NCBI GenBank assembly: GCA_023362775.1
Contig: JALMGJ010000002.1
Coordinates: forward strand, 29,293,414 to 29,357,413
DNA length: 64,000 bases
Source of the DNA: Charina bottae
Taxonomy: Eukaryota; Chordata; Lepidosauria; Squamata; Charinaidae
Reading direction: 5' to 3'
The notes under the pieces: model-generated
Seen by the model: only the letters and a program-made list of their open reading frames with translations
The model's database searches: none
What the model was told of the DNA's origin: nothing
Part shown: positions 1 to 64,000 of the stretch, in pieces
How the letters are laid out: every line of letters begins with the position of its first letter
How positions within the stretch are numbered: position 1 is the stretch's first letter
Program-made: the position numbers and the translations under genes

Positions 1-286
1 CTACGGAGCCATTGCTGAAAACTCCCACTAAGAAACTCTGTACCCTGGTCAGTTTGTAAACTACACACCTTTGTGCTATACCTTCGTTCTACAAACTGCA
101 CCCAGTTTCTAAACTTTTCAAATGTTTGACTTTTAGCTTTCAATAGGTAACAGAACCCAAATCTTGTGTAATCATCTACAATGACTAAAACATATTTAGC
201 ACCCCCTATTGAAGCTGGTAATGGACCAATTAAGTCAGCGTGAACTAATTCAAAACATTTATGTGACTTCCTATCACTGAATTTGC

Positions 287-1647
287 TCACAGGAAAGTCA
301 CTTTTGACTTTGCAACCTTACAATCTGTGCAATCCAAATACACTTGGCACTTTTTCAATTCCATTCCAGAACTTGCTTCTGACATCTTTTCAATCACTTT
401 GAAACTCGGATGCCCAAGCCTTCTGTGCCACAGGTGCGCACATGAATCATGTGTTGGCTTATTAATCGTAGCTACACCATGATGGCTGCTGCTTGTCCTG
501 GTTTGTACAATTTCATATAAATTGTTCTGCAAAATAACTTTGCCACAAACATTGTTATCTTTCATAACAATACATTCATTATTACCAAACTGTACAGTAT
601 AACCCTGTTTATCCAATTGTGACACACTAATTATATTGTACTCCAGTTCAGGTACACACAACATTGATAATTCAATATTTAACCCTGGTACATATACAAA
701 TCCCTTACCAGTGACGGATTTAATGCTTCCATTAGCTAGAGTAACATGATCTTTATCAGCCTGCCTAAAACTCTTAAACATCTGTCTGTTACTCCCTATA
801 TGCTGACAAGCACCACTGTCAATTAAAAATGGTCCCTTTAAATCTTGTTCTACACTTGAACTAATTAAAGACAGCTGTGCAGCTTCTCCTGGCTTGGAAA
901 TTTTCAGCTTAGCCTTCGGCTTCCATTTCTTATCACAATCCCGCAACAAATGCTTTTGTGACCCACAGCAGAAACAGTTTCTCTTTACAAATAATACATT
1001 GTTTTGGTTATCAGAACATTCCTTAACACAAACACTGTTTTGCTTAGACCTAATTACGTTAGAACACTGCTGCCCTCTTTGCTCTTCTTCTAAAAGCCTG
1101 CTAGATAAGTATCTTATGGTTAAATCTTCCTCAGATAATGAACCAAAGCTAATTGCCAAAGTATCCCACATTTCATTTAGAGAACTGAGAATTATATACA
1201 CTTTGTTAGCTTCTGTAAATTGCATATCTCTCTGAGCCAACTCCTGGAACAACCCTGTCATATAATGCAGGTGATCCCTTATATTATCAGATACCCCTAA
1301 TCTAGCGTGATAAAGTTTTCTTGTTAGTAAAACCTTACATAACGGTGAGCTTCTTAGCATTTAACATTCCTTAAAGCTTCCCAACACTTATAGGCTAACT
1401 GACAGTCTCTAATATAACACAATTGGCTATCTTCCAGACATAAAATTATGCTTGCCAATGCTCTATCGTCCTTTAGAGCAACTTCTTCATCTTCCAGGTC
1501 TGGTTCAGGGCAAAGTACACTTCTCCAAAGCCCTTCACACCGAAGATACATTTCCATTTTATATGACCATGATGAATAATTACTGTCATTCAGTCATTCC
1601 AGAGGAAAACCTCCCCCGACTGCCGGCAACATCTTCGCTGTGCTCAT
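287..1647 (-). pseudogene. copia I gag-protease-integrase N-terminal part
   Basis: The polyprotein of a copia element, which would form capsid, protease and integrase for cytoplasmic particles. Reading starts near 1647 (family start MSTAKML as in copia III). Visible in order: gag (UBN2-type) 1647-1100, broken by a frameshift near 1360 and a second lesion near 1590; a CCHC zinc knuckle CFCCGSQKHLLRDC near 970; the aspartic protease motif DSGACQHI near 810; the GAG-pre-integrase motif LWHRRLGHPS near 430; and the integrase HHCC zinc finger ending at 300. Integrase core sequence continues to position 1 in a shifted frame. The catalytic protease triad is present, but the frame breaks make this a dead copy. 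Confidence 0.85.
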
Positions 1648-1897
1648 CTGTCTTCAGCCCCTTCTGGGCAGACACCGATGATTAAAGACACAGACCTTAT
1701 CAGAAAGTCCTCCAGCTGCAAAACAAGTGTAGGAGAGAGAAAAAACACACACGCAGGCACGGAACCTGTTAAAGCTCCAAATCACTCCAAATAGCCACAC
1801 GACCCCTGGATAGGCTTCCAAAGCTTCCAGCTCACAGACTGAACATGATCCACAGCCAGTGAAAAGCCTTCCGTCGTCTATGGCGTCTCTGCCGCCT

Positions 1898-1912
1898 CTG
1901 GGCCCGTAACCC
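1898..1912 (-). promoter_or_regulatory. copia I primer-binding site (initiator tRNA-Met anticodon arm)
   Basis: Directly inside the LTR the minus strand reads GGGTTACGGGCCCAG. Copia II and III have GGTTATGGGCCCAG, the known Drosophila copia primer site, complementary to the anticodon stem-loop of initiator tRNA-Met rather than to a tRNA 3' end. This copy has one base change and one extra G. Confidence 0.75.
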
Positions 1913-2366
1913 TGTCAGAGGGATCGCGCGGAGATGGAGCGGCCTGCTTCTCTCCTAGGCACCAGTGATCCAAGTACTATGCAGTAAATAGACTCCAAAC
2001 AGAAGTTATATCAAATATCCTATTTACTTTATATACATACATATTTACAGATCACTTCCACAAGTAACAAATGATACACCATCAACGATACAGCTTTCAC
2101 GAGGTAAAATGGGAATAATGGGAACTGAGAATGTCCCTGTATATATAGTGAACCTGACCAATCACATTATAGGTCACTCTCGTTATTCACCACACCCAAC
2201 CTAACTCTAAGCACCTGTTGAATGAGTCACACATGACACATCATTCCTACAACAATGGCTGCTAATTGGGTGACTGTGCAGAATATTTCACCTTTTACCT
2301 AGAAATCAAGCCTCTCTGTATAATTTATATCTAGAAGTAAATTCCTGGGTTTATCAAACCCCAACA
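1913..2366 (-). repeat. copia I 5' LTR (454 bp)
   Basis: On the minus strand it begins TGTTGGGG and ends CTGACA. The same sequence recurs at both ends of copia III (48762-49215 and 52890-53340), which fixes the boundaries. Confidence 0.88.
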
Positions 2367-4283
2367 CTTGGTGTAAAATTCCACTGGGCCCCCTGCATGT
2401 TGGACCCATCCAGCTGACTGAAAATATTTGGGACTTGTAGTTTCTGTACTTTCAACCCCAGTCCAATCACTATGGCAGGGTGAATTAAACATCGGGTGGA
2501 ACCCGAGTCTAACATTGACAGGAGGCTGGCTTTCTCTTGCCCATTTAGTGTCTTTATCTGCACCCCCACTTGCATTATAGGGCAATCTCTACTCACCATT
2601 GGGTCTGTGCTCCCATTGGTAAATGCCTGTCCTCCGGCGCAATTTAAGACAGGCAGTTGAAGTTTCCCACCAGCAAAAATTCATTGGAGGAGTCCCTTCT
2701 TGAATTGGGGTTTGTGGCTCTTTACATCACTGACAGAAGCGGTCGCTCCCTTGTGCTTTGTGGTCAGGGTCTTGGGACATTTCTCATCACTTCTCCTCTA
2801 AGACGTGGATGTGGCTTCTGGACAGTTGACAACTCAATGGCATTCTTTGCCGCATTTAAAACACAAAACACTTTTTGCGTGTCGGTCTTTCTCCTCTTCC
2901 CATGACTTCTGCTTTGCTTCTCTCTTGACCATTATGCCAGATTGGGGAACTTATCTCGCAGTAGCTTGCATCTGCATTTGTTTCTTGAGGCATAGCTTAG
3001 TGTTCTCTACAGTCCCTGCAAGGGAAATACATTCAGTTAAAGTATTTGGTTCCCCACTGCTGAGGGCCATCTCCAGTATCTCCGGCTTCAACCCCATTTG
3101 GAAGTATTCCACTTTAAGCAATTCCAGCCAATACAGAAGGCAACATACCAGTTTTTTAAATTCCAAGGCATACTCCGCAATGGTTTGGTTGCCCTGCCAG
3201 ATGTTCTGTAAGCCAGTTTTTGTGGTCATTCTGGATAAGGTGTCTTCAAACCATTCTCTGAGTGCAGTCATAAAAGCATTGAAATCTAGCAGCTCAGGGG
3301 CGCTGGCATCATGCATCTCCACTAACCAATCTGATGCCTCCCCTTCGAGGTAGGCTGACACATATCTCACTTTCACCTTCTCGGTTGTGAACGACTCTTC
3401 AAAATTATCCATGAACCCCCTTACATGGGTCATAAACCAAGCCAACTTCTTAGGGTCCCCATTAAACTTCACCTTGATTTATCTGGTATTGGCTGATCTG
3501 ATGAATCCCTCTGCTGTTTTCACTTTCTTGCTTCATCACGCCGGGGTCGACACATCTGCAGCATCAGCCCCCAGCTACTCATTTTCCTTGGAGCTATCTT
3601 CAGCAGATTCTCCCTCCCCCAAAGTGTTAATGGAGCTATTAGTTCATTGACCAAACTCCAATCCCTCCAATTTCTGGAGGATCTTGTCCATCACGCCTTT
3701 CATGGAGGATAACTTCTGGCTGATGGTCTCCATTTCAGTGTCCAGTCTGGTCATCTTGACTTCTAATGTCAACACGCGTTGGGCTTGCAAACCTTGTCTC
3801 GTAGTTACATGGCTGCCGACTTCACTCTCCATCCCCCCGCCGATACCCATGGACTACCTGGCTATTGCCTTTGGCATCTTGCTTCGGGTGTCTGCTGGAG
3901 ACTATGGGAAATCTGAAAGGCATTGGTCTGTCTTGATGCTCCATGTTGCACGTCCACCTTTCGCTGAAAATTTTAACTTTTTAGTTCCTTTAGCGATCGC
4001 TACCATCTATTTGACTACCTCTCTTATGGAGGTGCTTGGTTGCGCTGGTGGGACCATATCGTCTGCTATTCCACTAATCATCATCTCTTGGGCTGCTCCT
4101 TCATTGATTTTGGAAACCAAGAAGCAGAATCCTCCAACTTCCACAATTTGGGTTGACTCTCAGCTGTAGGTGAATCCTCTGGTAAAGCACTATACTCAGG
4201 TACAATTGACATGCAAATGGGATTCGGGACTTTCTGTGATGTCTCTGATTCTAAATCCCCAAATCAGTCTTCTCAAACCACAT
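2367..4283 (-). pseudogene. Ty3/gypsy gag-protease fragment
   Basis: A decayed Ty3/gypsy element on the minus strand. A coiled-coil N-terminal segment lies at 3850-3644. It is followed by a retrotransposon capsid domain at 3472-2951 (motifs YLEGEASDWL, FNAFMTALREWF), then a CCHC knuckle near 2870-2830 (CFKCGKEC-H-stop-VVNC) that carries an in-frame stop, then an aspartic protease with DSGSTRCLI at about 2500. Copia I interrupts the protease at 2367, so RT and integrase would lie to the left, outside the window. The stretch 3860-4283 shows weak gag-like frames full of stops and no clear domain. The layout resembles vertebrate gypsy gags such as those ancestral to RTL genes, but this copy is dead. 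Confidence 0.7.
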
Positions 4284-4390
4284 AATTTGAAATGCATTTG
4301 AAATGGACTGGAATGGGCCTCTTCACATCAGATGACCACCAGATTTACTACTGTGGACAAGAGGACCACAAAAGAAATGGAGTAACCTTA
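4284..4390 (+). mobile_element. Old BovB (RTE) fragment, left part
   Basis: Encodes LKWTGMG...DDHQIYYCGQED...RNGVTL, matching the endonuclease region of the intact BovB at 21828-24914 (ELKWTGMG...DHYIYYCGQES...RNGVAL). Its continuation is at 25946: the frame ...GVTL joins IINNKVVKAVLGYN there, as GVALIVNKRVGKAVLGYN does in the intact copy. The two parts were separated by later insertions. Confidence 0.8.
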
Positions 4391-4427
4391 TTTATTTATT
4401 TGTTTGTTTGTTTGTTTGTTTATTTAT
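4391..4427 (-). repeat. L2 LINE tail remnant, (TTTA/TTTG)n
   Basis: Simple tetranucleotide tail of the minus-strand L2 LINE whose 3' UTR continues at 9498-9609 and 25489-25945. It is cut off by copia II; the last five bases tttat are that element's target duplication. Confidence 0.65.
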
Positions 4428-4900
4428 TGTCAGAGCATGCAATGTGGGGCGGCCTGCTCCTTTTTCCAAGACTCCAGTGATCCATGTTCTATGCAGTAAA
4501 TAGACACTGAAGCAGAGATTAGATAAAATTGCCTATTTACTTTATATACATACGTAGTCCAAATACAGTCCAGTAACATCCAACTGCAGTTAGAAATGAT
4601 AAGAGCAACAAGGAGGAATACAGCAATGAGAATGAATACAGCAACGAGAAGAAAGAACACAAGAACTTCTCTTCCTTTATACAAATACTGACCTATCACA
4701 TTATAGGTCACTCTCATCATCTGCCACACCCAACTATACTATAGCACCTGTAGTATGAGTCATTACTGCCACATCATACCTTCAACAATGGCTGCTAATT
4801 GGATGACTTGCAGAATAATTCACTTCTCACCTAGATACATCAAGCCTCTCCAGTATAATTAATATATCTGTAAATTCCTGGGTATATAAAAACCCCAACA
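4428..4900 (-). repeat. copia II 3' LTR (473 bp)
   Basis: Begins TGTTGGGG and ends CTGACA on the minus strand. Closely similar to the 5' LTR at 9047-9497, with a short internal duplication near 4620-4650 accounting for most of the length difference. Confidence 0.88.
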
Positions 4901-4912
4901 CCCCTCCAATTT
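4901..4912 (-). promoter_or_regulatory. copia II polypurine tract
   Basis: AAATTGGAGGGG on the minus strand directly abuts the 3' LTR, the expected plus-strand primer position. Confidence 0.7.
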
Positions 4913-4929
4913 ACAATAGATATTACATT

Positions 4930-5950
4930 TCACTTATACAGAATAGAAGACATACACATATTGGATGCACAGATCCTATGTCTCTCTACACTTAGAGGCT
5001 TTGTCATCACATCTGCTACATTACTTTCAGATGGACAATATTGTAAATTAATCAGAGATTCTTTCACAGCATTCCTAACATTTTGATATTTAATATCCAC
5101 ATATTTGCTTCTTTCTCTGACCCTATCATTCTTTGCCATCTGTATACATGCTTCACTGTCTTCATATACACATATAGGTCCCTCAATTGTTACATTTACA
5201 TCCCTTAACAATTGCCTATACCATATGAGTTCTGAACATTGGTCAGATAGTGCAGCATACTCTGCCTCTGCAGTAGATATGGTGACAGAACTCTGTTTCT
5301 GAGACCTCCACCCCACCTAGGTGTCACCAAACATAATTATCAATCCTGACATTGATTTCCTATCATGTACATCATTACCCCAATCACTATCTACATAGCA
5401 TTTCAATTCCAATGGTTTACAAGGTTTTATTAATAAACATTTATTAATAGTCCCTTTAAGATATCTAAATACACGTTTATTACCTTTCAAATGTCTCTGG
5501 GTAGGTTGTACAACGTATCTACTCAGTACATTCACCGCATTCCTGATATCGGGACGCGACCATTGTGCAAAGTACAATAAACTTCCAATTATTGATTGAT
5601 AGTGTTCTTGATTACATGATGTTTGGTCATCGTCTCCAGCCTCTCTCTTAACAAAATCAGTTGTCATTGGGGTAGGAACCTCCTTGCAATGTTCCATATT
5701 GTTGTCCATTAGCAGCTGTTCAATTTTCTTCCACTGCTCTAGAACGTAACCCACATCAAACTTCTGAATACCTATGCCTAGGTAATTTCTAATCTCTCCC
5801 AGATCTTTAACATCAAATTGTTGCTTGAGTTGTTCAGTAAATTCATTTACCCTCCATTGATCTTTAGCTATAAAACATAAATCATCTAAAAAGATCAAAA
5901 GCAACACCTGTTCATCATTACATTGCTTTATATACAGACATGGGTCAGCG
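4930..5950 (-). pseudogene. copia II reverse transcriptase C-terminal part and RNase H
   Basis: Reading from 5907, the RT palm is visible as FLDDLCFIA (catalytic DD), followed by the copia hallmarks KDLGEIRNYLG and GSLLYFAQWSRPDI. RNase H follows with YVDSDWG, STAEAEYAALS and EDSEACIQMAK, supplying the catalytic acidic residues. The frame breaks at 5316/5317 between FGDT and MGWRSQK. The RT segment between the copia equivalents of APGYESK and the catalytic box is deleted near 5950-5990. The protein would copy RNA into cDNA inside the particle; this copy cannot. Confidence 0.85.
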
Positions 5951-6698
5951 TTGGTGCAAATACCTCATCATAAGTCTGATTCTTAATCTGTGAAAACCCT
6001 TGTGCTACAAGCCTAGCCTTATACTGAATATCACCATTCACCAAGGTCTTTTTTTTTATAAACCCACCTACAACCTATTGCCCTATGCCCCTCTTGCAGC
6101 CTGGTAGATTTAAACACCTTATGGGAATTAATGGCATTAATTTCCACATCCATAGCAGCTTTCCACTTTTTCTGCTCTTGCGGTGGCAAATCCAATACCT
6201 CTTAATAGCTACGAGGTTCATAATTAACAAAACACACTTTAACATCACCTGGTTTGTAATGCTGCGTATGGTGGTATGCCCTTGTTAACTCTTTCAGATC
6301 TGCGCAATACAGTAGCATCCTGCTTCATTGGTACACTAGGAATTTCTCTTCATCTTTAGTCACATCTCTGGACTCTCGCCGCTCTGATAGCTCGAACTGT
6401 CTCTGACTAGGAAGAGAAACCTCACTCCCTCCGTGTAACTTCTGCCAATTTCTATGCTCACTGAAACTTGCTGATTGTGAAATAACAAGTCTTCTGCCAT
6501 CAGTAAACCTATATCCCTTGGTTCCTGGCTCATACCCCACAAAAACCATTTTCTGTGCTTTAGCCTGCCCTTTCCTACATACTTCCTTATACACGTGAAC
6601 CCAGGCTGTGCACCCAAACACTTTCAAATGAGGTAATGATGGCTTCTTGCCATACAAAATATAATATGGTGTTTGATTCACAGACATACTCCATAATC
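5951..6698 (-). pseudogene. copia II RT N-terminal part and integrase C-terminal domain
   Basis: Minus-strand frames encode the integrase C-terminal motif YYILYGKKPSLPHLKVFGC (about 6675-6610), then ...FVGYEPGTKGYRF, the copia signature after the integrase core. The RT N-terminal portion near 6300-6000 is recognisable only by comparison with copia III (51341-51730) and is frameshifted. A hAT MITE separates this from the integrase core. Confidence 0.75.
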
Positions 6699-7016
6699 CA
6701 GGGCTTTCCAAAGTGCCGCCTCTGGTGACACACCAGCAGCGGCAGTGGTGCAGGGGGGGCATGCGGCGGCGCAGGGGGGCATGCAGTGGCACGCATGTGC
6801 CCGGCAGTGGCACGGGGGGCATGCGGCAGCGTGCGCATGCATGGTGGCAGCGCGGGGGGCATGCGGCGGTGGCGGCAGCCTCCGCTAAAACGCGGAAACA
6901 CTGATGCCGCCGCCGCCATGCACACGCGCGCTGCCGCTTCCGGTTGGTGTGGCGACACACCATGCTGTGTGTGGCGACACACTTTTGTGTTGCGACACAC
7001 ATTTTGGAAAGCTCTG
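6699..7016. mobile_element. hAT-type MITE in copia II (318 bp)
   Basis: Termini CAGGGCTTTCCAAA and TTTGGAAAGCTCTG form a 14-bp inverted repeat. Flanks are ccataatc (6691-6698) and ccataatg (7017-7024), an 8-bp target duplication with one mismatch. It has the same termini as the element at 34370-34522. The interior is very GC-rich with gcgacacac repeats and no transposase frame. Confidence 0.82.
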
Positions 7017-7024
7017 CCATAATG

Positions 7025-8066
7025 TGTTAATTAAATAATTAGCAGTCAGTATAGCTTCTACCCAGTATCCTCTAGATTACCCTGAGTCAGCTAGCAGTGA
7101 ATCCTTTACTGTTTGTAGCGCTAAATTTCTTCATTCCGCCACGCCATTCTCAGCTGAACTATGCGGATTGGTTCTTCTCTGCGCAATGCCCCTCCTACTG
7201 AGCCATTGCTGAAAACTGACACTCATAAACTCAGTACCCCGGTCAGTCTGCAAACTACACACCTTTGTGTTATATCTACGTTCTACAAACTGCACCCAAT
7301 TCCTGAAATTATCAAATGTCCGGCTCTTAGCTTTCAACAAATAACAGAACCTGAATCTAGTGAAATTGTCAACAATTACTAAGACGTATTTAGCACCACC
7401 TAATGTGGCTGGTAATGGGCCAATTAGGTCAGCGTGAACTAATTCAAAATGTTTATGTGACTTTCTATCACTTAATTTGCTTACAGGATACACCTTAGAC
7501 TTAGCAACCGTACATGCCGTGCAATCCAGATAAGCTTGGCACGGTTTCAAATCCATTCCAGAACTTGCTTCAGACATCTTTTCAACCACTTTGAAACTTG
7601 GATGCCCCAACCGTCTATGCCACAAATGTTCACATGAATCATGGTTTGGTTTGTTGATCATTGCTACATCATGGGTTACATCTGTCTTGGGTTTCATCTC
7701 ATACAGACTGTTCTGCAATAAACCCTTAGTACAGACATGATTATTCTTTATAACAATGCATTCACCCTTCCGAAACGTTACATCATATCCCTGTTTATCT
7801 AACTGAGAAACACTCAGGATATTATACTCTAGGTCTGGTACACATAGCGTAGGTAATTCAATATTCAAACTAGGTACAAACACAAACCCTTTTCCAATAA
7901 CAGATTCAAAAGTTCCATTTGCCAGGCTAAAATGTCCCGTTCAGCATGCATAAACCTTTTAAACATCTTCTTGTCATTGGCAATACTTTCGCTTGCTCCG
8001 CTCCAGAAGCCACGTTTCCTTTAAACTCCTTCCAGTAGAATTTATCACCGACAGCTGGACAGTACT
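7025..8066 (-). pseudogene. copia II protease and integrase core
   Basis: An open frame at 7883-7131 carries the GAG-pre-integrase motif LWHRRLGHPS, the HHCC finger ending DCTACTVAKSK, and the retroviral-type integrase core with its three acidic residues in HADLIGP, TDRGTEF and SSAENGVAE. Upstream, the protease active site expected as DSGA near 8010 reads ASGA or WSGA depending on frame, so the catalytic aspartate is missing. The link from gag to this frame is broken. Confidence 0.8.
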
Positions 8067-8827
8067 TCATTGCTTGGCAATCCTCGGATTGACTTTTGCC
8101 TTACTTTCAGCAACATTACAGTCCCATTGCAAATGCAATGTAGAACCACAGCGAAAACATTTACGTTTAACAGCCAAAACTTTATCAGTAGTACAAGGAA
8201 CACACTCCCCCACAAGCCTTCTGCTCTGCTTCGGCTTATTTACGTTACAATCCTTTCTCCTCTGTTCGTCCTCCAGAAGCCTCCCAGTCAGATAATTTAC
8301 AGTCAAATCTTCCTCAGATAATGACCCGAAACTGGTTGCTAAATTATCCCATGTTTCATTAAGTGAACTGAGAATTACATAAATTTTATGCGCCTCTGTG
8401 AATTGCATTCCTCTTTGTGCCAGTTCTAGGAACAGCCCAGTCATATATTGCAAATGTTCAAGAATATTATCACTGCTATCTAACCTAGCATGATACAATT
8501 TTTTTGTCAACATAACCTTGCATAACGGTTTGCTTCTAAGATAAATATTTCTTAAAGCTTCCCAGCACTCACTAGCTAACTGGAATTCCCATACGTAACA
8601 TAATTGGCTGTCCTCCAAGCATAAAATTATGCTTGCCAATGCTCTCTCGTTCTGCAAAATAGCTTCCTTATCGTTCAACTTGTCCGGTGGCTCATGGACG
8701 GCTCCCCAAATACCTTCCCGGTGAAGAAAATTTCCATCTTGTACGCCCACGACAGATAATTGGAGCCATTCAGCCTTTTCAGAGGGAAACTACCTCCAAT
8801 AGTAGACTGCATGTTCACTGTGCTCAT
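8067..8827 (-). pseudogene. copia II gag
   Basis: Family start codon at 8827 (MSTVNMQ). A frameshift near 8750 splits the N-terminus from the 227-residue open part. That part has the UBN2-type gag core (SIILCLEDSQLCY, HLQYMTGLFLELAQ) and a CCHC knuckle CFRCGSTLHLQWDC near 8150. Capsid role by family. Confidence 0.82.
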
Positions 8828-9032
8828 CGCTCCTCAGCCCCTCCCAGGCTGAAACCGATGAATAAATAGCACAGACTTTATCAGAACGTCCTTCAGCTGC
8901 AAACAGGACTAGGAAAATTACACGGCCAGGCACAGAACCTGCAAAAGCTCCAAATTCTCCCAACATGACTCCTAGATAGGCTTCCAACGTCCTCACAGCC
9001 ATGCCAGCATGCCAGCTGCACACAATCCACTG

Positions 9033-9046
9033 CTGGGCCCATAACC
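9033..9046 (-). promoter_or_regulatory. copia II primer-binding site (initiator tRNA-Met anticodon arm)
   Basis: GGTTATGGGCCCAG on the minus strand starts exactly at the inner edge of the 5' LTR. It equals the primer site of Drosophila copia, which uses an internal half-tRNA of initiator tRNA-Met. Confidence 0.82.
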
Positions 9047-9497
9047 TGTCAGGGCATGCAATGTGGGGCGGCCTGCTCCTTTTTCCAAGACTCCAGTGAT
9101 CCATGTTCTATGCAGTAAATAGACACTCAAGCAGAGATTAGATAAAATAGCCTATTTACTTTATACACATACATAGTCCAAATACAGTCCAGTAACATCC
9201 AAGTGCAGTTACAAATGATAACAGCAACGAGCAGGAATACAGCAACGAGAAGGAAGAACACAAGAACTTCTCTTCCTTTATACAAATACTGACCTATCAC
9301 ATTATAGGTCACTCTCATCATCTGCCACACCCAACTAAACTATAGCACCTGTAGTATGAGTCATTACTGCCACATCATACCTTCAACAATGGCTGCTAAT
9401 TGGATGACTTGCAGAATAATTCACTTCTCACCTAGATACATCAAGCCTCTCCAGTATAATTTATCTGTAAATTCCTGGGTATATACAAATCCCAACA
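9047..9497 (-). repeat. copia II 5' LTR (451 bp)
   Basis: TGTTGGGA start and CTGACA end on the minus strand; paired with 4428-4900. Confidence 0.88.
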
Positions 9498-9498
9498 T

Positions 9499-9529
<31 letters not shown>

Positions 9530-9609
9530 TTATTTAAACTTGTATTACCACCCATCTCCCTTAATCGGGGGACCCTGGGCAGTTCACAATAAAAACAAGG
9601 TTAAAAATA
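9498..9609 (-). mobile_element. L2 LINE 3' end (distal part)
   Basis: Minus-strand 3' UTR end, a characteristic LINE tail (CTGCCCAGGGTCCCC...GATGGGTGGTAAT) followed by (TAAA)n. The upstream part of the same element is at 25489-25945, displaced by the Penelope array. Confidence 0.8.
9595..9609. repeat. Target-site duplication of the Penelope array, left
   Basis: acaaggttaaaaata, identical at 25474-25488. One or two bases at each end could belong to the element by microhomology. Confidence 0.85.
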
Positions 9610-9655
9610 GTCTGTGGCTTGAATCATGTCAACTGGATTTCTATTTTCTTAGTGG

Positions 9656-9690
9656 AAACGTTTCACTCCTTATCCAAGGAGCTTCTTCAG
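9656..9690 (-). ncRNA. Hammerhead-ribozyme-like motif, unit A
   Basis: On the minus strand CTGAAGA fits the core CUGANGA. It is followed by a hairpin (CTCCTT/AAGGAG with a GGAT loop), then GAAACGTTT, which gives GAAA and a GUH cleavage triplet with a two-base-pair stem III. Hammerheads are known in Penelope-like elements. Stem I is weak by eye (two inner pairs plus CUUA/UAAG outside). Confidence 0.6.
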
Positions 9691-9791
9691 TCTGAGTGAA
9701 GTTAGTAAGGGAATCCTTAAATATGTTTCTAGGCTGGCTGTGTGACCTTGCACCTGGGGCTAGGTCATGGTTATTTTTGAGATGTTTGTTT

Positions 9792-12341
9792 CTAAGTCCC
9801 TTTATCATCTAAAGGAGGATCGTTAAGATTACCCTGCTGCTGTTGAGCTTGTGAAATGGTCTTAATCTTCCTAGGCACAGAAGACAAAGCAGGAAGGAAG
9901 ATAGGGGAAAGGTTATGCCTGAGGCCCCCACCTCTATTCAAGGAAGGATTTTCCAAGTTGGCATGAATGGATTCCTTGACCCCTCTCTCAAACCACCTAT
10001 CTTCTCTGTCTAAAATGTGAACATTAATGTCCTCAAATGAGTGTCCTTTTTCCTTTAGATGAAGATAAACTGCTGACTCTGGTCCTGTGGTGTTACTTCT
10101 CCTGTGTTGGGCCATCCTCCTGTACAAAGGTTGTTTGGTTTCTCCAATGTAGAGTTCAGAGCACTCCTCACTGCACTGGATTGCATACACTACATTGCTT
10201 TCCTTGTGTTTTGGAGTTTGATCTTTGGGGTGTACAAGCCTCTGTCTCAGTGTGTTGGTGGGTTTGAAATATACAGGTATGTGGTGTTTGCCAAATATCC
10301 GTTTTATCTTTTCAGACACGCCAGCCATGTAAGGAATGACCAGGTTCTTCCGTTTACTCTGAGTCTCAGCCCTATCTGTTGCTGTTTTAGGTCTGGTAGA
10401 CTTAGATTTGGTGAAGGCCCAATTTGGATATCCACAGGCCTGCAGAGCTGTTCTCAGATGCGGCTTTTCATTCTTTTTGGAATCCATGGAGGTGGGGATG
10501 GTTTCTGCTCTGTGTGACAATGTCCTGATGACTCCTAGTTTGTGCTGCAGTGGATGGTGGGAGTCAAACATCAGGTATTGATCTGTGTGTGTGGGTTTCC
10601 TGTAGATCCCTATTTCTAGCTTGCCACCGGTCCCAATGAGGACTTCACAGTCTAGGAATGCCAGTCTGTTGTCCTTGGTGTCTTCTCTGGTGAAGCTAAT
10701 GTTGGCATCTATAGTGTTTATATGGTCCGTGAAGGCCTGTACTTCCTGGGCCTTGATTTTGACCCAGGTGTCATCCACATACCTAAACCAGTGGGTGGGC
10801 ACCGTTCCCTGGAATGTGTTGAGTGCTTTCTTCTCCACTTCTTCCATGTATAAATTGGCCACAATGGGTGACACAGGAGAACCCATAGCACAGCCGTGTT
10901 TTTGTCTGTAAAAGTCACCTCTGTATGTGAAATAAGTGGTGTTAAGACACAGGTCCAGAAGATGGCAGATCTGGTTTGGGTTGAGATGGCTTCTCCTTTC
11001 CAGGGTGCTGTCCTCTTCTAGTCTCTTCCTGACAGCGGATAGAGCATGAGTGGTGGGGATGCTGGTGAAAAGGGAGGACACATCAAAGGAGACCATAGTT
11101 TCATCTGTATCCAGTTTCAGGATCTTTGCTTTGGAAACAAATTCTTCCGAATTATGGATGTGGTGTTCAGAGTGTCCAACTAGAGGTGCTAGTATGGTAG
11201 AGAGGTGTTTGGCAATGTTGTATGTTACCGAATTGATGCTGCTGACTATGGGTCGGAGGGGTGTTCCTTCCTTGTGGATCTTAGGAAGTCCGTAGATGCA
11301 GGGGATGGCTTCTCCAGGATACAGACGGTGGTAGGTAATCCTATCGATGGAGCCATCATGTTTCAATTGTTTCAAACTGTCTATTGCCTTTTTCTTGTAA
11401 TTGTTGGTGGGGTCTCTTTTCAGTTTTTCATATGTATGGTGATCCTCCAAAAGTGAGGTAATTTTATTGTGGTAGTCTGCAGTGTTTAGAACCACTGTAC
11501 ATCTTCCTTTGTCAGCAGGTAAAATGGTGATGGTTTCATCTTTGCTGAGGGCTGTCAGGGCTCTCCTCTCTTGGACGGTAAGGTTGGGGGGAGGAGGTTG
11601 AGCACTGGACAGAGCTGCAGATATTTTAAGCCGGAGTTGTTCTGCTTCTTCAAAAGGTAGGTGGTTGTTGTGGATGGCAGATTCTGTGGCTGTAATGAGC
11701 TCCACAACCGGAACTTGCTTGGGAGTGATGGCAAAATTAAGACCTTTGGCTAGGACATCTCTCTCTGGTTGGGTAAGTTCTCTGTCTGAGAGATTTTTCA
11801 CCCACATGTTCTTTTTGTCCTCTGTGGTCCTGTTGTTGTTGTTCCTCCCAGCGGTTTCTCCAGTTCCTTGTTTCTGCTTGCTGCGAGAAAGAAGAATGTC
11901 AAATTTCTTAGTTTGCCTCTCCTTTGTCTTGTGATGCTGGGCCAGCTGTACTTTATTGCCAAGCTGAATAACTCTATCCAGGATTGGGTCAGGAAGGGTG
12001 GCTGTGAGTTCCTGGTGAAGGTTTTCAAAATTGTATTGCAGGGCATCAATGGTGAAGTGGACTTGCCTTATTCTTTCATTTAGAAGATGTCTTTGTGCCT
12101 GCTGCAGGATCTGATCTGCTCTGTGACCCTTAACTGTAGATTGCAGGCGTAGGCTTGTCGGGATGAGTCTCTGTTGTCTGCATCTGAGGTTAAAACGTAG
12201 GTGGTTTCTATAGTCTGCCACCTTTCTTGCTGTCTTCTCGAATTTCCTTACCAACTTCAGGGTTTCATCCCCAAAATGTATGGCAATATGTCTATGAAGG
12301 TTCTCAGTCATCCAGGTGGAACAGTCTGTGGCTTGAATCAT
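9792..12341 (-). CDS. Penelope-like element polyprotein, unit A (intact, 849 aa)
   Basis: A single ORF for a Penelope-like retroelement: a reverse transcriptase related to telomerase, fused to a GIY-YIG endonuclease. Residue estimates: N-terminal region 1-270 with a basic coiled-coil-like stretch; RT about 272-600 with YGLPKIHKEG (~350), the motif A equivalent FDVSSLFTS (~417), GCAMGSPVSP (~482) and the catalytic YVDD (~521); GIY-YIG domain about 715-800 (VVYAIQC...LYIGETKQ...RMAQHR). The start ATG lies within the 3' tail of the adjacent unit, so the frame crosses the tandem junction. It differs from units B-E by single residues such as KNEKP for KNEKQ. No disabling lesion seen. Confidence 0.9.
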   Translation of the reverse strand: MIQATDCSTWMTENLHRHIAIHFGDETLKLVRKFEKTARKVADYRNHLRFNLRCRQQRLIPTSLRLQSTVKGHRADQILQQAQRHLLNERIRQVHFTIDALQYNFENLHQELTATLPDPILDRVIQLGNKVQLAQHHKTKERQTKKFDILLSRSKQKQGTGETAGRNNNNRTTEDKKNMWVKNLSDRELTQPERDVLAKGLNFAITPKQVPVVELITATESAIHNNHLPFEEAEQLRLKISAALSSAQPPPPNLTVQERRALTALSKDETITILPADKGRCTVVLNTADYHNKITSLLEDHHTYEKLKRDPTNNYKKKAIDSLKQLKHDGSIDRITYHRLYPGEAIPCIYGLPKIHKEGTPLRPIVSSINSVTYNIAKHLSTILAPLVGHSEHHIHNSEEFVSKAKILKLDTDETMVSFDVSSLFTSIPTTHALSAVRKRLEEDSTLERRSHLNPNQICHLLDLCLNTTYFTYRGDFYRQKHGCAMGSPVSPIVANLYMEEVEKKALNTFQGTVPTHWFRYVDDTWVKIKAQEVQAFTDHINTIDANISFTREDTKDNRLAFLDCEVLIGTGGKLEIGIYRKPTHTDQYLMFDSHHPLQHKLGVIRTLSHRAETIPTSMDSKKNEKPHLRTALQACGYPNWAFTKSKSTRPKTATDRAETQSKRKNLVIPYMAGVSEKIKRIFGKHHIPVYFKPTNTLRQRLVHPKDQTPKHKESNVVYAIQCSEECSELYIGETKQPLYRRMAQHRRSNTTGPESAVYLHLKEKGHSFEDINVHILDREDRWFERGVKESIHANLENPSLNRGGGLRHNLSPIFLPALSSVPRKIKTISQAQQQQGNLNDPPLDDKGT

Positions 12342-12369
12342 GTCAACTGGATTTCTATTTTCTTAGTGG

Positions 12370-12404
12370 AAACGTTTCACTCCTTATCCAAGGAGCTTCT
12401 TCAG
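12370..12404 (-). ncRNA. Hammerhead-ribozyme-like motif, unit B
   Basis: Same 35-base motif on the minus strand. It lies 28 bases upstream of unit A's start codon (12341), so cleavage would place an RNA 5' end just before that ORF. Confidence 0.6.
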
Positions 12405-12505
12405 TCTGAGTGAAGTTAGTAAGGGAATCCTTAAATATGTTTCTAGGCTGGCTGTGTGACCTTGCACCTGGGGCTAGGTCATGGTTATTTTTGAGATGTT
12501 TGTTT

Positions 12506-14883
12506 CTAAGTCCCTTTATCATCTAAAGGAGGATCGTTAAGATTACCCTGCTGCTGTTGAGCTTGTGAAATGGTCTTAATCTTCCTAGGCACAGAAGACA
12601 AAGCAGGAAGGAAGATAGGGGAAAGGTTATGCCTGAGGCCCCCACCTCTATTCAAGGAAGGATTTTCCAAGTTGGCATGAATGGATTCCTTGACCCCTCT
12701 CTCAAACCACCTATCTTCTCTGTCTAAAATGTGAACATTAATGTCCTCAAATGAGTGTCCTTTTTCCTTTAGATGAAGATAAACTGCTGACTCTGGTCCT
12801 GTGGTGTTACTTCTCCTGTGTTGGGCCATCCTCCTGTACAAAGGTTGTTTGGTTTCTCCAATGTAGAGTTCAGAGCACTCCTCACTGCACTGGATTGCAT
12901 ACACTACATTGCTTTCCTTGTGTTTTGGAGTTTGATCTTTGGGGTGTACAAGCCTCTGTCTCAGTGTGTTGGTGGGTTTGAAATATACAGGTATGTGGTG
13001 TTTGCCAAATATCCGTTTTATCTTTTCAGACACGCCAGCCATGTAAGGAATGACCAGGTTCTTCCGTTTACTCTGAGTCTCAGCCCTATCTGTTGCTGTT
13101 TTAGGTCTGGTAGACTTAGATTTGGTGAAGGCCCAATTTGGATATCCACAGGCCTGCAGAGCTGTTCTCAGATGCTGCTTTTCATTCTTTTTGGAATCCA
13201 TGGAGGTGGGGATGGTTTCTGCTCTGTGTGACAATGTCCTGATGACTCCTAGTTTGTGCTGCAGTGGATGGTGGGAGTCAAACATCAGGTATTGATCTGT
13301 GTGTGTGGGTTTCCTGTAGATCCCTATTTCTAGCTTGCCACTGGTCCCAATGAGGACTTCACAGTCTAGGAATGCCAGTCTGTTGTCCTTGGTGTCTTCT
13401 CTGGTGAAGCTAATGTTGGCATCTATAGTGTTTATATGGTCCGTGAAGGCCTGTACTTCCTGGGCCTTGATTTTGACCCAGGTGTCATCCACATACCTAA
13501 ACCAGTGGGTGGGCACCGTTCCCTGGAATGTGTTGAGTGCTTTCTTCTCCACTTCTTCCATGTATAAATTGGCCACAATGGGTGACACAGGAGAACCCAT
13601 AGCACAGCCGTGTTTTTGTCTGTAAAAGTCACCTCTGTATGTGAAATAAGTGGTGTTAAGACACAGGTCCAGAAGATGGCAGATCTGGTTTGGGTTGAGA
13701 TGGCTTCTCCTTTCCAGGGTGCTGTCCTCTTCTAGTCTCTTCCTGACAGCGGATAGAGCATGAGTGGTGGGGATGCTGGTGAAAAGGGAGGACACATCAA
13801 AGGAGACCATAGTTTCATCTGTATCCAGTTTCAGGATCTTTGCTTTGGAAACAAATTCTTCCGAATTATGGATGTGGTGTTCAGAGTGTCCAACTAGAGG
13901 TGCTAGTATGGTAGAGAGGTGTTTGGCAATGTTGTATGTTACCGAATTGATGCTGCTGACTATGGGTCGGAGGGGTGTTCCTTCCTTGTGGATCTTAGGA
14001 AGTCCGTAGATGCAGGGGATGGCTTCTCCAGGATACAGACGGTGGTAGGTAATCCTATCGATGGAGCCATCATGTTTCAATTGTTTCAAACTGTCTATTG
14101 CCTTTTTCTTGTAATTGTTGGTGGGGTCTCTTTTCAGTTTTTCATATGTATGGTGATCCTCCAAAAGTGAGGTAATTTTATTGTGGTAGTCTGCAGTGTT
14201 TAGAACCACTGTACATCTTCCTTTGTCAGCAGGTAAAATGGTGATGGTTTCATCTTTGCTGAGGGCTGTCAGGGCTCTCCTCTCTTGGACGGTAAGGTTG
14301 GGGGGAGGAGGTTGAGCACTGGACAGAGCTGCAGATATTTTAAGCCGGAGTTGTTCTGCTTCTTCAAAAGGTAGGTGGTTGTTGTGGATGGCAGATTCTG
14401 TGGCTGTAATGAGCTCCACAACCGGAACTTGCTTGGGAGTGATGGCAAAATTAAGACCTTTGGCTAGGACATCTCTCTCTGGTTGGGTAAGTTCTCTGTC
14501 TGAGAGATTTTTCACCCACATGTTCTTTTTGTCCTCTGTGGTCCTGTTGTTGTTGTTCCTCCCAGCAGTTTCTCCAGTTCCTTGTTTCTGCTTGCTGCGA
14601 GAAAGAAGAATGTCAAATTTCTTAGTTTGCCTCTCCTTTGTCTTGTGATGCTGGGCCAGCTGTACTTTATTGCCAAGCTGAATAACTCTATCCAGGATTG
14701 GGTCAGGAAGGGTGGCTGTGAGTTCCTGGTGAAGGTTTTCAAAATTGTATTGCAGGGCATCAATGGTGAAGTGGACTTGCCTTATTCTTTCATTTAGAAG
14801 ATGTCTTTGTGCCTGCTGCAGGATCTGATCTGCTCTGTGACCCTTAACTGTAGATTGCAGGCGTAGGCTTGTCGGGATGAGTC
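12506..14883 (-). pseudogene. Penelope-like polyprotein, unit B (5'-truncated)
   Basis: The frame is open from the head-to-head junction at 14883 to the stop at 12506 and corresponds to residues from about 58 to 849 of the full protein, but it lacks the normal start codon. The first internal ATG gives 671 aa from 14521 and still includes the whole RT and GIY-YIG domains. A GTSGK variant replaces GTGGK. All catalytic motifs are intact. The truncation, not mutation, disables it. Confidence 0.85.
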
Positions 14884-16618
14884 CATTTTACCTGCTGACA
14901 AAGGAAGATGTACAGTGGTTCTAAACACTGCAGACTACCACAATAAAATTACCTCACTTTTGGAGGATCACCATACATATGAAAAACTGAAAAGAGACCC
15001 CACCAACAATTACAAGAAAAAGGCAATAGACAGTTTGAAACAATTGAAACATGATGGCTCCATCGATAGGATTACCTACCACCGTCTGTATCCTGGAGAA
15101 GCCATCCCCTGCATCTACGGACTTCCTAAGATCCACAAGGAAGGAACACCCCTCCGACCCATAGTCAGCAGCATCAATTCGGTAACATACAACATTGCCA
15201 AACACCTCTCTACCATACTAGCACCTCTAGTTGGACACTCTGAACACCACATCCATAATTCGGAAGAATTTGTTTCCAAAGCAAAGATCCTGAAACTGGA
15301 TACAGATGAAACTATGGTCTCCTTTGATGTGTCCTCCCTTTTCACCAGCATCCCCACCACTCATGCTCTATCCGCTGTCAGGAAGAGACTAGAAGAGGAC
15401 AGCACCCTGGAAAGGAGAAGCCATCTCAACCCAAACCAGATCTGCCATCTTCTGGACCTGTGTCTTAACACCACTTATTTCACATACAGAGGTGACTTTT
15501 ACAGACAAAAACACGGCTGTGCTATGGGTTCTCCTGTGTCACCCATTGTGGCCAATTTATACATGGAAGAAGTGGAGAAGAAAGCACTCAACACATTCCA
15601 GGGAACGGTGCCCACCCACTGGTTTAGGTATGTGGATGACACCTGGGTCAAAATCAAGGCCCAGGAAGTACAGGCCTTCACGGACCATATAAACACTATA
15701 GATGCCAACATTAGCTTCACCAGAGAAGACACCAAGGACAACAGACTGGCATTCCTAGACTGTGAAGTCCTCATTGGGACCGGTGGCAAGCTAGAAATAG
15801 GGATCTACAGGAAACCCACACACACAGATCAATACCTGATGTTTGACTCCCACCATCCACTGCAGCACAAACTAGGAGTCATCAGGACATTGTCACACAG
15901 AGCAGAAACCATCCCCACCTCCATGGATTCCAAAAAGAATGAAAAGCAGCATCTGAGAACAGCTCTGCAGGCCTGTGGATATCCAAATTGGGCCTTCACC
16001 AAATCTAAGTCTACCAGACCTAAAACAGCAACAGATAGGGCTGAGACTCAGAGTAAACGGAAGAACCTGGTCATTCCTTACATGGCTGGCGTGTCTGAAA
16101 AGATAAAACGGATATTTGGCAAACACCACATACCTGTATATTTCAAACCCACCAACACACTGAGACAGAGGCTTGTACACCCCAAAGATCAAACTCCAAA
16201 ACACAAGGAAAGCAATGTAGTGTATGCAATCCAGTGCAGTGAGGAGTGCTCTGAACTCTACATTGGAGAAACCAAACAACCTTTGTACAGGAGGATGGCC
16301 CAACACAGGAGAAGTAACACCACAGGACCAGAGTCAGCAGTTTATCTTCATCTAAAGGAAAAAGGACACTCATTTGAGGACATTAATGTTCACATTTTAG
16401 ACAGAGAAGATAGGTGGTTTGAGAGAGGGGTCAAGGAATCCATTCATGCCAACTTGGAAAATCCTTCCTTGAATAGAGGTGGGGGCCTCAGGCATAACCT
16501 TTCCCCTATCTTCCTTCCTGCTTTGTCTTCTGTGCCTAGGAAGATTAAGACCATTTCACAAGCTCAACAGCAGCAGGGTAATCTTAACGATCCTCCTTTA
16601 GATGATAAAGGGACTTAG
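14884..16618 (+). pseudogene. Penelope-like polyprotein, unit C (5'-truncated)
   Basis: Starts abruptly at the codon for residue ~272 (ILPADKG) at the head-to-head junction. It runs open through RT (YGLPKIHKEG, GCAMGSPVSP, YVDD) and GIY-YIG to the stop at 16618. The first ATG is 14915 (567 aa). The N-terminal 270 residues are missing. Its tail supplies the hammerhead motif and the start codon of unit D. Confidence 0.85.
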
Positions 16619-16719
16619 AAACAAACATCTCAAAAATAACCATGACCTAGCCCCAGGTGCAAGGTCACACAGCCAGCCTAGAAACATATTTAAGGATTCC
16701 CTTACTAACTTCACTCAGA

Positions 16720-16754
16720 CTGAAGAAGCTCCTTGGATAAGGAGTGAAACGTTT
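16720..16754 (+). ncRNA. Hammerhead-ribozyme-like motif, unit C/D junction
   Basis: CTGAAGA core, CTCCTT-GGAT-AAGGAG hairpin, GAAACGTTT. The predicted cleavage after 16754 lies 28 bases before the unit D ATG (16783). The next motif ends at 19468, exactly 2714 bases on. Confidence 0.6.
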
Positions 16755-16782
16755 CCACTAAGAAAATAGAAATCCAGTTGAC

Positions 16783-19332
16783 ATGATTCAAGCCACAGAC
16801 TGTTCCACCTGGATGACTGAGAACCTTCATAGACATATTGCCATACATTTTGGGGATGAAACCCTGAAGTTGGTAAGGAAATTCGAGAAGACAGCAAGAA
16901 AGGTGGCAGACTATAGAAACCACCTACGTTTTAACCTCAGATGCAGACAACAGAGACTCATCCCGACAAGCCTACGCCTGCAATCTACAGTTAAGGGTCA
17001 CAGAGCAGATCAGATCCTGCAGCAGGCACAAAGACATCTTCTAAATGAAAGAATAAGGCAAGTCCACTTCACCATTGATGCCCTGCAATACAATTTTGAA
17101 AACCTTCACCAGGAACTCACAGCCACCCTTCCTGACCCAATCCTGGATAGAGTTATTCAGCTTGGCAATAAAGTACAGCTGGCCCAGCATCACAAGACAA
17201 AGGAGAGGCAAACTAAGAAATTTGACATTCTTCTTTCTCGCAGCAAGCAGAAACAAGGAACTGGAGAAACCGCTGGGAGGAACAACAACAACAGGACCAC
17301 AGAGGACAAAAAGAACATGTGGGTGAAAAATCTCTCAGACAGAGAACTTACCCAACCAGAGAGAGATGTCCTAGCCAAAGGTCTTAATTTTGCCATCACT
17401 CCCAAGCAAGTTCCGGTTGTGGAGCTCATTACAGCCACAGAATCTGCCATCCACAACAACCACCTACCTTTTGAAGAAGCAGAACAACTCCGGCTTAAAA
17501 TATCTGCAGCTCTGTCCAGTGCTCAACCTCCTCCCCCCAACCTTACCGTCCAAGAGAGGAGAGCCCTGACAGCCCTCAGCAAAGATGAAACCATCACCAT
17601 TTTACCTGCTGACAAAGGAAGATGTACAGTGGTTCTAAACACTGCAGACTACCACAATAAAATTACCTCACTTTTGGAGGATCACCATACATATGAAAAA
17701 CTGAAAAGAGACCCCACCAACAATTACAAGAAAAAGGCAATAGACAGTTTGAAACAATTGAAACATGATGGCTCCATCGATAGGATTACCTACCACCGTC
17801 TGTATCCTGGAGAAGCCATCCCCTGCATCTACGGACTTCCTAAGATCCACAAGGAAGGAACACCCCTCCGACCCATAGTCAGCAGCATCAATTCGGTAAC
17901 ATACAACATTGCCAAACACCTCTCTACCATACTAGCACCTCTAGTTGGACACTCTGAACACCACATCCATAATTCGGAAGAATTTGTTTCCAAAGCAAAG
18001 ATCCTGAAACTGGATACAGATGAAACTATGGTCTCCTTTGATGTGTCCTCCCTTTTCACCAGCATCCCCACCACTCATGCTCTATCCGCTGTCAGGAAGA
18101 GACTAGAAGAGGACAGCACCCTGGAAAGGAGAAGCCATCTCAACCCAAACCAGATCTGCCATCTTCTGGACCTGTGTCTTAACACCACTTATTTCACATA
18201 CAGAGGTGACTTTTACAGACAAAAACACGGCTGTGCTATGGGTTCTCCTGTGTCACCCATTGTGGCCAATTTATACATGGAAGAAGTGGAGAAGAAAGCA
18301 CTCAACACATTCCAGGGAACGGTGCCCACCCACTGGTTTAGGTATGTGGATGACACCTGGGTCAAAATCAAGGCCCAGGAAGTACAGGCCTTCACGGACC
18401 ATATAAACACTATAGATGCCAACATTAGCTTCACCAGAGAAGACACCAAGGACAACAGACTGGCATTCCTAGACTGTGAAGTCCTCATTGGGACCGGTGG
18501 CAAGCTAGAAATAGGGATCTACAGGAAACCCACACACACAGATCAATACCTGATGTTTGACTCCCACCATCCACTGCAGCACAAACTAGGAGTCATCAGG
18601 ACATTGTCACACAGAGCAGAAACCATCCCCACCTCCATGGATTCCAAAAAGAATGAAAAGCAGCATCTGAGAACAGCTCTGCAGGCCTGTGGATATCCAA
18701 ATTGGGCCTTCACCAAATCTAAGTCTACCAGACCTAAAACAGCAACAGATAGGGCTGAGACTCAGAGTAAACGGAAGAACCTGGTCATTCCTTACATGGC
18801 TGGCGTGTCTGAAAAGATAAAACGGATATTTGGCAAACACCACATACCTGTATATTTCAAACCCACCAACACACTGAGACAGAGGCTTGTACACCCCAAA
18901 GATCAAACTCCAAAACACAAGGAAAGCAATGTAGTGTATGCAATCCAGTGCAGTGAGGAGTGCTCTGAACTCTACATTGGAGAAACCAAACAACCTTTGT
19001 ACAGGAGGATGGCCCAACACAGGAGAAGTAACACCACAGGACCAGAGTCAGCAGTTTATCTTCATCTAAAGGAAAAAGGACACTCATTTGAGGACATTAA
19101 TGTTCACATTTTAGACAGAGAAGATAGGTGGTTTGAGAGAGGGGTCAAGGAATCCATTCATGCCAACTTGGAAAATCCTTCCTTGAATAGAGGTGGGGGC
19201 CTCAGGCATAACCTTTCCCCTATCTTCCTTCCTGCTTTGTCTTCTGTGCCTAGGAAGATTAAGACCATTTCACAAGCTCAACAGCAGCAGGGTAATCTTA
19301 ACGATCCTCCTTTAGATGATAAAGGGACTTAG
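16783..19332 (+). CDS. Penelope-like element polyprotein, unit D (intact, 849 aa)
   Basis: Same full-length RT plus GIY-YIG endonuclease protein as unit A. The start ATG is at 16783, inside the last bases of unit C, and 28 bases after the predicted hammerhead cleavage point. RT catalytic YVDD is encoded at about 18343, GCAMGSP at about 18229, and the GIY-YIG segment at about 18930-19020. The stop is followed by a short 3' region and the next hammerhead motif. By family it would nick target DNA with GIY-YIG and copy its RNA there. No disabling lesion is visible, so this is the best candidate for a competent copy in the window. Confidence 0.9.
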   Translation: MIQATDCSTWMTENLHRHIAIHFGDETLKLVRKFEKTARKVADYRNHLRFNLRCRQQRLIPTSLRLQSTVKGHRADQILQQAQRHLLNERIRQVHFTIDALQYNFENLHQELTATLPDPILDRVIQLGNKVQLAQHHKTKERQTKKFDILLSRSKQKQGTGETAGRNNNNRTTEDKKNMWVKNLSDRELTQPERDVLAKGLNFAITPKQVPVVELITATESAIHNNHLPFEEAEQLRLKISAALSSAQPPPPNLTVQERRALTALSKDETITILPADKGRCTVVLNTADYHNKITSLLEDHHTYEKLKRDPTNNYKKKAIDSLKQLKHDGSIDRITYHRLYPGEAIPCIYGLPKIHKEGTPLRPIVSSINSVTYNIAKHLSTILAPLVGHSEHHIHNSEEFVSKAKILKLDTDETMVSFDVSSLFTSIPTTHALSAVRKRLEEDSTLERRSHLNPNQICHLLDLCLNTTYFTYRGDFYRQKHGCAMGSPVSPIVANLYMEEVEKKALNTFQGTVPTHWFRYVDDTWVKIKAQEVQAFTDHINTIDANISFTREDTKDNRLAFLDCEVLIGTGGKLEIGIYRKPTHTDQYLMFDSHHPLQHKLGVIRTLSHRAETIPTSMDSKKNEKQHLRTALQACGYPNWAFTKSKSTRPKTATDRAETQSKRKNLVIPYMAGVSEKIKRIFGKHHIPVYFKPTNTLRQRLVHPKDQTPKHKESNVVYAIQCSEECSELYIGETKQPLYRRMAQHRRSNTTGPESAVYLHLKEKGHSFEDINVHILDREDRWFERGVKESIHANLENPSLNRGGGLRHNLSPIFLPALSSVPRKIKTISQAQQQQGNLNDPPLDDKGT

Positions 19333-19433
19333 AAACAAACATCTCAAAAATAACCATGACCTAGCCCCAGGTGCAAGGTCACACAGCCAGCCTAGAAACA
19401 TATTTAAGGATTCCCTTACTAACTTCACTCAGA

Positions 19434-19468
19434 CTGAAGAAGCTCCTTGGATAAGGAGTGAAACGTTT
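19434..19468 (+). ncRNA. Hammerhead-ribozyme-like motif, unit D/E junction
   Basis: Identical to 16720-16754; 28 bases upstream of the unit E start codon at 19497. Confidence 0.6.
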
Positions 19469-21812
19469 CCACTAAGAAAATAGAAATCCAGTTGACATGA
19501 TTCAAGCCACAGACTGTTCCACCTGGATGACTGAGAACCTTCATAGACATATTGCCATACATTTTGGGGATGAAACCCTGAAGTTGGTAAGGAAATTCGA
19601 GAAGACAGCAAGAAAGGTGGCAGACTATAGAAACCACCTACGTTTTAACCTCAGATGCAGACAACAGAGACTCATCCCGACAAGCCTACGCCTGCAATCT
19701 ACAGTTAAGGGTCACAGAGCAGATCAGATCCTGCAGCAGGCACAAAGACATCTTCTAAATGAAAGAATAAGGCAAGTCCACTTCACCATTGATGCCCTGC
19801 AATACAATTTTGAAAACCTTCACCAGGAACTCACAGCCACCCTTCCTGACCCAATCCTGGATAGAGTTATTCAGCTTGGCAATAAAGTACAGCTGGCCCA
19901 GCATCACAAGACAAAGGAGAGGCAAACTAAGAAATTTGACATTCTTCTTTCTCGCAGCAAGCAGAAACAAGGAACTGGAGAAACCGCTGGGAGGAACAAC
20001 AACAACAGGACCACAGAGGACAAAAAGAACATGTGGGTGAAAAATCTCTCAGACAGAGAACTTACCCAACCAGAGAGAGATGTCCTAGCCAAAGGTCTTA
20101 ATTTTGCCATCACTCCCAAGCAAGTTCCGGTTGTGGAGCTCATTACAGCCACAGAATCTGCCATCCACAACAACCACCTACCTTTTGAAGAAGCAGAACA
20201 ACTCCGGCTTAAAATATCTGCAGCTCTGTCCAGTGCTCAACCTCCTCCCCCCAACCTTACCGTCCAAGAGAGGAGAGCCCTGACAGCCCTCAGCAAAGAT
20301 GAAACCATCACCATTTTACCTGCTGACAAAGGAAGATGTACAGTGGTTCTAAACACTGCAGACTACCACAATAAAATTACCTCACTTTTGGAGGATCACC
20401 ATACATATGAAAAACTGAAAAGAGACCCCACCAACAATTACAAGAAAAAGGCAATAGACAGTTTGAAACAATTGAAACATGATGGCTCCATCGATAGGAT
20501 TACCTACCACCGTCTGTATCCTGGAGAAGCCATCCCCTGCATCTACGGACTTCCTAAGATCCACAAGGAAGGAACACCCCTCCGACCCATAGTCAGCAGC
20601 ATCAATTCGGTAACATACAACATTGCCAAACACCTCTCTACCATACTAGCACCTCTAGTTGGACACTCTGAACACCACATCCATAATTCGGAAGAATTTG
20701 TTTCCAAAGCAAAGATCCTGAAACTGGATACAGATGAAACTATGGTCTCCTTTGATGTGTCCTCCCTTTTCACCAGCATCCCCACCACTCATGCTCTATC
20801 CGCTGTCAGGAAGAGACTAGAAGAGGACAGCACCCTGGAAAGGAGAAGCCATCTCAACCCAAACCAGATCTGCCATCTTCTGGACCTGTGTCTTAACACC
20901 ACTTATTTCACATACAGAGGTGACTTTTACAGACAAAAACACGGCTGTGCTATGGGTTCTCCTGTGTCACCCATTGTGGCCAATTTATACATGGAAGAAG
21001 TGGAGAAGAAAGCACTCAACACATTCCAGGGAACGGTGCCCACCCACTGGTTTAGGTATGTGGATGACACCTGGGTCAAAATCAAGGCCCAGGAAGTACA
21101 GGCCTTCACGGACCATATAAACACTATAGATGCCAACATTAGCTTCACCAGAGAAGACACCAAGGACAACAGACTGGCATTCCTAGACTGTGAAGTCCTC
21201 ATTGGGACCGGTGGCAAGCTAGAAATAGGGATCTACAGGAAACCCACACACACAGATCAATACCTGATGTTTGACTCCCACCATCCACTGCAGCACAAAC
21301 TAGGAGTCATCAGGACATTGTCACACAGAGCAGAAACCATCCCCACCTCCATGGATTCCAAAAAGAATGAAAAGCAGCATCTGAGAACAGCTCTGCAGGC
21401 CTGTGGATATCCAAATTGGGCCTTCACCAAATCTAAGTCTACCAGACCTAAAACAGCAACAGATAGGGCTGAGACTCAGAGTAAACGGAAGAACCTGGTC
21501 ATTCCTTACATGGCTGGCGTGTCTGAAAAGATAAAACGGATATTTGGCAAACACCACATACCTGTATATTTCAAACCCACCAACACACTGAGACAGAGGC
21601 TTGTACACCCCAAAGATCAAACTCCAAAACACAAGGAAAGCAATGTAGTGTATGCAATCCAGTGCAGTGAGGAGTGCTCTGAACTCTACATTGGAGAAAC
21701 CAAACAACCTTTGTACAGGAGGATGGCCCAACACAGGAGAAGTAACACCACAGGACCAGAGTCAGCAGTTTATCTTCATCTAAAGGAAAAAGGACACTCA
21801 TTTGAGGACATT

Positions 21813-24800
21813 TGTTGTTGTTGTTGTTCAGTCGTTCAGTCGTGTCCGACTCTTCGTGACCTCATGGACCATAGCACGCCAGGCCTTCCTGTCCTCCACT
21901 GTCTCTCGGAGTTTACTCAAATTCATGTTCATTACATTGGTGATGCTATCTAACCATCTCATCCTCTGCCGTCCCCTTCTCCTTTTGCCCTCAGTCTTTC
22001 CCAGCATCAGGGTCTTTTCCAGTGAGTCCTCTCTTCTCATTAGGTGGCCAAAGTATTTGAGCTTCAGCTTCAGCATCTGTCCTTCCAATGAGCAGTCAGG
22101 GTTGATTTCCTTTAGGATTGACTGGTTTGACCTCCTTGCAGTCCAAGGGACTCTCAAGAGTCTTCTCCAGCACCACAGCTCGAAAGCATCAATTCTTCGG
22201 CGCTCAGCCTTCCTTATGGTCCAACTCTCACAGCCATACATTGCTACTGGAAAAACCATAGCTTTAACTATACGGACCTTTGTCGGCAAGGTGATGTCTC
22301 TGCTTTTTAATATGCTGTCTAGGTTTGCCATAGCTTTCCTTCCAAGGAGCAAGCGTCTTTTAATTTCATGGCTGCAGTCACCGTCTGCGGTGATCTTGGA
22401 GCCCAAGAAAATAAAATCTGTCACTGCTTCCATTTCTTCCCCTTCTATTTGCCAGGAAGTGATGGGACCAGATGCCATGATCTGGGTTTTTTTAATGTTG
22501 AGTTTCAAGCCAGCTTTTGCACTCTCCTCTTTCACCCTCATCAAGAGGCTCTTTAGTTCCTCTTCACTTTCTGCCAATAGGGTGGTATCGTCTGCATATC
22601 TGAGGTTGTTGATATTTTTCCCGGCAATCTTAACTCCGGCTTGTGATTCATCCAGCCCGGCATTTCTCATGATGTACTCTGCATATAAGTTAAATAAGCA
22701 GGGTGATAATATACAGCCTTGTCGTACTCCTTTCCCAATTTTGAACCAGTCGGTTGTTCCATGTCCGGTTCTAACTGTTGCTTCTTGACCCACATACAGG
22801 TTTCTCAGGAGACAGGTAAGGTGGTCTGGTACTCCCATCTCTTTAAGAATTTGCCACAGTTTGTTGTGATCCACACAATCAAAGGCTTTAGCGTAGTCAA
22901 TGAAGCAGAAGTAGATGTTTTTCTGGAACTCTCTTGCTTTTTCCATGATCCAGCGAATGTTGGCAATCTGATCTCTAGTTCCTCTGCCTCTTCGAAACCC
23001 AGCTTGCACTTCTGGTAGTTCTCGGTTCACATGCTGCTGAAGCCTAGCTTGTAGGATTTTGAGCATAACCTTGCTGGCATGTGAAATGAGCGCAATTGTA
23101 CGGTAGTTTGAACATTCTTTGGCATTGCCTTTCTTTGGAATTGGAACGTAAACTGACCTTTTCCAATCCTGTGGCCACTGTTGAGTTTTCCAAATTTGTT
23201 GGCATATTGAGTGCAGCACTTTAACAGCATCATCTTTTAGGATTTTAAATAGCTCAGCTGGGATACTGTCTTCTCCGCTAGCTTTGTTGTTAGTAATGCT
23301 TCCTAAGGCCCACTTGACTTCACTCTCTAGGATGTCCGGCTCAAGGTCAGTGACCACACCATCGTATTTATCAGGGATATTAAGATCTTTCTTGTATAGT
23401 TCTTCTGTGTATTCTTGCCACCTCTTCTTAATCTCTTCTGCTTCTGTTAGGTCCCTGCCTTTTTTGTCCTTTATCATGCCCATCTTTGCACAAAACGTTC
23501 CCTTGATATCTCCGATTTTCTTGAAGAGATCTCTAGTCTTCCCCATTCTATTGTTTTCCTCGATTTCTTTGCATTGTTCATTTAAGAAGGCCTTCTTATC
23601 TCTCCTTGCTATTCTCTGGAATTCTGCATTCAGTTGTTTATATCTTTCCCTTTCTCCCTTGCCTTTTGCTTCCCTTCTTTCCTCAGCTATTTGTAAAGCC
23701 TCATCAGTCAGCCACTTTGCTTTCTTGCATTTCTTTTTCTTTGGGATGGTTTTAGTTGCTGCCTCCTGTACAATGTTACGAACCTCCATCCATAGTTCTT
23801 CAGGCACTCTGTCTACCAGATCTAATCCTTTAAATCTATTCCTCACTTCCACTGTATATTCATAAGGGATATGATTTAGGTCATACCTGATTGGTCTAGT
23901 GGTTTTCTCTACATTCTTCAATTTAAGCCTAAATTTTGCAATAAGAAGCTCATGATCTGAGCCACAGTCAGCTCCAGGTCTTGTTTTTGCTGATTGTATA
24001 GAGCTTCTCCATCTTTGGCTGCAAAGTATATAATCAATCTGATTTCGGTATTGACCATCTGGTGATGTCCATGTGTAGAGTCGTCTCTTGTGTTGTTGGA
24101 AAAGAGTGTTTGCTATGACCAGCGTGTTCTCTTGACAAAACTCTATTAGCCTTTGCCCTGCTTCATTTTGTACTCCGAGGCCGAACTTGCCTGTTATTCC
24201 GGTTATTTTTTGACTTCCTACCTTAGCATTCCAGTCCCCTATGATGAAAAGGACATCTTTTTTTGGTGTTAGTTCTAGAAGGTGTTGTAGGTCTTCATAG
24301 AACCGGTCAACTTCAGCTTCTTTGGCATCAGTGGTTGGGGCATAGACTTGGATCACTGTGATGTTGAATGGTTTGCCTTGGATTCGAACTGAAAGCATTC
24401 TGTCGTTTTTGAGGTTGTACCCCAGTACTGCCTTTCCCACTCTTTTATTGACTATGAGAGCTACTCCATTTCTTCTAAGGGATTCTTGCCCACAGTAGTA
24501 TATATAATGGTCTCCTGAATTAAATTCGCCCATTCCTGTCCATTTTAGTTCGCTGATTCCCAATATGTCGATGTTCAATCTTGTCATCTCATGTTTGACC
24601 ACATCCAGCTTACCTTGATTCATAGTTCTTACATTCCAGGTTCCTATGCAATATTGTTCTTTACAGCATCGGACTTTCCTTCCACTTCCAGACACATCCA
24701 CAACTGAGCGTCCTTTCGGCTTTGGCCCAGCCGTTTCACACTTTCTGGAGCTACTCGGAATTGCCCTCCGCTCTTCCCCAGTAGCATTTTGGACACCTTC

Positions 24801-25014
24801 CGACCTGAGGGGCTCATCTTCCGGCGTCATATCTTTTAGCCTTTTGATACTGTCCATGGGTTTTCTTGGCAAGGATACTGGAGTGGTTTGCCATTTCCTC
24901 CTCCAGTGGACCACGTTTTGTCAGAACTCTCCGTCATGACCTGTTCTTCTTGACCTGACTTCATTGAGTTACGCAAGCCCCTTCGCCACGACAAGGCAGT
25001 GATCCATGAAGGGG
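21813..25014 (-). mobile_element. BovB (RTE) LINE, near full length, young
   Basis: 3.2 kb on the minus strand, flanked by the 11-bp direct repeat ttgaggacatt (21802-21812 and 25015-25025). The 3' end has the BovB hallmark CGACTGAACGACTGAAC followed by (AAC)n; the 5' end starts near CCTTGTCGTGGCG. Length agrees with full-length BovB. Confidence 0.93.
21828..24914 (-). CDS. BovB endonuclease-reverse transcriptase (1028 aa, intact)
   Basis: An uninterrupted ORF for the RTE-clade protein that nicks target DNA and primes reverse transcription of its own RNA. The APE-like endonuclease occupies about residues 90-330: GTWNVRTMN, SELKWTGMG, YAPTTD, IGDWNAKVG and SDHELLIAK with the catalytic D/H. The RT lies at about 510-790: ASGEDSIPAEL, FIDYAKAFDCVDH, GVRQGCILSP and the catalytic YADDT. 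The C-terminal region contains CESWTIRKAERRRIDAFE and ends at VTKSRTRLND. The ATG at 24914 is the first in frame; a shorter frame in the 5' part overlaps but is not needed. It lies antisense inside a Penelope unit. Confidence 0.92.
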   Translation of the reverse strand: MVHWRRKWQTTPVSLPRKPMDSIKRLKDMTPEDEPLRSEGVQNATGEERRAIPSSSRKCETAGPKPKGRSVVDVSGSGRKVRCCKEQYCIGTWNVRTMNQGKLDVVKHEMTRLNIDILGISELKWTGMGEFNSGDHYIYYCGQESLRRNGVALIVNKRVGKAVLGYNLKNDRMLSVRIQGKPFNITVIQVYAPTTDAKEAEVDRFYEDLQHLLELTPKKDVLFIIGDWNAKVGSQKITGITGKFGLGVQNEAGQRLIEFCQENTLVIANTLFQQHKRRLYTWTSPDGQYRNQIDYILCSQRWRSSIQSAKTRPGADCGSDHELLIAKFRLKLKNVEKTTRPIRYDLNHIPYEYTVEVRNRFKGLDLVDRVPEELWMEVRNIVQEAATKTIPKKKKCKKAKWLTDEALQIAEERREAKGKGERERYKQLNAEFQRIARRDKKAFLNEQCKEIEENNRMGKTRDLFKKIGDIKGTFCAKMGMIKDKKGRDLTEAEEIKKRWQEYTEELYKKDLNIPDKYDGVVTDLEPDILESEVKWALGSITNNKASGEDSIPAELFKILKDDAVKVLHSICQQIWKTQQWPQDWKRSVYVPIPKKGNAKECSNYRTIALISHASKVMLKILQARLQQHVNRELPEVQAGFRRGRGTRDQIANIRWIMEKAREFQKNIYFCFIDYAKAFDCVDHNKLWQILKEMGVPDHLTCLLRNLYVGQEATVRTGHGTTDWFKIGKGVRQGCILSPCLFNLYAEYIMRNAGLDESQAGVKIAGKNINNLRYADDTTLLAESEEELKSLLMRVKEESAKAGLKLNIKKTQIMASGPITSWQIEGEEMEAVTDFIFLGSKITADGDCSHEIKRRLLLGRKAMANLDSILKSRDITLPTKVRIVKAMVFPVAMYGCESWTIRKAERRRIDAFELWCWRRLLRVPWTARRSNQSILKEINPDCSLEGQMLKLKLKYFGHLMRREDSLEKTLMLGKTEGKRRRGRQRMRWLDSITNVMNMNLSKLRETVEDRKAWRAMVHEVTKSRTRLND

Positions 25015-25360
25015 TTGAGGACATTAATGTTCACATTTTAGACAGAGAAGATAGGTGGTTTGAGAGAGGGGTCAAGGAATCCATTCATGCCAACTTGGAA
25101 AATCCTTCCTTGAATAGAGGTGGGGGCCTCAGGCATAACCTTTCCCCTATCTTCCTTCCTGCTTTGTCTTCTGTGCCTAGGAAGATTAAGACCATTTCAC
25201 AAGCTCAACAGCAGCAGGGTAATCTTAACGATCCTCCTTTAGATGATAAAGGGACTTAGAAACAAACATCTCAAAAATAACCATGACCTAGCCCCAGGTG
25301 CAAGGTCACACAGCCAGCCTAGAAACATATTTAAGGATTCCCTTACTAACTTCACTCAGA

Positions 25361-25395
25361 CTGAAGAAGCTCCTTGGATAAGGAGTGAAACGTTT
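25361..25395 (+). ncRNA. Hammerhead-ribozyme-like motif, unit E 3' end
   Basis: Fifth copy of the 35-base motif, 79 bases before the right border of the array. Confidence 0.55.
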
Positions 25396-25473
25396 CCACT
25401 AAGAAAATAGAAATCCAGTTGACATGATTCAAGCCACAGACTGTTCCACCTGGATGACTGAGAACCTTCATAG

Positions 25474-25488
25474 ACAAGGTTAAAAATA
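25474..25488. repeat. Target-site duplication of the Penelope array, right
   Basis: acaaggttaaaaata, identical to 9595-9609. Confidence 0.85.
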
Positions 25489-25945
25489 CAAATAAAAAAT
25501 TACAACATCAATAAATAAATATAGAATCCAAGGGCGATGGTTATTAATACTAGGGAGGGCTTCGTGGGATCAGCTAGCCCCAGGAGGAACTGTTGGCATT
25601 CCCATCCCAGGCAAGGCGGCACAACCAGGTCTTAGAGTTTTTCTGGAATGTCGGGAGTGAGGAAACCCGCCTCATCTCTGGGGGCAAGTTATTCCAAAGG
25701 ACGGGCGCTACTGCAGAGATGGCTCGCCTCCTGGGCCCCACTAGATGGAATTCTTTGGTCGATGGGGTCCGTAGCATGCCCTCCCTGCATGACTGGGTGG
25801 GGCGGGTCGATGTTTTGGGGATGAGACAATCCCTCAGGTAACCTGGTCCTATGCCATGTAGGACTTTAAAGGTGGTAACCAACACCTTGAATTGGACCCG
25901 GAAGCAAACTGGCACCCAATGCAGCACACTTTATTATAATTAATA
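25489..25945 (-). pseudogene. L2 LINE: RT protein C-terminus and 3' UTR
   Basis: Minus-strand frame 25927-25574 encodes LHWVPVCFRVQFKVL...KVLHGIGPGYLRD and AVAPVLWNNLPPEMR, the conserved C-terminal region of L2/CR1-group LINE proteins. The element is truncated at its 5' end near 25945, where old BovB sequence resumes. Its 3' UTR runs to 25489 and continues at 9609-9498. Confidence 0.82.
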
Positions 25946-27513
25946 ATAAAGTGGTTAAAGCAGTGCTTGGATACAATCCAAAAAACGATAGAATGATCTC
26001 AATTCGAATTCAGGGTAAGCCATTAAAGATCACAGTGATCCAAATATACGCCCCAACCACAGATGCTGAAGAAGCAGAAGTAGATCAGTTCTATGAGGAT
26101 CTGCAGCACCTACTGGATAATACACCAAAAAGAGATGTTATTTTCATTACAAGAGACTGGAATGCTAAGGTGGGGAGTCAAATGACACCTCGAATTACAG
26201 GTAATCATGGTCTGGGAGAACAAAATGAAGTGGGACATAGGCTGATAGAATTTTGCCAAGACAATTCACTGTGCATAACAAACACTCACTTCCAGCAACC
26301 TAAAAGAAGACTTATACATGGACCAGATAGTCAACACCGAAATCAGATTGATTACATCCTTTGTAGCCAAAGGTGGCGGACATCTATACAATCGGTAAAA
26401 ACAAGACCTGGATCTGACTGTAGTTCAGATCACAAACTTCTTATTGCACAATTTAGAATCAGAATAAAGAGAATAGGGAAGACCCACAGATCAGTTAGAT
26501 ATGAGCTCACTAATATTCCTAAGGAATATGCAGTGGAGGTGAAGAATAGATTTAAGGGACTAGATTTAGTAGATAGGGTCCCAGAAGAACTATGGACAGA
26601 AGTTTGAAACATTGTTCAGGAGGTGGCAACAAAAAACGTGCCAAAAAAAAAGAAAACCAAGAAGGTAAGATGGATGTCTGCTGAGACACTGGAAGTGGCC
26701 CAAGAAAGAAGGGAAGCAAAAGGCAACAGTGATAGGGGTAGATATGCCCAATTAAATGCAAAATTCCAGAGGTTATCCAGAAGAGATAAGGAATTATTTT
26801 TAAACAAGCAATGCATGGAAGTGGAAGAAGACAATAGAATAGGAAGGACAAAGGCAACCAGGTTGATTTGATAACTGTCAAATAGAGGGAGAAAATGTGG
26901 AGGCAGTGACAGACTTTTATTTCTAGTCGCAAAGTTTACTGCAGATGCTGACTGCAGCCACGAGATCAGAAGACCTCTACTTTTTGGGAGGAGAGCAATG
27001 ACAAATCTTGATGAAATAGTTAAGAACAGAGACATCTCACTGACAACAAAGGTCCAAATAGTTAATGCAATGGTATTCCCCGTAGTAACCTATGGCTGCG
27101 AGAGCTGGACCATAAGGAAGGCTGAGTGAAGGAAGATAGATTCTTTTGAACTGTGCTGTTGGAGGAAAATTCTGAGAGGGCCTTGGACTGCAAGAAGATT
27201 AAACCGGTAGATACTCCAGGAAATAAAACCAGACTGCTCACTTGAGGGAATTATATTAAAAGCAAAACTGAAATACTTTGGCCACATAATGAGAAGATAG
27301 GACACCCTGGAGAAGATGCTGATGCTAAGGAAAGTGGAAGGCAAATGGAAGAGTGGCCAACCAAGGGCAAGATGGATGGATGATATTCTGGAGGTGACAT
27401 ACTCGACCTTGGGGGAGCTGGGGATGTCGACAGGTGACAGGAAGCTCTGGCGTGGGCTGGTCCCTGAAATCACAAAGAGTCGGAAGTGACAGAACGAATA
27501 AACAACAAAAAGC
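25946..27513 (+). pseudogene. Old BovB (RTE) fragment, right part
   Basis: Continuation of 4284-4390. The endonuclease is readable at 25951-26607 (YAPTTDAEEAEVDQF, TRDWNAKVGS, SDHKLL) and ends in a stop. Short linker-region frames follow to about 26870. Most of the RT, including the YADD box, is deleted. C-terminal remnants occur at 26930-27500 (VTYGCESWTIRKAE with stops). The end reads GTCGGAAGTGACAGAACGAA then (AAC)n, the BovB tail. It is much more diverged than the copy at 21813-25014. Confidence 0.85.
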
Positions 27514-27879
27514 TTTATTTGAGATATACAAATCAAAGCATAGCAAAAGTCCCAAATGAGAGTTCCCGACTAAAAGTTGAACTTTCCTTTTTCCCGCCAC
27601 ACCAGCCCCCTCCCTCCGATGAGGTCAACCCCGCTCCGTTTACCTCTCATTCTCAGTCCCCTTCCCTGCTTGTCTCTTAGTCAATTCCAGGTGGATGTCC
27701 TTGACGAGCTGCAAAAGAGATTTCAACTGTCTCTGCTGGAATGCTTTCCCCCCACACACTGCTCCATCTCGCTGACACGCATCTGCCCCAAAGTCTCTAA
27801 AGCCTCATGGTAGGATTTGCATTGGGGCAATCCTGACACTACCCAGGCCTGGGGCCCCAGATGTGTGATTGAGCCCATC
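27514..27879. other. No gene recognised
   Basis: C-rich low-complexity stretches (27590-27680) and a reverse AATAAA near 27518. Possibly part of an LTR or another repeat; nothing firmly identified. Confidence 0.4.
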
Positions 27880-28037
27880 TCTTTGCTTGGCTAATGGTTA
27901 TTTTATGATGGTCAGCTACTATATGTTTTTATTTTATAATATATATTGTATTTGTTTCATCTAGTTTATGGTAAGCCACCCAGAGTCACATATGTGAGAT
28001 CGATGGATATATAAGTTGAGTAAATAAATAAATAAAC
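27880..28037 (+). repeat. LINE 3' tail (L2/CR1 type)
   Basis: GCCACCCAGAGTCACATATG followed by (AATA)n and AACAAAC, a common squamate LINE 3' terminus. No coding part remains. Confidence 0.6.
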
Positions 28038-28394
28038 AAACTTTGTTTGGATTGGCCATGTCTTCCACAGCAGCCATTTTGGAATGGCCATGAAAAGCTT
28101 TCAAACTTCCAAATTCACCCACTGATTCAAATTTATAGGGACTCTGCCTTGTTTCATATCAACACCTTTGCAAACGAACCTAGCTTTCATGGTAACCATA
28201 TGCATGGAATGAAACTGGCTTTCTCTTCTCTTTGGCTAAAGTGAGAAGAGTTTGCAACAGTTTCCTCTGATGGTTGGTCAGGAAGATATACCACCTTAGT
28301 CACAGTTATTCTGGGATATGTGACCTCATCTGTATCAGGACAGGATGGGTGAAGAGGAGTGCGGAGATGACCTTGAAGGACGTATGTAGCAACT
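28038..28394. other. No gene recognised
   Basis: Non-repetitive by eye; short frames only, with no motif. Confidence 0.4.
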
Positions 28395-28926
28395 GTGAGG
28401 AAAACATGAACTTTGCCCAGAAAAACAAGAAGGCATGAGAAATAAACTCAAGATTGTTCTGCCTTACCTATCTTTGGAGTCAAAGAAAGGAAAGGAGAAA
28501 TGCTGTAGGGATTTCAAGATTCCATTTTATAACCTCTATATCTTTCTCTCTATCTCTCTCTGTCTCTATCTATTCATCCATTGTCAGCCTCACATATTCG
28601 TCTGCCATGCTTTTGCCTTTTATACACATGTAGGTTGCTGGTCTGCTCTACTTGGCTTCAGAGACTTCGCCTTCTGTATTGCTTGTAGAGAACTGATAAC
28701 CGCCTGCTCCCTGAGGGACATTCCATAGGGAGGGGGGATTCTTGGAGTGGGAATTGGTTTGTTATGGCTGGGCTTTTATGGGTGTTTTTTGCCATTGCTT
28801 TGATAAGACCCTTTTCAGCCCGAAAACCATTATTCAAGGCTTCTGCTGCCCTGAAGTGTACTAATCCTGAATAAATGGATGCTTTAGAATAACTGCCTGA
28901 AGGTTTTCTTTGTTGGGAATTCTGAC
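28395..28926 (+). repeat. Possible solo LTR
   Basis: Starts TGTGAGG, ends TTCTGACA. It contains a late AATAAA (about 28870) about 50 bases before the end, as in a retroviral R-U5 region. No clear flanking duplication was found. A (TCTC/TATC)n tract lies at 28545-28575. Confidence 0.3.
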
Positions 28927-28940
28927 ACTGGGGGTTATCA

Positions 28941-29006
28941 CATCCATCTATCTATCATTTGTCTATCCTATCTACCTTCCTCCCTCCCTATCTCTATCTA
29001 TCTGCC
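28941..29006. repeat. (TATC)n microsatellite with C-rich interruptions
   Basis: CATCTATCTATC... imperfect tetranucleotide array adjoining the SINE. Confidence 0.7.
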
Positions 29007-29007
29007 T

Positions 29008-29228
29008 GCAAGTAATTGTTGACTCATGGCAACTGCCTGGACATGTCCCTACAGCTTCCTTTGCAACATTTTTGAAAATGTATTGCCCTTAGCTCCATCC
29101 TCCTAGGGCTGAGCAAGAGTGACTGGTCCAAGGTTACCTACCTGGTTTCATGCCCAAGGCAGGACTAGAACACAGAGTTTCCTGCTTTCTAGCCTGGTTG
29201 CTTAACCGCTACACCAAATTGGCTCTCA
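29008..29228 (-). mobile_element. Sauria-type tRNA-derived SINE
   Basis: On the minus strand it starts GAGAGCCAATTTGGTGTAGC with a pol III A-box (TGGTGTAGCGGTTAAGC). The body carries CTAGAAAG...CAGGAAAC and AAGGCAGGACTAGAA in reverse. Same family as 35113-35331. Confidence 0.72.
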
Positions 29229-30110
29229 TATCAACAAAAAAGAGTTCTAGCATTTCTTTGGTCTCTCTTTCCTTACTTGGTCTACCTGAAAGGGCTGATA
29301 TCAGTCTTGAAAGCCTGATAGAAACTTACTGTTCCTGCTGGCTAGAGAAAAATGTTTTGTTTTCATAGGGTATTACAAATTTAAGTATCTTAAGTCTATC
29401 TTTACTACATAAAAATAACTCAAACTTCTTGAATTGTTGTCTTTTTTTTAAAAAAGAATTTTATTAAATTTCAGAAAAAGATAAAAGATACAGAAAAACA
29501 AAAAAGGGAAAAAAACGGGAAAAAATCCAGTGGGAAATGGACTTCTGGTGGGAAATGGCGGACTGCCCAGCTGTGCCCACAAGATCCGCAGGAAGAACTG
29601 GCATCATGGTAGTTTTTTCGGGCTCAGGCTGGTTTCTCCTGAAGCCCAGGATTGCTTTCCAGAGCAAGGAAAATTATCGGAATCATCCCATCTGTCCTCT
29701 GGATGGCAAAGTGTAGCCAGGAGTATGTAAATAGCATTTGCGATTGACCTATAAGAGATCAACGGGAGGCTGGGACATCATCATTTCTGAGCCATGCTGC
29801 AGCCTTAAAGGGACATTAAATCCGGCCACCCCATTTCTAAAGCACCCAATTTGTATTTTTTAAAAAAGTATTTGTACCTTAAAAGAGGCTTTCTGCATTA
29901 AGGAGAAAAGATTTATCTTGGTGCTTATCGTTATTTTTGTGATAAATTCTTTTAAAATTCGTTTTGAGCTTTGGATTTTGCTTACCATCTAATTCTGAGG
30001 AGGATTGAGAGTATATTATCATCTCCCTGTTATTATTTTTTTGATAATTTTGAAGATTTTAGCATTTTTCCTACACGTTGAATCTGCTGTTATGAAACTT
30101 TCACTTTCCT
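29229..30110. other. No gene; AT-rich, possible L1-type 3' remnant
   Basis: 29455-29520 is a T-rich-to-A-rich block (TTTTATTAAATTTCAG then A-rich) that looks like the 3' end of a minus-strand L1-like element. The rest shows only short frames without motifs. Confidence 0.35.
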
Positions 30111-30346
30111 GCCTAGTGTGTCACGAAGCAGCGGCGACGTGCATGGCAGCGGCACGGGGGCACGGGCGGCGATGGTGATGTGCATGGTGAGGGCGGCAGT
30201 GGCACGCCATCAGTGCTTCCTAATTTTAGTGAGGCCATTGCCGCTGGCGTGCACGCCGCCCCCCTGTGCCGCCCCTGCACATGCCCCCGCGCGCTCCCTC
30301 TCGCCGTGCCTGCTGCCGTTGGTGTGTTGCCAACGGTGCAGTTTGT
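30111..30346. repeat. GC-rich repeat resembling the hAT MITEs
   Basis: High-GC block with ggcagcggcac and TTGGTGTGTTGCC motifs, and a right end AGTTTGTAAAGCAC similar to the MITE terminus AGTTTGGAAAGCTC. The left terminus is not recognisable. It truncates the neighbouring L2 LINE frame. Confidence 0.4.
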
Positions 30347-31170
30347 AAAGCACTTCCCTAAGCCGACCCAAAAGGATACCACGGTCGATGGTATCAAAAG
30401 CCGCTGAGAGGTCCAAGAGAGCCAGGATGGATGCACTGCCTCCATCCTGTTTCCACCAGAGATCATCCATAAGTGCGACGAATGCAGTCTCCGTCCCATA
30501 TCCCGGCCTTAAACCTGACTGGAAGGCGTCTAGATAATCCGCTTCATCTAGAATCCTCTGAAGTTGTAACATCACCACTTTCTCAACCACCTTTCCCAGA
30601 AAGGGAAGGTGGGAGACTGGATGAAAATTGTCCAAGATGGTAGGGTCCAGGGATGGCCTCTTGAGGAGGGGGTGCACCAATGCCTCCTTAAAGGCAGTTG
30701 GGAACACCCCCTCCATCAAGGATGTATTAAAAATCACCTGGACCCACCCACAAGTCACCTCCCTGGCTGATTTTACCAGCCAGGAAGGGCACGAGTCTAG
30801 ATGTCATGTGGTGGGATTTACAGTTCAGAGGATCCTGTCCACTTCCTCAGGCCCAACAGGATCAAACCATTCCCAGATAACAAGGCAAGGCCGCTCTACT
30901 GGCATCTCCCCAGACTGCATTTCATGCTTGGAGTCCAACTTAGACCGAATCTGAGTGATTTTATCCCGCAGATGCTCAGAAAACTCTTCCGCACGGCCCT
31001 GCAGGTGGGTCACTGACTCCACCTTGCCCAAGAGAGATAGAGTAATCTTGAACAGGGCTGTCAGACAGCATTCTGTGGATGCAATAAGAGCGGAGAAATA
31101 TTCACATTTCACCTCTCTTACCGCCACAAGGTAGACCTTAATAGCAGCTCTAGATTGTGTTCAGTCCGAT
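30347..31170 (-). pseudogene. L2-type LINE reverse transcriptase, N-terminal half
   Basis: Frame 30758-30350 encodes WVQVIFNTSLMEGVFP, LLKRPSLDP, NFHPVSHLPFLGKVVEKVV and SAAFDTIDRGILL, which are RT motifs 0-3 of L2/CR1-group LINEs. Upstream to 31127 is the endonuclease-RT linker. The RT ends at the GC-rich repeat; motifs with the catalytic DD are absent. By family it would copy LINE RNA at the insertion site. Confidence 0.78.
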
Positions 31171-32178
31171 TCAGCCTTTGTCTTTCTCCACCAGTGCTCC
31201 AGTTGTCTCTTCACCCTCTTCAGAACCCTCAACTCCTCCATAAACCACAGGGAGTGATGGGTCAAATGGGGCTGGAGAGGTCCTGTTCAAGGCCCCAGCC
31301 GCTTCCCTATTCCAGGCTGCTGCCAGGGCCTCTGCTGGACCATGCAGCAGGTCCTCGGGTATTACCCACAGCTCCCTCTGAAACCTCCTTGGGTCCATAA
31401 GTCGCCAGGGGTGGACCAATCAAATAGGTCCTGCCTCCCTGCGGAGTGGGGTGGCATAAGAGAATCTCAAGGAGACCAGGGCGTGATCTGACCATGAAAA
31501 CAGGGATTGTTCTAACTTTCCCCTCAGGTCACTTTGACATTGCTCTGACAAGAAAACCAAATCTGGAGTGAGTCCACTGTCTCGAGTCGGGTCCCGAATA
31601 ATCTGGGACAGGCCCATGGCTGCCATGGTAGCCATGAACTCCCGAGCTGCTTCTGAGGCATGCCCCAAGGACAGCAAGTTAAAATCCCTCAGGACCATAA
31701 GCCTGGGTAACTCTACCGCCAGCCCTGAGACAGCCTCCAGCAGCTCAGGCAGGGAGGTTTCTATGCAGCAGGGAAGCTGGTACAGTAGCAACACCCCCAA
31801 CTGTTCTCGGGAACCCAATTTGAAAAACAGGGTCTCACATCCGAACACTTGTGGAGCAAGGCCCCTGAAGGCCACTAGAGACTCTCTAATGACAACCGCC
31901 ACACCTCCTCCCCTACCCCGGTGTCTCAGCTGGTGCCACACCTGAAACCCAGCTGGGCACATTTCTGAGAGGGCTACCCCTCCCTCTGGGCCCAGCCAGG
32001 TCTCAGTAATACACACCAGGTCGGCCCCCTCCTCCATGATTAAATCACTTATGAGGGGGGCGTTGTTGTTTACTGACCTGGAGTTAAACAGCAGCAGCAG
32101 GAAACCAGGGCCCTCAAGGATCTGCTGTCCAGAATCTGGGTTTGAACTCGGAGGACCAGAACGCGCCACCGGTAACAA
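31171..32178 (-). pseudogene. L2-type LINE APE endonuclease
   Basis: Frame 32178-31420 shows FNSRSVNNNAPLISDLI, CITETWLGPEG, GGGVAVVIRESL, VLRDFNLLS (the usual GDFN has become RDFN) and SWSDHALVSL with the catalytic D/H. A frame shift near 31420 separates it from the linker (31419-31171). The minus-strand region upstream to about 32690 is C-rich on the plus strand and probably the LINE 5' part. Confidence 0.8.
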
Positions 32179-32700
32179 ACACCGGGGCGCCTTCCTCGAA
32201 GATGGCCTGTCCTTCGGTTCCCATCATGATATCTCCTGCCCGTCACCACCTCAATCAAATTGCCTGCCCCATGGTCCCCAGAGTTTCCCGACCCGGTTGC
32301 CTGCACTCCCGGATCCTTAGAAATCCTGGGTCTAAGCAGGGGTCTCTTTTTCCATATATCCATCCTTTCACCCTCAATCTTCCTGGGCAGTCGTAGGACT
32401 TCCAGTGCAAACAGCTAATGCTCTAGGCACTGTTAAGCCCCAACCGCCCCAACCGCCCCACACACCCAACACACTTTCACTGTGCCACCTGTGGCCTCTC
32501 TCACTAGCCACAGCAGGGCAACACAGTCACTCCTACCTACCCTGTCTCCCACTCAGGGTTAGGTACTCTCACATAACTCATACAACCCTGCCCCCCCCTC
32601 GTGACTCTCACTCACGGGGGGGAACAGCACTCACACTAAGAGACCTCGCAACCCTCTGCCGCCCTAATAAACTGGGGTGATCGGTCCTCCCCTTCATCCA
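32179..32700 (-). other. L2-type LINE 5' region, no clear protein
   Basis: A 97-residue minus-strand frame (32363-32070) overlaps the endonuclease start in another frame and has no known domain. 32400-32690 is a CpG-poor C-rich tract (CCAACCGCCCC repeats), plausible as 5' UTR. Confidence 0.45.
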
Positions 32701-34080
32701 CCAAGCTGTGGCAATATTAAAATATGATAATTTCCAATATTAAAGATTCAGGCTTACCTAGACATTTTTGGGGTGAAGCCATACTGACTGCTGATTATTT
32801 AGTGAATAGATTGTGGAGTTCAGTGATAAGTACTACTCCATATTATTTGTTATTTAACAAGCAACCTGTTTTGTCTAATTTGAGAGGTTTTGGTTGCTAT
32901 TCATGGGTATATATTCCCAAAAGTCAAAGAAGAAAGGGGCAGCCTAAGGCTATGAAGCTAAGGTTTGTTCGTTATCAACCTGGTTCAAAAGCTTATAGAT
33001 TTGCAATTGATCATGGGAAGGTAATTATTTCTAGATCAGTGGAATTTGCAGAGCAGGATAACTGGAAAAAAATACATGCAAACACAGACTTTTTTGCCAA
33101 CATCTGAAACTAAGGAGCATAGTGAACAAGATTTACAGCATGCAGTAGCAAGTCCTGAAACCACTGTTAAAGGAACAGAACTTCGTCCTCCAAAGATAGA
33201 GAGAGAGGAGGGGCAGATGTTTGGGTGTTTGTTCCCAGGCGTTCTGAGAGAACAACTAAAAATAAACCTCCTGAACATTTTACACTGGGGGAAGTAACAG
33301 TAAATTTAGTGTATTGTGAACCACATAGTTTACAGGAGGTAATACAATTACCCAAGAAAGAATTTAAAAAATGGTTTGCAGCCATGGATGGGGAAATGAA
33401 TTCTATGGCTGTTCATAATGTGTTTACATCAACAGCTTTGCCAGAAGGACAGAGTGCTGTTGGGTGTAGAAGGGTATACAAAATAAAACTGGTATTAGGG
33501 GAAGTAAAATATAAGGCATGCCTCGTTGCTCAAGGATTTACTCAAAGGAAACATCAGGATTATGGTGAAACGTATGGTCCCACAGTGAGAGGGGAGAGTG
33601 TTAGATTAACATTAAAGATTGCAGCAATTAGGCAATGTGAGGTAAATCATTTTGATGTTACGACTGCATATCTGAATGTAGAACTAAAGGAAGATATTTA
33701 CATGTGTGAAGCTCCTGGGTATGAGAGTAAAACACAAGGCATGGTATATAAATTGAACAAAGTGATCTATGGTTTAAAGCAATCTTCCTGAAAGTGGAAT
33801 TTATGTCTAGATGCAACATTGCAAGCCATGTGGTTTAATAGAAGTATTGCAGATCCCTGGGTATACACCAAGGGAACAGGGAAAGAACAGCAGATTATTT
33901 TAATTTTTGTGGATGACATCTGTCTAATTGCACAAACCACAGAGCAGATAAAAGAATTTGCAGGGAATATAGGTAAAGAGTTTCAATTGAAGGATCTAGG
34001 ACAAATAAAAAATTATTTGGGGGTTAATATACAAAAGACACATAAGGGTAGTTTTTTGTTAAGCCAGAAGCAGAAGATTG

Positions 34081-34187
34081 TAAAATTTTTAATAATTAAA
34101 AATTATTAATAAATAATTTATTAAAATTTATTTTAAAAAATTAAAATAATTAATTTTTAATTATTATATTTTTAATTAATATAATAT
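34081..34187. repeat. 107-bp stretch with no G or C
   Basis: Every base from 34081 to 34187 is A or T, with TAAT/ATTA palindromic units. It interrupts the copia IV RT between conserved blocks. Confidence 0.8.
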
Positions 34188-34369
34188 CGAAGATTGTAAG
34201 CCAGTAAAAACGCCTATGGTGGTAGATTTCCAAAAGACCATAGGAAATATAGAATTTCAAGAACCTGAATTATATCATTCTGCAATTGGCAGCTTATTAT
34301 ATATTGCACAATGGTCTAGACCTGATATAGCTAACGCTGTAGGGATATTAAGGAGGTTAGTATCTAAAC

Positions 34370-34522
34370 CAGGGCTTTCCAAAGTTTTCCCGCAATGACA
34401 TACCAACCGCCGTTGGTGTGTCGCCGTGGGAAAACCCGGAAGCGCTGAGGATGATCAGCGCTTCCAGGTTGTGTGGCGACACACCAGACTGTGTGTCGCG
34501 ACACACAGTTTGGAAAGCTCTG
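34370..34522. mobile_element. hAT-type MITE in copia IV (153 bp)
   Basis: Termini CAGGGCTTTCC and GGAAAGCTCTG are inverted repeats. Exact 8-bp target duplication atctaaac (34362-34369 and 34523-34530). Interior has gcgacacac motifs shared with 6699-7016. Confidence 0.88.
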
Positions 34523-34930
34523 ATCTAAACCAACACAAAATGCATGGCAAGCTATGAAAAGGGTTTTAAGGTATTTAAATGGGACCATTAATACATGTTT
34601 GTTATTGAGTTCTGAGGAGAAGAAGAATCTAGAGTGTTTTGTAGACAGAGATTGGGCAGGTGACATAAGTGACAGAAAATCAACCACATGACTGATTATC
34701 ACATATGCAGATTCTGTTATACATTGGAAAGTAAAGAAACAAAACACGATTTCTGTTTCAACAGTAGAAGCTGAATTTGTGGCATTATCTGATTTATGTA
34801 ATGATGTAATATGGTAGAAACAGTTGTTTATAGATTTGAATATGTATATTGAAATGCCTGTAACTGTATATAAAGTTTCCCAAAATGGCTGTGATGGATG
34901 GGCTTCAGAATGTATCTGGTGAAAATTCTG

Positions 34931-35112
34931 ATTTATTAACGAACCAGTTGACCTTTGCCTAAATCTGTCTCTTCTTCTTTAAGGTTAAAAGGCAAAAGAA
35001 GTAGCAAAGTTCATGCCAGGATAGGTTGGTTGGTTGGTTTTTTAATTCTTTCCTGGTCCTACAATCATATACCCTCACTTTATGAAATCAATAGGGGGTG
35101 GTAGGAAATGGA
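34931..35112. other. No gene recognised
   Basis: Short (TTGG)n run near 35025; otherwise no feature. Confidence 0.4.
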
Positions 35113-35331
35113 AAGAGAGCCAGTTTGGTGTAGCGGCTCAGGTACCAGGCTAGAAACTGGGAGACTCCTGCCTTAGGCACAAACCCAGCTGGGTGACCTT
35201 AGGCTAGTCACTCTCTTTCAGCCCTAGGAAAAAGGCAATGGCAGATCACTTCTGAAATCTTGCCAAGAGAATTGCAGGGATTTTCCAGGCAGTTGCCAGG
35301 ATCAACACTGACTTGAAGGAACAAAAAAAAA
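35113..35331 (+). mobile_element. Sauria-type tRNA-derived SINE
   Basis: Starts AGAGAGCCAGTTTGGTGTAG. Pol III A-box TGGTGTAGCGGCTCAGG at 35126. Body with CTGGGTGACCTTAGGC and a tail ACTTGAAGGAACAAAAAAAA resembling BovB-type tails, which suggests mobilisation by BovB. Confidence 0.8.
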
Positions 35332-36176
35332 GTGCCAGTCTTTGACCAAGAGGTTAGAGGCAGCGGCAGATCAATTGAACAAGAGAAGGCAGAGATGTGA
35401 CCCCTTATTGTGGTGGCAGGACAAGAAGTGAAGAGAGATGCCATGCTCTTCACAGTAGATAAAGTCAATGTTAGATGATCAAGAGAGAGTGTGTGAAGGT
35501 GACTATGGTATTCCAAAGTTTATTTAATCTGGAAATGGGAAAAGAGCCTTTCTTTCTACTGAGGTAGCATTCAGTTTTCTTACAGCATCCCAAACCAGCA
35601 CAAACATTCAGTTTAAAAGATCTAGACACAGAACCTCCCCCTTCCTGTCGTTCTCTCTCTCTCCCCAGTCTACCACATCCAGTTAGAAATTACATTAGCA
35701 ACTGGGAATGGGGAAAACACCCCACCCCATGTGCTGCCCTGCCCTTCTCCAACGTAACACTGAGGAATTGTAGGAGGGGATATCCTTGGAATCCCAAAGG
35801 AGAAAATCTTACCTGCCGTGGCTGTACTATCTGTGGTACCAGATAATCCCCAAGTTGCATCCTTCTCCAACTCAGGTGGGAGGAATAGGCAGCGTGGAGG
35901 ACTCTGGCCACAGTCTGGATTGAAGTGGAAATACTTTATGAATCCTCAGACAGGAATCTTGCAACCAGATCCTGGGGTGGGATTTCCCACTTCACTTTTT
36001 CTCTGTATCTACCCCAAACATTCTTTGATAACACAGGGCTTGGTGTGTCTTGTACTATTTGAAACTTTCAAAACTTTGTTAAAACGTGGATTTAATTATT
36101 TATTTTGAATGGCCATATTTCTTTAACTGTGTTCTGAATAAGGCAACGTGTGTTAAAATATAAGACAAACTAACTA
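35332..36176. other. No gene recognised
   Basis: Unique-looking sequence with only short frames. No motif, no obvious repeat boundary. Confidence 0.4.
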
Positions 36177-36966
36177 AAATGAATACAAGAAAACAAAGGG
36201 GGTCAGGGTCTGGTGAGGAGGAATGGCTAAAATCAATGTTTGAAGAATATACAACAAAAACATCAAAAATATTATACAGAGTGTAACTAAAATATTGGAA
36301 GAAAAACTAGAAGGTTTAGAAAAAAGACTAGAACAAAAGTTAAAAAAGATGGACAAAAAAGTGTAGAAATAAAGTTAATGATAGAGTTGACAGACTAGAA
36401 AGTGAAAAAGAAAAAGAGTTAGACAGACTAGCTTTATTAGAGATGAAAGAAAAGGAATATTGCCTAAGACTCAGAAATGTGCCAGAGGGAAGGGAAAATG
36501 ATATGGAAGAAACAATCATTCAAATGCTAGCAAGTCTAATAGGTTGGGAAGATGAAAGAATGGAGGAGGAAATATAAAAAAATATTTTGGATTCATTCCA
36601 AATATGCTATGATTTATCATAAGCCAAGGGATATTCTAATTGAATTTGCAAAAAACAAAAACAAAAAAACTAGAGACCTAATAGTTCAAGCCCACTTTGA
36701 CAAAAAATAAATATAGAAGTGGAAGATATTATAGTATTAAAAGAAATTCCTACAAGAATATTAAGGAAAAGAAAGGAGTACACCTTCTTAACAGATACAT
36801 TAAAAAGAAACAAAATCTCCTTTAGTTGGGAAAGGCTTGAAGGAATGGGTTTTACTTTTCAGCAGAAAAAATTCAAACTTAGTTCCATTTTAAAAGCCAA
36901 AGATTTCTTAAAGAAATATAGAAGAGAACTAAATCAAGAGAAAGACAAAAATGAAAAAAAAAGATA
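36177..36966 (+). pseudogene. L1-I ORF1 (RNA-binding protein)
   Basis: Remnants of the L1 ORF1 protein, which coats L1 RNA. The coiled-coil-like part at 36370-36470 (VDRLESEKEKELDRL), the RRM-like part around 36470-36580 (LRLRNVPEG, an L1 ORF1 hallmark), and the C-terminal domain in an open frame 36719-36967 (LRKRKEYTFLTDTLKRN, ISFSWERLEGMGF) are separated by several stops. Confidence 0.75.
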
Positions 36967-37031
36967 AGGAAATATCTAAAGAGGGAACAGCTTCAAACTC
37001 TAAAGAATTTGAGAATCTACTTGTAAATGAA

Positions 37032-40000
37032 TGAATTAAAATGTTTAACATGCAACATTAATGGAGATAATGCTCCAGAAAAAAGGAAAAAATATTTCAT
37101 TATTTGTATAAATTAAAACAGGAAATAATATATTTACAAGAAACACATATTAGAAAAAATGATGTTAAATATTTGATGAAAAAAAAGTTAGGAATGGAAT
37201 TTATATCCGCCAAAGAGAAAAAAACAAATGGAATTGTAATATATGTGAAACCTTATTTGAAACCGAAGCAATTAATCACAGATGTAAATGAAAGATATAT
37301 TGCAGTAGAAATTGAGATACAAGGATCCAAAATGATAATTATAAGTATATATGCACCTAATGATAATCAAAATAAATTTTACAATGAATTATCAACTAAA
37401 TTAACAGCCTTTTCATATAGTAGTTGGTGTATGCTAGGAGACTGGAATGGGGTCACAGTACCAACAATTGACAGAAAGTCTGATAAAAAAATTAAAGATA
37501 AGCAAGGGAAACTATCCCAATCTTTTTTTGAACTAATGAACAATTTGACATTGGTTGATTCATGCAGACAAAAAAAATGGATCAGCAAGATTACACTTTC
37601 TATTCTGACAGATTTAAATCCTTCTCTAGAATCAACATGATTTGGATTTCTCTAAACTTGGCAAATAAAATTTCTAAGGTAAATATTATTCCTAAAATAT
37701 TTTCAGACCATTACCCGGTAAATATTATATTAAAAATAAGCTCTAAGAGCTATAGATGGAGATTAAATGAATCAATTTTGAAAAAAGAAGAACTAGTGGA
37801 AGATTGCAAAAAAAAAGTTAAGTGAATTTTTTGAAATTAACCTAAACAATGAAGTGGACATTAGTACGGTATGGGATACCAGTAAAGCATACATGAGGGG
37901 ATATTTCATGTATCTAAATAGAATATTAAGAAAAGCGTCGCAACAAAAAATACAAATAGTTTTAGAACAAATTAAACTTAAAGAAAAGGAATTACAGGAA
38001 AAACCCTCAGATGGAAGAATTAGACATCAAATTAACATACTACAACAACAAGTAAAATTATAAACACTAAAAGAAATTGAAACAAAATTGAGATATGTTA
38101 AGCAAAGAAATTTTGAATTTGCAAATAAAATAGGTAAATGGCTAGCCTATAAAAAAAGAAAAGAAAAAGAAAGAAAAATGATCGCCAAGATTAGAGAAAA
38201 CAATATAGACCTAGTAGATAATAAGAAAACTAAACAAGCATTTTTAAACTTTTTTCCAACCTATATGAAAAATAAGAAATCTCTTTAGATAAGATTGATG
38301 AATATCTGTCACAACATAAACTTCCAAAATTATCATCTTCCCAGAAAATAACTGTTAATTGTCCTACTACAGTCCAATAAATATTAGAAGCTATAAAAAA
38401 ACTTAAAATAGGTAAAGCACCACGGCCAGATGGTTTCACCGCCAGTTATTATAAATGTTTTGTGGATCAAATTATTAAACCATTCCAAGAAAAGGTAAAC
38501 ACAAATATGACTGGATGAGCTATCCCAAAAACATGGACTGAAGCAAATATAATATTAATTCTTAAAGAAGGGCAAGATATGACACATTGTAAAAATTATA
38601 GACCAATATCCTTACTAAATAATGATTATAAGTTATTCACATTGATTCTTACAGAAAGATTGAAATTAGTTTTACAAAATATTATTAACTATGATCAAAG
38701 TGGTTTTTTGCCCAAAAGACAAATAAAAGACAATATAAGAACAATATTAGATGTAATTGAATATGGCTAATTTAATAACGAAAAACAAATTACCCTGTTA
38801 TTTCTTGATGCAGAAAAAGCATTTGACAACTTAAATTGGAACTTTATGTTCAAGATATTAGAAAATATGTAATTTGGTGAATCATTTATAAAAGCAATTA
38901 AATCAATATATACTACTCAAAAAGATAAAAAAATAGAAAGAATAAGGATTAAACAAGAACGTTTTAAATTAAGGGCCTTTGCAGATGATTTAGTTATTAT
39001 TTTACAAAACCAATTAATAGAATATTTAATGGAAAAATTTCAAGAATACGGAGTTAGCCGGGTTTAAAATAAATAAACAAAAAAAAAAATGATTAACATA
39101 AATATGACTCAAAATAATCAAGAAATTTTAGAAACTAGAACAGGTTTTAAAGAAGTGAAGAAGATAAAATACCTAGGAGTAATAATTTCAAAAAAATAAT
39201 AATGATTTGTTTCAAAATAATTATACTAAAATATGGTCTGAAATAAAACAGGATTTGATAAGATGGGGAAAATTACAATTATCTCTAATGGGAAGAATAT
39301 CAATAATAAAAATGAACGTATTACAAAGAATGCTATTCTTATTCCAAACTATACCAATTCAAATAATAGATAATACCTTTAAACAATGGCAAAATCATCT
39401 ATCAAAACTTATATGGCAAGGAAAAAAACCAAGAATAAAATTCAACCTATTACAAGATGCTAAAGAAAGAGGAGGGCTGGGCCTACCAGATTTAAAAGTA
39501 TATTATGAAGCATGCTGTCTGATGTGGTTAAAAGAATGGATAACATTGGAAAATTATAGATTACTATCATTGGAAGGCCATGAACTGAAATTTGGTTGGC
39601 ACGCATTCCTGTGGGATGACAAAGTAAAAGTAAACCAAGCGTTTAACAACCACTTTATTAGAAGAGCTTTATTAAAGATATGGAATAAATATAAGCCAAG
39701 ATTAACCTCTAATATACCACTTTGGTTGTCACCACAGGAAATGATTGCAAGAAAAGAAAGTTCAACAAATACAAAATGGCTAAGATATAAAGATGTACTA
39801 AAATTTGAGAAAGACAAAGTAGTAATTAAGACAAGAGAAGAATTAGAAGAAAATGGATATCAATGCCACTGGTTCACATATATGCAAATTTTAAAACAAT
39901 ATAAATTAGACAAAAATAAATATAAATTTGAAAAAGAAATAACATTGTTAGAAAAATAAATATGTTTGAATAACAAACATACTGTTGCAAAATTATACAA

Positions 40001-40360
40001 AATGTTATTGCAGTTTAAATTAAAAGATGAGCAAACAAAGGAATGTATGATTAAAAGGGCAAATTTTTTGGTTATAATATTTTAAATAATCAGTGGTAAA
40101 AAATGTGGACCAAAGGTTTAAAATTTACACTAAATTATAACTTGAAAGAAAATTTTTATAAAATTATGTACAGGTGGTATATCACTCCAGATAAATTATC
40201 CAAAATGTATAAAAATATGTCTAACACTTGCTGGAAATGTATGTCTGAAACTGGAACATTTTATCACTTATGGTGGACATGTAAGAAGGCTAAAAAATTT
40301 TGGGAGATGATACATAAAACTACTCAAAAAATCTTGAAAATTGACATAATAAAAATATGA
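37032..40360 (+). pseudogene. L1-I ORF2 (endonuclease-RT)
   Basis: Endonuclease 37104-37740: IYLQETHIRKND, IISIYAPND, LGDWNGV, FSDHYPV. RT 38400-39060: KAPRPDGFTASYYKCF, KNYRPISLLNNDYK, DQSGFLPKRQIKDN, FLDAEKAFDNLNW, FADDLVI. A deletion removes the usual QGCPLSP region near 38930. C-terminal part 39207-40360 ends with a Cys/His motif CWKCMSETGTFYHLWWTC. Multiple stops and frameshifts. Confidence 0.85.
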
Positions 40361-40519
40361 ATGAATTTAAAACAGATTGGCAACCTCTTATAGAACACAT
40401 TGAGATGACAAAAAAGATAATGTTATATATATGGGATTTACTGACTAAATGTTTATATAAATAGAAATAAGGGAAAATTACATATAAATAAGACAAGAGG
40501 ATATACATATTTTATTTAT

Positions 40520-40590
40520 ATTAACTGCCCAGAGTTCTCCTTGTGGAGAAGATGGGCGGTAATATAAATCCAATAAATAAATAAATAAAT
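40520..40590 (+). repeat. LINE 3' tail (L2 type)
   Basis: CTGCCCAGAGTTCTCC...GATGGGCGGTAATATAAAT then (AATA)n, comparable with the tail at 9498-9609. Confidence 0.6.
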
Positions 40591-40679
40591 ATTATATTTA
40601 TAAATATATAATCACAGTTTAGATAGACGGAAACCTAATTTCAGAATGTTTTGTCGTATGACTGGGTTTTTTTTTTTTG

Positions 40680-41046
40680 TTATTAGTTGCTGCTAATATT
40701 CCTGAGAGCACTAATGAAGCCTGAAAGTCCAATTGACAAACAATATTTTTTACTTCCCTGTTTGGAAAATATAAAAAGAAGGGCTGTGTCATTGTTTGAG
40801 TTACCAGAGGGATGCTTTCTGAGAAGGCAACACAAACTCCTTTATTGATGGTCACAAGCACAAAAGAACTTCTGAACTTTTCCCCACTTTCATTCTCCGG
40901 AGCAGCGAGGCCAATCCACATCCATTGGAAATGCAGGAGCAGTTTAACAATCGCCAAGTGAGGAGGCTCTTGTTTTGGACTCACCCGGTAGAAAAAGGAA
41001 AATGATGTTTTTGTTCAGGAATGTGGCTGATGACCCCATAGCTGAT
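40680..41046 (-). pseudogene. V2R vomeronasal receptor exon 3 fragment
   Basis: Minus-strand start of a V2R third exon, which encodes part of the extracellular ligand-binding domain of these class C GPCRs. A splice acceptor (TTTCTGTGACATGTTAG) precedes ISYGVISHIPEQKHHFP at 41046. A one-base loss in a T run near 40993 shifts the frame to YRVSPKQEPPHLAIVKLLLHF, then QWMWIGL and GEKFRSSF. Similarity stops near 40680 at a run of T (A on the minus strand), so most of the exon is missing. It is antisense to the V2R exons at 43702 and 58750. Confidence 0.78.
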
Positions 41047-41454
41047 CTAACATGTCACAGAAAAGAGAGTGTTTGTCCCGCCATTGGGGGAGAGAAAAAT
41101 GAGTGCTTAAATCTAAGGCTCCTTCCCAAATTGCAGAGAAGTTACTTCTACCTGTCCTTCAGTTTCAACAATGAAATGTGCTATTGTTGTTACCGGCTGA
41201 GGCCTTGAGGTCATCTACCACTGCTAAGTTGATTTGATTTGACAGAAACAAATCATCATCTTCAAAAGTTGCTCTGATCATGGAAGGCCTGCTCTTCAAG
41301 AGAAGATGGGGCCACAACTGAGAAGACTCATTCCTGTCCTTCCTAGAATTGACATTTTTTAAGAGAAGGGACCAGAAGGGAGTGCACCCTTCCCATTTTT
41401 ATTGGTTAAGTAAGCAGAAGCCACTGAGAGAAGGCCGTGCCAGAGATAGTCAGA
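41047..41454. other. No gene recognised
   Basis: On the minus strand this is upstream of the broken V2R exon 3 (intron side); no exon seen. Confidence 0.4.
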
Positions 41455-41600
41455 CCCGAGTCTTGTAAGCTTTCAGGGTGGCAACCAGCATCTTGAATTG
41501 CACCTGGAAGGAAGTTGATAACCAGTGCAGCTCTCACAGGTTATTGGACAATACTTTGGGGCTCCCATCACTAAGTGATCTACTGACCTCTGGACCAGTT
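41455..41600 (-). repeat. L2 LINE fragment
   Basis: Similar to 25870-25930 (AACCAGCATCTTGAATTGCACC against AACCAACACCTTGAATTGGACC), the part coding LHW-PV-FR-QFKVL in L2 LINEs; strongly decayed. Confidence 0.5.
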
Positions 41601-42471
41601 GAGACTTGTGGGTGGTCTTTAAGGTCAAGACCATGTAGAGTGAGTTTGTGGGAGTCAAAATGAAAGGTGACTAAGGCATGAGGGACTGTGAGCAGGTCCT
41701 TCTGATGCAGGAAAGGCTGTGGGAGGGACATCCATTTGGGTTGAGGGGCCAGTTGCAGTCCAGTGCTGGCAGTGTTGGCAAGGGAAGGGCCAGGGCTAGA
41801 AAGAAGAAATGAGGAAAAGTCCTAGTCAACAGATTCAAGTGGCAAGATACACTACCCTTTGTGAGTGACAAGGCCGCCTGCAGTGGAAGAGTAAAGGATA
41901 GCAGAAGGAGTGGTTTGCATTCAATTGTGTTCACAGGGGAAAACAAAATCCCTGCCAAAGTTCATGGTCATCCTGAGTGAGGAACCAACTTTTTGCTTAG
42001 GTTCCTCTTCACTGGGAGAGCAGTCAAAACTGAACGAATGAACCCAGCCAGAGAGAAAGTGCTGAAAACTTGGAACAGTTTTAGAAAACTTAGTTCAATG
42101 TGAAAATTAACAGATAAGTTCTCATCAGTGTTCTGAGTCTAATGGAGGAGAAACAGTTCAGGAGAAAACTTTATACCTCTGCTTTGTTCTCATCTGTGTA
42201 AAAAGAAAAGATACATTTTCACTGGAAATTGATGTTTGGGACCCATCCAGTCAGAGACCCTGACTGCATCATCAGCCACATCATCTCAATGAGAAAATTT
42301 GTTTGTAGCAGGTCTAGGAGAAAAAACTATTGGTTCTTACATTTTGCTTTTCTTTTATGCAAATTAGGTCCAAGGTCAATATAAATCAAAGAAAATAGAA
42401 TAGACAGTCCAAGACACCACAGCAAAACAGCAAAATCCAGGGATATACTATACTATCTCCTTACTATGAAC

Positions 42472-42931
42472 ATTTATTTATTCGTATCAAAAGCATCACA
42501 GTTAAAATCATACTGTAAAACATAGCATTTAAAATATGAAATATAAAAGTTAAAATATATAATTATTAGACAGATCTTGCCCAGAAACTTGCAACATTAA
42601 TTGCATTCTGTCATGCTATCATGAGGTCCACACGTGTGAATTGATCAGGGCACAAAGGGCAAGTGTACATATGTGTTGTTGTCTGCAAGTCTCCACAATC
42701 ACAAAGGGAAGAGGTCACCGGATAACCCCATTTATTCAGAGTATCTCTAGATCTTGTTATACCCATGCACAGTCTATTCAACGATTTCTAAACTTCCCAG
42801 CTTTTGCAAAACCAGGTGCCAGCTCCTCTGCTGTTTCCATCCAATGTTGATCCTTTGTACCTTTCCATAGATCTACTCTACTTTTAAATTCATCAGAATC
42901 TTCCATCAACCTAAGGAAAATAAGGAAACTG
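42472..42931 (-). mobile_element. LINE 3' fragment present only in unit 1
   Basis: About 460 bp absent from the matching place in unit 2 (57975). Flanked by tgaac (42467-42471 and 42932-42936). Minus-strand frame contains a Cys/His motif (CDCGDLQTTTHMYTCPLC) typical of the C-terminus of some LINE proteins; ends in an AATAAAT-type tail on the minus strand. The clade is uncertain. Confidence 0.6.
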
Positions 42932-43701
42932 TGAACATGAAGATTTCTAGTCATCTCCTTTTCAGAAATCAGAAAGTGACTTTGTAACAAATTTCCCTCA
43001 TGATTCATATGGATGACATCTCATTCCCTGGATGTAGATATGCTGGGGTATCTGATCTGAATTTAGGAAGATGGCCTTATCCACACCAGGACAGCGTGAG
43101 GAGGAATTATAATATGCCCATTGGCTAGTTAAGCACTGTCCAGAATAAATCATAATATGACTCCCAGCAGATATTAAGATTATTACAACTTTTAATATTT
43201 TAAAAACTTTCCTGAATAAAAGGCAATCAAACTTTCCTGACTTGTTCGTTTGTTGACTGCCAAGCTGGAACCATGAGTCACACTTTTTTTTTTTCCTGCA
43301 GCTGCACACCTTTGTTGCAACAGTGACTCCCAATTGCCCTTATTATTATCAATATCATTGTGATTTATTCTTTTTTAAACCAAGGCTATGGGATTTTACC
43401 ACTATTATTGTATGTCACTTTGGAAACCATCATGACAAATATTTTGTAACTTCTCTAAGGCAAAACCTGAAAAGCTGGCCCGTATCTACTTTCTGCTCTG
43501 CTAAGAGCAGACAGTGGGACTGGAGTACACACAGACTATACCAGACTGAAATTAAAAGTTGCCCTTTCAGATCTGCTACCAGGCTGGACCATCTTTACTA
43601 TAGCTGTGCCCTTTTGTAAGAGATTATTCCTCCTAATCATCCACCCAGAGAATAAGGATGAGGCATCTCTCTGAGAGACAACCATAGCAAGCAACTCCAT
43701 C

Positions 43702-43916
43702 ATGATTCGTGAAATGCTGTTTCTGCTTCTACTATTGTCCCATTTTCCCTGTGGGACTCTGATGAGAATATGTCTATTGAATGTGATAAGAGAGAAGAAG
43801 GACCATTTTAATTTCTACAAAGCAGGAGACTTCCAGATCAATGGAATCATTTCTACATCCAATAATCTATTTCAACCATATGTTTTCTTCATGCCTCCAA
43901 CCCACAGATTCTTGAG
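43702..43916 (+). CDS. V2R exon 1, unit 1 (signal peptide exon)
   Basis: First coding exon of a type 2 vomeronasal receptor, a class C GPCR of vomeronasal neurons. ATG at 43702 starts a signal peptide (MIREMLFLLLLLSHFPCG), then the V2R-typical FYKAGDFQINGIIST and PTHRFL. It ends CTTGAG before a GTAAAT donor with two bases of a split codon, as in the exon at 58750. No matching exon 2 occurs before the second exon 1, so this is either an alternative or an orphan first exon left by the tandem duplication. Confidence 0.75.
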
Positions 43917-44133
43917 GTAAATATTGATGTGTACATGATGTTAAGCTCTCCAATGCTCTCTTTTTAGTAGGGAATGATTTTCATGTCCTGTTTCCTGGCC
44001 ATTGGCAAGCAGAAATGCCCTTTTGGGTATTTCTTTCAGTTTTAAATGATGAAGTTTTAGAGATTCGTCATAATTTTTTCAGCAAAGGCCAGCATCATCA
44101 CCAGGCAGCTTCAGCAACACTCACACAAATTGT

Positions 44134-44398
44134 CGATGAAGGTTCTCAGTCATCCAGGTGGAACAGTCTGTGGCTTGGATCATGTCAACTGGATTTCTTC
44201 AGACTGAAGAAGCTCCCTATATACTTAGAGCTCTCTCCAAAACTGTTCAGTTTTCTGCGCCTTCTTGAATGCCATCCTTTGAAGTTTGAAACTTCAAAAC
44301 ACAAACTCCAAAACACAAGGAAAGCAATGTAGTGTATGCAATCCAGTGCAGTGAGGAGTGCTCTGAACTCTACATTGGAGAAACCAAACAACCTTTGT
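44134..44398. mobile_element. Scrambled Penelope fragments
   Basis: 44134-44199 matches the 3' end of the Penelope unit in reverse (GATGAAGGTTCTCAGTC... to GGATTTCT). It is followed by a 17-base plus-strand piece of the hammerhead motif (CAGACTGAAGAAGCTCC). After about 85 bp of other sequence, 44303-44398 matches the GIY-YIG coding region in plus orientation, essentially identical to units A-E. Confidence 0.82.
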
Positions 44399-44511
44399 TG
44401 GGATTTCCATTTGCGTTTAGAGGCCAGTTGCAGTCCAGTGCTGGCAGTGTGGGCAAGGGAAGGGACAGTGCTAGAAAGAAGAAAAGAGGAGAAGTCCTAG
44501 TCACCAGATTC
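44399..44511. repeat. Tandem duplication unit 2, left part
   Basis: Matches 41728-41838 (GCCAGTTGCAGTCCAGTGCTG). Its last 16 bases (cctagtcaccagattc, 44496-44511) are the L1-II target duplication; unit 2 resumes at 57344. Confidence 0.85.
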
Positions 44512-44831
44512 TTTTTTTTATATATATATATATAAATTTTATTAGGTTTTAAATTTACATAGATAAAAGTTTGAAACAGAAAAGAAAATGGAAATACAAA
44601 TCAAAGAAAGAGAGTAAAAAGTGTAGTAAAGCAAAAAGAAAAAAAGATAAAGATGAAACATAGAAATTAGTCAACTTCCGATTTGTCTCTGGTCATAGTA
44701 ATTTAACAATTTTATCTTACATGCTAGGTTTATATAAAACATTAAAGAACATTTCTTGTCTATTATGTCAAAATATATATATTTTAATCTTCAAATCCCC
44801 ATATAAGCTTTGCTCCTCCTCCCGCATCTTG

Positions 44832-47800
44832 TTAGTTAATGTCAGTTAATGGTTTCCACTCTTTAAGAAAATAATAATTTGAATTTTCTTTTAATAAACA
44901 TGTCAATTTATCATTCTCTGCCATATCCATCAATTTTAACATCCAATCTTGTATCGTAGGCAAGATCTGGTTTTTCCAATTTTGTGCATATATAAGTCTT
45001 GCCGCTGTTATCATGTATTGCATAATTCTTGTAAATTGCTTCCCAAGTTGTCCATCAATTATTCCCAACAGAAAAAATTCCGGTATACATGGAACTCGAA
45101 TTTGTAATATGTTTTGCATCAATGAATGTATTTTAGTCCAAAATTTCTTTGCAATCTCACATGTCCACCACATATGGTAAAAAGACCCCTCTTTTTTTTT
45201 ACACTTCCAACATAAGTTGGAAACATTCCCATACATTTTAGAGAGTTTTTGTGGGGTCATATACCATCTGTACATCATCTTATAAAAATTTTCTTTTAGA
45301 TTATAGCACAAAGTAAATTTTAGTCCTTTAGTCCACATATCTTCCCATTGTTGCATTTGAATATTATAACCAATATTTTTAGCCCATTTAATCATACAGT
45401 CTTTAACTTGTTCCTCTACCATTTCACCTTTTAACAATAATTTATACATTCTTGCAATTAGATGATCATCAGCTTCACATAATTGTATCTCAAATTCTGA
45501 TTTGGTTTGTTCAAATTCAAAGTCTTTCTTATCTGCTTTAAATTTCTCTACAAGTTGCATATATGAAAGCCATTGAAAAGTATATCCCTCTGATGCCAAT
45601 TCTTCTATTGATTTAATTGTATATTGTCCTTGCTCTTTCTTTAAAAAATCTTTATAGGTCAACCATTTGTCTTTAATTCTTACTTCTGTTCTATAGAATG
45701 CTTCTTGCGTAGAGATCCATAAAGGTCTTTTATAACATAAAGTTAATTTATATTTATTCCAAATTCTTAACAAGGATCTTCTAATATAATGATTTTTAAA
45801 GTCTACATTAACTTTAACTTTATCATACCACAAATACCCATGCCATCCATATCTCAGTTCATGTCCCTCCAGATTCAATAATTTTTCATTTTTCAGAACT
45901 ATCCATTCTTTAATCCAAACCAAGCAACAGGCAGCATAATATAATTTCAAATCCGGCAGACCTAGTCCTCCTCTTTCTTTAGAATCTTGCAAAACTTTAT
46001 ATTTTACTCTTGGTTTTTTCCCTTGCCAAATAAATTTGGAAATATCTCGCTGCCATTGTTTAAAAGGTTCTTCTGATGCCAATATAGGTAGTGTTTGAAA
46101 AAGATATAAAATTCTTGGCAAAACATTCATTTTAATTGCTGAAATTCTACCTAATAATGATAATTGCAATTTTTCCCAATGATCCAAGTCTTTTTTAATA
46201 TCCATCCAGAGTGGAATATAGTTATTCTTAAACAACTTAACATTTTTGGCTGTTAAATATACTCCCAAATATTTTACTTTTTCTTCCATTGAATATCCTG
46301 TTATTTCTTTCAATTTCTCTTGTTGAAGATGGTCCATATTTTTAGTCAAAACTTTTGTCTTCTGTAAATTCACTTTGAACCCTGCTAGCGACCCAAAGTC
46401 TTTTAATTTCTGTATCAATAATTCAATTCCATCTAGTGGATTCTCCAAAGTAATGACTAGGTCGTCTGCAAAGGCTCTTAGTTTATAAACTTCTTTTTTA
46501 ACTTTGATACCATGGATACCATCATCCTGTCTAATATCTCTAAGTAAAACCTCTAATACCAATATAAACAAAAGTGGAGATAATGGACAACCTTGTCTAG
46601 TAGCTTTTTGAATTTCACATGGCTTACTAAATTCTCCATTAACAATTATTTTGGCAAATTGTGGAGTATATATTGATTTAATCCATTTTATAAAATTTCC
46701 TCCAAAATTCATGTTTTCTAATACTTTGAACATAAAAGGCCAATTTAAGTTGTCAAAGGCTTTTTCAGCATCAATAAATATCAAGGCAGCTTGTTTATCA
46801 TAGTGTTGTTCCAAATATTCAATTACATCTAATATATTTTGGACATTGTCTCGGATTTGCCTCTTGGGCAAAAATCCAGCTTGGTCTTGATGAATGTAAT
46901 TCTTGAGAATATTTTTCATTCTTTCTGCTAATATCGTTGTAAATATCTTGTAATCATTATTCAATAAAGATATTGGTCTGTAATTCTTAGTTAATGTCAA
47001 ATCCTGTTGTTCTTTGGGGATCAGTGTTATGTGTGCTTCTTTCCAAGTTTCTGGCATGGTTCCTGTTTCCAAGATAGAATTCATGGTCTTCTGCAAAGGT
47101 AGGCATAAATCATCCTCAAAGCATTTATAGTAGGCTGTTGACAATCCATCTGGTCCAGGAGCTTTTCCACTACTAATTTTCTTGAAAGCCTTTACCAATT
47201 CTTCTTTTATTATAGTATTGTTTAGTATCCATCTTTCTAGATCATTAAGAACAGTTAGTTTTTGTTTACTCAAATATTCTTCAATATCATCTAAACTGAC
47301 ATCTTGTTTTTCATATAATTTAGAATAGTAGTCATGAAAGGCTTTTTGAATGTCCATATTGTTCACCAAAGTTTTTCCTTCATGTTGAATATTAGTAATC
47401 AAATTCTTTTGTCTTTGTTTCCTCAATTTATAAGCTAGACATCTACCTGGTTTATTTGCACTTTCAAAATATTTTTGTTTTGTGGATTTCATTTGAGTCT
47501 CTATCTCTTGAGTTAATATCATTGATATTTGCTTTTGTAAAAATTTAATTTGAGTGAACAAAGTATCATCCATTGGTTTATCACTTAGATCTATCTCTTT
47601 ACTCTTAATTTCATCTAAAATCAGTTGAATTCTTTTTTGTTTCCTCTTCCTCATTTGAGCATTATATTGAATAAAGTAACCCCTCATATATGCTTTGCTG
47701 GCTTCCCATACGGTTTGAATATTAGTACCTTTGTTCAAATTAAATTGAAAATATTCTCTTAACTTTTTTTTACATACATCAACTACATCATTATTCCGAA

Positions 47801-47942
47801 GTAATAACTCATTCAATCTCCATCTAAATACATTCCGTTTCCCTTTAAGAATCAACATTACTGGATTATGATCTGAGAGGGTCTTAGGTAATATATCAAC
47901 TTTGCTAATATCCATCATCAAGTTTTTAGATATCAAAATCAT
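44832..47942 (-). pseudogene. L1-II ORF2: endonuclease end, RT and C-terminus (1036 aa open)
   Basis: The major part of the L1 ORF2 protein, which nicks DNA and reverse-transcribes L1 RNA. Motifs in order: LSDHNPVMLIL (endonuclease end); SGKAPGPDGLSTAYYKCF; TKNYRPISLLNNDYK; DQAGFLPKRQIRDN; LIFIDAEKAFDNLNW; TRQGCPLSPLLF; the catalytic FADDLVIT; and the C-terminal Cys/His motif CWKCKKKEGSFYHMWWTC. It is uninterrupted for 1036 codons, but the N-terminal endonuclease part (48540-48075) is in another frame, with stops between 48074 and 47943. So ORF2 is broken once or twice only. Confidence 0.88.
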
Positions 47943-48074
47943 ATTTATTCTAGAATGTGATTTAAATCTCTCTGAGTAATATGTGAATTATCTGGAAGTC
48001 CCATTCATGCATCTCCAAATGTCTTGTAAGTCCAACATCTCTTTCAGGCCAAAAAATATTTGCGGCAATTTTCC

Positions 48075-48545
48075 CTATGTTTGTTTTATTTCTTTTTGTG
48101 ACTGTCTATCCAGTCTGGAGTAAATTACCCCATTCCAATCCCCCATAAAACACAATTTATCGTAAGTTAAGTCCAATAGTTTATCCATCAAATTTTTATA
48201 AAATACTCCTTTATCCATATTCGGTGCATAAAGTCCAACTATCAATGTTTTAGTTCCTTGTATATTAATTTCTACTACAATATATCGATCCTCTTCATCA
48301 GCTAGTATCAATTTGAGATTTAACTTTGGTTGTACATATAGAACTACCCCCTTAGTTTTTTTATGTCCAGCCAAAATAAATTCTTCTCCAAGCTGTTTTT
48401 GGATCAAATATTTAGTGCCTTTTTTACAAATATGAGTCTCTTGTAGACAACTTATATCCAATTTCAGTTCTTTTCAAAAAATGAAATATCTTTCTTCTTT
48501 TCTGTGGGGAATTACGTCCATTGATGTTCCATGTCAAATATTTGT
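48075..48545 (-). pseudogene. L1-II ORF2: endonuclease N-terminal part
   Basis: Frame 48461-48075 shows ISCLQETHICKKG (catalytic E), LIVGLYAPNMD and FMGDWNGVIYSRLDR, which are APE-like endonuclease motifs. It ends at a stop after KEIKQT. The true start lies upstream near 48540 in a damaged frame. Confidence 0.82.
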
Positions 48546-48566
48546 ATTCCATTGACATTTTATTCT

Positions 48567-48761
48567 TTAAAATCCCTTTGTTAAGTCCACACCTGTAGCT
48601 CCCTTCTCAGATAAGTCTTCAGCCTTCTCTTTATATTTCGATGTTTCTCCTCCTTCTGCCAATTCTCCATCTGGTAAACCCATTTCTTTCTTATATTTCT
48701 CTAAAAAAGCTTTTGCTTTTAAAATGGAAGTTATTCTGAATCTCTGCCCTTTGAACATAAA
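48567..48761 (-). pseudogene. L1-II ORF1, C-terminal part
   Basis: Encodes FKGQRFRITSILKAKAFLEKYKKEMG, homologous to the L1-I ORF1 C-terminus. The rest of ORF1 is at 53341-53871, separated by copia III. Confidence 0.78.
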
Positions 48762-49215
48762 TGTCAGAGAGAGCGCGTGGAGATGGAGCAGCCTGCCTCT
48801 CTCCTAGGCACCAGTGATCCACGTACTAAGCAGTAAATAGACTCCAAACAGAAGTTATATCAAATATCCTATTTACTTTATATACATACGTATTTACAGA
48901 TCACTTCCACAAGTAACAAATGATACACCATCAACGATACAGCTTTCACTAGGTAAAATGGGAATAATGGGAACTGAGAATGTCCCTGCATATATAGTGA
49001 ACCTGACCAATCACATTATAGGTCACTCTCGTTATTCACCACACCCAACCTAACTCTAAGCACCTGTTGAATGAGTCACACATGACACATCATTCCTTCA
49101 ACAATGGCTGCTAATTGGGTGACTGTGCAGACTATTTCACCTTTTACCTAGATATCAAGCCTCTCTGTATAATTTATACCTAGAAGTAAATTCCTGGGTT
49201 TATCAAACCCCAACA
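48762..49215 (-). repeat. copia III 3' LTR (454 bp)
   Basis: TGTTGGGG ... CTGACA on the minus strand; pairs with 52890-53340, with small differences near the inner end. Confidence 0.88.
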
Positions 49216-49227
49216 CCCCTTCAATTT
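49216..49227 (-). promoter_or_regulatory. copia III polypurine tract
   Basis: AAATTGAAGGGG on the minus strand, abutting the 3' LTR; equivalent to copia II 4901-4912 with one change. Confidence 0.68.
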
Positions 49228-49243
49228 ACAATAGATATTACAT

Positions 49244-50410
49244 TCAATTGTACATAATAGAAGACCTACACATTTGAGATATACACATCCTATGTCTCTC
49301 TATGCTTAGAGGCTTTGTCATCACATCTGCTACATTACACTCAGATGGACAATATTGCAAATCAATCAGAGACTCTTTAACAGCATTCCTAACATTATGA
49401 TACTTGATATCAACATGCTTGCTTCGTGCTCTGACCTTATCACTCTTTGCAATCTGTATACATGCTTCACTATCATCGTATACACATATAGGCCCTTCAA
49501 TTGTTATATTAACATCCATTAACAATTGCCTATACCAAATTAATTCTGAACACAAATCAGATAATGCTGCATACTCCACCTCTGCCGTTGACACGGCAAC
49601 TGAACTTTGTTTACGAGACCTCCACCCAACCAAGGTGTTACCAAACATTATTATCAACCCTGTCATTGATTTTCTGTCATGTACATCGTTACCCCAATCA
49701 CTATCTACATAGCATTTCAATTCCAATGGCTTACATGGTTTTATCAATAAACATTTATCAATAGCCCCCTTCAGATACCTAAACACACGTTTGATACCTT
49801 GCCAATGCCTCTGAGTAGGTTTGGTTACATATCTACTCAGAACATTGACTGCGTTCCCGATATCAGGATGCGACCATTGTGCTATATACAATAAACTTCC
49901 AATTATGGAATGATAGTGTTCTTGATCACATGAAGTTTGGTCATCATCTCCAGTCTCTGTTTTGACAAAATCTGTTGTCATCGGGGTTGAAACTTCTTTA
50001 CACTGTTCCATATTGTTCTCTCTTAGCAGTGCTTCAATTTTCTTCCACTGCCCTAGAACATAACCCCCATCAACCTTCTGAATACCCATTCCTAGGTAAT
50101 TCTTAATTTCTCCCAGATCTTTGACATCAAAGTGCTGTTTCAGATATTCAGTAAATTCAATTACCCTGCTTTGATCTTTCGCTATAAGACACAAATCGTC
50201 TACAAAAATCACAAGCAAAATCTGTTCATCGTTTTCACATTGCTTTACATACAGACATGGGTCAGCTATACCACACTTGAATCCCATTCTTTGTAATTCC
50301 TTATCTAACCTAAGATTCCAGCAACGTGCCGACTGCTTGAGTCCATACAATACTTTCTGCAACTTGTATACCCTTCCTGCAATCTTTGATTCATAACCTG
50401 GGGCTTCAAT
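49244..50410 (-). pseudogene. copia III reverse transcriptase C-terminal part and RNase H
   Basis: Open frame from about 50410 (EAPGYESKIAGRVYKLQ) through VLYGLKQSARCWN, the catalytic FVDDLCLIA, KDLGEIKNYLGMG and GSLLYIAQWSHPDI. RNase H follows: YVDSDWGN, STAEVEYAALSDL, DDSEACIQIAK. It ends NVADVMTKPLS-IERHRM. This is the best-preserved copia RT/RNase H in the window, with no frameshift, but it is cut off from its N-terminus by the solo LTR. The upstream codons of the long frame (50503-50411) belong to that LTR. Confidence 0.87.
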
Positions 50411-51287
50411 TGTTAGGATCTGAGAAACCATGGGCCACAGACCTTGGCCTGGAAAACACCCTGCTCTAGTGTTTCCCATAATGCAACGCTGCTCAAACTC
50501 CACTGAACCAAAGATTACGCTTGAACCAAAAGAGTGTTAACCCAGGGATGACCCTGAGAGGGGCTTTGCCTCAGCAAAGCCCCAAAGAATTCTGCATAGC
50601 AATATTAGGTGCTACAAAGTAGTTCTACCTCTCTTTAGAATGCATACCAGCCTGGGACCACCCATCCGGTCAGCACCCCCTTCCTGAGACAAGCTAACAT
50701 GTTTACCTGGCTTTTCTGTAGTAAACCCTTTATTTCCCTCCTAGGATGTAAATGTGCAAAGATGTGATTTTATGATTTTGACCTCTTGTAACTTACTTTG
50801 CTTGTATAATCCAAATGTTCCTAAACCGTTACTCTTATCTGTATAAGATGCAAGTATTAATCTGTGGCCTCCAGGATGAACCCATAGAACAATTGGTGTG
50901 AATGTTCACAGGCCCATCTCTTTGTAACTATGTTAATAACCCACGTCACCTCATGACCTGACGGATCCCAGAATCCCTCAGCCCTGGGCGGGACCCTGAT
51001 CCCCAAAAGCTAGCCAATCCCGGGGAATGGTCAGAGGACACCTCACCCACATATGGGCATACCATCATCATCCTCACTTCCTGCTTGTATTCTCTGTATA
51101 AAAGCTTGTGTCTCACTGTACTCGGGATGGCTGCTCCACTCAGAGGTCACCTGCACGTGACACCTGTGGGACTGCCATCCAGCAACCTTGCTTGGCGCCA
51201 AATAAATTTGCTGTTGTCCATTCCCAAAGTCTCTGTTGTGTACTTGGCTTATTCTGGAAGGCGCATGGTAAGTTTTGGTGCCTAACA
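50411..51287 (+). repeat. Solo LTR of a retrovirus-type element (877 bp)
   Basis: Starts TGTTAGG and ends CCTAACA (perfect 7-bp inverted ends), flanked by a 4-bp duplication caat (50407-50410 and 51288-51291). TATAAAAGC near 51098 and AATAAA near 51201 fit promoter and polyadenylation signals. No internal region remains, as after LTR-LTR recombination. A 4-bp duplication fits gammaretrovirus-type integrases among others. Confidence 0.82.
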
Positions 51288-51291
51288 CAAT

Positions 51292-51735
51292 CATATAGAT
51301 CTCTTCATTCAAATCAGCATGCAAATATGCTGTTGTGATATTATAATGCTGTACTACACAATTCCCAGCTGCTGCCATTGCTAAGGCAAACCTTAATATC
51401 ACCATTCACTAAGGTTTTCTTCTTATACACCCATCTACAGCCTACTGCTCTATGCCCCTCAGGCAGCCTAGTAAATTTGAAAACCTTATGAGAATTAATG
51501 GCTTTCATTTCCACATCCATAGCAGCTTTCCATCTACTCTGCTCGTGTTGTGGCAACTTCAATACGTCCTTGTAATTACGAGGTTCATAATCAATGAAAC
51601 ACACTTTTACATCACCTGGTGTATAACGTTGTGGTGGTATGCCCTTGTTAACTCTCTCAGATCTACGCAATACTGTAGCATCCTGCATCATTGGCACATT
51701 AGGACTTAATTCCTCTTCCTTCTTAATCATTTAAT
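51292..51735 (-). pseudogene. copia III RT N-terminal part
   Basis: Frame 51730-51400 encodes RRSERVNKGIPPQRYTPGDV, KAAMDVEMKAINSHKVF and VGCRWVYKKK, the copia RT start. Then a deletion after GDIK joins directly to MAAAGNCVVQHYNITTAYLHADLNEEIYMI, which reads up to the solo LTR. Confidence 0.8.
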
Positions 51736-51743
51736 AATTAATC

Positions 51744-52618
51744 TTAATCAATTCCATTAGCTAGAGTAACATGATCTCTATCAGCCTGCCTAAAACTCTT
51801 AAACATCTGTCTGTTATTTCCCATATGGTGACAAGCCCCACTGTCAAGTAAAAATGGTCCCTTTAAATTTTGTTCTACACTTGAACTAATTAAAGACAGC
51901 TGTGCAGCTTCTCCCGGCTTGGAAATTTTCAGCTTGGCCTTCGGCTTCCGTTTCTTATCACAATGTTTCAACAAATGCCTTTGCGACCCACAGTTTGAAC
52001 AGAAACACTGTTTTGCTTAGACCTAATTACATTAGAACACTGCTGCCTTCTTTGCTCTTCTTCTAAAAGCCTGCCAGATAAGTAATTTATGGTTAAATCA
52101 TTCTCAAATAATGATCCGAAGCTCATTGCCAAAGTATCCCACGTTTCATTTAAAGAACTGAGAATTATATACACTTTGTTAGCTTCTGTAAATTGCATAT
52201 CTCTCTGAGCCAACTCCTGGAACAACCCTGTCATATAATGCAGGTGATCCCTTATATTATCAGATACCCCTAATCTAGCGTGAAAAAGTTTCCGTGTCAG
52301 TAAAACCTTACATAACAGTGAGCTTCTTAGATAAACATTCTTTAAAGCTTCCCAACACTTATAGGCTAACTGACAGTCTCTAACATAACACAACTGGCTA
52401 TCTTCCAGACATAAAATTATGCTTGCCAATGCTCTATCGTCCTTTAGAGCAACTTCTTCATCTTCCTGGTCTGGTTCAGGGCAAAGTACACTCCTCCAAA
52501 GCCCTTCACGCCGAAGATACATTTCCATTTTATATGACCATGATGAATAATTACTGTCATTCACTCTTTCCAGAGGAAAACCTCCCCCGACTGCTGGCAA
52601 CATCTTCGCTGTGCTCAT
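51744..52618 (-). pseudogene. copia III gag and protease
   Basis: ATG at 52618 (MSTAKMLPAVGGG). Gag is open to 51968 with SNYSSWSYKMEMYLR, SIILCLEDSQLCYV and HYMTGLFQELAQ. A deletion and frameshift then remove most of the zinc knuckle near 52000. The protease active site DSGACHHM is at about 51840. The protein then stops near 51744 and RT sequence follows directly, showing that the entire integrase has been deleted. Confidence 0.84.
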
Positions 52619-52874
52619 CTGTCTTCAGCCCCTTCTGGGCAGACACCGATGATTAAAGACACAGACCTTATCAGAATGTCCTCCAGCTGCAAAATAAGCG
52701 TAGGAGAGAAAAAACACACACACAGGCACGGAACCTGTTAAAGCTCCAAATCACTCCAAATAGCCACACGACTCCTGGATAGGCTTCCAAAGCTTCCAGC
52801 TCACAGACTGCAAACGATCCACCGATCCACAGCCAGTGCAAAGCCTTCCGTCGTCTATGGTGTCTCTGCCGCCT

Positions 52875-52888
52875 CTGGGCCCATAACC
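52875..52888 (-). promoter_or_regulatory. copia III primer-binding site (initiator tRNA-Met anticodon arm)
   Basis: GGTTATGGGCCCAG on the minus strand, one base from the LTR end; same as copia II. Confidence 0.8.
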
Positions 52889-52889
52889 C

Positions 52890-53340
52890 TGTCAGAGGGA
52901 GCGCGGATAGAGCGGCCTGCCTCTCTCCTAGGCACCAGTGATCCACGTACTAAGCAGTAAATAGACTCGAAACAGAAGTTATATCAAATATCCTATTTAC
53001 TTTATATACATACGTATTTACAGATCACTTCCACAAGTAACAAATGATACACCATCAACGATACAGCTTTCACGAGGTAAAATGGGAATAATGGGAAATG
53101 AGAATGTCCCTGTATATATAGTGAACCTGACCAATCACATTATAGGTCACTCTCGTTATTCACCACACCCAAACTAACTCTAAGCACCTGTTATTATGAG
53201 TCACACATGACACATCATTCCTACAACAATGGCTGCTAATTGGGTGACTGTGCAGAATATTTCCCCTTTAACCTAAATGTCAAGCCTCTCTGTATACTTT
53301 ATATCTAGAAGTAAATTCCTGGGTTTATCAAACCCCAACA
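52890..53340 (-). repeat. copia III 5' LTR (451 bp)
   Basis: TGTTGGGG start at 53340 and CTGACA end at 52890 on the minus strand. Confidence 0.88.
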
Positions 53341-53871
53341 AAATCTAAGTCTTGTTCTCTTATCTCCAAAAATTTAGCCCATTCAAAAATCATCTTTCCT
53401 CTCACATCTTCATCTACCTGTTCTGGAACTGCTCTAAGCCTCAAAATGTGCTCTTTCTCTCTCATTTCTGCTAAGGCTGTGATATCTAAATTATGTTCAA
53501 TCTCTTTAATAGCATATTCTGATTTAACTTCTAATTTTTCATCTGATTTTGCTATCTCTAAGTTCTCCTGACTGAGAATTCACCACTTCCTTAACTGTTT
53601 GAAATTCTTTTTTGAAATCTTGCTTAATCTCTTGGGTTATTTCTTTCTTCATCTCATCCATCTTTTTATCTAATGATATAATTTGGCCTTCCATCTGCTT
53701 CGTGGAATTATCCATTTTCTTATTTAGTGCTGCAACAGCTTCTAATATCTTTTTCATTTCTGGTAATAAAGTTTCTGAGGCAGATGTAGCAGATGTGGCA
53801 GAATCAATAGGTGGTCCTCCAGTCTCCTTCTTCTTGTCCTTCTCCCTCTGTCTCGTTCCCAAATACGCCAT
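53341..53871 (-). pseudogene. L1-II ORF1, N-terminal part
   Basis: Start codon near 53871 (MAYLGTRQREKDKKKETGG). A coiled coil follows (LPEMKKILEAVAALNKKMD, QIISLDKKMDEMKKEI), typical of L1 ORF1 trimerisation. A frameshift near 53540 precedes an RNA-binding part ending DVRGKMIFEWAKFLEIREQ at copia III. The ORF1 C-terminus is at 48761-48567. Confidence 0.78.
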
Positions 53872-53923
53872 AGTCCTGCAAGAAAGAAGAAAAAAGAGAG
53901 AAAAGGGGGAAAAAACACAATAC

Positions 53924-53947
53924 AACAATAATTGTTTAAAAAAAGGG
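53924..53947. repeat. Target-site duplication of the ORF1-only element, left
   Basis: AACAATAATTG, TTT, an A run, then GGG. The same at 56214-56236 apart from one A fewer in the run. Confidence 0.82.
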
Positions 53948-56213
53948 ACTCCAGGCTTGGCTGCCAGCTCGACCAGTCGGATTTCTCAGAGTGCTGGGAA
54001 CTGGCTGAATTTTCCTTGCTTGCAGTGGATTGCAGAAGTTGTGGACCACTGAAGTTTTTTTTCCCCTGAAGAAGGGGAGACCAGATGATTACTCGGGGGG
54101 GGGGGCATTGGAATTGCCTATCCTTGTTTTTTCTCTGTAGTTTCCACCACGGAGAAAACAAGGTAAGTGCAAGGGAAATGGCCGAGAAGATATCTTGCTC
54201 TTGCAGGGAAAACAAGTCTCTTTGAAGAGACACAAGAGCGTACAGCCGCTTTTAGATCACTTTAGGAAATTATTTTTTTTAGATTAGGAACTTTTTTGAT
54301 ATCTAAGATCTATTTTTTGGACTTTGTTTTAAAATGTTGGCTGGTTTTGTGCTTTCTTTGTTTTGACTGATTCTGGTGGAAGCTTGATGGACTCTATATT
54401 TGCAACATAATGAAACGTCTGCATTTTTTTTTTACTTTTCTTTTGTATTAGAGGGATTTAAGAGACTCTGTTTGTAATTCTTCGCTTGATAAACTAAATG
54501 ACTATTCATTTTTTGAGAAACTCTTTGTTTGGATTAAGCAGCTTGCAGCTTGAAGAACAAAAACACAGGGTAACATGTTTTTTTCTTTTCTTCTTTTTCT
54601 ACATTCTCCCTGGTTGGATTCTGTTTCACTTGGAATATATTTTTTATTTCTCCTTCTATAAACTGTTTAAAATATTATTCTCTCCTGTATTTTGGATTAC
54701 TGGAACTCTCTTTTTTCTTTTAACTTAAAAAGAAAAGAAAAGAAAAACAACGTTTTGCTTAATAGATCCTGCTGGTAGTATTCCATGGATAGATTACATG
54801 ACTATTGTTTTGACTAGAAGGGTTGTTATTTTAATTTGAAGGACACAGGAAAAATGGCTTTCCAATTAGTACCTCAGGAGCTCAGAAGAGAGATTACTGA
54901 GGCTCTTTCAAATATTCAAAGATCGTTGGAATTGCTGTTCGTAACTCTGCAAAACAGAGAGAAAGAGCAGAGAACGGAAATGGAAACACAAAAGAAAAAT
55001 GTTTTTGAAGTGCAGGAGAAACAGAAGGAGGGAATTTTGAGTATATTAGTTCAGAAGAACATTCTGAAGGCTATACACTATAATCTTGGTATAGATATGT
55101 TGTGGCAGTGGAGACAGAGTGAAAATATGGGTGTACAGTTGGATGGATGTTGTGAAATACGTGGAAAGGGAGAGAAGGTTGCTCTGATATTCTATATGAG
55201 ATATAGAAAAGAGCAGGCTGTATATTGCGAATTTGCCATAGTGTATTGTGATTTTGGTATAACCTAAACAGAAGATATGAGAAACTGTATGGATATAAAG
55301 GCTAATGAAAATATGGACTTGAATTGTTATGAGAAATTGTATGGATATATAAAATGTGATATTCTAAATGTAAGACGCTAAATACAAATATAAGTTGATA
55401 TTATAGAATATTGTTTTCCTTAGAGATATATTTATGAGAAGATAATGATATGATGAGATGAGATGGAATTAGAATGATGGTTACTACAGGATGATATATA
55501 TCAATATGTATTGTATGAATATTATAAGAATTGATATATTAGGTATTAGGTTAAGTGATATGATAGATTATGCATTTAGTTTAAATGGACACTACTACAA
55601 GGAATGGAAATTATAGATGGATAATTGAGATATAAGAATTCCTTTTTTATGGAGATATATATATATTAGAATTAAATTATAGAAACATATATGTATGAAC
55701 ATTATAAGAATTGCTAAATTATGTATTAAGTTACATAATATGTTAGGTTATGAGTCATAATATGAATAGAATATATTGTAGTTTATTAGAAGTAAATAAG
55801 GCTTTTATTTGTTATACTAATTGGACTTTATTGAAGATATAAATATGTAGTAATGAACATTCAACATTTAACTACTACTTCAAGGAGTGGAAGCCAAAGA
55901 TGGATTATTGGGAGACAGTAAGAAAGGTGAAACCTATATGAAGATTAGAAGATTGGATTAAAGAAATCAAAAGACATATGACAAAGAAAAAATCCTGTAT
56001 ACTGTATGAAGGACTAACATTTAAAATCAATTATTGTACTTTAAGTTCAAAGATAGATTGGAGGACATCTATTTTCTATATTTTCTTTGCTTATTATTTC
56101 TTGACTTCACTTTTTCTTTATCTTTTTCTTATTTTGTATTTCTGCTTCTATTTCTTTTTTCTATTCTAACTTTTATTATGTATTGTAAAACTTAATAAAA
56201 TTCAATAAAAAAA
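53948..56213 (+). mobile_element. ORF1-only (HAL1-like) non-autonomous LINE
   Basis: A 2.27-kb plus-strand insertion in the L1-II 5' region, bounded by a ~23-bp duplication and ending in AATAAAATTCAATAAAAAAAA. It contains a short coiled-coil ORF (54836-55267), a long AT-rich 3' region (55270-56210) and no RT. The organisation resembles half-L1 elements that depend on L1 enzymes. Confidence 0.75.
54836..55267 (+). CDS. Short coiled-coil protein of the ORF1-only element (143 aa)
   Basis: ATG at 54836 (or 54854, MAFQLVPQELRRE, which looks the better start). Residues about 10-80 are strongly charged and heptad-like (REITEALSNIQRSLELLFVTLQ, NREKEQRTEMETQKK), suggesting a coiled coil as in L1 ORF1. 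The C-terminal half (LWQWRQSENMGVQLDG...) matches no family I recognise. If real, it would bind the element RNA, but that is inferred from position and coiled coil only. Confidence 0.5.
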   Translation: MKDTGKMAFQLVPQELRREITEALSNIQRSLELLFVTLQNREKEQRTEMETQKKNVFEVQEKQKEGILSILVQKNILKAIHYNLGIDMLWQWRQSENMGVQLDGCCEIRGKGEKVALIFYMRYRKEQAVYCEFAIVYCDFGIT

Positions 56214-56236
56214 AACAATAATTGTTTAAAAAAGGG

Positions 56237-57327
56237 AAAAAATTAAAAAAAATTAAAAATTAAAAAAACCATAAAAGGAAAAGGGAAAAAGAAAAGGAGC
56301 AAATGTCCAAAAAGTTGTAAAAAAAAGAAAAAATAAAGAAGCTCCTTTAAAAAATTTTCTTCTTAGTTTATTTATAATCCCTTATATATATAAATCCACA
56401 GTATTTCAGACACCCAAGATAAAAACCCAGTAGGGACATTTTGTTCTCCTGAAGTCAAAATCAAAAATAAGAATAGTAAATATTCCCAGGGTTTCACCTT
56501 CCCACTTGTAATTCTTCAATCCAACCACAAGTCAAAAAGGAAAAATGTTACTAGAAACATATTAAATGTTACTAGAAACATATTAAAAAAAAACCCTATA
56601 TGTTATAATAATCCAAATTGAACGTTAAACAGCTTGACTTTTTCCAAAAAGGCAAATCCAAACAGAATTCAAAGTTCAGAAAAAAGGAGGAACTTATATA
56701 TATATAAAAAAGTAATAAGGTTTTTTTTTCCTTTCAGGCAGCAGTCCCAACATAAAAGTCTTAAAAAATAAGGTATTAATCACTCCATTTATGTCCAAGC
56801 TCTAGTATAATATTTCCACAAATGAAAAGAAAAATACCAATAATTGTCTATAGATAGGAAACTGAAGATAATAACGAAAGTCACTTTCACTTATGGCAAA
56901 GTCAATTAACTTTTTTTCCCCACTGTTTAATCTTCCTTTAACAAGAAGAGAATAAAACACCAGCAAATATAAATCAAGTCCAGAGACAAATCTTAGCACT
57001 TAATAGAAAAAATAATATTTAAAAGTAAAAAAGTGTGTCTAAAAGGCTGATCGGGTAGCTACTTATCTTATTCAGATTCACGGCTGCTGTAGAGCTTCGT
57101 TTCTCTTCCAGTCTCCTTTCACCGCTTCAATCTCCCTTCCCCCGTGGTGGAAATACGGGGGTCAGGGGAGAGCAGCTACTTCAGAGACCCTCGTGGTTTA
57201 TCTTCTGATCACCCACTCTTCGAGGGCGATTTTTCAACGATTTTCTTCTTCTTCCAAATTGCCGCAAACAGCTAACTGCGGAATCGAGGCTGGGAGCCTC
57301 GGTTCTTTGCTGCGCTCCGATCAGCAC
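56237..57327 (-). other. L1-II 5' UTR
   Basis: Between the ORF1-only insertion and the L1 target duplication. T-rich on the minus strand near 56240-56340, then mixed. 57100-57327 is GC-richer and includes GGGTGCTGATCGGAGCGCAG at the 5' terminus, suitable for an internal promoter. The 65-residue and 90-residue frames here show no motif. Confidence 0.6.
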
Positions 57328-57343
57328 CCTAGTGACCAGATTC

Positions 57344-59165
57344 AAGTGGCAAGATATACTACCCATTGTGAGTGACAAGGCCACCTGCAGGGGAAGAGTA
57401 AAGGATACCAGAAGGAGAGGTCTATATTCAACTGTGTTCACAGGGGAAAACAAAATCCCTGTCAGAGTTTACTGTCATCCTCAGTGAGGAACCAAATTTT
57501 TGCTCAGGTTTCTCTTCTGCTAGAGAAAGTCAAAACTGAATGAATGAACCCAGCCAGAGAGAAAGTGCTGAAAATGTGGAACAGTTTTAGAAAAGTTAGT
57601 TCAAAGTGAAAGCTCCATTAGACTCAGATCATCAGTGATATGAGTCTAATGGAGGAGAAACAGTTCAGGAGAAAACTTTATACCTCTCCTTTGTTCATAT
57701 CTGTATAAAAATAAAAGATACATTTTCACTGGAAATTGATCTTTGGGACCCATCCAGACAGAGACCCTGACTGCATCAACAGCCATATCATCTCCATGAG
57801 AAAATTTCTTTGTAGCATTTCTTGGAGAACAAAGTATTGGTTCTTACATTTTGCTTTTCTTTTATGCAAATTAGGTCCCAGGTCAATATAAATCAAAGAA
57901 AATACAATATAAAGTCCAAAACACCACAGCAAAACAGCAAAATCCAGGGAACTGCTATCCTATCTGCTTACTATGAACATGAAGATTTCTAGTCATCTCC
58001 TTTTCAGAACTCAGAAGGTGACTTTGTAACAGGTGTCCCTCATGATTCATTTGGATGACATCTCATTCCCTGGATGTAGCTATTCTGGGGTATCTTACCT
58101 GAATTTAGGAAGATGGCCCTACCCACACCAGGACAGGGTGAGGAGGAATTACAATATGCCCATTGGCTAGTTAAGCACTGTCCAGAATAAATCATAATAT
58201 GACACCCAGCAGATATTAAGATCATTACAACTTTTAATATTTTAAAACTTTCCTGAATAAAAGGAAATCAAACTTTCCTGATTTGTTCCCTTGTTGAATG
58301 CCATGGTGGAACCATACCCATGAGTCACAGAATTTTTTTTTTCCTGCAGATGCACACCTTTGTTGCAACGGTGACTCCCAATTCCCCTTACTGTTATCAA
58401 AATCATTGTGATTTATTCTTTTTTCAACCAAGCCTATGGGATTTCAACACTATTATTGTAGGTCACTTTGGAAAGCACCATGACAAATATTTGGTAACTT
58501 CTATTATGCAAAACCTGAAAAGCTGGTCTATAACTACTTCCGGCTCTGCTAAGAGCAGAGGGATTGACTGGATTACACACAGACTACACCAGACTGAAAT
58601 TAAAAGTTGCCCTTTCAGATCTGCTACCAGGCTGGACCATCTTCACTATAGTTGTGCCCTTTTGTAAGAGATTTTTCCTCCTAATTATCCACCCAGAGAT
58701 TAAGGATGAGGCATCTCTCTGAGAGACAACAATAGCAAGGATCTCCATCATGATTCAAAAAATGCTGTCTCTGCTTCTACTGTTGTCCCATTTTCCCTGT
58801 GGGACTGTGATGAGAAAATGTCCATTGAATGTGATGAGAGAGAGAAGGGACCATTTTAATTTCTACAAAGCAGGAGACTTCCAGATCACTGGAATCATAT
58901 CAACATCCAATAATTTTTGTCAACCATATGTTTTCTCCATTCCTCCAACCCACAGATTCCTTAGGTAAGTATTGACATCTACATTATGTTAAGCTCTCCA
59001 ATGCCCTCTTTTTAGTAGGGAAGGATTTTCATGTCCTGTTTCCTGGCCATTGGCAAGCAGGAAAGGCCTTTGAGGCATTTCTTGCAGTTTTAAATGATGA
59101 AGTTTTAGAGATGTCTCATAATTTTTTCAGCAAATGCCAGCATCAGCACCAGGCAGCTTCAGCAG
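57344..59165. repeat. Tandem duplication unit 2, right part
   Basis: Collinear with 41839-44132 except for the unit 1 LINE insert. It includes the V2R exon 1 and its upstream region, and ends around TCACAAATTG, where unit 1 runs into Penelope scraps. Confidence 0.85.
58750..58964 (+). CDS. V2R vomeronasal receptor exon 1 (gene continues)
   Basis: Signal-peptide exon of a type 2 vomeronasal receptor, a class C GPCR sensing peptide or other chemosignals at the vomeronasal neuron surface. MIQKMLSLLLLLSHFPCG is the signal peptide; CPLNVMRERRDHF, FYKAGDFQITGII and PTHRFL follow. It ends TTAG before a GTAAGT donor, leaving AG of a split codon that the first base of exon 2 completes. It is closely similar to 43702-43916. 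The upstream region is shared by both units and may carry the promoter, though no element is identifiable by eye. Confidence 0.82.
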
Positions 59166-59982
59166 CACTCTCACAAATTGGCTGTTCATCAGGCTGGATC
59201 TTGCCTGTTCACAACATGACTACCATGGCACCCTGGAGTGTCAGCAAATATCCTTTTTTATTGGAAGTGTCTGTCTGCATGTAGTGTTTTTAGATTGTGA
59301 TAGAGGAAATGTTGTCTGATTTGAAAAAGGGTGTGGCTGAATTGAATGTACATAAATGCCAAAAATGGCAAAAGGACATTTTGTTAGGTTTGCAGCACAA
59401 ATTTCAATAAAGCTTTGGCACCCAAGTTACAAAGTTTATCTGAGTTCCTTTGTCTGACAGATCTTATAAATGAATTCAAATTAGAGGTGATGGTAGGGTA
59501 TCAAGGGCATTACTTCATTCTATATGGCATTTTTATCTACTTAAAGAATTTTATACTGATAAAAGTACTTGACTCAATAATTGTCATACTGTGGAAAAGA
59601 AGGGACTGTAATTTCCTCCCATCCATCCCTGTCTATCTGGTCAAACAGGAGAGAAACGTAAAGAATTAGATTTTAAAAAGAGAACTGCACACATACAGTA
59701 CATACATTCATACAACATACATTACAAAAAGGTCTAAAAGGGAACTGATGAGAAAGCCATTTCAGCTGTTCAAAAGAAAATCTTATTCTGAGTTTATTTT
59801 AGAAGCCTTGAGCTAGAAAGGTATTTGTGATTTGCTGAAGTGAATTCAGTGCAAACCTATCCCAGTTTTTAATCTAAACCTTGTAATAGACTCATTTCAC
59901 TAACAAGAGAGAAAGATACTCTCTGATTCAGAGGCTGAGGTAAGGATCCATCCTCTGTGTGTAGGAAACTCAAAGACACAGG

Positions 59983-60063
59983 TCTGTAGCTTGAATCATG
60001 TCAACTGGATTTCTATTTTCAAGCTACAGACAATTCCACCTGGATGACTGAGAACCTTCATAG
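59983..60063. mobile_element. 81-bp Penelope micro-insertion with inverted ends
   Basis: Flanked by the 13-bp direct repeat tcaaagacacagg (59970-59982 and 60064-60076). The left arm TCTGTAGCTTGAATC... to TATTTTC is the Penelope 3' end in reverse. The right arm AAGCTACAGAC... to CCTTCATAG is the same 3' end forward. Outer ends coincide with those of the large array. Confidence 0.85.
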
Positions 60064-61147
60064 TCAAAGACACAGGCCTCAATCAAGGACACTTCAGAAC
60101 TCCATGGCTGGGTTCAGATGACCTGCTTATCCAGGACAAAGACCGAATTGCAGCATTTTTACAACTTGCTAAGCTAGATGGATTTTAACCATGTGTGTAC
60201 GTGTGTGTACGACTTAATCAGTTGTGGAAAGAGAAGTATATTTGGGCTTTTGATTATGAAACAACAAATTATAAGACAGAGTTAGTGAACAGAACATTCT
60301 CCTGATTTTTTCAGATTTTATTCTGACACCCCTAACACCCCTAAAATTTATGTGAGCATTCAAGGCAGTTAACTACAAATGAAATTAAAATACAAAAATA
60401 TTTTGCAAGAATATTCATACAACTACTAAACTAAAGATATGTCTACTACTAAACAAGAAGAATGAAAATAACATCATAGGAGCATGTTTGCATATTTGAG
60501 AATGCTTTTTTTACCAAGGTTAATTTAGTAAAATGTAAGCAATTACTCAGAAACTTATCCACTTTCCTTTCCTTTAATATAAATGTGTTCCCTTGGCTGT
60601 CAGAATTTCTTAAATGTTATCCCCCACCCTCATAAAATGTGAGAGTCAGTTTGAACCTGATTTATCAAGCTTTTCTTTTTGCTACTTATTTTTTTGAGGA
60701 GGGAGGGGAACTCTCAATGGTATCAATGGTACGTCGTTCTAGTTGGAATGTCCAAGAGAAATCTGTCACCTAAAAAGACCCCTGAATACATGATATAGGA
60801 ATTTGCCATTTTGAACTTGAGCAATGAATGACTGACAACATTCCCTGCATTGCTGTGCAGTAAGAGTAAGTTTCTGGTGAGGTCCTCTCCTTCCTTGCCC
60901 TTCATGTGATCAAAGACATCAACTTGCACTTTTTTACACTGATCTGTTCTATCATTATTCCACTGATTTCAGCCTGTGGATTTCTGTACTGTCCAGAGTA
61001 TAGGCATCAGCCTCGAAATCCAATCCAAATCAGTTATAATATGATATCCTTAAAGGAAGAGCTACAGGAATTATGACATGTCTTTATGAAATCAAGTTGA
61101 AAATGAAAACTGAAGATGAAATGCTATTGATTTTTCTTATCTTGCAG

Positions 61148-61436
61148 TAAGAGCCTGAGTTTCTGCCATGTCCTGCCCTTTTTGTTTGCTGTTCATGAAA
61201 TCAATCAGAGTCCGAGGCTTTTAGCCAACATCACTCTGGGCTATAACGTCTATGAGAACTTTTTCCATGCAATAATGACCTATGAGGCCCTGATGGACTT
61301 GCTGTCTATAGGGCAGGAGAATGTCCCAAACTACAGGTGTGGAAGACAAAAAAGGATATTGGCAGTCCTTGAAGGTACTGGTTCTGAACTCTTTAATCAT
61401 ATTTCAACCATGCTGAGCATCTACAAAATCCCACAG
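61148..61436 (+). CDS. V2R vomeronasal receptor exon 2
   Basis: Second coding exon of the V2R gene begun at 58750. The acceptor TTTCTTATCTTGCAG precedes position 61148, whose first base completes the exon 1 split codon to AGT (S). Then the frame reads KSLSFCHVLPFLFAVHEINQ, ITLGYNVYENFF, VPNYRCGRQKRILAVLEG and STMLSIYKIPQ, ending in phase 0 before a GTATGA donor. This is the N-terminal lobe of the Venus-flytrap ligand-binding domain (FAVHEIN and LGY are family hallmarks). No stop or frameshift is seen. Exon 3 is not in the window; the intron is enlarged by the 61788-63598 element. Confidence 0.85.
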
Positions 61437-61787
61437 GTATGAATCTAAGTAGAAGCTCTTTGTCTATTCTCCAGATGAGTCCAGAAGCTGGCACTGGTGC
61501 ATGTCACAAAATAAAGCTGGAATTAGATGGCAGATATAAAGTAACCTGAAGTAGCTATTTCCTTCATCTGACTTTGATCACTCTGGTATTGGTACCAACA
61601 TGGTTTTGGAAACAATACCCTGGCTTCATGGACTTTTCCTTTCTGCCACTAAAATGAGTGCCAAGCAAGAACCTCTTCCCACAGAAACAACTACAGCAAG
61701 TAAATGAATTTGTGTACCTTGTTAGAATGTTTAGTAAACAGCAGGAAATGGATGGAGAAATTTTACAACTTGCAGATGACGGTTATA

Positions 61788-63598
61788 TAGGGTGACCATA
61801 CATCCCGTTTTGAACGGGACAGTCCCGTTATTTTAGCATTTTTCAACTGTCCTGTCATTTTGATCAAAATCTCAATTTTGTCCCTTTTTTAAACCCGGCG
61901 GGAAGGAGGACAGGAAGACAGGAAGGAGGACTGGAGCTGGACTTGCCATTGGAGGCAGCCCGGAAGAGGCCCTATCAGCGCGGCAACTGGAAGTCCAGTT
62001 GCCACGTGCGAGCCCAGCAGCAGACACAGCACCACAGTCCAGGTTCCTGCCTCCTTACCTGATCCTGAGATTGTCTGCCCAGCAGTGGTGAGGCCAGGGA
62101 AAGCAGGCACGGGAAGGTTGTGGGAAGAGTGTGTGTGTGTGTGTGTTTGTGTGCACGCACGCAGATTACTTGCTCAGAGTAATCGCACGCACGCACACAC
62201 ACACACACACACACACACGCACCCCATACCCTTTTTCTCCAGCCTCCCTGCAACAGGTGCGGGTGCATATGGTCATGGGGAGGCTGGAGAAAGAGGGTGT
62301 GGGGTGCGTGTGTGTGTGTGTGCGCACGCGCATCTGATCGGGCTTGGCCAAGGGAGGAGAGTTGTCGGGCCGCCGAGCAGGAGAAGCAGGAGCCGGCCAC
62401 CCTGGGGAGCTTCTGTGGGCAGCAAGGGGCGGAGTGGTTGACAACTCTCCTCCCTCGGCCAAGCCCGATCAGATGCACACACACACACACACTCACAGGA
62501 CAGACTGCCCTGGCAGGAGCTGGCCATGCTGGGGGGCTTCAGCGGGTGGCGAGGGGTGGAGTGGTGTGGCAAAAGCCTCCCAGCACGGCCGGCTCCTGCC
62601 GAGGGCAGTCTGTCCTGTGAGTGTGTGAGTGTGTGTATGTGCATCTGATTGGGCTTGGCCGAGGGAGGAGAGTTGTCGGGCTGCCGAGCAGGAGAAGCAG
62701 GAGCCAGCCACCCTGGGGAGCTTCAGTGGGCAGCAAGGGGTGGAGTGGTGTGGCTGAAGCCCCCCAGCACAGCCGGATCTTGCTTCTCCTGCTCGGCAGT
62801 GGCGGCGGCAACAACTCTCCTCCTTTGGCCAAGCCCGATCAGATGCACATACACACACTCACACACTCACAGGACAGACTGCTCTCGGCAGGACCCGGCC
62901 ATGCTGGAGGGCTTCAGCGGGCAGCGAGGGGCAGAGTGGTGTGGCTGAAGCCTCCCAGCGTGGCTGGCTCCTGCCGAGAGCAGTCTGTCCTGTGAGTGTG
63001 TGAGTGTGTGTATGTGCATCTGATCGGGCTTGGCCAAGGGAGGAGAGTTGTCGAGCCGCTGAGCAGGAGAAGCAGGAGCCGGCCACCCTGGGGAGCTTCA
63101 GCGGGCAGCAAGGGGCAGAGTGGTGTGGTTGAAGCAGCCGAGCGCAGCCGGCTCCTCCTGCTTCTCCTGCTCTGCGGCAGTGGCAGCAGCAGCGACTCTC
63201 CTCCCTCCCTCGGCCAAGCCCGAGGGGGATGGGGCAGTGGTGGGCCTCCATCCCCTCCATCCCCGCCCCTTGTTCCCCGGCCAATGACGGTGCTGTGTGC
63301 ACAGTGTGTGTACTCCAGCCTCCCCAAACACACCAGCTCTGCCGCACCATTTACTGCTAGAAGAAAAAAAAAACTTTAAAAATCGGGGAAAAAAATTAAA
63401 ATCCGAGCCAATCACGCTGATGGGGGTAGGGTTTGCAGGCGGGAGCCAATCGTGTGGGGCAGGGGCGGGGTTTGCAGGTGGGAGCCAATTGCGTGGACTG
63501 GGGGCTGGGTTTGGAGGCCGGCATGGTGGCATAAGACCCTGTCCCGTTTTGCCGTCCCAAAAGTCCCATTTTTGTCTGAAGGAAATATTGTCAGCCTA
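61788..63598. mobile_element. hAT-type non-autonomous element, GC-rich (1811 bp)
   Basis: Exact 8-bp target duplication cggttata (61780-61787 and 63599-63606). Imperfect terminal inverted repeats TAGGGTGACCATA and, at the right end read in reverse, TAGGCTGACAATA. Subterminal GTCCCGTTTTG motifs occur at both sides. The interior (62100-63240) is an array of GC-rich subunits in alternating orientation with (TG)n/(CA)n tracts. No transposase. Confidence 0.82.
62126..63240. repeat. Inverted and direct GC-rich subrepeats with (TG)n/(CA)n
   Basis: Forward blocks starting GCATCTGAT(C/T)GGGCTTGGCC at about 62330, 62642 and 63017, and their inverse GGCCAAGCCCGATCAGATGC at about 62458 and 62827 (partial at 63209). 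Each pair flanks a segment rich in AGGAGAAGCAGGAGCC. Strong hairpin potential. Confidence 0.8.
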
Positions 63599-63606
63599 CG
63601 GTTATA

Positions 63607-64000
63607 AGATAGTAGTATATGTTCTATTACAAGGATGAATGTTTGTTGAAAGAAGTGAAGATAACTGTATATAAGAGAGTGATTTTGCTATATTGTTTTA
63701 TGCCAGTGAGAATTGGGTAAATCAGGAGAAACCTAAAAGTCAATGGGATGCATTCAGAATTGGGTACTTAAGAAATGTGTGTGACAAAACAAGAAGAGAT
63801 GTTCAAGAATATATGGGTGCAAAGGGAGTGTGGATTGGATTACAAGTGAGTGGTTTGGTCACATAGAGTTTATGGATGTGGACTGAAGGAAATGATGGAA
63901 GAATCCTTCACATGTCAAGAGGAAGAGGAAGAACTAGAAAATCATGGTTAGATAGCATTGATGACTATCAATGTTTATTGTAACCCGCCCAGAGTCCCTT
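63607..64000 (+). pseudogene. Decayed LINE C-terminal fragment
   Basis: Frames with stops read LLYCFMPVRIG, YASENWVNQEK, WDAFRIGYLRNVCDKT and SRGRGRTRKSWLDSID-like segments. These resemble the region after the RT in RTE-like LINEs (YGCE-W, GRGRPR-RWLDS). The window ends in a LINE tail motif ACCCGCCCAGAGTCCCTT. Confidence 0.4.

Follow-up and report, generated by a model that had tools for sequence, protein, structure and literature searches.

The window analysed here is a 64,000-nucleotide stretch of Charina bottae DNA, of which positions 9610–25476 are a single Penelope-like element (PLE) insertion of 15,867 bp (12,654 bp of it PLE DNA), organised as two head-to-head arms inside a direct target duplication. 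The unit period is 2714 bp, with 1.94 units running leftward and 2.71 units rightward. The features are as follows:

9595–9609 (+): target duplication, left copy, ACAAGGTTAAAAATA
9610–14883 (−): whole left arm, one full unit plus unit positions 155–2714
9610–12323 (−): left arm outer unit, full, 3′ end outward, no tail
9792–12362 (−): 856-codon frame, stop to stop, same protein as 16762–19332
12324–14883 (−): left arm inner unit, 5′-truncated (unit 155–2714)
14883/14884: non-palindromic, head-to-head junction (arms overlap by 1 nt)
14883/4–25476 (+): whole right arm, three units (one split) and tail
14884–16800 (+): right arm inner unit, 5′-truncated (unit ~797–2714)
16688–16695 (+): putative TATA-like motif ATTTAAGG (unit 2602), shown here in one copy of a repeated motif
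16711–16715 (+): putative initiator-like TCACT (unit 2625)
16720–16751 (+): putative hammerhead-like core CTGAAGA...GAAACG (unit 2634, 2660)
16762–19332 (+): 856-codon frame, stop to stop, reverse transcriptase (RVT_1) and GIY-YIG endonuclease
16801–19514 (+): right arm full PLE unit
19515–25441 (+): right arm outer unit, interrupted by a BovB-like element, with PLE sequence at 19515–21812 and 25026–25441
21802–21812 and 25015–25025: 11-bp duplication of the BovB-like element, TTGAGGACATT
21813–25014 (−): BovB/RTE-like non-LTR element, 3.2 kb (open frame 21828–24920)
25442–25476 (+): 35-nt 3′ tail, right border
25474–25488 (+): target duplication, right copy, its first 3 nt fitting the tail too

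Since the arms match the unit at 99.9–100 % identity across kilobases, this arrangement is not a product of chance. The two leftward and three rightward units, and their meeting at 14883/14884, were proposed in an earlier note and were recovered here; the truncation points it gave for the neighbouring units (residues ~58 and ~272) fit unit positions 155 and 797. Its picture of five units spaced 2714 bp apart in a 15.9-kb block holds for the period but not throughout, as the BovB-like element interrupts the third unit on the right, leaving one spacing of 5927 bp. The proposed 15-bp target duplication is present in both copies, and its sequence occurs nowhere else on either strand of the window; however, because 3 of the 15 bases match the PLE tail too, its length is 12–15 bp. 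The element's 3′ end lies at each outer border, as claimed, but the two are unlike, with a tail on the right only; this difference and the nested element had been overlooked. Unit number and order are as read from the assembly alone, across near-identical repeats. The units differ by three substitutions in all, every one in the left arm, and the arms have the same state at five sites that are variable elsewhere.

The domains, tandem units and tail suggest that the units are Penelope/Poseidon-type PLEs: a single reverse transcriptase ORF (RVT_1, residues 362–551, E value 6.2e-11) with a C-terminal GIY-YIG domain (E value 9.4e-5, 23.1 bits against a cut-off of 22.6) is arranged in tandem, with the 35-nt tail at the right border only. 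Among the matches listed, the nearest proteins are unnamed ones from vertebrates, with, for example, 68 % identity over 96 % to one of Xenopus tropicalis; a PDB search returned no relative (best E value 0.4). Stem II of the hammerhead-like core was spotted by eye, its fold z-score is −0.37, and an Rfam search for a hammerhead in the PLE gave no match at E values up to 1 or 10. The nested RTE-like element, which we take to be BovB, combines endonuclease/exonuclease/phosphatase (PF03372, PF14529) and RVT_1 domains in one frame, whose product matches a Podarcis muralis protein at 85 % over 97 %. It entered the third right-hand PLE unit after the array had formed.

Sister insertions were surveyed on one contig; of 5030 exact places in all, 100 were listed and gave 52 clusters. 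Of these, 50 were examined, with C1:35047122 and C1:35938126 left out. Two outward arms were present in 43 clusters, one arm in six, and one cluster (L042) was complex. Among 47 two-arm insertions examined, 46 were assessable (L035, which has lost one end, was excluded), and each of the 46 carried a tail of 35–40 nt on exactly one arm and used two differing fixed 3′ starts, one with and one without a tail. Direct duplications of 11–16 bp flanked 51 of 54 examined insertions; 13 bp was the length in 26 of the 49 tallied, 14–15 bp in 20, and 11, 12 and 16 bp in one each. Two by-catch loci, L037 (first) and L046b, lay outside the survey list, and the alignment ends given by BLAST run a few bases too far, above all at L012, L021 and L051. 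Together, the duplications, the outward arms (43/50) and their two fixed 3′ starts (46/46) bear out the view that the window holds a single multi-unit insertion rather than five events, with its outer borders primed from both target strands.

The junctions add detail. Among 14 non-palindromic junctions without inserted bases, eight overlap by at least 2 nt (P 0.0004); some sister junctions contain templated inserts. Where the arms lie within one unit, their 5′ ends are no more than 25 nt apart in 25/41 insertions against 3.75 expected (0/20000 shuffles), which rules out independent truncation of such arms; this test omits the multi-unit loci (the window, L025, L027+28, the C1:36.24 and C1:37.14 arrays and C201). 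Of these 25, 16 lie away from the RNA-start cluster and have hairpin-like junctions with loops of 7–36 nt; loops shorter than 7 nt occur in 0/16 of them versus 6/9 in the short class (Fisher 0.0005). In 31 loci, the no-tail arm extends further 5′ in 14 and the tail arm in 12. An arm-length rank correlation of 0.93, obtained from nine large-offset loci, was set aside once a further seven of that class had been added, several of them very unequal (L053, L055, L057 and L058). One palindromic insertion was found four times in the genome, indicating that ready-made palindromes can move as well; 3/4 tested palindrome junctions were unique genome-wide.

Arms of one insertion resemble each other more than they resemble other insertions. 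In 25 young loci the arm-to-arm difference was 0.67/kb, versus 2.74/kb between insertions, and in a permutation test of 18 loci 0/5000 attained the observed similarity. This comparison drew on 31 analysed loci (L017, L019, L037, L037b, L039 and L046b, being older or affected by deletion, were dropped) and leaves out L051–L060. At L027+28, eight diagnostic variants occur in every unit covering them. At sites 228 (L025) and 1695 (L046+47), a damaged RNA base may have been copied repeatedly. Another array, at C201:181.097–181.138 Mb, was chosen from the top search matches rather than at random; it spans 40,430 bp (8.4 + 6.5 units) within a 13-bp duplication, and its unlike units stand in aperiodic order in both arms. 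That order is mirrored between the arms, with 6/7 overlapping units agreeing (8/420 reorderings equal this), one unit discordant and the arm starts offset by one unit. Variant 1693T occurs eight times genome-wide, six of them in this array (three per arm), and 2102T 27 times, four of them here (two per arm); 1521A is recurrent (83 places). A search for the source array found none; an adjacent 2102T unit pair at C211:3.67 Mb is without 1521A.

We consider it likely that the window array arose by a single retrotransposition, in which paired priming on a multi-unit RNA gave two cDNAs that were joined head-to-head. The PLE endonuclease would make two cuts ~13 nt apart, one per strand, in an AT-rich target, and each freed target 3′ end would prime reverse transcription: from one, copying would begin at the tail site, and from the other 35–40 nt upstream, giving no tail. 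Both cDNAs would be copied from templates of one kind, namely RNA read through several tandem units of an array already present in the genome. The left cDNA would run for 1.94 units and the right for 2.71 before both stop, and their 3′ ends would then be joined with 1 nt overlap, so that the second cDNA stands in for a separate second-strand step; the BovB-like element would land in the array afterwards. The order of cutting, the simultaneity of copying and the use of a single RNA molecule instead of two sister transcripts are what we infer, as is the joining enzyme, for which the templated inserts are reminiscent of polymerase theta. In insertions whose arms end at almost the same point, fold-back, or run-off at the 5′ end of the RNA, probably plays a part.

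For the family, we tentatively suggest that PLE insertion may be a paired reaction, with two reverse transcriptions, one per cut strand, starting 35–40 nt apart on the same multimeric RNA and yielding antisense cDNAs that are joined; ~15 units (40 kb) per event would be possible. Counting against the reading given for the window, its arms have no private variant in common and, because only the left arm carries the three substitutions, their common template rests on analogy and the five shared-state sites; the C201 arms conflict at one unit and begin one unit apart; and the palindromic insertion found four times points to movement of ready-made palindromes as well. Variant sharing could also be imitated by gene conversion between the arms. 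Furthermore, the portion of the Anolis study drawn on here saw no strand difference in start site in vitro (PMC11167929), so something further must account for the strict one-tail rule.

Near-coincident arm ends (25/41) and hairpin-like junctions (16 loci) would also be expected if a cDNA made on one strand folded back at its 3′ end and copied itself into the second arm, and the part of the Adineta vaga study used here proposes self-priming on an antisense template (PMC3846280). Fold-back alone, however, can yield neither a one-arm tail nor a direct duplication and is ruled out as the sole mechanism; neither arm is always the template, judging by which extends further 5′, and at the window junction, where the arms are unequal, a check for stems found none longer than 6 nt. 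As an account of the window it is therefore unlikely, but some members of the family probably use it as an additional route, in combination with initiation on both strands. Somewhat less probable still is rolling-circle reverse transcription of a one-unit, hammerhead-made circular RNA, which fits the exact 2714-bp period and the near-identity of units in several arrays, such as L027+28. A one-unit circle could not give the aperiodic order in both C201 arms, the Rfam search gave no hammerhead, and insertion in vitro was independent of ribozyme cleavage in the Anolis work, as far as the cited portion goes (PMC11167929). The rejection applies to C201 only, as the window units are too alike to discriminate.

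Unequal exchange or inverted duplication can alter how many units a tandem repeat has, and the one-unit discordance at C201 could be such a step; growth of a small insertion after the event is nevertheless very unlikely, given that the outer ends differ (tail and no tail), the duplication is intact around arrays of 12–40 kb, the two-arm layout is equally regular in small insertions, and mirrored order would demand correlated exchanges in opposite arms. Least probable of all are five separate insertions, which would not leave an exact period, one outer duplication and none at internal unit borders, or an assembly artefact: near-identical repeats are hard to assemble, but the identical layout recurs in tens of small insertions resolvable by any assembly.

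Mammalian L1 shows twin priming, with both target strands serving as primers on the element RNA, and this leaves an inverted, head-to-head junction with microhomology; there, the second primer lands inside the element, whereas here both strands start at element 3′ sites. Within PLEs, the closest parallel by described features, rather than by sequence identity, is PAc, a Poseidon/Penelope-clade element of Anolis carolinensis with a reverse transcriptase and GIY-YIG domain, tandem units, a tail, two start sites and AT-rich targets; in vitro, its purified protein cleaves the two strands and extends each of them, and the tail is set by the two neighbouring sites at which it starts (PMC11167929), which gives the reading proposed for the window outside support. 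Pairing or matching of arms and long arrays in head-to-head order do not feature in the cited portion of that account, and its strand-indifferent start site differs from the one tail per insertion seen here. For Pen1–Pen4 of A. vaga, the passages cited report head-to-head as the most frequent inverted arrangement, an optional tail on one inverted pLTR, direct duplications and palindromic junctions, in individual copies read as self-priming on an antisense template (PMC3846280); here, by contrast, there is a 50-cluster sample, with non-palindromic junctions too and multi-unit arms. Retrozymes and hammerhead circular RNAs likewise form tandem units via an RNA intermediate in the accounts cited (PMC4918200, PMC7229834, PMC7761336), but no hammerhead family match was found here, and the aperiodic C201 order is at odds with a monomer circle template, on which the window itself does not decide.

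In the portions of these sources used here, there is precedent for tandem PLEs, for copies placed head-to-head, for tails and for extension of both strands in vitro; the novelty seems to lie in the arms being coupled and in the size of the array. How PLE insertion is completed after two-strand cleavage is termed unvalidated in the cited portion of the 2024 biochemical paper (PMC11167929), and thousands of young, mostly paired insertions in one genome make it testable. Each of four regularities constrains the model: one tail per insertion, a 13-bp stagger, shared variants and mirrored unit order. A single retroelement insertion can bring in 40 kb of repeats arranged head-to-head within a 13-bp duplication, which bears on annotation and assembly.

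The array within 9610-25476 of the window has a repeat period of 2714 bp. In our unit numbering, position 2714 marks the no-tail 3′ end; the tail is a 35-40-nt 3′ extension present on one outer end of a Penelope-like element (PLE) insertion. The window contains the following features.

9595-9609 and 25474-25488: ACAAGGTTAAAAATA, direct duplication flanking the whole array
9610-14883, − strand: left arm, two left-pointing units, one full and one cut at unit position 155
14884-25476, + strand: right arm, three right-pointing units, one cut at 797, one full and one split
21813-25014: BovB-like element of 3.2 kb whose open frame encodes endonuclease and reverse transcriptase, in the last right-hand PLE unit

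The left outer border is a no-tail end and the right carries a 35-nt tail. ACAAGGTTAAAAATA has no other match in the window, bearing out the target duplication that the earlier note placed around the whole block. Its count of five units, two left and three right, also stands, but the note missed the element that interrupts the last right-hand unit. A domain search of the PLE protein returned both RVT_1 and GIY-YIG, the defining pair of canonical Penelope-like elements. The units differ at only three substitutions over 12.65 kb of PLE DNA, and the insertion is therefore young.

The nested element, which we take to be BovB-like, is flanked by an 11-bp duplication (TTGAGGACATT) and has an uninterrupted open frame of ~1030 codons. 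Among the matches listed, its protein is nearest to those of lizards (Podarcis muralis, 85 % identity; Varanus komodoensis, 84 %), in keeping with a squamate host. BovB-like proteins filed under bacterial and Babesia names also match it at 85-86 % identity; these probably reflect host contamination of those records.

Across the genome (1.8 Gb, 278 contigs), a 60-bp piece from the unit 3′ end had 2528 + 2502 exact matches, while its reversed control had none. We grouped the first 100 of the places listed, which all fall within the first 38.3 Mb of contig C1, into 52 clusters, 36 with − followed by + order. We analysed 50 of these (two at ends and junction only), comprising 43 two-arm head-to-head insertions, six one-arm insertions and one complex case; five had an arm of more than one unit. 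Two by-catch loci, the window and C201, an array picked from the top genome matches, brought the two-arm set to 47. Exactly one end carried a tail in all 46 two-arm insertions with both ends readable; of the one-arm insertions, 4/6 carried the tail. Direct duplications of 11-16 bp surrounded 51/54 insertions (exceptions L035 and L032; L042 not readable); among 49 tallied lengths, 26 were 13 bp and 20 were 14-15 bp. One single-arm insertion, L046+47 (C1:33044686-33051135), has 2.4 units, a tail and a duplication: a second arm is not needed for a multi-unit copy to form. At its unit site 1695, and at site 228 of the L025 array, two units carry different bases, neither of which is the reference base. 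L039 and L053 have internal deletions within one arm.

Among the two-arm insertions whose arms stay within a single unit (n=41), the 5′ ends of both arms lie at most 25 nt apart in 25; shuffling partners gave 3.75 expected and a maximum of 11, with 0/20000 shuffles reaching 25. Excluding nine very short insertions left 16/32 (1.74 expected), and counting a repeated palindrome once left 15/31. This excess of near-coincident ends indicates that arm truncation is not independent. No junction stem longer than 10 nt was found in the other 16 loci, the window, or the L025 and L027+28 arrays.

The near-equal arms are of two kinds, differing in loop size (Fisher 0.0005). In the short kind (n=9, ends at about unit 2611-2646), six loops are under 7 nt, five of them 1 nt, whereas in the longer kind (n=16) all are 7-36 nt. 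Altogether, 20/82 arm 5′ ends cluster at unit 2611-2646, at an initiator-like TCACT (2625-2629) downstream of the TATA-like ATTTAAGG (2602). This motif context suggests that the cluster may mark the RNA 5′ end, and because of it we read the short arms as cDNAs that would have run off that end; the longer near-equal arms would each represent one cDNA folded back as a hairpin. The palindromic junction shared by L054 and L056 occurs at four genome places:

C1:36.02 Mb: L054
C1:36.78 Mb: L056
C46:5442822: shared palindrome junction
C245:5276069: shared palindrome junction

L054 and L056, the two copies examined, have the same junction, different flanks and tails on opposite sides; some copies therefore come from ready-made palindromes or a hot spot. 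The palindrome junctions of L018, L029 and L010 each occur once in the genome. At 8 of 14 non-palindromic junctions that lack inserts, the overlap is at least 2 nt (P 0.0004), and short inserts copying adjacent letters were found in L022, L026, L035, L037 and L057. Polymerase theta leaves inserts of this type.

Within an insertion the two arms differ at 0.67 sites per kb, versus 2.74 between arms of different insertions (25 young loci), and 0/5000 permutations were as low as the observed arm difference (18 loci, at least 150 bp compared); unequal-arm loci behave likewise, at 0.21 per kb (n=6). The strongest evidence for a shared template is the C201 array:

181097197-181137626: C201 array, 40,430 bp as assembled, 13-bp duplication ACTTTAGGATTGG; left arm 8.4 units without a tail, right arm 6.5 units with a tail

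With T denoting 1693T, A 2102T, and B 2102T plus 1521A, the units read, outside inward,... T T B A. T on the left and. T T T B A. on the right. After a one-unit shift, 6/7 units match and one is discordant; 8/420 right-arm reorderings match equally well. Of eight genome occurrences of 1693T, six are in C201, three in each arm; 2102T occurs 27 times, four in C201, two in each arm; 1521A is common genome-wide (83). The matching order and rare variants show that both C201 arms derive from one heterogeneous row of units. A one-unit circle as their source is ruled out by the heterogeneous units in both arms, while uniform arrays such as L027+28, whose units all carry the array's own variants, are compatible with either source. 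Gene conversion between arms could also account for variant sharing. At the sister loci, sequence comparison shows that the two arms drew on a single template source; comparison of the window arms revealed no private variant common to both.

Published work already describes PLEs in tandem, head-to-head copies and tails, proposals of self-priming, and the extension of both strands in vitro. In a rotifer, one end of an inverted pair is reported to carry the tail (PMC3846280), and an Anolis study reports two start sites in vitro, with both strands extended (PMC11167929). In searches of the open PubMed Central library, no paper surfaced on arm ends that match, on unit order mirrored between arms or on single-insertion arrays this large; these features may be new. 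In the Anolis study, start-site use in vitro did not differ between strands, so PMC11167929 does not explain the strict one-tail rule of the two-arm insertions examined here.

The window borders show priming from both target strands, as the earlier note had proposed, in agreement with the published biochemistry. For the window, we favour a mechanism in which both target strands would prime on multi-unit RNA, and the resulting cDNAs, 1.94 and 2.71 units long, would be joined end to end; a single RNA molecule, simultaneous copying and the joining pathway are what we infer for this process.
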